Positions 1 to 34,112 of a stretch of DNA of 34,112 nt are shown here, piece after piece (position 1 is the stretch's first letter; every line of letters begins with the position of its first letter). The position numbers and the translations under genes were made by a program. The stretch spans positions 1 through 34,112 of the forward strand of contig CANRVI010000005.1 of NCBI GenBank assembly GCA_947643245.1, in the 5' to 3' direction. Under the pieces are notes generated by a model. It was not told the DNA's origin and did no database searches. It saw nothing but the letters and a program-made list of their open reading frames with translations. This DNA is from an uncultured Clostridia bacterium (GTDB lineage: Bacteria > Bacillota > Clostridia > Oscillospirales > CAG-272).

Positions 1-698
1 TAGTCTTTCAAATACTTTTCATATAAGTCTGGCCTGCGCAGACGGGTTACTTCCTCCGCCTGCTCCAGCCGCCACTTGTCAATATTTTCGTGATGGCCGC
101 TTAGGAGTACATCCGGCACCCGTTCCCCCCGAAATACTTCCGGACGGGTGTATTGGGGATATTCCAGAAGCTCCTTTTCAAAACTCTCTTTCTCATGACA
201 TTCCGCCTCCGGCAGAACGCCATCGATCAACCGGCCAACACTGTCCGCCAGGATACACGCAGGCAGCTCCCCGCCAGTGAGCACATAATCGCCGATGGAA
301 ATTTCTTCATCGGCTACAGCGTCTACCGCGCGCTGGTCAATTCCTTCATAATGGCCGCACAAAAGAATCAGCCGGTCATATTCAGCCAGCCGTTGTGCGT
401 CCTTTTGGGAGAAGGTTTTGCCTCTGGGCGACAAATATATGGTGCGAACCTGCTCTCCTGCCGTTGCAGATGCTTGTACCGCTTGCCAGCAGTTCCATAC
501 CGGCGGTGCCGCCATCAGCATACCTCTGCCGCCGCCGTATGGGGTATCGTCCACGCGCCGGTGCTTATTTTCCGAATAATCTCGTATATTATGGGCGTGT
601 ACCTCTAAAATTCCGTTTTTTTGCGCCCTGCCGATGATACTTTCTGATAAAACAGATTCTACCATGGCGGGAAACAGGGTCAAAATATCGAACCGCAT
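1..698 (-). CDS. trmD: tRNA (guanine-N1)-methyltransferase TrmD, C-terminus cut by window edge
   Basis: Minus-strand reading from ATG at 698 gives MRFDILTLFPAMVESVLSESIIGRA...VDDTPYGGGRGML...LCGHYEGIDQRAVD...EISIGDYVLTGGELPA, typical TrmD. Overlaps the rimM stop (TAATG). Confidence 0.96.
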   Translation of the reverse strand, partial: MRFDILTLFPAMVESVLSESIIGRAQKNGILEVHAHNIRDYSENKHRRVDDTPYGGGRGMLMAAPPVWNCWQAVQASATAGEQVRTIYLSPRGKTFSQKDAQRLAEYDRLILLCGHYEGIDQRAVDAVADEEISIGDYVLTGGELPACILADSVGRLIDGVLPEAECHEKESFEKELLEYPQYTRPEVFRGERVPDVLLSGHHENIDKWRLEQAEEVTRLRRPDLYEKYLKD

Positions 699-1225
699 TA
701 TCCCTCACGCATCCCTTCAATCAGCCGTACGTAGATTCCCTCCGGCTTTTCCTGTCCAAAGGAGATTTCCAAAATAAAGGCGGGTACGGCGGGAATCATG
801 AAGGAATGTTCTCCATCCCGCACTACATATACAGGATGCGCTCCGGGAAACGTCACATCCTCCAGTACGCCGCAGGGCTCTCCGTCGTCCGCATTGATTA
901 CCGGCAGTCCTAGCAGATCCGCGACGAAATGCGCGCCCTCCTGCAGAGGAAGATCCTCCCGCTTTGCATAAAATACCTTGTCCCGCAGGGCTACTGCCTC
1001 CTCCAGAGTATCGATTCCTGCAAAAGTTGCCAGCACCATGTTTTTCTGTACGCTGGCATGGACGACAGGCATTGCACGATATTTGTCCCCCTCCCGCAGA
1101 TACATCGTTTTCAGGGATGCCAGAACAGACGGTGAATCACACCGGCTGGCAAGACGCACGCCGCCCTTTACACCATGGGTGTTTACCGCCTGGGCGCATT
1201 CTAGGTAGGCTTGTTTTTCTCGCAT
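698..1225 (-). CDS. rimM: 16S rRNA processing protein RimM
   Basis: ORF 175 aa with RimM-like features (VNTHGVKGGVRL, DDGEPCGVLEDV, IPAVPAFI) directly upstream of trmD. Confidence 0.93.
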   Translation of the reverse strand: MREKQAYLECAQAVNTHGVKGGVRLASRCDSPSVLASLKTMYLREGDKYRAMPVVHASVQKNMVLATFAGIDTLEEAVALRDKVFYAKREDLPLQEGAHFVADLLGLPVINADDGEPCGVLEDVTFPGAHPVYVVRDGEHSFMIPAVPAFILEISFGQEKPEGIYVRLIEGMREG

Positions 1226-1282
1226 ATATCTTTCCTCGTTTATAGTGTTATGGTGAAATGCTCCAGCCGCGTTTGCCCTGGC

Positions 1283-1960
1283 TTAGACATCCGGACAGGA
1301 AAAGCAATCGGTACTGGTTACAATATAGTGCCCGTAAAATGTGTAGGGAGAGGTTTCTAAAATTTTTCGAATCTGTCCGGTCAAAAAAATATCTTCAATA
1401 GAAGGTTCCCGTACATTGTTCGCATGGTTGTGGGCCAGGATGACTCCGCTGGCTTCATGCTGTTTGGCATAGGAAAGGATCAGGTCGCCATAAGACTCCG
1501 GCCGGATGTATCTGCCCTGAGACAGAATCACATTGTCAATCACTCGACAATCCGCGTCCAGCAGCAGCGCCGTTACAGTAGAAGCCGGCTTCCCTCTGTA
1601 CCATATATATAAATACATACTTCTTTGAAAAGCGTTTTCCAGCGGTTCTTTGGAAAATGCCTCCAGCACTGCCCGTCGAGAAAAGATTCCTGACGTTTTA
1701 ATCAGCATTGCACTGGCAGGACCGATTCCGTCTGCCTGCTGCATTTTTTCCGTATCGCTTTCCAAAAGCTGCAGACAGCTTTGATTATCAATTAGCGCGT
1801 GTGCAGCGGGATTGGTATTTTTCTGTGTTATAGAGAAATACAGCAGCATTTCCAAAAGTTCGTGGGGTTCAAATACATCGCCGCCATGCTTCATCAGTTT
1901 TGCCCGCATACGTTGACGGTGCGCATCGTGAATATTTTTCTTTGTCATATGAATCTCCAT
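1283..1960 (-). CDS. RadC-like JAB/JAMM domain protein
   Basis: HhH-like region (QQADGIGPASAMLIK) and JAMM motif HNHANNVREPSIED, which fits HxHx7Sx2D. Confidence 0.88.
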   Translation of the reverse strand: MEIHMTKKNIHDAHRQRMRAKLMKHGGDVFEPHELLEMLLYFSITQKNTNPAAHALIDNQSCLQLLESDTEKMQQADGIGPASAMLIKTSGIFSRRAVLEAFSKEPLENAFQRSMYLYIWYRGKPASTVTALLLDADCRVIDNVILSQGRYIRPESYGDLILSYAKQHEASGVILAHNHANNVREPSIEDIFLTGQIRKILETSPYTFYGHYIVTSTDCFSCPDV

Positions 1961-3810
1961 TACCCTGCGGATTCTGTGAGCCGGTAAATTTGTACATATC
2001 CGGCCTCAATCACCAAAGTATAGTCATCTGCCATAGCCATCCGCATTTTTTTTGTATGCGTATCGTTCGCATATCGGGTATCCAGCACATAATATTCCGT
2101 TTGTTCCAGCGGGGCGTAATAGTCCGGGCAGGAGTGGAGATCGTCTACAAAATATAGATGGGGCATCATGTATCCATACGCCGTTACGGAAGCGTCTGCG
2201 GGGATGTCCTTCAGCGCATCTGCGGTGGCGTCGTATTCCGTTTTGTTTGCATAGTATCGGGTGACATTTCGTTGCGCCTTGGGATACACGGCGGATACGG
2301 AAAATACCAATCCCAGCGCCAGGGCGCTGCAGAAGAAAAGCCGCCGTCCCGCGGGACCCCACCCAGACACGGTAAGCATCGCCGATACAAGAAGTAAAGC
2401 AGCGGTGCCATAGGTATATTGAAAATCAATGTTAAACTGATACATCCAGTCTGGCATAAGGTTGACAACCAGCAGAGGAATCAGCAGTACCAGCTGCACA
2501 GACCGTTTTCCCGCAAAGGGCGTAAACAGCAGAGGCGCGCATAGCCACAGCACAAACTCTAACTTTTGGCCGGAATAGGTAAGTTCCTGGTAGACTTCCG
2601 TCTCGGCCCCGGAGAAAACCTCCCGGATGAGATACCCAATATTATAAAAACAGGTGCGTACAGCGTCCAACAGGCTTCCTCCTCCCACAGAAGAAGAGAA
2701 ATTTGCAAACCGGTCAGACATGATTTCACCGCCGGACAGTCGAATCATGGAGCAGGCAAATACAAACCATACGAGAGACGCACCAATCATGCCGGCGGCA
2801 AACCATCGGTCACGGCGGGAGAGAAGCATCCAAAATGCCACCGCTGCTACATAGATGAAGGCGTCTTCCTTGACGCAAAGGACCAGCAGAGCAAACACTG
2901 CCGCAGGAAGGCGACGCCGCTCCAGTATAAAGGAGATCATATAGAGCAGCAGAACCGATAAAATTTTATTTTCATGAAAATCGTAAAAACAGCCGTTTGC
3001 CATCGTAGGATACAGGGCATACAATACCGCCGCGCCGGTAGCACACAGAGGACGCATGCCCAGCGAACGGCAGATACGCCGCAGGGGAAACATGCCCAGA
3101 CCTACAATCACCGCCTGCGCCAAAAGAAGATATGCGGGGCTGCGCACTAGCATATATCCAGGCAGCAGCAGGTAATAAATGGGGGAAAAGTGCACGGCGA
3201 AATGGGAGAGATATTGACTGCGTTCTACAGTCGTAAAAGGCAGTCCCGTTTTGGCCATCTGTTCAAACATCTGACAAAAAATTCCGAAGTCAAAGGTGCC
3301 GTGGGCAAAAGCCTTGTATTTTGCTATGGTGCAAAAACCGACAAACAGGCAGAATAGGAGAAAAACAGCCGCCGTCACATACAGGGAGGCCCGCCAGGAG
3401 AAGGAGATGCCTTCCAGCCCCAGCCGGTTTTCTCCGACGACATATTTTGCAATAAGCAAAAGGACTGCACCTACGCCGATATTGAAAAACAAATCTCCCG
3501 AAAGGGTGCCTACCAGCAAAAGGCTGTATAAAAGAGCGGACACAAAGAGGCACCAGTTGATGATCCGCGTAGTTCTTGTAAGTAAAAAGCCCGCCCACAA
3601 AAAGAACAGGGCGGTAAAAAACGTGCCCCAGAAAAGGAGCAAGGACATTTGCCGCATCCAGGCAAGGCTGGTGAAATCTCCGGCTGCCGCACCGGTAAAG
3701 GAAGCGCACACGAAGGCGCACGCCAACATGGCAAACAAGTCTGTCATGCCAAATCCATTTTCCTGATGCATTTTCAAAAGGCGCTGCCAAAAAGACTGCA
3801 AAGGGCGCAT
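1960..3810 (-). CDS. DUF2079-type polytopic membrane protein
   Basis: Multipass hydrophobic protein with FDFGIFCQMFEQMAKTGLPFTTVE...SHFAVHFSPIYYLLLP. Start placed at ATG 3810 (MRPLQSFW) because AAAGGAG lies just upstream; the ORF track start at 3873 is longer. Confidence 0.85.
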   Translation of the reverse strand: MRPLQSFWQRLLKMHQENGFGMTDLFAMLACAFVCASFTGAAAGDFTSLAWMRQMSLLLFWGTFFTALFFLWAGFLLTRTTRIINWCLFVSALLYSLLLVGTLSGDLFFNIGVGAVLLLIAKYVVGENRLGLEGISFSWRASLYVTAAVFLLFCLFVGFCTIAKYKAFAHGTFDFGIFCQMFEQMAKTGLPFTTVERSQYLSHFAVHFSPIYYLLLPGYMLVRSPAYLLLAQAVIVGLGMFPLRRICRSLGMRPLCATGAAVLYALYPTMANGCFYDFHENKILSVLLLYMISFILERRRLPAAVFALLVLCVKEDAFIYVAAVAFWMLLSRRDRWFAAGMIGASLVWFVFACSMIRLSGGEIMSDRFANFSSSVGGGSLLDAVRTCFYNIGYLIREVFSGAETEVYQELTYSGQKLEFVLWLCAPLLFTPFAGKRSVQLVLLIPLLVVNLMPDWMYQFNIDFQYTYGTAALLLVSAMLTVSGWGPAGRRLFFCSALALGLVFSVSAVYPKAQRNVTRYYANKTEYDATADALKDIPADASVTAYGYMMPHLYFVDDLHSCPDYYAPLEQTEYYVLDTRYANDTHTKKMRMAMADDYTLVIEAGYVQIYRLTESAG

Positions 3811-4042
3811 GTACCAAGGCTCCTTTCTATAAAATACCAAAAATACCCAAATGTACAATTTATTGTAACACACGTTAAAAAAAAGGTCAATAGGGTTCTT
3901 TTTTTAGCATAAACCTGCCCTGAACTACGCATTGCCTGCAAGAAATACAACTTATGTATTTTTTATAAAAATTAAACATTACTATCAATATATTCCAATT
4001 TAAATAATTGCAGCGATTTCCCACGCTTGCAGGAATTACCGC

Positions 4043-4071
4043 TTGCCACTTATGTCTGTTTCCTGTATAAT
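4043..4071 (+). promoter_or_regulatory. sigma-A type promoter (TTGCCA-N17-TATAAT) for the tilS-hpt-ftsH region
   Basis: -35 TTGCCA 4043..4048, 17-nt spacer, -10 TATAAT 4066..4071, about 30 nt before the SD and ATG at 4100. Confidence 0.75.
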
Positions 4072-4099
4072 ATAGGCAGTACATAATATAGGAGGAGCC

Positions 4100-4315
4100 A
4101 TGAAGCTGACTGAGCGAAAAATATTGATGCTGCTGAAACTGTGCTTTAGCGCTGTGATCCTGCAGCTGTTTTTGATTTGTCTGGCGCTGGGAGACGGAGT
4201 CCAGTCCGACTACATAACGCAAGTTCCCGAAATGCTGGAATATGCAGCTATGGCCACTGTGGTTACCTTAGGAGGTGGCCTGGCTCTGGAATATGCCTTA
4301 AAGGTTTACGGCTGA
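4100..4315 (+). CDS. small membrane protein (71 aa), unknown
   Basis: SD AGGAGGAG before the ATG; two hydrophobic segments (AVILQLFLICLALG, MATVVTLGGGLALEYAL); sits directly before tilS. Confidence 0.7.
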   Translation: MKLTERKILMLLKLCFSAVILQLFLICLALGDGVQSDYITQVPEMLEYAAMATVVTLGGGLALEYALKVYG

Positions 4316-4334
4316 ACATCGAAGGAGCTGCAAT

Positions 4335-5720
4335 GTGAAACTGTTTGAGAAAATAAAAAAAAGCATGGGTGATACAGGGATTCTTCCTTCGTTGGAGGAC
4401 TGTGGCACCATACTTTGTGCCTTGTCCGGCGGCGCGGATTCTGTGGTGCTGCTGCATTTTCTGCATTGGTATCTGCCAGAGCGGGGGATCCGCCTTGCGG
4501 CCGCACATTTGCATCACGGAATTCGGGGAGCAGCTGCAGACGCGGATGAAGCGTTTTGCCGCCATTTATGCACAGAACTGCAGATTCCCTTTTACAGCCG
4601 TCGCCTGGATATTCCCGCCATGGCAAAAGAAACGGGATTAGGGCTGGAAGAATGTGCCAGGAAGGAGCGCTACGCTTTTTTAGAAGAAGTATGCAGCGAT
4701 CTGCCTGGCGCTCTCATCGCCACAGCCCACAATGCCACCGACCATTTGGAAACCGTGTTGTTTCATTTGGCCAGAGGATGCGGTGCTAGTGGACTTTGCG
4801 GGATAGCTCCCCTGCGGGACGGATCTGTTATTCGTCCCCTTTTGTGCTGCACGGCAAAAGAAGTGCGGGACTTTGCAAAGGCGGAGAGAATATCCTATGT
4901 GACGGATGAAACCAACAGCGACACTGCTTATACTAGAAATTATATCCGGGAGAAGCTGGTTCCTGCGATGCTGCAGATCAATCCCCAGTGTGAGACTGCC
5001 GCCCTGCGGATGAGCGGCCTGCTGCGCGGGGATCTTGCCTATATAGAGAACGCCGCCGTGGGCTTGCTGTCCCCGGACGGCTCTCTTTTGGCGCCGAACG
5101 CGGCTGCAGCGCCCAGCGCGCTGCTGTCCCGATGTATCCTTGCCATGTATCGCCGGTATGCAGGATATGAAAAAACGCTGGGGGCAATGCACCTTAAACA
5201 CTGTATGGCGTTGATTCGCGGTAGTCGTCCGGGCCGTATCAGCCTGCCGGGCCGTGCGGCGCTGTTTTTCCAAGGCGAGCGAATCTGGATCGGCCAGGAT
5301 CCCACTTTTGCGCAGTCGGCTGTATCGGGTGTGATTCCCCTTTCTGTAGGAGATGCTGTCTTATTTGGCCCTTTTTTGGTTAAAGTGTCAAAAGAGCGGG
5401 CAGAGATTGTTCCTCCCGACCAAAATATTTACAATTTAGCAATATACGGTACGCTGGATTTTGATAAAATAAACAATAGTCTTTATATCCGTGCCAGAAG
5501 GGCCGGCGATGTATATTTTACCGGCGGTATGCACAAAAAAATAAAAAAACTTTTTGGCGCTATGAAAATTCCTTCTCATTTGCGGGATTCTTATCCCCTT
5601 TTATGTGACGAGGAGGGAATTCTTTGGGTACCCGGCCTGCGTCCCCGCGATGGCTGCACAAGCGCATTGGCCGCAGCCGGCTCTGTTTATATCGGCGTTT
5701 GGTATGCCGGCGAAAAATAA
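4335..5720 (+). CDS. tilS: tRNA(Ile)-lysidine synthase
   Basis: GTG start with SD AAGGAG; PP-loop ALSGGADSVVLLHFL, LAAAHLHHGIRG, ATAHNATDHLETVLFHLARG. Confidence 0.95.
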   Translation: MKLFEKIKKSMGDTGILPSLEDCGTILCALSGGADSVVLLHFLHWYLPERGIRLAAAHLHHGIRGAAADADEAFCRHLCTELQIPFYSRRLDIPAMAKETGLGLEECARKERYAFLEEVCSDLPGALIATAHNATDHLETVLFHLARGCGASGLCGIAPLRDGSVIRPLLCCTAKEVRDFAKAERISYVTDETNSDTAYTRNYIREKLVPAMLQINPQCETAALRMSGLLRGDLAYIENAAVGLLSPDGSLLAPNAAAAPSALLSRCILAMYRRYAGYEKTLGAMHLKHCMALIRGSRPGRISLPGRAALFFQGERIWIGQDPTFAQSAVSGVIPLSVGDAVLFGPFLVKVSKERAEIVPPDQNIYNLAIYGTLDFDKINNSLYIRARRAGDVYFTGGMHKKIKKLFGAMKIPSHLRDSYPLLCDEEGILWVPGLRPRDGCTSALAAAGSVYIGVWYAGEK

Positions 5721-5739
5721 ACACAGAAAGGTTGCAGAT

Positions 5740-6303
5740 ATGAGAGTGCATCATGACGTGTGGGATCAGGATGTGGAACAGGTTCTGATCAGTGAGCAGG
5801 AGCTGGATGAAATCGTTTCTCGCATTGCTGCCCAAATTGATCAGGATTATAAGGATAAAAACCTGCTTCTCCTGTGCATACTGAAAGGGAGCCTTGTTTT
5901 TATGGGGGATTTAATGAAAAAACTTTCCATCCCCTGTGAGATAGACTGTATGAAGGTTTCTTCCTATGGACATGGAACGGTCACCAGCGGAAGAATCAAT
6001 ATCCTCTTGGATTTGCACCGACAGGATCTCAGCGAGAAAGACATACTCATTATTGAAGATATTATCGACAGCGGGAAAACGCTGTCTTATCTGGTCTCTT
6101 ATCTGCGTATAAACGGCGCGCGGAGCGTACGCACTGTGGCGCTGTTGGATAAACCTTCCCGCAGAGAAGTAGATTATACCCCCGATTATGTAGGCAGGGA
6201 GATTCCTGATGCATTTGTGGTGGGATACGGGCTGGACTTTGGAGAGAAATATCGCTCCCTGCCTTATGTAGGGATACTGAAACCGGAAATTTATACAAAC
6301 TAA
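5740..6303 (+). CDS. hpt: hypoxanthine phosphoribosyltransferase
   Basis: PRPP-binding motif ILIIEDIIDSGKTLSYL, VGYGLDFGEKYRSLPYVGIL; ATG 5740 with upstream AGAAAGG; follows tilS as in many Firmicutes. Confidence 0.95.
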   Translation: MRVHHDVWDQDVEQVLISEQELDEIVSRIAAQIDQDYKDKNLLLLCILKGSLVFMGDLMKKLSIPCEIDCMKVSSYGHGTVTSGRINILLDLHRQDLSEKDILIIEDIIDSGKTLSYLVSYLRINGARSVRTVALLDKPSRREVDYTPDYVGREIPDAFVVGYGLDFGEKYRSLPYVGILKPEIYTN

Positions 6304-6369
6304 GCGTCCCGGGATTTCTTTCTATATATGCGGCAATATTTTGCAGACAAAAGAAAGGATTGACTTTTC

Positions 6370-8400
6370 ATGAAGAAAAACGGCTTAAAGGTCGCAGTTT
6401 GGTATGTGGCCCTGATCGCAGTGGTAATCGTGGTGATCGCCTTGCTGTACGGAGGCGGCGACAAAGCAGATCTTACCTACGGCGATATCGTAGATTATTT
6501 CGAAGACGAACAGGTGGAACAGTTCTCCATCGACTATAATAACGCCACCCTGAAAATGATCATACGGGCGCAGGGCGATGAGGATAAGCAGTCTGTAGTG
6601 AAATACAGGCTGGCGGATGTAAACGTATTCCTGCTGGATATGAAAGATCTGATCGACGAACAGTACGAGGCGGGAATCATCACAAAATATGACCTGCAGC
6701 CGGCTACCATTGTGCCTTGGTGGGTCAGCTTCCTGCCTTATTTGATCATTGCCATCGTCTTTATTGTGCTATGGTGGTATATGATGAGTCAGGCCACCGG
6801 CGGCAAGGGCAGTAAAATCGGCAACTTTGGGAAAGCAAAAATGCGCACCGGGGACAAGGTCAAGGTGTATTTCCGCGACGTTGCCGGAGCCGATGAAGAA
6901 AAGGCAGAGCTGGAAGAAATTGTTGAATTTTTGAAGGACCCTCAGAAGTTTACCAAGTTAGGTGCGAAAATCCCCCATGGCGTGCTGCTTATGGGCCCTC
7001 CCGGAACAGGTAAAACCCTGCTGGCAAAAGCGGTTGCTGGTGAGGCTGGTGTTCCCTTCTATTCTATTTCTGGTTCAGACTTTGTGGAGATGTATGTGGG
7101 TGTGGGCGCTTCCCGTGTGCGGGATTTGTTTGAGACTGCCCGCAAAAATCCTGCGTCTATTGTGTTTATCGATGAGATTGACGCAGTAGGCCGGCAGCGC
7201 GGGACGGGACTTGGCGGCGGCCACGATGAACGGGAACAGACACTGAACCAGCTGCTGGTAGAGATGGACGGCTTTGGCTCCACCGAAGGGATTATTGTCA
7301 TTGCGGCAACCAACCGCCCCGACGTTTTAGACCCAGCACTGCTGCGTCCCGGTCGTTTTGACCGGCAAATCACCGTCCACCAGCCAGATATCCACGGACG
7401 GGAAGAAATCCTCCATGTGCACGCCCGTAACAAGCCACTGGAAGCCAGTGTGGATTTGTCTGTGATTGCAAAGAGCACATCTGGCTTTACGGGAGCGGAT
7501 CTTGCAAATCTGCTCAATGAAGCGGCACTCCTTGCCGCACGAAAAAATAAATCGCTCATTGGTATGGACGAATTGGAAGATGCCTTTACAAAAATTGTGG
7601 CAGGCCCGCAAAAGCGTTCTATGCGTATCAAGGAGTCAGAGAAGCTGAAAACGGCTTATCACGAAGCTGGTCATGCGGTACTGTCTCACGTGTTGCCGTT
7701 GATTGATCCTGTGCATCAGGTTTCCATTATCCCAAGCGGAAACGCCCTTGGATATACCTTGAACCTGCCGGCGGAAGACAAATACAGCGTATACCGTAAT
7801 GAACTTAAGCAAAAAATTTCTATGCTGCTGGGTGGCCGTGTAGCAGAGCAGTTGATTTTTGACGACTTCTCCGGCGGCGCTTCCAACGATATTCAGCGTG
7901 CAACCCAGATTGCCAGAAAGATGGTTATGCAGCTTGGTATGAGCGAACTGGGACCGATTCTGTTTGGCAGCGGCCACAGCGATACGGAAGTATTCCTGGG
8001 TAGAGACTTCTCGCAGAATCGAGACTTCTCCGAAGCGATTGCTGCAAAAATCGATGAGCAGATTGAAAAGATTATCACCGAATCCTATAATGAAGCAAAA
8101 CGTCTGCTTTCTGAAAATATTGATAAACTGCATTTCATTGCAAAGTATCTGGTTAAGAATGAGATCATGAACGGCGATCAGTTCCGCCGGATTATGGAAG
8201 ATCCGAATGTGACTGTGGAAGAGCTGGAAGAAATGTATGCGGAGAAACGGCGCCGCAGTGAAGCAGAAAACGAGGCGAGGGCTCTGCAAATTAAGGAAAA
8301 TGAACGGCGCAGAGAAGAGGCCCGCCGGTTGGAAGAAGAAAAACGGCGCGGTGAAATAAGCAACACGCCTGAGAAATCAGAAAACGATGCAAACGAGTAA
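6370..8400 (+). CDS. ftsH: ATP-dependent zinc metalloprotease FtsH
   Basis: Two N-terminal TM segments, Walker [29 protein letters not shown], zinc motif HEAGH. Confidence 0.98.
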
Positions 8401-8414
8401 TAGGAATTAAATAT

Positions 8415-8448
8415 AAAAATCCCCGAAAGACTGCTTTCGGGGATTTTT
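8415..8448 (+). terminator. rho-independent terminator after ftsH
   Basis: AAAAATCCCCGAAAG-actg-CTTTCGGGGATTTTT. Confidence 0.88.
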
Positions 8449-8502
8449 ACATGCTGTGAGGAATGCGATTGTTGACGATCTTTCCCACCGGTATCTAGTA
8501 TC

Positions 8503-8534
8503 AAAAAGGATAGGGCATATGCCCTATCCTTTTT
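8503..8534. terminator. bidirectional terminator between ftsH and the convergent DUF4340 gene
   Basis: AAAAAGGATAGGGCATATGCCCTATCCTTTTT, perfect inverted repeat. Confidence 0.85.
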
Positions 8535-8544
8535 GTCGTTAAAA

Positions 8545-10065
8545 TCAGCTTTTTTCAAAAGCCGTAACCTCTTCTCCGTTTAAAATCCGCAAAGTATCGT
8601 TTTCAATTTTTTTGACAAGATCTGTTAGTACGTAAAATTCTCCTACTCCGTCCACAGTCACCAGGGAATGCCGGGTGGAATACGGATAAAATCGATACAC
8701 CGTTTCCTCTCCAGATAAAGTTTTAGCTGTAAAGGTCATATACGCGTTAGCAGGGTCGGCGGCATAAGCCTCCATTTCCGCTTGTGTCATGGTAGCATAT
8801 ATGTCCGCGCTGTAGTAATCCTGAATCGAAACTGCCAAAAGCGATTTATAATATTCTCGGAATGAGGGAATATAATCTTCCCGCAGCCCTTCTTTCTCGT
8901 TTACCGTAACATTCAAAATCGGCTTGTCGTTCGCGTCCTTATCGTGCGTCAGACGGAAGCTGGCTTGTACAGTATCCGTAGAGACGGACAACTGCCGGAT
9001 GTTGGTGATATATTCCTGATACACATAGGGATCAATCCAGTCGATAAGAGAATATTCCAAATAGGCATGGTCCTCTGCACTGCAAACACCAATCACATTG
9101 GGGTACAGGCTGGAACATACATAATAGGTGCCATCCTCTGTACGGGCGGAAAAAGTCAAGCGGAAGGTCTGCCCTTCATATTCAAAAACGATTTCGTGGG
9201 CGGGCTGATCCAGCCCTACCGCCGCGAAATCTTCCGCCGCAGCGCCCAGCTTATAGCAGGATTTTGCCCGAAGCTCCAAATACGCAAAAATGATTTCATA
9301 GTACATGTTGGAATTGGGGTAATAGGAGGTGGGATAGTCCATAATGTTTTCCGCAAGGGCCTCTGGATTATTTTGGTCTTTTTTATCCTTCAGGCGAATG
9401 CGCAGCAGCATATCCCCGTCTTGGTATACGGTGAAATGGTTTACTTGGTAGTAATTTTTCTGGGAGATACCAGTGGTGAGCACAGGGGTTACATAGTTTT
9501 CAATGGGAACGAGCACAGTGTCCGCCACTTCTGTTCCAAGGACGTAGACGCTGCGCCGTCCTTCTAGCATACAGTAATAGCCACCGCCGGTAAGCAGCCG
9601 GTCTCCAACCAATACAGTAAATTTGTCTCCTCCATTAGAGGTTACCGTCCACCGGGCTACCGGTTGATCCAGCCCGTATTCTGCAATTTTTTCGTCGGAC
9701 AGGTTGTTGCCTACCTTAGTTTTGGAAAGGGTGTAGGAGGATACGTTTACAAGGGCGGCAAACAGATTTTCGCTGTAGGGGACAGCGTCATATCCCTTGA
9801 TTTTAAATTTGTTTTGCTCCGCCTGATAAAAGGCAAAGGTGCCATATTCGTTTTCCACTTCTATCTGTGCAATATCGCTGCGGGACAGGGACCCAAACAG
9901 GAAAAAACGGTCTCCGCTGCCAAGGGCCTCCCCTGCTTCCGTTTCGGGAGCCTCTGTTTCAATTTCCTCCGGCTCCGTTAGAGGACGAATCACGAAGAAG
10001 TATCCCACAAGCAGGAGTACAAACAGGGAAAGCAGTACAATAATCAGTATTTTCTGCCGTTTCAT
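8545..10065 (-). CDS. DUF4340 domain-containing protein of a Gld-like ABC system
   Basis: Single N-terminal TM (ILIIVLLSLFVLLLVGYFFVI), repeated IKGYDAVPYSENLFAAL / YGLDQPVARWTV style modules; 4-bp overlap with the upstream GldG-like ORF. Confidence 0.85.
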   Translation of the reverse strand: MKRQKILIIVLLSLFVLLLVGYFFVIRPLTEPEEIETEAPETEAGEALGSGDRFFLFGSLSRSDIAQIEVENEYGTFAFYQAEQNKFKIKGYDAVPYSENLFAALVNVSSYTLSKTKVGNNLSDEKIAEYGLDQPVARWTVTSNGGDKFTVLVGDRLLTGGGYYCMLEGRRSVYVLGTEVADTVLVPIENYVTPVLTTGISQKNYYQVNHFTVYQDGDMLLRIRLKDKKDQNNPEALAENIMDYPTSYYPNSNMYYEIIFAYLELRAKSCYKLGAAAEDFAAVGLDQPAHEIVFEYEGQTFRLTFSARTEDGTYYVCSSLYPNVIGVCSAEDHAYLEYSLIDWIDPYVYQEYITNIRQLSVSTDTVQASFRLTHDKDANDKPILNVTVNEKEGLREDYIPSFREYYKSLLAVSIQDYYSADIYATMTQAEMEAYAADPANAYMTFTAKTLSGEETVYRFYPYSTRHSLVTVDGVGEFYVLTDLVKKIENDTLRILNGEEVTAFEKS

Positions 10066-11567
10066 CCGTTTCGTCTCCTAATATGCACTGCCAGTCCTAC
10101 TATGCCGATCAGCACCGGCATGGTAACGGTCAGTGCCACCGTCCACCGGTTTGCTTGTGCAGTAGTGATATCCATACTGGTATCGTCAAGAACTTTCATT
10201 TCTATATCCGCCAAAATCCGATCCCTGCCGGTGAGCCGCATGGTATTATACAGTATATCGCTGTTGGCATAGGTGTTGGACAGCAAATACGCAGGATCCG
10301 TATAGTCTGCGCTGCCGCTGACCAGCACATAGGAATAATAATATTCGTTGTTTTCGACACGGCTTTCCCGGGAAATGGTCATCAAAGGCTGAATACCGGA
10401 GGAAACGGCATCACCGTTTTGGATTGTTTGTGCGGTATTATAGGAGAACAGCACAGGAGACACGACCTTTGATCCTTCTAGGGAGGGGTCTTTTTCCCAC
10501 AAGATTTCCAGAGGCATGGCGTTTCGCAGAATGGTCTTGGGCATTTCATCCAGTTCAAAAAGATCCAAATAAAGGGATGCGCCTAGACTGTCCTTGTCTG
10601 CATAGTTTGCCACAATGGCTCTTCCGTCTGTGGAAATCGCGTGAGCGGTGTCCTTCACATAGGTATCCGGATTAAACCCAATTCCCCATTCGCTGAGCAG
10701 TTCGCTGAGATTGGTAAGCTTGCCCGCATTTGTAGGAGAGGTAAACACCATCAGACATCCGTAGTTGTCCAAAAAATGGTCCAGCTTGTCAATTTCGTTG
10801 GCGGCTGCATCATCTGCTTCCATACCAGCAAAATCATACACCGGATTGTTGATAATCACGATCCGGGCGTCCTCGTCTATCTCCTCTTTTGCAAGGTCAA
10901 TGTTTTTCACTTCATAGCCCGCGTCGGTGAAAAGTTCTACCAGAGCGGCGGCGTCATCGCCCACTGTTTCTCCATGTTGGGTCGTCATATGGACTATGGG
11001 CATTTGTGCGGAGGTCATGGAGAGAATTGCGGAAACAAATTTATGCTCTGCCTGGTATCCCCAGATTTTTTCGTAGTTTTCATCGTATACAAAAAATGCT
11101 TCCAGATTAAACAGACGAAATTCTGTTCCGCATTCCACCACAACAGAGGTAGTTTTAATATCTTGTGCCGCTGTGGTGTAGAAGGTTTTGAAAAACCCGG
11201 GATTTTTAACGATGTCCACACATTTAACATGGATATTGTCAAATTTGGATTCCAGCTGGAGAGCCGTCTGATATACATAAAACAAAAACGGGCTGGCATC
11301 ACTGATTTTGTCCGGTTCCACGGTAAAGTATATATTTGTTTCGTCCTCTACGTCTGCAAGCAGCTGGTTGGTTGTGTCGGACAGGGAGTATACCTGATTT
11401 TTTGTCATATCTGCGTACCAGGTAAAGTGGTTTGCCAAGGCGAAAAAAGCAATGTTAAAAACGATTGCAAGGGCAAGCATCAACGCTGTGATTATAGAGG
11501 ATATGACAGTATACTGATTTCTTCTTTGCCTGCGCAGCTTTGCTTTTTGCAGCTTCTTTATATTCAT
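10062..11567 (-). CDS. GldG-like auxiliary protein of an ABC transporter
   Basis: N- and C-terminal TM helices flanking an extracytoplasmic region (TKNQVYSLSDTTNQLLADVEDETNIYF...). Start at ATG 11567 (MNIKKLQ) favoured by GAGGGA SD; track start is 11582. Confidence 0.82.
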   Translation of the reverse strand: MNIKKLQKAKLRRQRRNQYTVISSIITALMLALAIVFNIAFFALANHFTWYADMTKNQVYSLSDTTNQLLADVEDETNIYFTVEPDKISDASPFLFYVYQTALQLESKFDNIHVKCVDIVKNPGFFKTFYTTAAQDIKTTSVVVECGTEFRLFNLEAFFVYDENYEKIWGYQAEHKFVSAILSMTSAQMPIVHMTTQHGETVGDDAAALVELFTDAGYEVKNIDLAKEEIDEDARIVIINNPVYDFAGMEADDAAANEIDKLDHFLDNYGCLMVFTSPTNAGKLTNLSELLSEWGIGFNPDTYVKDTAHAISTDGRAIVANYADKDSLGASLYLDLFELDEMPKTILRNAMPLEILWEKDPSLEGSKVVSPVLFSYNTAQTIQNGDAVSSGIQPLMTISRESRVENNEYYYSYVLVSGSADYTDPAYLLSNTYANSDILYNTMRLTGRDRILADIEMKVLDDTSMDITTAQANRWTVALTVTMPVLIGIVGLAVHIRRRNG

Positions 11568-11568
11568 G

Positions 11569-11664
11569 TCAGCATCCCTCACAATCTATATCCAGATATT
11601 GCAAAGCATCTTCCGATGCTTTGGGTGTGAACAGTACAGCTTTAAAGTTAATATAGTTCTTCAT
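11569..11664 (-). CDS. small ORF, 31 aa: MKNYINFKAVLFTPKASEDALQYLDIDCEGC
   Basis: ATG 11664 with AAGGAGT SD; stop TGA is 1 nt from the GldG-like ATG (TGACATG). Not called separately in the ORF track. Confidence 0.55.
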   Translation of the reverse strand: MKNYINFKAVLFTPKASEDALQYLDIDCEGC

Positions 11665-11680
11665 GTTCACACTCCTTAAA

Positions 11681-12385
11681 TCACGAAAACCGGCGCTTTT
11701 CATATACCCGCACCGTAAGAAAGAGGAATACCCCGCACATGGACAGATAATACACCGCGCTGGAAAAATCAAAAATTCCCATGGTAAAGTTGGTATACCG
11801 GCTGTAGATGGAAATCCAGTCCAGTACCAGCCGCAGCACATAGCTGTCCAAAATTCCGTTGAGCATTGCCAGCACTACAAGACCACACAAAACACCGATG
11901 GTAGTAACGGCGGCGGTAAACTGATTATCTGTAAGAGAAGAAAGAAACATGCCAATGGCGATAAAGCAGACGCCAATGAAAATCATCCCCACCGTACAAC
12001 CAAGAATGCGGCCCCAGTTGGGATCCCCGTACATTCCAAGCGTTACAAAAAATAGAGAGGAGACGGCTACCGTGCCTAGAAACAGGGTAAACGCCGCCAA
12101 AAATTTGGACAGAACCAAACTCCACAGGCTCACCGGAGCGGTCAGCAAAAGCTGTTCCGTTTTATTCCGTTTCTCCTCTGCAAAAGAACGCATTGTCAGC
12201 AGAGGAATCAGCACAATATAGGCGATCATTAAAATCTGAAAATACAGGGCTACATCCGTAGACTGTTCCTGCAAGGTAGTCAAGCTGAAAATAAATCCGG
12301 CTGCGCAAAGGAAAATTGCCATAAAAATGTAGCCAGCCGGCGTTGTAAAATAGGTGCGCATCTCACGCTTATAAATTGCAAACAT
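11681..12385 (-). CDS. ABC-2 type permease (GldF-like)
   Basis: MFAIYKREMRTYFTTPAGYIFMAIFL, six TM segments, PLLTMRSFAEEKRNKTEQLLLTAPVS. Confidence 0.92.
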   Translation of the reverse strand: MFAIYKREMRTYFTTPAGYIFMAIFLCAAGFIFSLTTLQEQSTDVALYFQILMIAYIVLIPLLTMRSFAEEKRNKTEQLLLTAPVSLWSLVLSKFLAAFTLFLGTVAVSSLFFVTLGMYGDPNWGRILGCTVGMIFIGVCFIAIGMFLSSLTDNQFTAAVTTIGVLCGLVVLAMLNGILDSYVLRLVLDWISIYSRYTNFTMGIFDFSSAVYYLSMCGVFLFLTVRVYEKRRFS

Positions 12386-12408
12386 ACAAATTTACCATGC
12401 CTTTCCGT

Positions 12409-13371
12409 TTACTTTTTGCGCTTTTTCCCGGCAGCGGTATTTCCTGCATCGGTCAGCTTGAGGAATACGTCTTCCAGGGAATAGCCTTCCTGCTCCATAC
12501 CCACTACAGGCCAATTCTGCTGCGCCATGGCAAAAAAGACATCTTTGCGCACATCTGCCCCAGGCGCAGATTCAACAAAATAAGAAAAGCTGTCCTTTTC
12601 CCGGTCCCCGGTGGCTACGGCGCTGATTACGTTCGGCAGACTTCGCAGCGTCTCCACAACCTCTCGGCCAGGCCCGCATATGCTCACTCGGATCCGGGCG
12701 TTTTGCTGAATGGTACGGCTGATGCTGTCTGTCCTCTCGTCGCAGAGCACCTTGCCCTGGTCCAGGATTACTACCCGGTCGCATACCGCCTGGACTTCCG
12801 ATAAAATGTGGGAAGACAGAATTACCGTATGTTCCCGCCCTAAGGTGCGGATTAAATTGCGCACCTCAATAATCTGCTTAGGGTCCAGTCCTACGGTGGG
12901 CTCGTCCAATACCAATACGCCCGGATTGCCGATCAACGCCTGGGCGATCCCTAAGCGCTGCCGATATCCGGTGGATAGATTTTTAATAATTCGCCGGCGT
13001 GCGTCGGAAATTCGGGTCACCCGGCAGATTTCCTCTATATGGGCATCCCGGTTGTATGAGCACTGTTTCAAATCGTAGACAAACCGAAGATATTCCTCCA
13101 CCCGCATATCTCCATAAAGAGGGGGGGTCTCCGGCAAAAAGCCAATCCGCTTTTTGGCTTCTCCCGGTTCTTCCAAGATATCCTTGCCGTCTATACGCAC
13201 AGTCCCCGCATTGGCGGAAAGGTATCCGGTCATAATGTTCATTGCCGTGGATTTCCCCGCTCCGTTGGGGCCGAGCAGTCCCAGAATCTCCCGCTCACCC
13301 ACGGAAAAGCTTATATCGTCCAGGGCAACGTTTGTCCCATAGGATTTTACAAGATGTTCCACCTCTATCAT
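12409..13371 (-). CDS. ABC transporter ATP-binding protein (GldA-like)
   Basis: MIEVEHLVKSYG, Walker A GPNGAGKST, signature LSTGYRQRLGIAQAL, Walker B VLVLDEPTVGLDP. Start at 13371; the 30-aa upstream extension in the track is not typical. Confidence 0.93.
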   Translation of the reverse strand: MIEVEHLVKSYGTNVALDDISFSVGEREILGLLGPNGAGKSTAMNIMTGYLSANAGTVRIDGKDILEEPGEAKKRIGFLPETPPLYGDMRVEEYLRFVYDLKQCSYNRDAHIEEICRVTRISDARRRIIKNLSTGYRQRLGIAQALIGNPGVLVLDEPTVGLDPKQIIEVRNLIRTLGREHTVILSSHILSEVQAVCDRVVILDQGKVLCDERTDSISRTIQQNARIRVSICGPGREVVETLRSLPNVISAVATGDREKDSFSYFVESAPGADVRKDVFFAMAQQNWPVVGMEQEGYSLEDVFLKLTDAGNTAAGKKRKK

Positions 13372-13476
13372 TGATCCATTACTCCTTGCCGGTCGTCCGG
13401 CCGCTGTCTCCGGTGCGTACACCGGGATAATATAAATATTGTAGCATATTGTTTCAGGCAAGCTATAAATAAACTA

Positions 13477-14337
13477 TTAAATTTTATCTTTATATGCCTG
13501 AATGTGTTCTATATAATAAGGCAGCGCCGTTTCAAAGTCTACTCCATACCAGCGCCGATCTGCCGCTTTGGCCCAGCAGGCCGCGCAGCGTGCGGTAAAT
13601 TCTACCGAAAGAGCTAAGGCGTCGTCTAAAGACATACCGGCAGCCAATGCACCAACACAAGCCGAAGCAAATATATCTCCTGTTCCGTGCAGGGGCTGCT
13701 CTGTACGGACATGTTCTCCAAAATAGGAAAACACAGTGCCGTCCTGGCTGTCATATTTCAAAATACCAAGCTTGTCCGCCCCGCTAGCGGAGGACACACC
13801 GGTGAGAACAGCACATTTCGCCCCTGCGCCGCATAAACGGCGAAGCAGCTCGACCAGTTGCTCTCCGGTATAGTCTTCTCGATAGGGCGTATCCAACAGG
13901 GCGCAGGCCTCTGTGAGATTGGGCACAATTACGTCGGAGCAGGCGCATAGCTGCGCCATTTGCTCCGGAAAGGTATCGTGAAATCCCGCGTATAGTCGGC
14001 CGAAGTCGCCCATAACAGGGTCTACAAAAACAATACTGTCTGTTTGAGGCTGTCGGTCCAAGAAAGCGGATACTGTTTCGATTTGTTCCCCGCCTGCAAG
14101 ATAGCCGGTATACACGCAGTCAAAGGTGATCCCCTCCATCTGCCAAGCGGAAAATATTTTTTCCATATCCTCAGAAAGATCCCGTTTGTAAACGTGGGGA
14201 AAGGCTGTATGTGCGGAAAGCACCGCTGTGGGCAGTGCCGCTGCCTCCGCCCCCGCCGCGCTGATAATCGGCAATGCTACCCCAAGGGAACATTTGCCTA
14301 CGCAAGAAATATCCTGAATGGTTAAAACACGCTTCAT
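13477..14337 (-). CDS. pyridoxamine/pyridoxal kinase-type PfkB-family kinase
   Basis: VLTIQDISCVGKCSLGVALPIISAAG, FVDPVMGDFGRLY, HGTGDIFASACVGAL. Confidence 0.88.
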   Translation of the reverse strand: MKRVLTIQDISCVGKCSLGVALPIISAAGAEAAALPTAVLSAHTAFPHVYKRDLSEDMEKIFSAWQMEGITFDCVYTGYLAGGEQIETVSAFLDRQPQTDSIVFVDPVMGDFGRLYAGFHDTFPEQMAQLCACSDVIVPNLTEACALLDTPYREDYTGEQLVELLRRLCGAGAKCAVLTGVSSASGADKLGILKYDSQDGTVFSYFGEHVRTEQPLHGTGDIFASACVGALAAGMSLDDALALSVEFTARCAACWAKAADRRWYGVDFETALPYYIEHIQAYKDKI

Positions 14338-14388
14338 GTTACTGATTATGCCTTTCTAATCCGCTTACAAGTCGGGTATACGCAAAAT

Positions 14389-14949
14389 TCATAAAAATAT
14401 ATGCAAGTGATCCAATAAGATTTTTCCACCGATGAGAACCAAAATTGCTCCGCCGGCAATTTTTGCGCCTCGAAGAAACCGAGTTCCAAAATAACTGCCT
14501 ATCAGCACGCCCACCACGCACAATATAAATGTGATAAGGCCAATTACCAGTACCGAAGACCAAATGTTCAAGCTGTCCTGGGCAATCATAGAGAAGGCCA
14601 CGCCCATTGCCAGCGCGTCGATGCTGGTAGCAAGAGCTGGTAATAGCATACCTTGGGGAGCGGCGCAGTTATCTCCTTCCCGGATTCCTTCCAAAATCAT
14701 ATTTCCGCCGATGAGAAAAAGCAGACCAAAGGCGATCCAGTGATCGAACGCTTCGATATAATCAATAAACTGTGCCCCCAAAAACCACCCAATTAAGGGC
14801 ATTAGGGCTTGAAAGGAGCCGAACCAAAGGCCCGCCGAGCATGCGCTTTTCACATTGATACTTCTCATAGCCAGCCCCCTGCAAACAGATACGGCAAAGG
14901 CGTCCATTGCAAGGCTGCACGCGATAAGCAAAAGTTCTCCGATTCCCAT
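14389..14949 (-). CDS. mntP: manganese efflux pump MntP
   Basis: LLIACSLAMDAFAVSVCRGL, GSFQALMPLIGWFLG, LALATSIDALAMGVAFSM-type motif. Confidence 0.93.
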   Translation of the reverse strand: MGIGELLLIACSLAMDAFAVSVCRGLAMRSINVKSACSAGLWFGSFQALMPLIGWFLGAQFIDYIEAFDHWIAFGLLFLIGGNMILEGIREGDNCAAPQGMLLPALATSIDALAMGVAFSMIAQDSLNIWSSVLVIGLITFILCVVGVLIGSYFGTRFLRGAKIAGGAILVLIGGKILLDHLHIFL

Positions 14950-15044
14950 ATTTCATCCATTCCTGTCCATTTACTGTATTATAATGTACGAGAAAGAGGG
15001 AAAGAAATATGCATGCTTAAATAGGGTTTCTGTAGTCGTTCCCC

Positions 15045-15770
15045 TTATTTTCTTGCTTCTACCATATGAATGGGGAATCCCTTGCTGGTAAAGTTTTTTT
15101 CATACTCTGTCATGATGTTTTCCCCGGCTCGCTCGCTGGCGTGAAGATCGTGGGTCACAAAAGTTACCGTAAAGGGAGAGGATTCCAGCATCTCCAGAGA
15201 ATAGGTAAACAGATTGGCGTTGTCTGTTTTAAACCGGAAATATCCGCCGGACTGAAGCAGATATAAATACCGCTTCAAAAAATCCGGATGGGTGAGCCGC
15301 CGCCGAGCATGGCCCGTTTTTGGCCAGGGATCACTGAAATTGGCATAGATGGATTCAAAGATGCCGCCCTCAAAGTAATCGGTAAGGCCGCCCGCCTCCA
15401 TAGGCATAAAACGCACATTCCCACGCATGGCAAGGGGAATATTCCATGGCGTGTCCTTGTATACAGCGCCGTCGGGCGCCTCCCATCCTCCTTGGGGATA
15501 GGGCCTGCCAAGGCCACGATCCATGGCGTATTTTTCCATGGCAATCACTGCCACGTCGGCACAGCGTTCCATGGCAAGATAATTGTAGCCATCCTCCCGC
15601 CGGGAGAGGGTGCGGATAAAGTCTCCTTTGCCGCATCCGATTTCCAGTCGAAGAGGCAGATTTTCTGCAAAAGAAAAATCTACGCGCCCGCCCGGGGCCG
15701 GCTGGGAGACAGTTAATGCGGACAAAACGGAAAGTCTTTCCCGTCCCCGCGGTTTTTTTCGCATTCTCAT
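15045..15770 (-). CDS. trmB: tRNA (guanine-N7-)-methyltransferase
   Basis: PLRLEIGCGKGDFI, ANFSDPWPKTGHARRRLTHPDFLKRY. Start at 15770 or 15782; the track start at 16100 is unsupported. Confidence 0.93.
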   Translation of the reverse strand: MRMRKKPRGRERLSVLSALTVSQPAPGGRVDFSFAENLPLRLEIGCGKGDFIRTLSRREDGYNYLAMERCADVAVIAMEKYAMDRGLGRPYPQGGWEAPDGAVYKDTPWNIPLAMRGNVRFMPMEAGGLTDYFEGGIFESIYANFSDPWPKTGHARRRLTHPDFLKRYLYLLQSGGYFRFKTDNANLFTYSLEMLESSPFTVTFVTHDLHASERAGENIMTEYEKNFTSKGFPIHMVEARK

Positions 15771-15771
15771 A

Positions 15772-15800
15772 TTGCAATGCATCCTGCTTTTTGTTAGAAT
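15772..15800 (+). promoter_or_regulatory. possible promoter TTGCAA-N17-TAGAAT on the plus strand
   Basis: -35 TTGCAA 15772..15777, -10 TAGAAT 15795..15800; would drive the leader upstream of the 16139 ORF. Confidence 0.4.
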
Positions 15801-15969
15801 AAATAATACACCGGCAGATTCTGTAAACACCTGCCGCTGGATAAAGTATACCATATACAGATGAAAAAATCCAGAGATAGCAGTATATTTTACCGACAGG
15901 CATACCTGTCCCGCTTTCGGCATAAAAATGAAGGGTATCGCCACGGTTTTTATGCAAAGGAGGGCTGGC

Positions 15970-16071
15970 GTGAAAGTTACACCGATGAACCCTTTTGTAT
16001 TATTGCACGCCTGCATTTTCCTTAAAAATGGGAACCCGTCCCATTTTTGTTTCCAAAGGAAACACAGTTGA
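15970..16071 (+). CDS. candidate leader ORF (33 aa, GTG start)
   Basis: AAGGAGG 6 nt before GTG; reads VKVTPMNPFVLLHACIFLKNGNPSHFCFQRKHS*, overlapping a terminator-like hairpin. Confidence 0.3.
   Translation: MKVTPMNPFVLLHACIFLKNGNPSHFCFQRKHS
16024..16048. terminator. terminator-like hairpin in the leader
   Basis: AAAAATGGGA-ACCCG-TCCCATTTTT, 10-bp perfect stem followed by GTTT. Confidence 0.6.
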
Positions 16072-16138
16072 ATTTCATTTCTATTTGGTGCCAAGCACAA
16101 AACTGTAAGTAGCTTTGTGCGGCGGAATGGAGGCTTTT

Positions 16139-17032
16139 ATGAATATAGATACCTTCTCCGCTCAGCTCGTTCAGTCTCTGACGGCGCGGGGAATCGATGG
16201 ACAAACTGCCAATACATATGTGAAGGACCTCCTGCACACGCTTACAGAGGAGGACCTGCGGGAAATTTCCGGCTATGGAACCAAAGAAGATTTCACTCCG
16301 CTTTCTGACAGTCTGGCGGCGCTGATTCGAGAAAAGAATGCGCGGCTTACTGCGCAAAACACAGATACCCATACAAAAGTGATCCGCACAGACCCAGTTT
16401 ATCCTACCGATGTGGAAACCCGCCAGCCGATTGGAACAGACAATCTTCAACATACCAAAACAGGCATGCAGCCAATCCGTCCTGCCGAATCCACTGTGGT
16501 GAAAAGTTCACCGAATGATATGGAGCGTACGAAAATAGGGGTACCTGTGCCTGGTACAGAGGAAAGCCCTCTATGGGAGGAAGAGGTGGGAAAATGTGGG
16601 TTTGTGCCCCTCACTTCACGGGGAAAAGTATTTTTTTGGATTTTGCTGCTTGTGACGCTTCCCCTATCCCTTTGCTTCGCCGCTATGATGCTGTTTATAT
16701 TTGTTCTATGCTTTTTAACTGTGTGCGCGCTTATTGGCACCAGCTTTTTGATGATAGGCGGCGAAGTGGTAGCAGGCACTGCCTGCTTCCTTGTAGGCGT
16801 GATATATGGAATCATTCAAATCTGTACGACTTCTGTGGGCATCGGCATATACGAGATCGGATTGGGGATAATCTGCGCGGGCGTATTTTTGGCGTTGGGC
16901 GTTCTGACATATTATCTGGCCGTGCGAGGGCTTCCCTATGTCCTGCGGCAGGAGCTTCTTTTCACCCGGCACCTTCTGCGGCAGATAAAGCCTATGATCA
17001 ACCGCTGGAGAGAGGAGTGCAATAAACGATGA
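16139..17032 (+). CDS. HAAS/DUF1700-like membrane protein
   Basis: ATG 16139 with GGAGG SD; N-terminal helical domain, then four hydrophobic TM segments; overlaps next ORF by 4 bp. Family from layout and neighbour. Confidence 0.6.
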   Translation: MNIDTFSAQLVQSLTARGIDGQTANTYVKDLLHTLTEEDLREISGYGTKEDFTPLSDSLAALIREKNARLTAQNTDTHTKVIRTDPVYPTDVETRQPIGTDNLQHTKTGMQPIRPAESTVVKSSPNDMERTKIGVPVPGTEESPLWEEEVGKCGFVPLTSRGKVFFWILLLVTLPLSLCFAAMMLFIFVLCFLTVCALIGTSFLMIGGEVVAGTACFLVGVIYGIIQICTTSVGIGIYEIGLGIICAGVFLALGVLTYYLAVRGLPYVLRQELLFTRHLLRQIKPMINRWREECNKR

Positions 17033-17979
17033 AGAGAAGATCCAAATTGATGTTAATTGTAGCCGCTGTTCTGGTGGGGGTAGGGCTCATTACCTGTCTT
17101 GTGGGCGCCGGAGTCAGCAGCGCCGCCGGGGATCCGCTGTTTGCCTCCGTACTTGGAGACGGCAAGGGATATCGCTATGACTTTGACGGCAGTAAAATCG
17201 ATAAAATTAAGCTGGACGTGGTAGATGCGCAGATTCGTGTGATTGGCGGATCGGAAGAATCCTATATGGAAATCCTGTCTTTCAATGAAAATTTATATTC
17301 TTTTTCGGGAAGCAAATCCTTAATCAGCTTTAAGGAATCCCCCTCCGTGTCTTCTATCATGCGGTTTTGGGAAAGCGGATTTACCTTCAAAGGGATGCGG
17401 TATATTCTCCGACTTAATCCTAAAGCGGAGGATAAAGCCATCAATATTTACCTGACAGATGAAGACTATGTAAAGTGCCTGGAAATCCAAAGCGTGGCAG
17501 GAAATATTATGGTGCAGAATATGGGAACAGATACCGATTACCTTTTCTCTATGGAGGAGGGATCGGTTGCAATGAAAAATGTGACGACAGGGTCTGCCCT
17601 GAATATTACATCAACAGGTGCGCGGCCTTGTACCGTCCGCTTAGACGATACCACCGTCCGGATGCTTACTATGGATTTAATGCAGGGAGATGTGCAGGCG
17701 GCAGGATTATCTGCCTATACCAGCGAAATTGGGATGACTCATGGAAGTCTCACTTTGGACTATATCCCTCGTGAAGCGGTGTTTACTATTCAAGCGGATA
17801 CCAAAGGCAAGCTGTCCGTAAACAATGTAGGCTACATTGATACCTATCAATATACTACGAAGGAAGAAAACGTGGATCCCGACGGGGAGACACCGGAAGA
17901 AACCATCACTATAAGCGGCAAGGATGCGGCTGTATATTTGTCCATCGAAGGTTTGCCGTCCCAAAATAATGGTGAATAG
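17029..17979 (+). CDS. DUF4097-like exported beta-repeat protein
   Basis: N-terminal TM; repetitive beta-rich segments (GNIMVQNMGTDTDYLFSMEEGSVAMKNVTTGSALNITSTG) coupled to the HAAS-like gene. Confidence 0.65.
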   Translation: MKRRSKLMLIVAAVLVGVGLITCLVGAGVSSAAGDPLFASVLGDGKGYRYDFDGSKIDKIKLDVVDAQIRVIGGSEESYMEILSFNENLYSFSGSKSLISFKESPSVSSIMRFWESGFTFKGMRYILRLNPKAEDKAINIYLTDEDYVKCLEIQSVAGNIMVQNMGTDTDYLFSMEEGSVAMKNVTTGSALNITSTGARPCTVRLDDTTVRMLTMDLMQGDVQAAGLSAYTSEIGMTHGSLTLDYIPREAVFTIQADTKGKLSVNNVGYIDTYQYTTKEENVDPDGETPEETITISGKDAAVYLSIEGLPSQNNGE

Positions 17980-17995
17980 AAAGGAAGTTTTATAA

Positions 17996-18280
17996 ATGCA
18001 ATATACCTACAAATTAAAAGGCGTGTGCGCGTCTCAGGTTTCCTTTGAAATGGAGGAGGACGGCACCATTAAAAACGTGCAGTTTACTGGCGGCTGCAAC
18101 GGCAATCTGAAAGCCGTGGGCAAGCTTACCCAGGGAATGGAAGCCCAGAAGGTAGCCGATATTCTTGCGGGCAACACCTGCGGCCAAAAGCAAACATCCT
18201 GCGCCGACCAGCTGGCCCGTGCTATTCGGGCCGCGCTGACAGAAAAACAGTCAAAATTACAGGAGGACAGCGTAAGCTGA
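17996..18280 (+). CDS. TSCPD domain protein (TIGR03905-like)
   Basis: VQFTGGCNGNLKAVGKLTQGM...NTCGQKQTSCADQLARAI. Confidence 0.87.
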   Translation: MQYTYKLKGVCASQVSFEMEEDGTIKNVQFTGGCNGNLKAVGKLTQGMEAQKVADILAGNTCGQKQTSCADQLARAIRAALTEKQSKLQEDSVS

Positions 18281-18287
18281 AAAAACC

Positions 18288-20567
18288 ATGTTTATTGTAA
18301 AAGATCAGAAGCATCCCGGAAGAGAATATGCAATTACTAGTGTAGACAAGGGGATTTTTCATGTCCGTGTGTCTGCTGACGGAACCTATTCCCAGACACT
18401 GCTCACCCGGTACAACATTTTAAAGGAAAAAGAAGTGGATACCGGTGCGATCCAGTCCGGCGATACCGTTTCAGAGGGTGGATTTTCCCTTACCGCCATG
18501 CCGGACGGCACGCTGCAGGTGACGGGTACAAGGGAACCACTTGTGTTCCATTTCGGGGGATATGAAGATAAGCCCTATGCAAACAAGGGTTTTACCCTGC
18601 AGATTGACCTGCATAAAAACGAGCGCCTGTACGGACTGGGGGACGAATCCAGAAAAAGTATTTCCCGCCGGGATTCTGTTTCTCGCTTGGATATTCGAAA
18701 TATCGCTTCCTACGGGCCCATTCCCTATATCATGTCTATGAATGGATGGGGTATGCTTTTAAACTGTACATATGCGTCTATTTTCGATATGGATAAAGAC
18801 CAGCCGGATCAGGTGAAAATTACCGCTCACAAAGGTATGATTGATTTCTATCTGTTTTTGCCTGCGTCCGGTCGTCTGGCAGATATTTTGGCACTTCACG
18901 GCAAAGTCGCTGGAACCCCGGTAATGCTGCCGAAATTTGCTTACGGCTACACCTTTGTGCTGAACGAGCAGACCAATGCCAGAGAAATGCTGTACGACTG
19001 CCTCCACTTTCGCCGGGAGGATATTTCCTGCGATATGGTGGGACTGGAACCCCAGTGGATGAGCCGGCACTATGACACCAGCGTGGGTAAAAAATTTGAT
19101 GATGACCGGTTCTATATCCCCGGCTGGCTGCCGGACGATCAAAGCGGCCCGGAAACCTTCTTCTACTCGTTGCGGGAAATGGGCTTCCGTCTCAGTCTTT
19201 GGCTGTGTCAGAACTATGACCTGCTCTTTGAGGAAGAGCGGCAGTGCGGTGAGCGAATGAAAAAAGAGGGCAAAGAATACACCTTTGAAGGGGCGTCTAT
19301 TCTGGACGAGCACTTGGCCTGCCCTATGTATATGGATGGACTTACTGTTCGGGACCAGCCTTGGTTTGAACATCTGAAAAAATTCTGCGACAACGGTGCG
19401 GAAGCCTTCAAGCTGGACGGCGCGTTCCAGGTGAACGATCACCCTGACCGACTATGGGGCGGCAAATACTTCGACGACGAAGTTCATAATGTGTACCCTG
19501 TTTTATATGTTAAACAGATGCAGGAAGGCTTTGCAAACCATACCGGCCGCCGTGCCATGATTTACACTCCGTGTGTTTATGCGGGTACTCAGCAGTATGC
19601 GGCATCTTGGGCGGGGGATACTGGTGGCGGATTTGACACCGTGGTGGCAATGCTCAACTACGGCCTGTCCGGCCATTCCAACGTGACCTGCGATATGGAT
19701 ATCACCTCTTTGGAGGGAATCCATTATGGATTCCTGTCTCCCTGGACTCAGCAGTTAGGATGGCGTAACTGGAACCTTCCCTGGTTTATGCGGGACGAAG
19801 TGTTGGAGGCGGTGCGATACTACTCCCATCTGCGCAGTGCACTGTTCCCCTATATTTATTCTATGGCACATCTTGCCGCAAAAACTTCTATGCCCCTGGC
19901 CCGCGCTCTGCCCCTGATGTATCCGGACAACCCGGAATACGATCAGGTTGCCAACACGTACATGTTTGGAGACAGCTTGCTGGTGGCAGTATTCGATATG
20001 AATGTCACTCTGCCTGCGGGCAAGTGGGTAGACTACTTCACAGGAGATGTTTACGAAGGCGGCCAGGTGATCCAGTATAAGATCCCGCAGGGACGCGGCG
20101 GTGCGCTGATGGTAAAGGCAGGCAGTGTGCTGTGCACTATGCCTTACCAGAAGTATCTCCATGAAAAGACACCGGAGGAATACTGCGTTCAGGTATATCC
20201 CGGCGCAGACGCATCCTTTACCTTGTGCGAGGACGACGGCTATACCTATGACTATAAGGAAGGCAAAATGGCTACCACATTGATCGCCATGGAAAACAGC
20301 ACGGCGAACGAGTTTGATCTGGTAATCTATCCCAGAGAAGGCAGCTTTGCAGGACGCGATAAGGATGAGAACTCCAAACCCTCTGATCCCACCATTCCCG
20401 GTATGGGAGAGGAAAGCGGCTTCCAGGTACGTATTTTTGGCGGCGCCAAGTCTGTTGCCTTGGGGGCAGAAGCGATTCCAGTCCGGGAAGAGGACGGCTT
20501 TGGCGTATTTGATGTGCCGGCGGCACAACATGCGGCAGGGAATCTTGTGTATCATATTACACAGTAA
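18288..20567 (+). CDS. glycoside hydrolase family 31 (alpha-glucosidase/xylosidase type)
   Basis: GH31-like layout: KNERLYGLGDES, GAEAFKLDGAF, ASWAGDTGGGF, PLARALPLMYPDNP. Confidence 0.92.
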   Translation: MFIVKDQKHPGREYAITSVDKGIFHVRVSADGTYSQTLLTRYNILKEKEVDTGAIQSGDTVSEGGFSLTAMPDGTLQVTGTREPLVFHFGGYEDKPYANKGFTLQIDLHKNERLYGLGDESRKSISRRDSVSRLDIRNIASYGPIPYIMSMNGWGMLLNCTYASIFDMDKDQPDQVKITAHKGMIDFYLFLPASGRLADILALHGKVAGTPVMLPKFAYGYTFVLNEQTNAREMLYDCLHFRREDISCDMVGLEPQWMSRHYDTSVGKKFDDDRFYIPGWLPDDQSGPETFFYSLREMGFRLSLWLCQNYDLLFEEERQCGERMKKEGKEYTFEGASILDEHLACPMYMDGLTVRDQPWFEHLKKFCDNGAEAFKLDGAFQVNDHPDRLWGGKYFDDEVHNVYPVLYVKQMQEGFANHTGRRAMIYTPCVYAGTQQYAASWAGDTGGGFDTVVAMLNYGLSGHSNVTCDMDITSLEGIHYGFLSPWTQQLGWRNWNLPWFMRDEVLEAVRYYSHLRSALFPYIYSMAHLAAKTSMPLARALPLMYPDNPEYDQVANTYMFGDSLLVAVFDMNVTLPAGKWVDYFTGDVYEGGQVIQYKIPQGRGGALMVKAGSVLCTMPYQKYLHEKTPEEYCVQVYPGADASFTLCEDDGYTYDYKEGKMATTLIAMENSTANEFDLVIYPREGSFAGRDKDENSKPSDPTIPGMGEESGFQVRIFGGAKSVALGAEAIPVREEDGFGVFDVPAAQHAAGNLVYHITQ

Positions 20568-20595
20568 AAAAAGAGGGGCATAGCCCCTCTTTTTT
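20566..20595 (+). terminator. terminator after GH31
   Basis: AAAAAAGAGGGGC-ATA-GCCCCTCTTTTTT. Confidence 0.85.
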
Positions 20596-20621
20596 GATTC
20601 TTTTGTTTAATAAACATAAAT

Positions 20622-20648
20622 AAAAAGGATGCATCTGCATCCTTTTTT
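20622..20648. terminator. terminator at the 3' end of the HD gene
   Basis: AAAAAGGATGCATCTGCATCCTTTTTT between convergent genes. Confidence 0.7.
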
Positions 20649-21307
20649 CATAACAGAGACTGGCCGTTGATTCGCAACCGAAACCGCAGCCCCAGCTTTT
20701 CTGCCGCTTTGCGGCAAAGAACCATCCGCCCCAGAAAAATTTCAAAGTAATCCATCACACTGCCATACTCCGTATCAATGGTCAGCATTAGCGTAATTTC
20801 CGTTTTGTCATTGCTGATTTCCAGGTTGGCATCCGTCACTGAATAATTTACCCTGTCGTGTATGTCAAAGCTGGAGATATCCGTGTTGCGAACCCGGCTG
20901 CGCCGCACGTCCGACTTGTCTGCCAAAATGAGCGCTGCCGAAATGTCGTTGATGGGTACGCCGGTACCTTCGTCATGATTTCCGATAGCTGAAACGATAG
21001 TAGCTACGTCCGCCGCATCCATATCCATGCTTCGCAGAATCCGAAAGGCCATTACCGCGCCGCTTTGGGAGTGATCCACCCGGTTTACCAGATTGCCGAT
21101 ATCGTGGAGATACGCCGCAATCTTTGCCAGTTCTACCGCATGGGAATCCGCGTTCATTTTGGTTAGAATATAGCTGGCGATTTGACTTACCTTAGTTACA
21201 TGGGCGAAGCTGTGCTCTGTATAACCAAGGGCCGCTAGCGCCGCATCCGCTCCTTCGATATAGGTTTTAATTTCCGCATTGTGCCGCAGCTGTTCGTAGG
21301 TGATCAT
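20648..21307 (-). CDS. HD domain phosphohydrolase-like protein
   Basis: HSFAHVTKVSQIASYIL, AAYLHDIGNLVNRVDHSQSGA, GNHDEGTG. Confidence 0.88.
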   Translation of the reverse strand: MITYEQLRHNAEIKTYIEGADAALAALGYTEHSFAHVTKVSQIASYILTKMNADSHAVELAKIAAYLHDIGNLVNRVDHSQSGAVMAFRILRSMDMDAADVATIVSAIGNHDEGTGVPINDISAALILADKSDVRRSRVRNTDISSFDIHDRVNYSVTDANLEISNDKTEITLMLTIDTEYGSVMDYFEIFLGRMVLCRKAAEKLGLRFRLRINGQSLL

Positions 21308-21361
21308 AGGATTCCCTCTCTTTCTGGCTTCATTGTATAGCAGTCCCCGTGAAAGATCAAA

Positions 21362-22309
21362 TTATGCAAGTTTTTCGCATATCTCTTTCGCTATTTCTCC
21401 TGTAGGGCGCATACGTCCATCTGTGTCTGCCTGAATAACCAGCGCGTCTGGATACCGCCGCAGCCAGGTGATCTGCCGTTTGGCATATCGGCGTGTGTTT
21501 CTGCGCACGGCGTCTACCGCTTCCTCTAGAGTGCATTCCCCTGCAAAGTAAGGCAAAAATTCTTTGTATCCGATAGCCTGTGCGGCGGGGGTATTTCCCT
21601 GAAGAAGCCCCTCCTCGTACAGTGCTTTTACCTCCTGTAGCAACCCTGCTGCAAGCATATTGTCTACACGCTGGTCAATTCGCTCGTATAATAGTTCTCT
21701 AGAGGAAAAGAAAAGCGCTACCTGGGTGCACGCATAGTTTGCTTCTGTATCTGGAGTCAGTCCCTGAAATTGAGATTTTGGAACGCCGGTAGTCTCATAT
21801 ATTTCCAGAGCGCGGATCACCCTACGGACATTGTTGGGATGAATTGCGGCTGCAGATGGGGGATCTACCGCTGCCAGCAATTGATGGAGGGTATCTGCTC
21901 CCTTTTCCTGGGCTACTGCTTCAAAGGCAGCCCGCACCATTGGATTTTTTGTGCTGTCGGACAGACCTGATTCATATAAAACTGCGTCCAGATACAGCCC
22001 TGTTCCCCCGCAAAATATAGGAAGTTTGCCTCTGGAAAGGATTTCGTCTGCAATGGGTGCCGCCATGGCAGCGTAATCTGCACAAGAAAAGTCTGCCGCC
22101 GGGGATACAACGCCGATCATATGGTGGGGTATTTCTCCCATTTCCGCCGGAGTAGGCGCTGCGGTGCCAATAGACATACCTTTGTATACTTGCATGGAGT
22201 CATTAGAAATCACTTCTCCCGAAAGTATGCGGGCCAAGGCAATGGCGAGAGCCGTTTTGCCGGAGGCGGTAGGGCCGAGTACCCCTAGAATTTTTTGTTT
22301 ATGTTCCAT
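21362..22309 (-). CDS. miaA: tRNA dimethylallyltransferase
   Basis: GPTASGKTALAIALA, EVISNDSMQVYKGMSIGTA, HHMIGVVSP, NVRRVIRALEIYETTG, RRYAKRQITWLRR. Confidence 0.97.
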   Translation of the reverse strand: MEHKQKILGVLGPTASGKTALAIALARILSGEVISNDSMQVYKGMSIGTAAPTPAEMGEIPHHMIGVVSPAADFSCADYAAMAAPIADEILSRGKLPIFCGGTGLYLDAVLYESGLSDSTKNPMVRAAFEAVAQEKGADTLHQLLAAVDPPSAAAIHPNNVRRVIRALEIYETTGVPKSQFQGLTPDTEANYACTQVALFFSSRELLYERIDQRVDNMLAAGLLQEVKALYEEGLLQGNTPAAQAIGYKEFLPYFAGECTLEEAVDAVRRNTRRYAKRQITWLRRYPDALVIQADTDGRMRPTGEIAKEICEKLA

Positions 22310-22323
22310 AAGCGGCTCCTATG

Positions 22324-23415
22324 TTATAAAATCAGCATTGCATCTCCAAAGCTGAAAAATCGATACTGCTCTGCCACCGCAGTATTGTATGCTTCTAAAA
22401 CATTCTCCCGCCCGGCGAAGGCGGATACCAGCATTAATAGCGTGCTTTCCGGAAGGTGAAAATTGGTGATCAGCCCATCCACGATTTTAAACCGATATCC
22501 AGGATAAATATAGATTCCTGTTTCCCCAGTATAGGGATGTAAAATGCCGTCTTCTCCGGCTGCACTTTCCAGTGTACGACAGGAGGTAGTTCCCACAGCA
22601 ATGACTCTGCCACCGGCAGCCCGCCGTGTATTGATCAGTTCGGCGCTTTCCTTGGAGACAGAAATATATTCTGCATGCATGGCGTGATCTTGGATATGTT
22701 CTTCTTTTACTGGCCGAAAGGTTCCAAGTCCTACGTGCAGCAGTACCGGCACAATGGCTGTTCCCTGCAGTCTCAGTTGATCCAGCAGATGCTTTGTAAA
22801 GTGCAGCCCCGCCGTAGGCGCAGCAGCCGAGCCTTCCACACGTGAATATACCGTCTGATACCGGCTGGGATCCTCCAGCTTTTCTGTGATATAGGGGGGC
22901 AGGGGCATAGATCCAAGCTGATGCAGGGCCTCATATACGGTAGCCGTCTCGCAGGAGAGGCGCACGATACGCTGTCCGCCCTCCACGATATCTTCTACCA
23001 TAGCTTGCAGAATCCCTCCTCCAAACTCCAAAATATCTCCTATTTTGGCTCGTTTGCCTGGACCTGCTAAGGCCTGCCATACGTCTTTTTCCGTTTGGCG
23101 CAGCAGTAACAGTTCTACTGGTGCAGTGCTGTCTGTTTTTTCCAGCCCAGTGTTTGTTAATTTATAAGCCCGCCGTCCCACGATTCTGGCAGGAATTACG
23201 CGGGTGTCATTAATTACCAACACATCCTGCGGACGGATATATTCTAGGATATCCCGAAAAGTCCGGTGCTGCAGTGCACCGTTTCCTCGACCCATTACGA
23301 GAAGGCGGGAGGCATCACGCGGGGTTACAGGTGTTTGCGCAATCTGTTCCGGCGGTAGATCGTAATAAAAATCAGAAAGGGTCAAGGTGGTTTGCGGAAG
23401 TATATTTTTAATCAT
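22324..23415 (-). CDS. queA: S-adenosylmethionine:tRNA ribosyltransferase-isomerase
   Basis: FYYDLPPEQIAQTPVTPRDASRLLV, VINDTRVIPARI, AAPTAGLHFT, VGTTSCRTLES, LITNFHLPESTLLMLVSAFAG. Start at 23415. Confidence 0.96.
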   Translation of the reverse strand: MIKNILPQTTLTLSDFYYDLPPEQIAQTPVTPRDASRLLVMGRGNGALQHRTFRDILEYIRPQDVLVINDTRVIPARIVGRRAYKLTNTGLEKTDSTAPVELLLLRQTEKDVWQALAGPGKRAKIGDILEFGGGILQAMVEDIVEGGQRIVRLSCETATVYEALHQLGSMPLPPYITEKLEDPSRYQTVYSRVEGSAAAPTAGLHFTKHLLDQLRLQGTAIVPVLLHVGLGTFRPVKEEHIQDHAMHAEYISVSKESAELINTRRAAGGRVIAVGTTSCRTLESAAGEDGILHPYTGETGIYIYPGYRFKIVDGLITNFHLPESTLLMLVSAFAGRENVLEAYNTAVAEQYRFFSFGDAMLIL

Positions 23416-23576
23416 AAGCGAATTGCTCCAACGATTGATATATAATAAATGGAATACTTTAGTATAGCATAAAAAATCCCCCACTTCAATGGATTTTTTC
23501 TTTAAAATAGGGGCACAATACCAATTGAAAATCATTCCAGCCGCAATATGCCGCAATGCGGCAAGGGGGAGGATAT

Positions 23577-25628
23577 ATGGAAATTCGGGATTTTTTAAAA
23601 CCGGAGGGTATTTTAATTGGATGCGGCGCATCCGACAAAAAAAGCGTTTTGGACACGTTGGTGGAACTTCATGACCGATGCGGGAATTTGAAGAATGCCG
23701 CTGCTTACTATGAACAGGTGCTGATTCGAGAGGAGGAAGGTACGACTGCGGTAGGCGGCGCTACCGCCATTCCGCATGCCCAGGGCAGCGCAGTACGGCG
23801 GACAGGTTTGTGTGCTATAACACTTCAGGAGGGCATACAATGGGGCGCTCCGGACGGCGGTCCGGTACAGCTGATATTTTTAATCGCCGCCCCTGGACAG
23901 GGCAGCGAGCATCTCGCTGTTTTATCCCGTCTAATTACCATGCTGATGAACAAATCTGTAGCACGGGCACTAATCCGGGCAGAAAGTCCGGAGGCGTTTC
24001 TGGCAATTTTGGAGGAAGAAGAGAACGGGCGCCGGATGGAACCCCATAAAATTCCTATGCCCAGCTCCCGTAAGTTTCCCCCAGACTGGACAAATGTGCA
24101 AAGTGTGGAATTTGGCGCGGAGCAGGCCTTCCGTCCCCAGGATTTTTACCGGGTTTTGGCAGTGGTTTCCCAGAGCGCAGGAGAAGTCACGCAGGACAAC
24201 GGATATGTCTATATGGCGACACAGGCGCTGCATTCCGCCGCAGTGCAGGTTGGCGCTTCTATAAAAGTGGAGACGCATGGTAGAGAGGGAGTCGAAAACA
24301 CGTTCACGCCGAGAGAAATTGAACAAGCAGAGGCTGTTGTCATTGTGTCGGATGCGCCTGTAGATATGTCCCGTTTTGATGGGAAGCATGTGGTGCGGGG
24401 CAGTTTGGGAGACGGAATTCGCTCTGGTGAGAAAATGCTTCGTCGGGCACTCTCCGACACCGCTCCTGTATACCATCATAATACACCCAGGCAAAAAAAC
24501 GGCGGAGAGCGAGTAAAAAAAGAAAAACGTGCTTTTGCGATACCCCTTCTTTCTCAGTTCTTACAGGCGGGGGCGGTTCGCGTCCTTCCTTTTTACGCTG
24601 CCGGCGGACTTTTACGGCTTATCGGTTTTTTAATCGATCTTTTTACGGGTGTTTCTTATACGGAGTCTTTTGGATACACTACGCCGGCAGCGACGCTTTT
24701 CTACACAGTGGGAACGATGTTGCTTTCCCTGGCCTTGCCTGTTTTATCGGCATTCATTGCTCAGTCTATGGCAGGAAAATGGGCCTTTGTCCCCGGCTTT
24801 ACCGGCGGTCTATTGGCTGCTGCTGGTACCACTGTGTATACAATTGAAGGCGGTATTTCCTCCGGTTTATTTGGCGCGCTTCTGGCGGGACTTTCTGCCG
24901 GTGTGCTGGTAAGACTTTTGCAAAAGTTGTTTTCTAGACTGCCGGACGGCCTATCCGGTTTTTTGTATACCTTTTTTGGTGCGCTTCTTACTGGAACGGC
25001 TGTTTGCGGGGTCAATCCCCTAGTGGCAGCATTGTACGACGGTGCGTATTGGCTGCTTAGTATTGCGTCTGGCGTAAGCGGTATTCTGCTTGGTGCACTG
25101 CTTGGAGTATGCGTTGCGTTGGATATGGGTGGTCCCCTTACTCAGGCGGCACATGCGTTCACTTATACCCAAGGAGCTCCGGATGCCCTTGCTGCGTTGG
25201 CAACGGCGACAATTACGGTACCAATGGCTATTGCGTTGGCATGTGTCGTCTTTCGGGGACGTTTTCCAATAGCCCAACGGCAAATCGGACCGATAAATTT
25301 TTTCCTTGGAATAGGGGGTATTGCCCAGGGCGGCATTCCTTACGCGGCGGCTGCACCAATACGGATTATTCCTGGGTGCGTTATAGGCAGCGCGGTTGCT
25401 GGCGCATTGACGGCAGCGTTTGCGTGTTCCGCCGCCTCTGCTGGTGGGGGGCTGTTGGCTTTTGGCAATATGACAGGATGGATGTATGCCCTGCTGTCTG
25501 TGACTGCTGGTACGATTATCGGTATGTTTCTGCTTGGTGCACTGGGAAAAGTACACACGCCGGAGCGTGATGAAAAGAGCGTTTCCCCTCCAAAGGCCGC
25601 AGTAATACAAAAAAAATCCGTTTTGTGA
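23577..25628 (+). CDS. fructose-type PTS EIIA-EIIB-EIIC fusion with atypical EIIB
   Basis: EIIA-like TTAVGGATAIPHAQG; EIIB-like MATQALHSAAVQVGASIKVETHGREGVEN; EIIC-like ALDMGGPLTQAAHAF and GGIAQGGIPYAAAAPIRIIPG. ATG 23577 with GGGGGAGG SD. Confidence 0.9.
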   Translation: MEIRDFLKPEGILIGCGASDKKSVLDTLVELHDRCGNLKNAAAYYEQVLIREEEGTTAVGGATAIPHAQGSAVRRTGLCAITLQEGIQWGAPDGGPVQLIFLIAAPGQGSEHLAVLSRLITMLMNKSVARALIRAESPEAFLAILEEEENGRRMEPHKIPMPSSRKFPPDWTNVQSVEFGAEQAFRPQDFYRVLAVVSQSAGEVTQDNGYVYMATQALHSAAVQVGASIKVETHGREGVENTFTPREIEQAEAVVIVSDAPVDMSRFDGKHVVRGSLGDGIRSGEKMLRRALSDTAPVYHHNTPRQKNGGERVKKEKRAFAIPLLSQFLQAGAVRVLPFYAAGGLLRLIGFLIDLFTGVSYTESFGYTTPAATLFYTVGTMLLSLALPVLSAFIAQSMAGKWAFVPGFTGGLLAAAGTTVYTIEGGISSGLFGALLAGLSAGVLVRLLQKLFSRLPDGLSGFLYTFFGALLTGTAVCGVNPLVAALYDGAYWLLSIASGVSGILLGALLGVCVALDMGGPLTQAAHAFTYTQGAPDALAALATATITVPMAIALACVVFRGRFPIAQRQIGPINFFLGIGGIAQGGIPYAAAAPIRIIPGCVIGSAVAGALTAAFACSAASAGGGLLAFGNMTGWMYALLSVTAGTIIGMFLLGALGKVHTPERDEKSVSPPKAAVIQKKSVL

Positions 25629-25705
25629 AAACACGATGTAAAGGATATACGCAGGCTTACATTTTTAAACCTGCGTTCGATTCTTATATTTTAAGGAAGA
25701 TTCAT

Positions 25706-25972
25706 ATGGTTTTTGAAAATGTGACAATGGGAAATCCACAGGGGCTACACCTTCGTCCGGCCATGACCTTTGCAAACCGCATGTCCCGCTATGATTCCCA
25801 TATCCGATTAGAGGTGGGCGAGCGTGTGGCGGACGGAAAAAGCTTAGTAAGCCTTATATCGGCTGGTATCGGCGGCGAGTCTCAGGTGAAGATTATTTGC
25901 GACGGACCGGATGAGGAAGAAATGCTTTGCCGCGCTGCTGCCTTGCTCCAGGGCAAATCTGGGGAACTGTAA
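25706..25972 (+). CDS. HPr-family phosphocarrier paralogue
   Basis: NPQGLHLRPAMTFANRM (H15/R17-type site) and VADGKSLVSLISAGI (Ser46-type site). ATG 25706 with AAGGA upstream. Confidence 0.88.
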   Translation: MVFENVTMGNPQGLHLRPAMTFANRMSRYDSHIRLEVGERVADGKSLVSLISAGIGGESQVKIICDGPDEEEMLCRAAALLQGKSGEL

Positions 25973-26067
25973 GGGATGCACGATGGGAGCACTGGGGTGC
26001 GCATGCGTGTCGATAGGCAGAAAACGGTGTCGAACCCGGCTGTCGATAAAAACTTTGGGAAACCCTA

Positions 26068-26096
26068 TTGACATATGCTCCCATCGGTGATATAAT
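26068..26096 (+). promoter_or_regulatory. consensus promoter TTGACA-N17-TATAAT for the tRNA genes
   Basis: -35 TTGACA 26068..26073, -10 TATAAT 26091..26096, 17-nt spacer. Confidence 0.88.
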
Positions 26097-26189
26097 AATG
26101 AAGTCCAAAACGAGGAGGCTTCTGTCGGGCGTCCTTTCAGAACTGCAACGGTCCTGTAGTGTGCAGCGGGCCAATGCGTATACCGGCGT

Positions 26190-26278
26190 GCCGGAATGGC
26201 GGAATAGGTAGACGCCTTGGACTTAAAATCCAATGCGACGAAAGTCGCGTACCGGTTCGATTCCGGTTTCCGGCACCA
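26190..26278 (+). tRNA. tRNA-Leu (anticodon TAA)
   Basis: Acceptor GCCGGAA/TTCCGGC, anticodon arm TTGGA-CTTAAAA-TCCAA, variable arm, T arm ACCGG-TTCGATT-CCGGT, encoded CCA. Confidence 0.95.
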
Positions 26279-26311
26279 GCGGCAGGATCAATAGGCAATT
26301 TATTTCTATAT

Positions 26312-26389
<78 letters not shown>

Positions 26390-26394
26390 AATGG

Positions 26395-26428
26395 ACCCTT
26401 GAAAACATTGAGTTTTCAAGGGTTTTTG
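26395..26428 (+). terminator. terminator after the tRNA genes
   Basis: CCCTTGAAAAC-attga-GTTTTCAAGGG-TTTTT. Confidence 0.88.
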
Positions 26429-26518
26429 CTTTTTTTGAGAACAGTCTGAAATACCGTCTTTGACCGCTATGGATGGTTTTTACTTATATATACTCTATAC
26501 CCGATATATTCATTATAT

Positions 26519-26556
26519 AAAGCCTTGGTTGAACTTAGCCACGGCTTTCTTTTTTT
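26519..26556 (+). terminator. terminator-like hairpin
   Basis: AAAGCC..GGTT-gaactt-AGCC..GGCTTT followed by CTTTTTTTG; overlaps the end of the integrase remnant. Confidence 0.5.
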
Positions 26557-26753
26557 GTATCGTCCAATGAATGCCCATACATATTTTCTGTAGTGGATTT
26601 TTGCGCGTGTCCCAGTATTTCTGATAAAGTTGCAATATCGAATGCTAATTCATATGCTCTTGTGGCAAAATGTCTCAGTGTATGAAGGTTCTGTAATCAA
26701 CATTGGCACGCCTTAAAACATCCTGATACAAATCGTTATAGGCTTTCCGCCCT
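26535..26753 (-). pseudogene. tyrosine recombinase/integrase C-terminal remnant (frameshifted)
   Basis: Minus strand reads RKAYNDLYQDVLRRANVDYRTF, then after a 1-nt frameshift HTLRHFATRAYELAFDIATLSEILGHAQKSTTENMYGHSLDDTKKESRG*. These are the R..HxLRH..LGH..Y catalytic-region motifs. Confidence 0.88.
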
Positions 26754-26925
26754 TAACTTTTTCACTTTACATTACCTTTGACAGTCTTTTTTCACCGAAT
26801 AGTCCTTTTGATTCAACGATGAATGCTGCTATATTGAATTTAGGCTTACATTTATTTATACTACAGTGGGTGTTGTATATAATTTGTTTATTATAAATTG
26901 AACCTGTTATTGAAAAGGAGAACAT

Positions 26926-28113
26926 ATGAAAAGAACATCAAAAAAGATTCTCTCCTGTTTTTGTTCGCTTGTACTGCTCATGCAAATAATTTCTATCAAT
27001 TTGGCAGCCTTGAACGAACCGGGTATATTTTTGGATCAAACACTTGAAAACGGGATCAGGTACAATTGGGAGTTGGATGAAAATGGTAAGAAAAGCAGTA
27101 TTATCATTAAAGGTGTTGAAAACGGCTCCGAAGCTGCATTGGCGGAGCATATCGTCATTCCTGATGAAATAAGCGGACTTCCTGTAGTCGCAATATATGG
27201 GCAGGCGGTTTCGCACTGTGATATGACTTCTGTTACTATTCCAGATAGTGTAAGATACATATATCCGGAAGCTTTTTATCAATGTTCTTCACTTACTTCT
27301 GTTATTTTTTCAGGAGGGGCGGAAAATTTACATATTATCGGTGAAAGAGCATTTAAAGAGTGTATCAACCTCGGCGATATCAATATTCCCGACAGCGTTG
27401 AATGGATTGGGCCAAATGCGTTTGAAAACTGTGAGAAGCTTACTACCGTAAAGCTTTCAAAAAATTTGACGGAAATCAAAGCCGCTACTTTTCAAGGGTG
27501 CGCCAGTCTGTCATCCGTAGCAATTCCCGAAGGGGTAACTGCAATAGGTGATGGTGCATTCGCCTGGTGTTCTTCTCTTAAAACAATAACGATTCCCGAC
27601 AGTGTTAAAATTGTTGAAGGTAATGCATATGCGAATTGTAAAGACCTTACATCGGTAAAAATCCCGGGCAGTGTAGAGATATGGGGAAATAAAATTTTTT
27701 CAAATTGCAGCAGTCTCAACACGGTAAAAATTGCAGAGGGGGTTACTTCCATTGCACCAAAAATGTTTGAAGACTGCTTCGCACTTACAGGCATTGAGTT
27801 GCCTGAAAGCGTTACAGAAATTTGTGATAGTGCATTTCTCAACACCGGGCTTACAGAACTTCCTGTATCCAACAGTGTCAAAACCGTTGGTAATAACGCA
27901 TTTTCAGGCTGCAACGGACTTTCGTCCGTAATTATTCCGGGAAGCATTACTGCAATTGCAGACAGTGCATTTTCAAAATGCACTGGCCTTACATCTGTGA
28001 CGATTTCGGATGGTATTAAGACAATCGGCAAAGAAGCATTTTCATACTGCGGCAATCTTGTATCGGTAATATTGCCGTCCATGTCTGTGACTGCAACCAC
28101 GCTGCCCCGGTAG
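26926..28113 (+). CDS. BspA-like leucine-rich-repeat (LRR_5) secreted/surface protein, 3'-truncated
   Basis: SD AAGGAG, signal-like N-terminus KKILSCFCSLVLLMQIISINLAA, repeated SLTSVxIPDSVxxIGxxAFxxC units. Last residues are encoded by an RHS fragment read antisense. Confidence 0.87.
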   Translation: MKRTSKKILSCFCSLVLLMQIISINLAALNEPGIFLDQTLENGIRYNWELDENGKKSSIIIKGVENGSEAALAEHIVIPDEISGLPVVAIYGQAVSHCDMTSVTIPDSVRYIYPEAFYQCSSLTSVIFSGGAENLHIIGERAFKECINLGDINIPDSVEWIGPNAFENCEKLTTVKLSKNLTEIKAATFQGCASLSSVAIPEGVTAIGDGAFAWCSSLKTITIPDSVKIVEGNAYANCKDLTSVKIPGSVEIWGNKIFSNCSSLNTVKIAEGVTSIAPKMFEDCFALTGIELPESVTEICDSAFLNTGLTELPVSNSVKTVGNNAFSGCNGLSSVIIPGSITAIADSAFSKCTGLTSVTISDGIKTIGKEAFSYCGNLVSVILPSMSVTATTLPR

Positions 28114-28563
28114 TCGTAGTGGTAGAACCGGTACTCCCCGCCGCACACCGACCATAGGAGCCCGTCGGCGCCGTATCCGTAGGTGGTGTCCTGTTCCAGA
28201 TGGTCACTGGTCCACAGCAGCCGGTGCCTGCCTCCCGAACAGTCGTATGCATACTTCATGTTGGTGTGATAGTAGTACATGTTGATCCGGTTGCCGTCCG
28301 CATCGTACCAGTACTCGTTCCAGTCTCCGTCAATCTGCTTGATCCGGTCTTTTTTGTCGTAGTCCACAGATACGCTTTTTCCCTCGTGCATGTGGCTGGA
28401 TATATTTCCTTTTACAGATGTCCAGTACTTCTGTCCGTTCCACTCTGCCAGACGGTTGTCGTCCTCATAAACAAACGTATCGGTGTTACCGCCGCTTTGG
28501 GCCTCTAAAATATTGCCGGCAGCGTCATAGGTGAAGGTTTCCACGTTGTTCACCGCATTTGTA
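28060..28563 (-). pseudogene. RHS/YD-repeat core fragment, second copy of 30481..30984
   Basis: Base-by-base reading matches 30481..30984 throughout (offset 2421); encodes TNAVNNVETFTYDAAGN...DMDGNITDT with no surrounding RHS frame. Confidence 0.92.
28060..28563. repeat. direct repeat copy 1 (504 bp)
   Basis: Matches 30481..30984; diverges at both flanks (t/g before, t/c after). Confidence 0.92.
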
Positions 28564-28569
28564 TAAAAC

Positions 28570-28612
28570 ATGGGCAGCTTTACGTTTTGAAAAACTTTGT
28601 AAAGCTGCCCAT
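28570..28612. terminator. 14-bp inverted repeat, possible terminator of the RHS-tip/membrane protein operon
   Basis: ATGGGCAGCTTTAC-gttttgaaaaacttt-GTAAAGCTGCCCAT; on the minus strand followed by GTTTTAT. Confidence 0.55.
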
Positions 28613-28643
28613 CTTATTTACTTTTGCGCTTTTGAGGTTGTTT

Positions 28644-29435
28644 TTACTTAAGAATGCCTTTGTCAACCAGTACTCCAAGGATTGTTACAATGGTAAGTAG
28701 GGCTAGGAATATAATCAAAATTTTGATCGCTAGTCTTTTTTTCGCTGACATTTTCTTTCGAATAACAGGAAGCGATTCTCCGGGAATAGAATATTTTTTG
28801 ACAAAATAAGCTACTAAAAAATGTGGTATTCCAAGCGCGGCTAACACTGATACAATATAGCATAATATAAAAGCTACATTTATTGCTACCTCTTGCGTCA
28901 TCCATTTAGACGCAAATTTCATTAAAGAGATTCCAGAAACTGCTCCGATTGAAGAGGCAATAGCCAGGCCTGCTCCCTTTTTTTGTCCCTCCTTTGCTTC
29001 GCTATATGCTCCTTTTTTGATATTATAAATTTTGAAAGTGAAAATAAGAAATACAGCTAAAATCCATGCCAGCCCTATAATAACGGAATATGTAAATTTC
29101 ACTTCTCTGTTTAACAAGTCTGATGTCTCAATTAGCAAATACGGTATCATTAAAAAAAACAAAGACATAAATAAAGATGAACTTGCAGAAAGCAAAAATC
29201 TTTGATAATAGGAAATAGATGCCAATTTTCGTTCCAATACATTTACCGCTGTTATATAAAATATTTCTGCTACTATAAACACAGACATAACAATAAATTT
29301 GTGTGTCACTATCCCTGCTATTAGTGGAACAAGTCCTATAAAGATATAGACTCCTGCTAATGATTTAATACTGGATAAAGGTAGATATGCCTCAGAATAT
29401 TTTTTTACATAACCTTTTATACTATCTAATTCCAT
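28644..29435 (-). CDS. polytopic (about 7 TM) membrane protein, candidate immunity protein
   Basis: 263 aa with repeated hydrophobic segments; SD AGGAG; starts 24 nt after the RHS stop on the same strand. Confidence 0.8.
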   Translation of the reverse strand: MELDSIKGYVKKYSEAYLPLSSIKSLAGVYIFIGLVPLIAGIVTHKFIVMSVFIVAEIFYITAVNVLERKLASISYYQRFLLSASSSLFMSLFFLMIPYLLIETSDLLNREVKFTYSVIIGLAWILAVFLIFTFKIYNIKKGAYSEAKEGQKKGAGLAIASSIGAVSGISLMKFASKWMTQEVAINVAFILCYIVSVLAALGIPHFLVAYFVKKYSIPGESLPVIRKKMSAKKRLAIKILIIFLALLTIVTILGVLVDKGILK

Positions 29436-29459
29436 TTAATTTAACTCCTGTAATTTTCA

Positions 29460-32400
29460 TTACCAAATTGCATCCCATTTATCGCTAAACCAACTACCAA
29501 CATCAGAAGCGGTATTGCCAATCCAAGAACCAAAGTCACTGGCTGTATCGCCAATCCAACATCCCATATCAACAGCTCTGTCTCCAACCCAGGCAAGACC
29601 TTCCTTGCCCCATTCAACAACTGATTTTCCGTTAAAAGTTAATACATCTGTTACAATGTATATAGTTCCACCAACGACTAAGCCGCCTGCTGCACCGATA
29701 GCATTTCCGGGACCTGGAAGTGCAGAGCCTATAGCTGCCCCCGCGGCAGCAGAAGCCCATATCGTTCCAACTCCAACCCCGGTGTCAACGACAGCGTCTG
29801 TAACAATCTTTTGTGTACGGGTGCCATCCTGGATATTGTCATATATCCCCAGCCCGACGTCTAAAGCAACGGTACCATATCCTAAAACGCCACCCCAGTT
29901 TACACTGCCCTTGCTGGTTATTTTTAAAGCTTCTTTGCCTGCTGTAGTCGGCTTAACATAGCTGAAAACATTCGGATAAAGATCAGCATTTTTGAAGGCA
30001 TATCTTGTGCCTTTTATTCCCTGACTGAATGCCGGTTTTGAATGAGCGCCTTTAATGATCGCGTACTGCCCGACCTTATCAATGTTGAATCCGTATTTGG
30101 CATAGTTGTATGTTCGAACACCAATTTCCTTTCCATCAAGTCCCCAGCCAATATAATCTGCCGGTCCCGGATTCAACTCCCAGCCGATTTCAAATCCACT
30201 GTTATTATTTCCCCTGTCAGCAGACAATCCCCAGGGATCCACATAGGAAATCGGGTTACCATTGACATAGGTGAACACGTTGAGGGAGGTGGAGTCGGCG
30301 ATGCTCCCCTCTAGTATATCAGCATTCATGAAGCGTTTCAAGGCCGGATTGTAAAATCTTGTACGCATGTACAAAAGTCCGTTCGGATCTGTGAGCACCC
30401 CGTACTGTCCGTTGTAACCAAAAATCAGCTTGCTGTCACCGGTGCGTTCAATCGTGCTGCCGTATGCGTCATACTTTACGGTATCGGTAATATTGCCGTC
30501 CATGTCTGTGACTGCAACCACGCTGCCCCGGTAGTCGTAGTGGTAGAACCGGTACTCCCCGCCGCACACCGACCATAGGAGCCCGTCGGCGCCGTATCCG
30601 TAGGTGGTGTCCTGTTCCAGATGGTCACTGGTCCACAGCAGCCGGTGCCTGCCTCCCGAACAGTCGTATGCATACTTCATGTTGGTGTGATAGTAGTACA
30701 TGTTGATCCGGTTGCCGTCCGCATCGTACCAGTACTCGTTCCAGTCTCCGTCAATCTGCTTGATCCGGTCTTTTTTGTCGTAGTCCACAGATACGCTTTT
30801 TCCCTCGTGCATGTGGCTGGATATATTTCCTTTTACAGATGTCCAGTACTTCTGTCCGTTCCACTCTGCCAGACGGTTGTCGTCCTCATAAACAAACGTA
30901 TCGGTGTTACCGCCGCTTTGGGCCTCTAAAATATTGCCGGCAGCGTCATAGGTGAAGGTTTCCACGTTGTTCACCGCATTTGTACGCATATCATATTCCG
31001 TGCGCTTGGTAAGTCTGCCAAGCTCGTCGTATTCCATGGCGTACCGCAGATTTTGCGCCACACAGATTTCATCCCGGATTCGGCCGAGGTCATCGTATCC
31101 GTAGGTCCCGGACGTGATAAGTTGTCCGCTTTTGTCCTTGTCTGTGAAGGAGGACAGCCTGCCGCTGGCTTCATAATATTTTTGTGTGACGCTTCCGTTG
31201 GGGCGGGTAATCTTAGTGATTTGATTCTTATTATTGTACTGGTATGTAGTGGTGCAGTTGGTATTTTCCATACCGCTGGAAAGCATGTTGTGGTTTTCGT
31301 CGTATGTATAGACGGCGATTTCCCCATTGGGGTAGGACATTTTTATCAGGTTTCCGCATGCATCGTATTCATATTCCAGCTCATGTCCGTATATATCCGT
31401 ATACTTTGTCACACGGTTCAGGCCGTCGTATTCCCGCTTTACCGTCCCGCTGCTGTTTGTCGCTTCTGTTATGTTGCCGTTTTCATCGTACGTATATTCG
31501 GTCCCTACGCTGCGATCCTCGGTTAATCTGCCGGCTGCGTCGTATGTATATGCGCTGTATATGTTGAGCGGATCCAGTACATAGGCTTTTAGCCCCAGCG
31601 TGTTATAAACGGTTTTTTCTTTACTGTTGGCGAAACGCTCTCTTTCGTGCAGCAGGCCGGCGGAATTATAGGTATATTCCCGCTGGTCGCCGGCTGGCCC
31701 GGTCATAGAGGTACAGTTTCCGGTGCCGTCATAGGTAGCATAGCTTATGCCGCCGGCCTTATCTACTGCGCTGATCATTTGGCCTGCTCCGTTATAGGTA
31801 TAGAAAGAGCTTTGCTGCAGGGCGTCGGTTTGTTGGGTAAGGTTGCCCGACCAGTCGTATACGTTTGTGGTCTTTTCCCCGGCTGCGTTTGTAATTTCGG
31901 TAGCTCTGCCGGCTGCGTCGAATACGGCCTCAAAATCCACATGACCGGACGCGTTTGTGATTTTCACAACATTGCCGAGGGCATCATATTCCCGGGTAAC
32001 AGTATTTCCTTTTGCATCCGTCTGGGCGGTCATTCTGCCAAGAGCGTCGTAGGTATAGGATACCACATGTCCGCCGGGATCCTTTGTCGAAATAAGGCGA
32101 TTCAGGCTATCGTAGGTATTGGTGGTAATTTGGCCGAGGGGATCTGTAACGGTGAGCAGATTGTCCGCCGCATCATAGGTATAAGCGGTGGTATATCCCC
32201 GCGGGTCCGTAACGGTGAGCAGATTGCCAAAGGTGTCATAGATGTTTTGGATAGTGTTTCCAACGGGGTCTGTAACGGAAAGCAGATCTCCGGCGGAGTT
32301 ATATGTATAAACTGTTGTACCCCCTACCGGATTTTCCGTTCCGATTAGTCTGCCATTGGCGTTATAGGTATAGGTCGTATGGTTTTCCTTAAATTTTCCG

Positions 32401-34112
32401 GGGATAGGACGGAGATATGGGTCATAGGTTTCGACACGCTGCGTATGTTTTATCAGGTTGCCTGCTGCGTCATATTCCTTTAGAATTACTCCGCCTTCTG
32501 CATTCGTCGTTTTAACAACATTGTTTGCCGCGTCATACTCGTATGCGGTGGTGTTTCCGTCACGGTCGGTTTGACGGGTCAGTCTGCCCCCTGCATCATA
32601 GGTATTGACAGTTTCCGTACCATCGGGAAATACCGTTTTTACCAGTCTGTCTTCGCCGTCGTATTCATATAAAATGGTGGCGCCCACAGGCAGAGTCATA
32701 GAAGTCATTTTCAGGTTTCCGTTGTAGGTATAGGAAGTGACATTCCCATTTGCGTCCGTAGACTTCACAAGGCTGCCGCCTGCGTCGTATTCCTTTGCAG
32801 TTACATTTCCTGCTGCATCTGTCACCGTAAGCACATTGCCTTTGTTGTCATAAGTATAGCTTGTGGTGTTGTCCTGGGCGTCAGTGACAGACATCAAAAA
32901 TCCGGCTTCGTTATACGCTTTGGTTGTGGTTCTACCCATCGGATCTGTAACGGCTGTCGGCTGTCCTTGGGTATATGCGTACGTAACGGTTCTGCTTGCA
33001 TAAGATACCTTGGTAAGCAGATTCTGTGCGTTATACGTATAGGTTGTGATAACGCCCCGCAGGTCGTTGCTGGAGGTCAGCAGATTTTTACTGTCATAGG
33101 TTTTGGTAACAGTACCGCCGTCAGGGTATTTGATTTTTGTTAGGTTATTTTTTGCATCGTAGGTATATTCGGTTTTGTTGCCAAGTTTGTCGGCGCTTGA
33201 AATCAGGTTATCCCTTGCATCATATACGTTTACGGTGCTGTTGCCCAGTCCGTCCGTCTTTTTCGTCAGGTTTCCGTGGGAATCATATGCATATTTTGTT
33301 TCTACACCGTTGGGATCAGTTTTGCTGACAAGCTGTTTTTTACCATTATATTTATATACAGTTGTCTGCGCGGTTCTGTCGGTAACGCTGACCAGCAGAT
33401 AATCGGGATCGGCTGTTTCATCGTAGCGGATGACCGTTTCAGCGCTGTCCGCAATCGCATCCTTTTGGCGGATCACCCTTCCTGCGCTGTCATAGGTATC
33501 TGTGAAATAGATGGTGCCATTCTGATCCCGGCCTCGCTCGACCTGTCCGTTTTCGCTATACTGATAGGACAGGACTTCGCCGTTTTCATCGGTAATGGAA
33601 ACAAGATTGCCATCAATATATCCCAGCGTGCAGGTCCTGCCCGCATTGTCCGTTACAGACATGATCTGTCCATCGCTGTTTTTTGCAAGCAGCATATATC
33701 TGCCGGAAACTTCGTCTGTAATTTTTACGGTATTTTCGTCGGGATAGGTAATCAGCGTATTCAGTCCAGTTTTGTTTGTAATTTTTGTGAGTTTACCGTG
33801 GTAATCGTAGTATTCCATAGACTGGTCGTTGCAGTTTACAACGTAGCTGGTATTCAGCCCGTCCGGGATTCTCGTGGCGATATAGTTTTCTTTTGTAACC
33901 GTATCGCTTTTGTATACATTTTGAGCTTCCGGTTTTGTATACATCGCATAGTATGTGGGACTGTCATAGACTTGAAGATGACTTCCATGGTCAACGACTC
34001 TCTTTTCAAAGTTATGTGACCAGCCCTTTCCTACCGCGCTTTGTGTAAGCAGATTGGAACTGTAATGGATGCTGAAGGGGATTGCCTGCGCACCGGAAAT
34101 GGTCATCAGCGT
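29460..34112 (-). CDS. RHS/YD-repeat protein with variable C-terminal tip; N-terminus beyond window
   Basis: Dozens of YDxxGxLxxxTDxxGxxxxYxYD repeats, conserved LLYMRTRFYNPALKRFMNADILEG...NVFTYVNGNPISYVDPWGL junction, then an unrelated approx. 255-aa tip. Reading frame is open to the window edge. Confidence 0.93.
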   Translation of the reverse strand, partial: TLMTISGAQAIPFSIHYSSNLLTQSAVGKGWSHNFEKRVVDHGSHLQVYDSPTYYAMYTKPEAQNVYKSDTVTKENYIATRIPDGLNTSYVVNCNDQSMEYYDYHGKLTKITNKTGLNTLITYPDENTVKITDEVSGRYMLLAKNSDGQIMSVTDNAGRTCTLGYIDGNLVSITDENGEVLSYQYSENGQVERGRDQNGTIYFTDTYDSAGRVIRQKDAIADSAETVIRYDETADPDYLLVSVTDRTAQTTVYKYNGKKQLVSKTDPNGVETKYAYDSHGNLTKKTDGLGNSTVNVYDARDNLISSADKLGNKTEYTYDAKNNLTKIKYPDGGTVTKTYDSKNLLTSSNDLRGVITTYTYNAQNLLTKVSYASRTVTYAYTQGQPTAVTDPMGRTTTKAYNEAGFLMSVTDAQDNTTSYTYDNKGNVLTVTDAAGNVTAKEYDAGGSLVKSTDANGNVTSYTYNGNLKMTSMTLPVGATILYEYDGEDRLVKTVFPDGTETVNTYDAGGRLTRQTDRDGNTTAYEYDAANNVVKTTNAEGGVILKEYDAAGNLIKHTQRVETYDPYLRPIPGKFKENHTTYTYNANGRLIGTENPVGGTTVYTYNSAGDLLSVTDPVGNTIQNIYDTFGNLLTVTDPRGYTTAYTYDAADNLLTVTDPLGQITTNTYDSLNRLISTKDPGGHVVSYTYDALGRMTAQTDAKGNTVTREYDALGNVVKITNASGHVDFEAVFDAAGRATEITNAAGEKTTNVYDWSGNLTQQTDALQQSSFYTYNGAGQMISAVDKAGGISYATYDGTGNCTSMTGPAGDQREYTYNSAGLLHERERFANSKEKTVYNTLGLKAYVLDPLNIYSAYTYDAAGRLTEDRSVGTEYTYDENGNITEATNSSGTVKREYDGLNRVTKYTDIYGHELEYEYDACGNLIKMSYPNGEIAVYTYDENHNMLSSGMENTNCTTTYQYNNKNQITKITRPNGSVTQKYYEASGRLSSFTDKDKSGQLITSGTYGYDDLGRIRDEICVAQNLRYAMEYDELGRLTKRTEYDMRTNAVNNVETFTYDAAGNILEAQSGGNTDTFVYEDDNRLAEWNGQKYWTSVKGNISSHMHEGKSVSVDYDKKDRIKQIDGDWNEYWYDADGNRINMYYYHTNMKYAYDCSGGRHRLLWTSDHLEQDTTYGYGADGLLWSVCGGEYRFYHYDYRGSVVAVTDMDGNITDTVKYDAYGSTIERTGDSKLIFGYNGQYGVLTDPNGLLYMRTRFYNPALKRFMNADILEGSIADSTSLNVFTYVNGNPISYVDPWGLSADRGNNNSGFEIGWELNPGPADYIGWGLDGKEIGVRTYNYAKYGFNIDKVGQYAIIKGAHSKPAFSQGIKGTRYAFKNADLYPNVFSYVKPTTAGKEALKITSKGSVNWGGVLGYGTVALDVGLGIYDNIQDGTRTQKIVTDAVVDTGVGVGTIWASAAAGAAIGSALPGPGNAIGAAGGLVVGGTIYIVTDVLTFNGKSVVEWGKEGLAWVGDRAVDMGCWIGDTASDFGSWIGNTASDVGSWFSDKWDAIW
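30481..30984. repeat. direct repeat copy 2 (504 bp), inside the full RHS ORF
   Basis: Matches 28060..28563. The antisense ORFs 28200..28508 and 30621..30929 have identical 102-aa translations, consistent with this. Confidence 0.92.

What the first reader, a model, noticed from the sequence alone, without database searches (positions are those of the whole stretch)
28644..30240. RHS C-terminal tip with glycine-zipper/membrane character followed by a polytopic membrane partner: candidate toxin-immunity pair
Seen: after the DPWGL junction (about 30226..30240) the RHS protein changes to an approx. 255-aa tip. It contains IWASAAAGAAIGSALPGPGNAIGAAGGLVVGGTIYIVTDVL, a Gly/Ala-rich hydrophobic stretch with GxxxG-type spacing. 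An ORF with about 7 hydrophobic segments starts 24 nt downstream with its own SD. Established: polymorphic RHS toxins carry a variable tip after a DPxGL-type motif with the immunity gene immediately downstream; glycine-zipper membrane-disrupting tips paired with membrane immunity proteins are known in other Gram-positive polymorphic toxins (LXG class). Inference: this tip acts on membranes and the 263-aa protein confers immunity. No nuclease or ADP-ribosylase motif is obvious to me in the tip.
Basis: partly seen in the sequence, partly recalled or inferred. Interest (0 to 1): 0.7.

Follow-up and report, generated by a model that had tools for sequence, protein, structure and literature searches.

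The report
RHS membrane-toxin tip with membrane immunity
A gut Clostridia bacterium appears to carry a large surface or secreted protein whose end is an interchangeable membrane-puncturing toxin, next to a gene for a membrane protein that should protect the producer; it is a new family of a weapon type that is already known.

Summary
After DPWGL (30225-30239) the RHS ORF carries a 254-aa tip (29463-30224). A 263-aa ORF with 6 hydrophobic segments follows after 24 nt, preceded by AGGAG. Neither protein matches a curated Pfam or NCBIfam family. Relatives show a real cassette. The same genus has an adjacent pair (66%/59% identity). A phylum-level relative carries the whole tip (38% over 210 aa) on a non-RHS protein, again followed by a 7-segment membrane gene. 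The C-terminal 140 aa is a conserved module with a zipper at G162/G166 and G173/G177/G181 (10-11 of 11 sequences), carried by RHS, LXG/WXG and eCIS-core proteins. All 8 intact RHS tips with it are followed by a 4-7 TM gene, against 0 of 26 control RHS tips. Partner genes also persist beside decayed tips and as orphans. Best reading: a pore-forming glycine-zipper toxin, related in design to TelE and EsxX but delivered by an RHS protein like Tse5, with a distantly conserved membrane immunity protein. No activity was measured, and the tip's structure prediction failed (pLDDT 30). New member of a known kind; interest moderate.

The parts
30240..34112 (-). RHS/YD-repeat core of the carrier protein, cut at the contig end
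   Evidence: PF05593 E 9.5e-150; Rhs_assc_core TIGR03696 over cut-off at 30225-30473
30225..30239 (-). DPWGL junction between RHS core and tip
   Evidence: sequence
29883..30224 (-). N-terminal region of the tip (114 aa), shared with the same-genus pair and with the non-RHS relative G1147, not with the other carriers
   Evidence: 68% identity to G164, 15-19% to other RHS tips; 38% over 210 aa of the whole tip with G1147
29463..29882 (-). C-terminal glycine-zipper module (140 aa) shared across RHS, LXG/WXG and eCIS-core carriers
   Evidence: alignments A3, A11; searches
29643..29774 (-). hydrophobic glycine-zipper hairpin, tip residues 151-194; conserved G162, G166, P170, G173, G177, G181
   Evidence: conserved in 10-11 of 11 homologues; sub-threshold Pfam Gly-zipper_OmpA E 0.038
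29463..29594 (-). C-terminal tail of 11-residue W-[VI]-G-[DN]-x-A-x-D-x-G-x repeats, amphipathic
   Evidence: period-11 self-identity 0.38, 0 of 5000 shuffles reach it at any period 3-19; hydrophobic moment 0.337 against shuffle mean 0.118, reached by 4 of 5000
29436..29459 (-). 24-nt gap with Shine-Dalgarno-like AGGAG at 29445-29449
   Evidence: sequence
28644..29435 (-). 263-aa polytopic membrane protein, predicted immunity protein
   Evidence: 6 hydrophobic segments; homologous partner in G164, 59%; low GC3 0.26 against 0.56 in the RHS core
28570..28613 (-). terminator-like hairpin closing the cassette
   Evidence: fold -27.4 kcal/mol, z -6.9
28060..28563 (-). 504-bp exact copy of the RHS core (same as 30481-30984), tipless
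   Evidence: self-BLAST 100% over 504 bp; the only second copy in the genome

Best explanation
The locus is a polymorphic toxin-immunity cassette at the end of an RHS carrier. The RHS shell most likely encloses the tip while it is made and exported. The tip is released at the DPWGL junction and meets the target cell membrane from outside. Its conserved glycine-zipper helical hairpin inserts and packs with other copies into an ion-leaking pore, and the amphipathic 11-residue-repeat tail lies on the membrane surface. The adjacent 6-TM protein sits in the producer's membrane and blocks insertion or assembly. Shown by sequence: the cassette structure, the conserved zipper module, the repeat tail, the linkage to membrane partners, and orphan or retained partner genes. 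Inferred: encapsulation and cleavage (from Tse5 and other RHS toxins), Sec export (from the full-length relative in G164), pore formation, and immunity.
For: A same-genus pair is conserved and adjacent: tip 66%, partner 59%. The whole tip recurs on an unrelated carrier in G1147, followed by a 7-segment membrane gene and further partial copies of it; G1121 has a split toxin with the partner intact. The module appears in 8 intact RHS tips, each followed by a 4-7 TM gene, against 0 of 26 control RHS tips (Fisher p 5.5e-8). G665 has a tip with in-frame stops and an intact 220-aa 6-TM gene. Partner genes stand alone in G037, G091, G280 and G800. Partners are distantly alike by profile: hhalign P 1.7e-12 for the orphans G037/G091, about 1e-6 for G132/G002, about 1e-5 for G1147/G1121, against 0.04-0.4 for unrelated polytopic proteins. 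The zipper glycines are the most conserved positions. The G164 carrier has a hydrophobic signal-like N-terminus, a C39-like peptidase domain and DUF6531. Glycine-zipper toxins EsxX and TelE damage membranes, and RHS toxin Tse5 forms pores and has membrane immunity (PMC12744356, PMC10434224, PMC9637101).
Against: No toxicity, pore or protection was measured. The AlphaFold model of the tip is uninformative (mean pLDDT 29.7) and that of the partner is poor (56.2), with no PDB fold match. Some partners are barely alike: G215 and G890/G665 give hhalign probabilities of 14-39%. The eCIS-core carrier G446 has no membrane gene beside it, and the LXG carriers have other neighbours. In this one sequence the zipper spacing is only weakly non-random. 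A nearby six-pass protein was not protective in the TelE case.
Confidence: 0.75

Rival explanations
1. The glycine-zipper module is an entry domain that inserts into the membrane only to bring the N-terminal 114 aa across, and that region is the poison, for example an unrecognised enzyme.
For: The N-region differs between carriers while the C-module is shared, as expected if the module were a common vehicle. The window N-region is conserved with G164 and G1147.
Against: No Pfam, NCBIfam or PDB match for the N-region. Partners are polytopic membrane proteins, not cytoplasmic binders. The module ends the protein, where polymorphic toxin domains lie. In CDI ionophore toxins the variable N-terminal part is the entry domain and the zipper part is the ionophore (PMC11630599).
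Confidence: 0.13
2. The tip is a toxin, but the membrane protein is a helper for export, receptor or translocation, not immunity.
For: It lies 24 nt behind the RHS gene and is polytopic. In TelE the adjacent six-pass protein did not protect against cytoplasmic toxin.
Against: Partner genes persist without the tip or beside decayed tips, sometimes with further partial copies, as immunity genes do. Each tip has its own divergent partner.
Confidence: 0.08
3. The tip is a harmless hydrophobic anchor that holds the RHS protein in the producer's own membrane, and the neighbour is unrelated.
For: It is hydrophobic, at the C-terminus, and has a membrane-binding type of repeat tail.
Against: The module moves between RHS, LXG/WXG, eCIS-core and another carrier and is linked to membrane partners 8 of 8 against 0 of 26; other RHS proteins of the family have unrelated tips.
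Confidence: 0.04

Closest known systems
TelE (LXG toxin, Streptococcus gallolyticus) and its immunity TipE
   Same: C-terminal glycine zipper, membrane-damaging, polymorphic toxin of Bacillota (PMC10434224)
   Different: Delivered by T7SSb through an LXG domain; neutralised by a soluble DUF5085 protein; none was seen among the genes next to the RHS tips here
EsxX with ExiCD and ExiAB (Staphylococcus aureus)
   Same: Glycine-zipper membrane-depolarising toxin; polytopic membrane immunity against the outside form; immunity genes found as orphans (PMC12744356)
   Different: LXG carrier; needs a pair of membrane proteins plus a soluble pair for the cytoplasm; here one membrane gene, in an RHS setting that may enclose the toxin. 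The paper says ExiCD homologues are only in Staphylococcaceae
Tse5-CT / Tsi5 (Pseudomonas aeruginosa)
   Same: Pore-forming domain at the end of an RHS protein with a membrane immunity protein (PMC9637101)
   Different: Gram-negative T6SS; Tsi5 has two TM regions; no sequence match of the window tip or module to any PDB chain
CDI ionophore toxins
   Same: Variable entry part plus ionophore part with GxxxGxxxG as the only shared element; hydrophobic immunity proteins (PMC11630599)
   Different: CdiA carriers of Gram-negatives; immunity proteins of 72-100 residues with two helices, against 189-283 residues and 4-7 TM here

Membership tests
RHS polymorphic toxin-immunity system | RHS/YD repeats ending in an Rhs_assc_core with a DPxG(L) junction | tested here: met
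   PF05593, TIGR03696 over cut-off, DPWGL
RHS polymorphic toxin-immunity system | variable tip with a small gene directly downstream, both exchangeable | tested here: met
   tips and partners differ between related RHS genes; whole tip recurs on a non-RHS carrier
RHS polymorphic toxin-immunity system | tip is toxic and neighbour protects | not testable with these tools
   needs expression; only indirect evidence here
Glycine-zipper pore-forming toxins (TelE/EsxX type) | conserved GxxxGxxxG in a C-terminal hydrophobic helical segment | tested here: met
   G162/G166 and G173/G177/G181 kept in 10-11 of 11
Glycine-zipper pore-forming toxins (TelE/EsxX type) | LXG carrier of a T7SSb | tested here: not met
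   the window carrier is RHS; some relatives of the module are LXG/WXG proteins
Glycine-zipper pore-forming toxins (TelE/EsxX type) | DUF5085 soluble immunity nearby | tested here: inconclusive
   the partner has no Pfam match and the LXG neighbours scanned were not DUF5085; not every neighbouring gene was scanned
Glycine-zipper pore-forming toxins (TelE/EsxX type) | membrane depolarisation | not testable with these tools
   no assay
Tse5/Tsi5 family | sequence homology to Tse5-CT | tested here: inconclusive
   no PDB sequence match of the module or the tip; Tse5-CT itself was not compared directly

The most novel reading that the evidence does not exclude
One toxin-immunity family, a glycine-zipper module plus a superfamily of roughly 6-TM immunity proteins, is passed between RHS, T7SS LXG/WXG, eCIS-core and at least one further carrier type in Bacillota. 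The variable N-region would set entry and the 11-residue amphipathic tail would tune insertion. In the RHS setting the shell would replace the cytoplasmic immunity that LXG versions need.
Probability: 0.35. Interest if true: 0.6.

Novelty: new member of a known kind. Interest (0 to 1): 0.45.

Why it matters
Pore-forming RHS toxins are worked out in Gram-negatives (Tse5), and glycine-zipper toxins in the LXG class. This locus joins the two in gut Clostridia and gives an undescribed, testable family with a membrane immunity partner. It also poses a clear question: whether enclosure in an RHS shell removes the need for the soluble cytoplasmic immunity that EsxX requires.

Tried and rejected
Structure prediction of the tip gave pLDDT 29.7 and was not used; the partner model (56.2) gave no significant PDB match. 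Pfam, NCBIfam, PADLOC and PDB sequence searches found no family. Weak module hits in phage tape-measure-like proteins, a dynamin-like protein and others were rejected as general hydrophobic glycine-rich matches. A first attempt at the control set failed on strand handling and was redone. No relatives in plasmids or viral contigs. Single-sequence zipper spacing was judged too weak to stand alone. A direct sequence comparison with TelE, EsxX or Tse5 was not made.

Full report
What is there. The RHS ORF on the minus strand (29460..34112) is cut at the contig end; the window is the whole contig C5 of a 61%-complete genome. The DPWGL junction is at 30225-30239 and the tip is 254 aa (29463-30224). 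A 263-aa ORF (28644-29435) starts 24 nt later with AGGAG upstream and has 6 hydrophobic segments. A strong hairpin follows (28570-28613; -27.4 kcal/mol, z -6.9). GC3 falls from 0.56 in the RHS core to 0.40 and 0.34 in the two halves of the tip and 0.26 in the partner, as for an exchanged cassette.

Known families. The tip has only a sub-threshold Gly-zipper_OmpA match (E 0.038), and the partner has none in Pfam, NCBIfam or PADLOC. No PDB sequence relative was found for the module or partner profiles or for the tip.

Relatives of the pair. In 246 family genomes the tip has six matches and the partner four, the window's own genome included. G164, same genus (Candidatus Avispirillum faecium by its record), has both, adjacent, at 66% and 59% identity. 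Its carrier is complete: 2369 aa with a hydrophobic signal-like N-terminus, a Peptidase_C39_2 domain, DUF6531 and RHS repeats. In G1147, a distant Bacillota genome, the whole tip recurs at 38% identity over 210 aa (E 1e-29 for the pair) at the end of a 421-aa protein that is not RHS, followed 35 nt later by a 267-aa protein with 7 hydrophobic segments and then shorter pieces of similar genes. In G1121 of the same genus the toxin is split into two ORFs and the partner is intact.

The module. The last 140 residues are a unit of their own. Against other RHS carriers the window N-region is 15-19% identical (except G164), while the C-module is 30-54% identical. Besides RHS, the module occurs in WXG/LXG-type proteins (G456, G804) and in an eCIS_core protein (G446); an LXG-type protein in G139 was a weak match in the first search. 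Across 11 sequences the best kept positions are D122, N130, D143, V146, D147, G162, G166, P170, G173, G177 and G181. The tail of the window tip is a run of 11-residue repeats beginning with W. Its period-11 identity (0.38) is reached by none of 5000 shuffles, and its hydrophobic moment is reached by 4 of 5000. G164 has the same repeats; G132 has what looks like a shorter version and G002 almost none (by eye).

The partner. All 8 intact RHS tips with the module (window, G164, G132, G002, G215, G708, G594, G890) are followed on the same strand by a 189-283 aa gene with 4-7 hydrophobic segments; the gap is 11-104 nt, except 273 nt in G708. Of 30 control RHS tips from the same family, 26 have a following gene within 150 nt and none of those has 4 or more segments (Fisher p 5.5e-8). 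With the 150-nt limit applied to both sets the count is 7 of 7 against 0 of 26. The tips were chosen by tip similarity, not by neighbour; they are related to each other, so the p value overstates independence, and the segment count is a simple hydropathy rule. Profile comparison links the partners weakly to strongly, with unrelated polytopic proteins as a control (P 0.04-0.4). Partner relatives without a tip stand in G037, G091, G280 and G800, and G665 keeps an intact 220-aa gene beside a tip with in-frame stops. This is how immunity genes behave: EsxX immunity genes exiCD are found as orphans in the same way (PMC12744356).

Mechanism. TelE and EsxX are glycine-zipper toxins that damage or depolarise membranes. 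Tse5 is an RHS protein with a pore-forming tip and a membrane immunity protein, and the EsxX authors note that the RHS shell makes a cytoplasmic immunity protein unnecessary. The window locus fits the same logic: an enclosed zipper toxin and one membrane partner. Pore formation and protection are inferred. Predicted structures gave no help.

Surroundings. A 504-bp exact copy of the RHS core (28060-28563 = 30481-30984) lies directly after the hairpin, has no tip, and is the only other copy in the genome. It abuts a BspA-type leucine-rich-repeat gene on the other strand, whose ORF runs a few codons into the copy and looks truncated there. Such displaced core pieces are, from general knowledge of RHS loci, traces of cassette insertion by recombination; an assembly fault cannot be excluded.

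Verdict. It is a new family within a known kind of weapon, with moderate interest.

Noticed in passing
window 28060-28563 and 30481-30984: 504-bp exact direct repeat of the RHS core, with the tip and partner gene between the copies; the second copy has no tip. Possible trace of cassette insertion, or an assembly matter.
   Followed up: partly
window 26926-28113, + strand: BspA-type leucine-rich-repeat protein (LRR_5 E 1.3e-89) with a signal-like N-terminus, apparently truncated by the RHS core copy.
   Followed up: partly
L043 3529-5433: eCIS_core protein with the same glycine-zipper module at its C-terminal part and no membrane gene beside it.
   Followed up: partly
L099 4419-5981 and L100 3088-5259: Non-RHS carrier of the whole tip with an intact partner and partial further copies; in the sister genome the toxin is split and the partner is intact.
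   Followed up: partly
L089 5190-6056, L090 5885-6709: Orphan relatives of the partner with a shared AYYxKKYDIxGxS motif, beside uppP-like and feoB-like genes.
   Followed up: no
L011 1584-8693: Full-length relative of the carrier holds a C39-like peptidase domain ahead of DUF6531, possibly used in processing.
   Followed up: no
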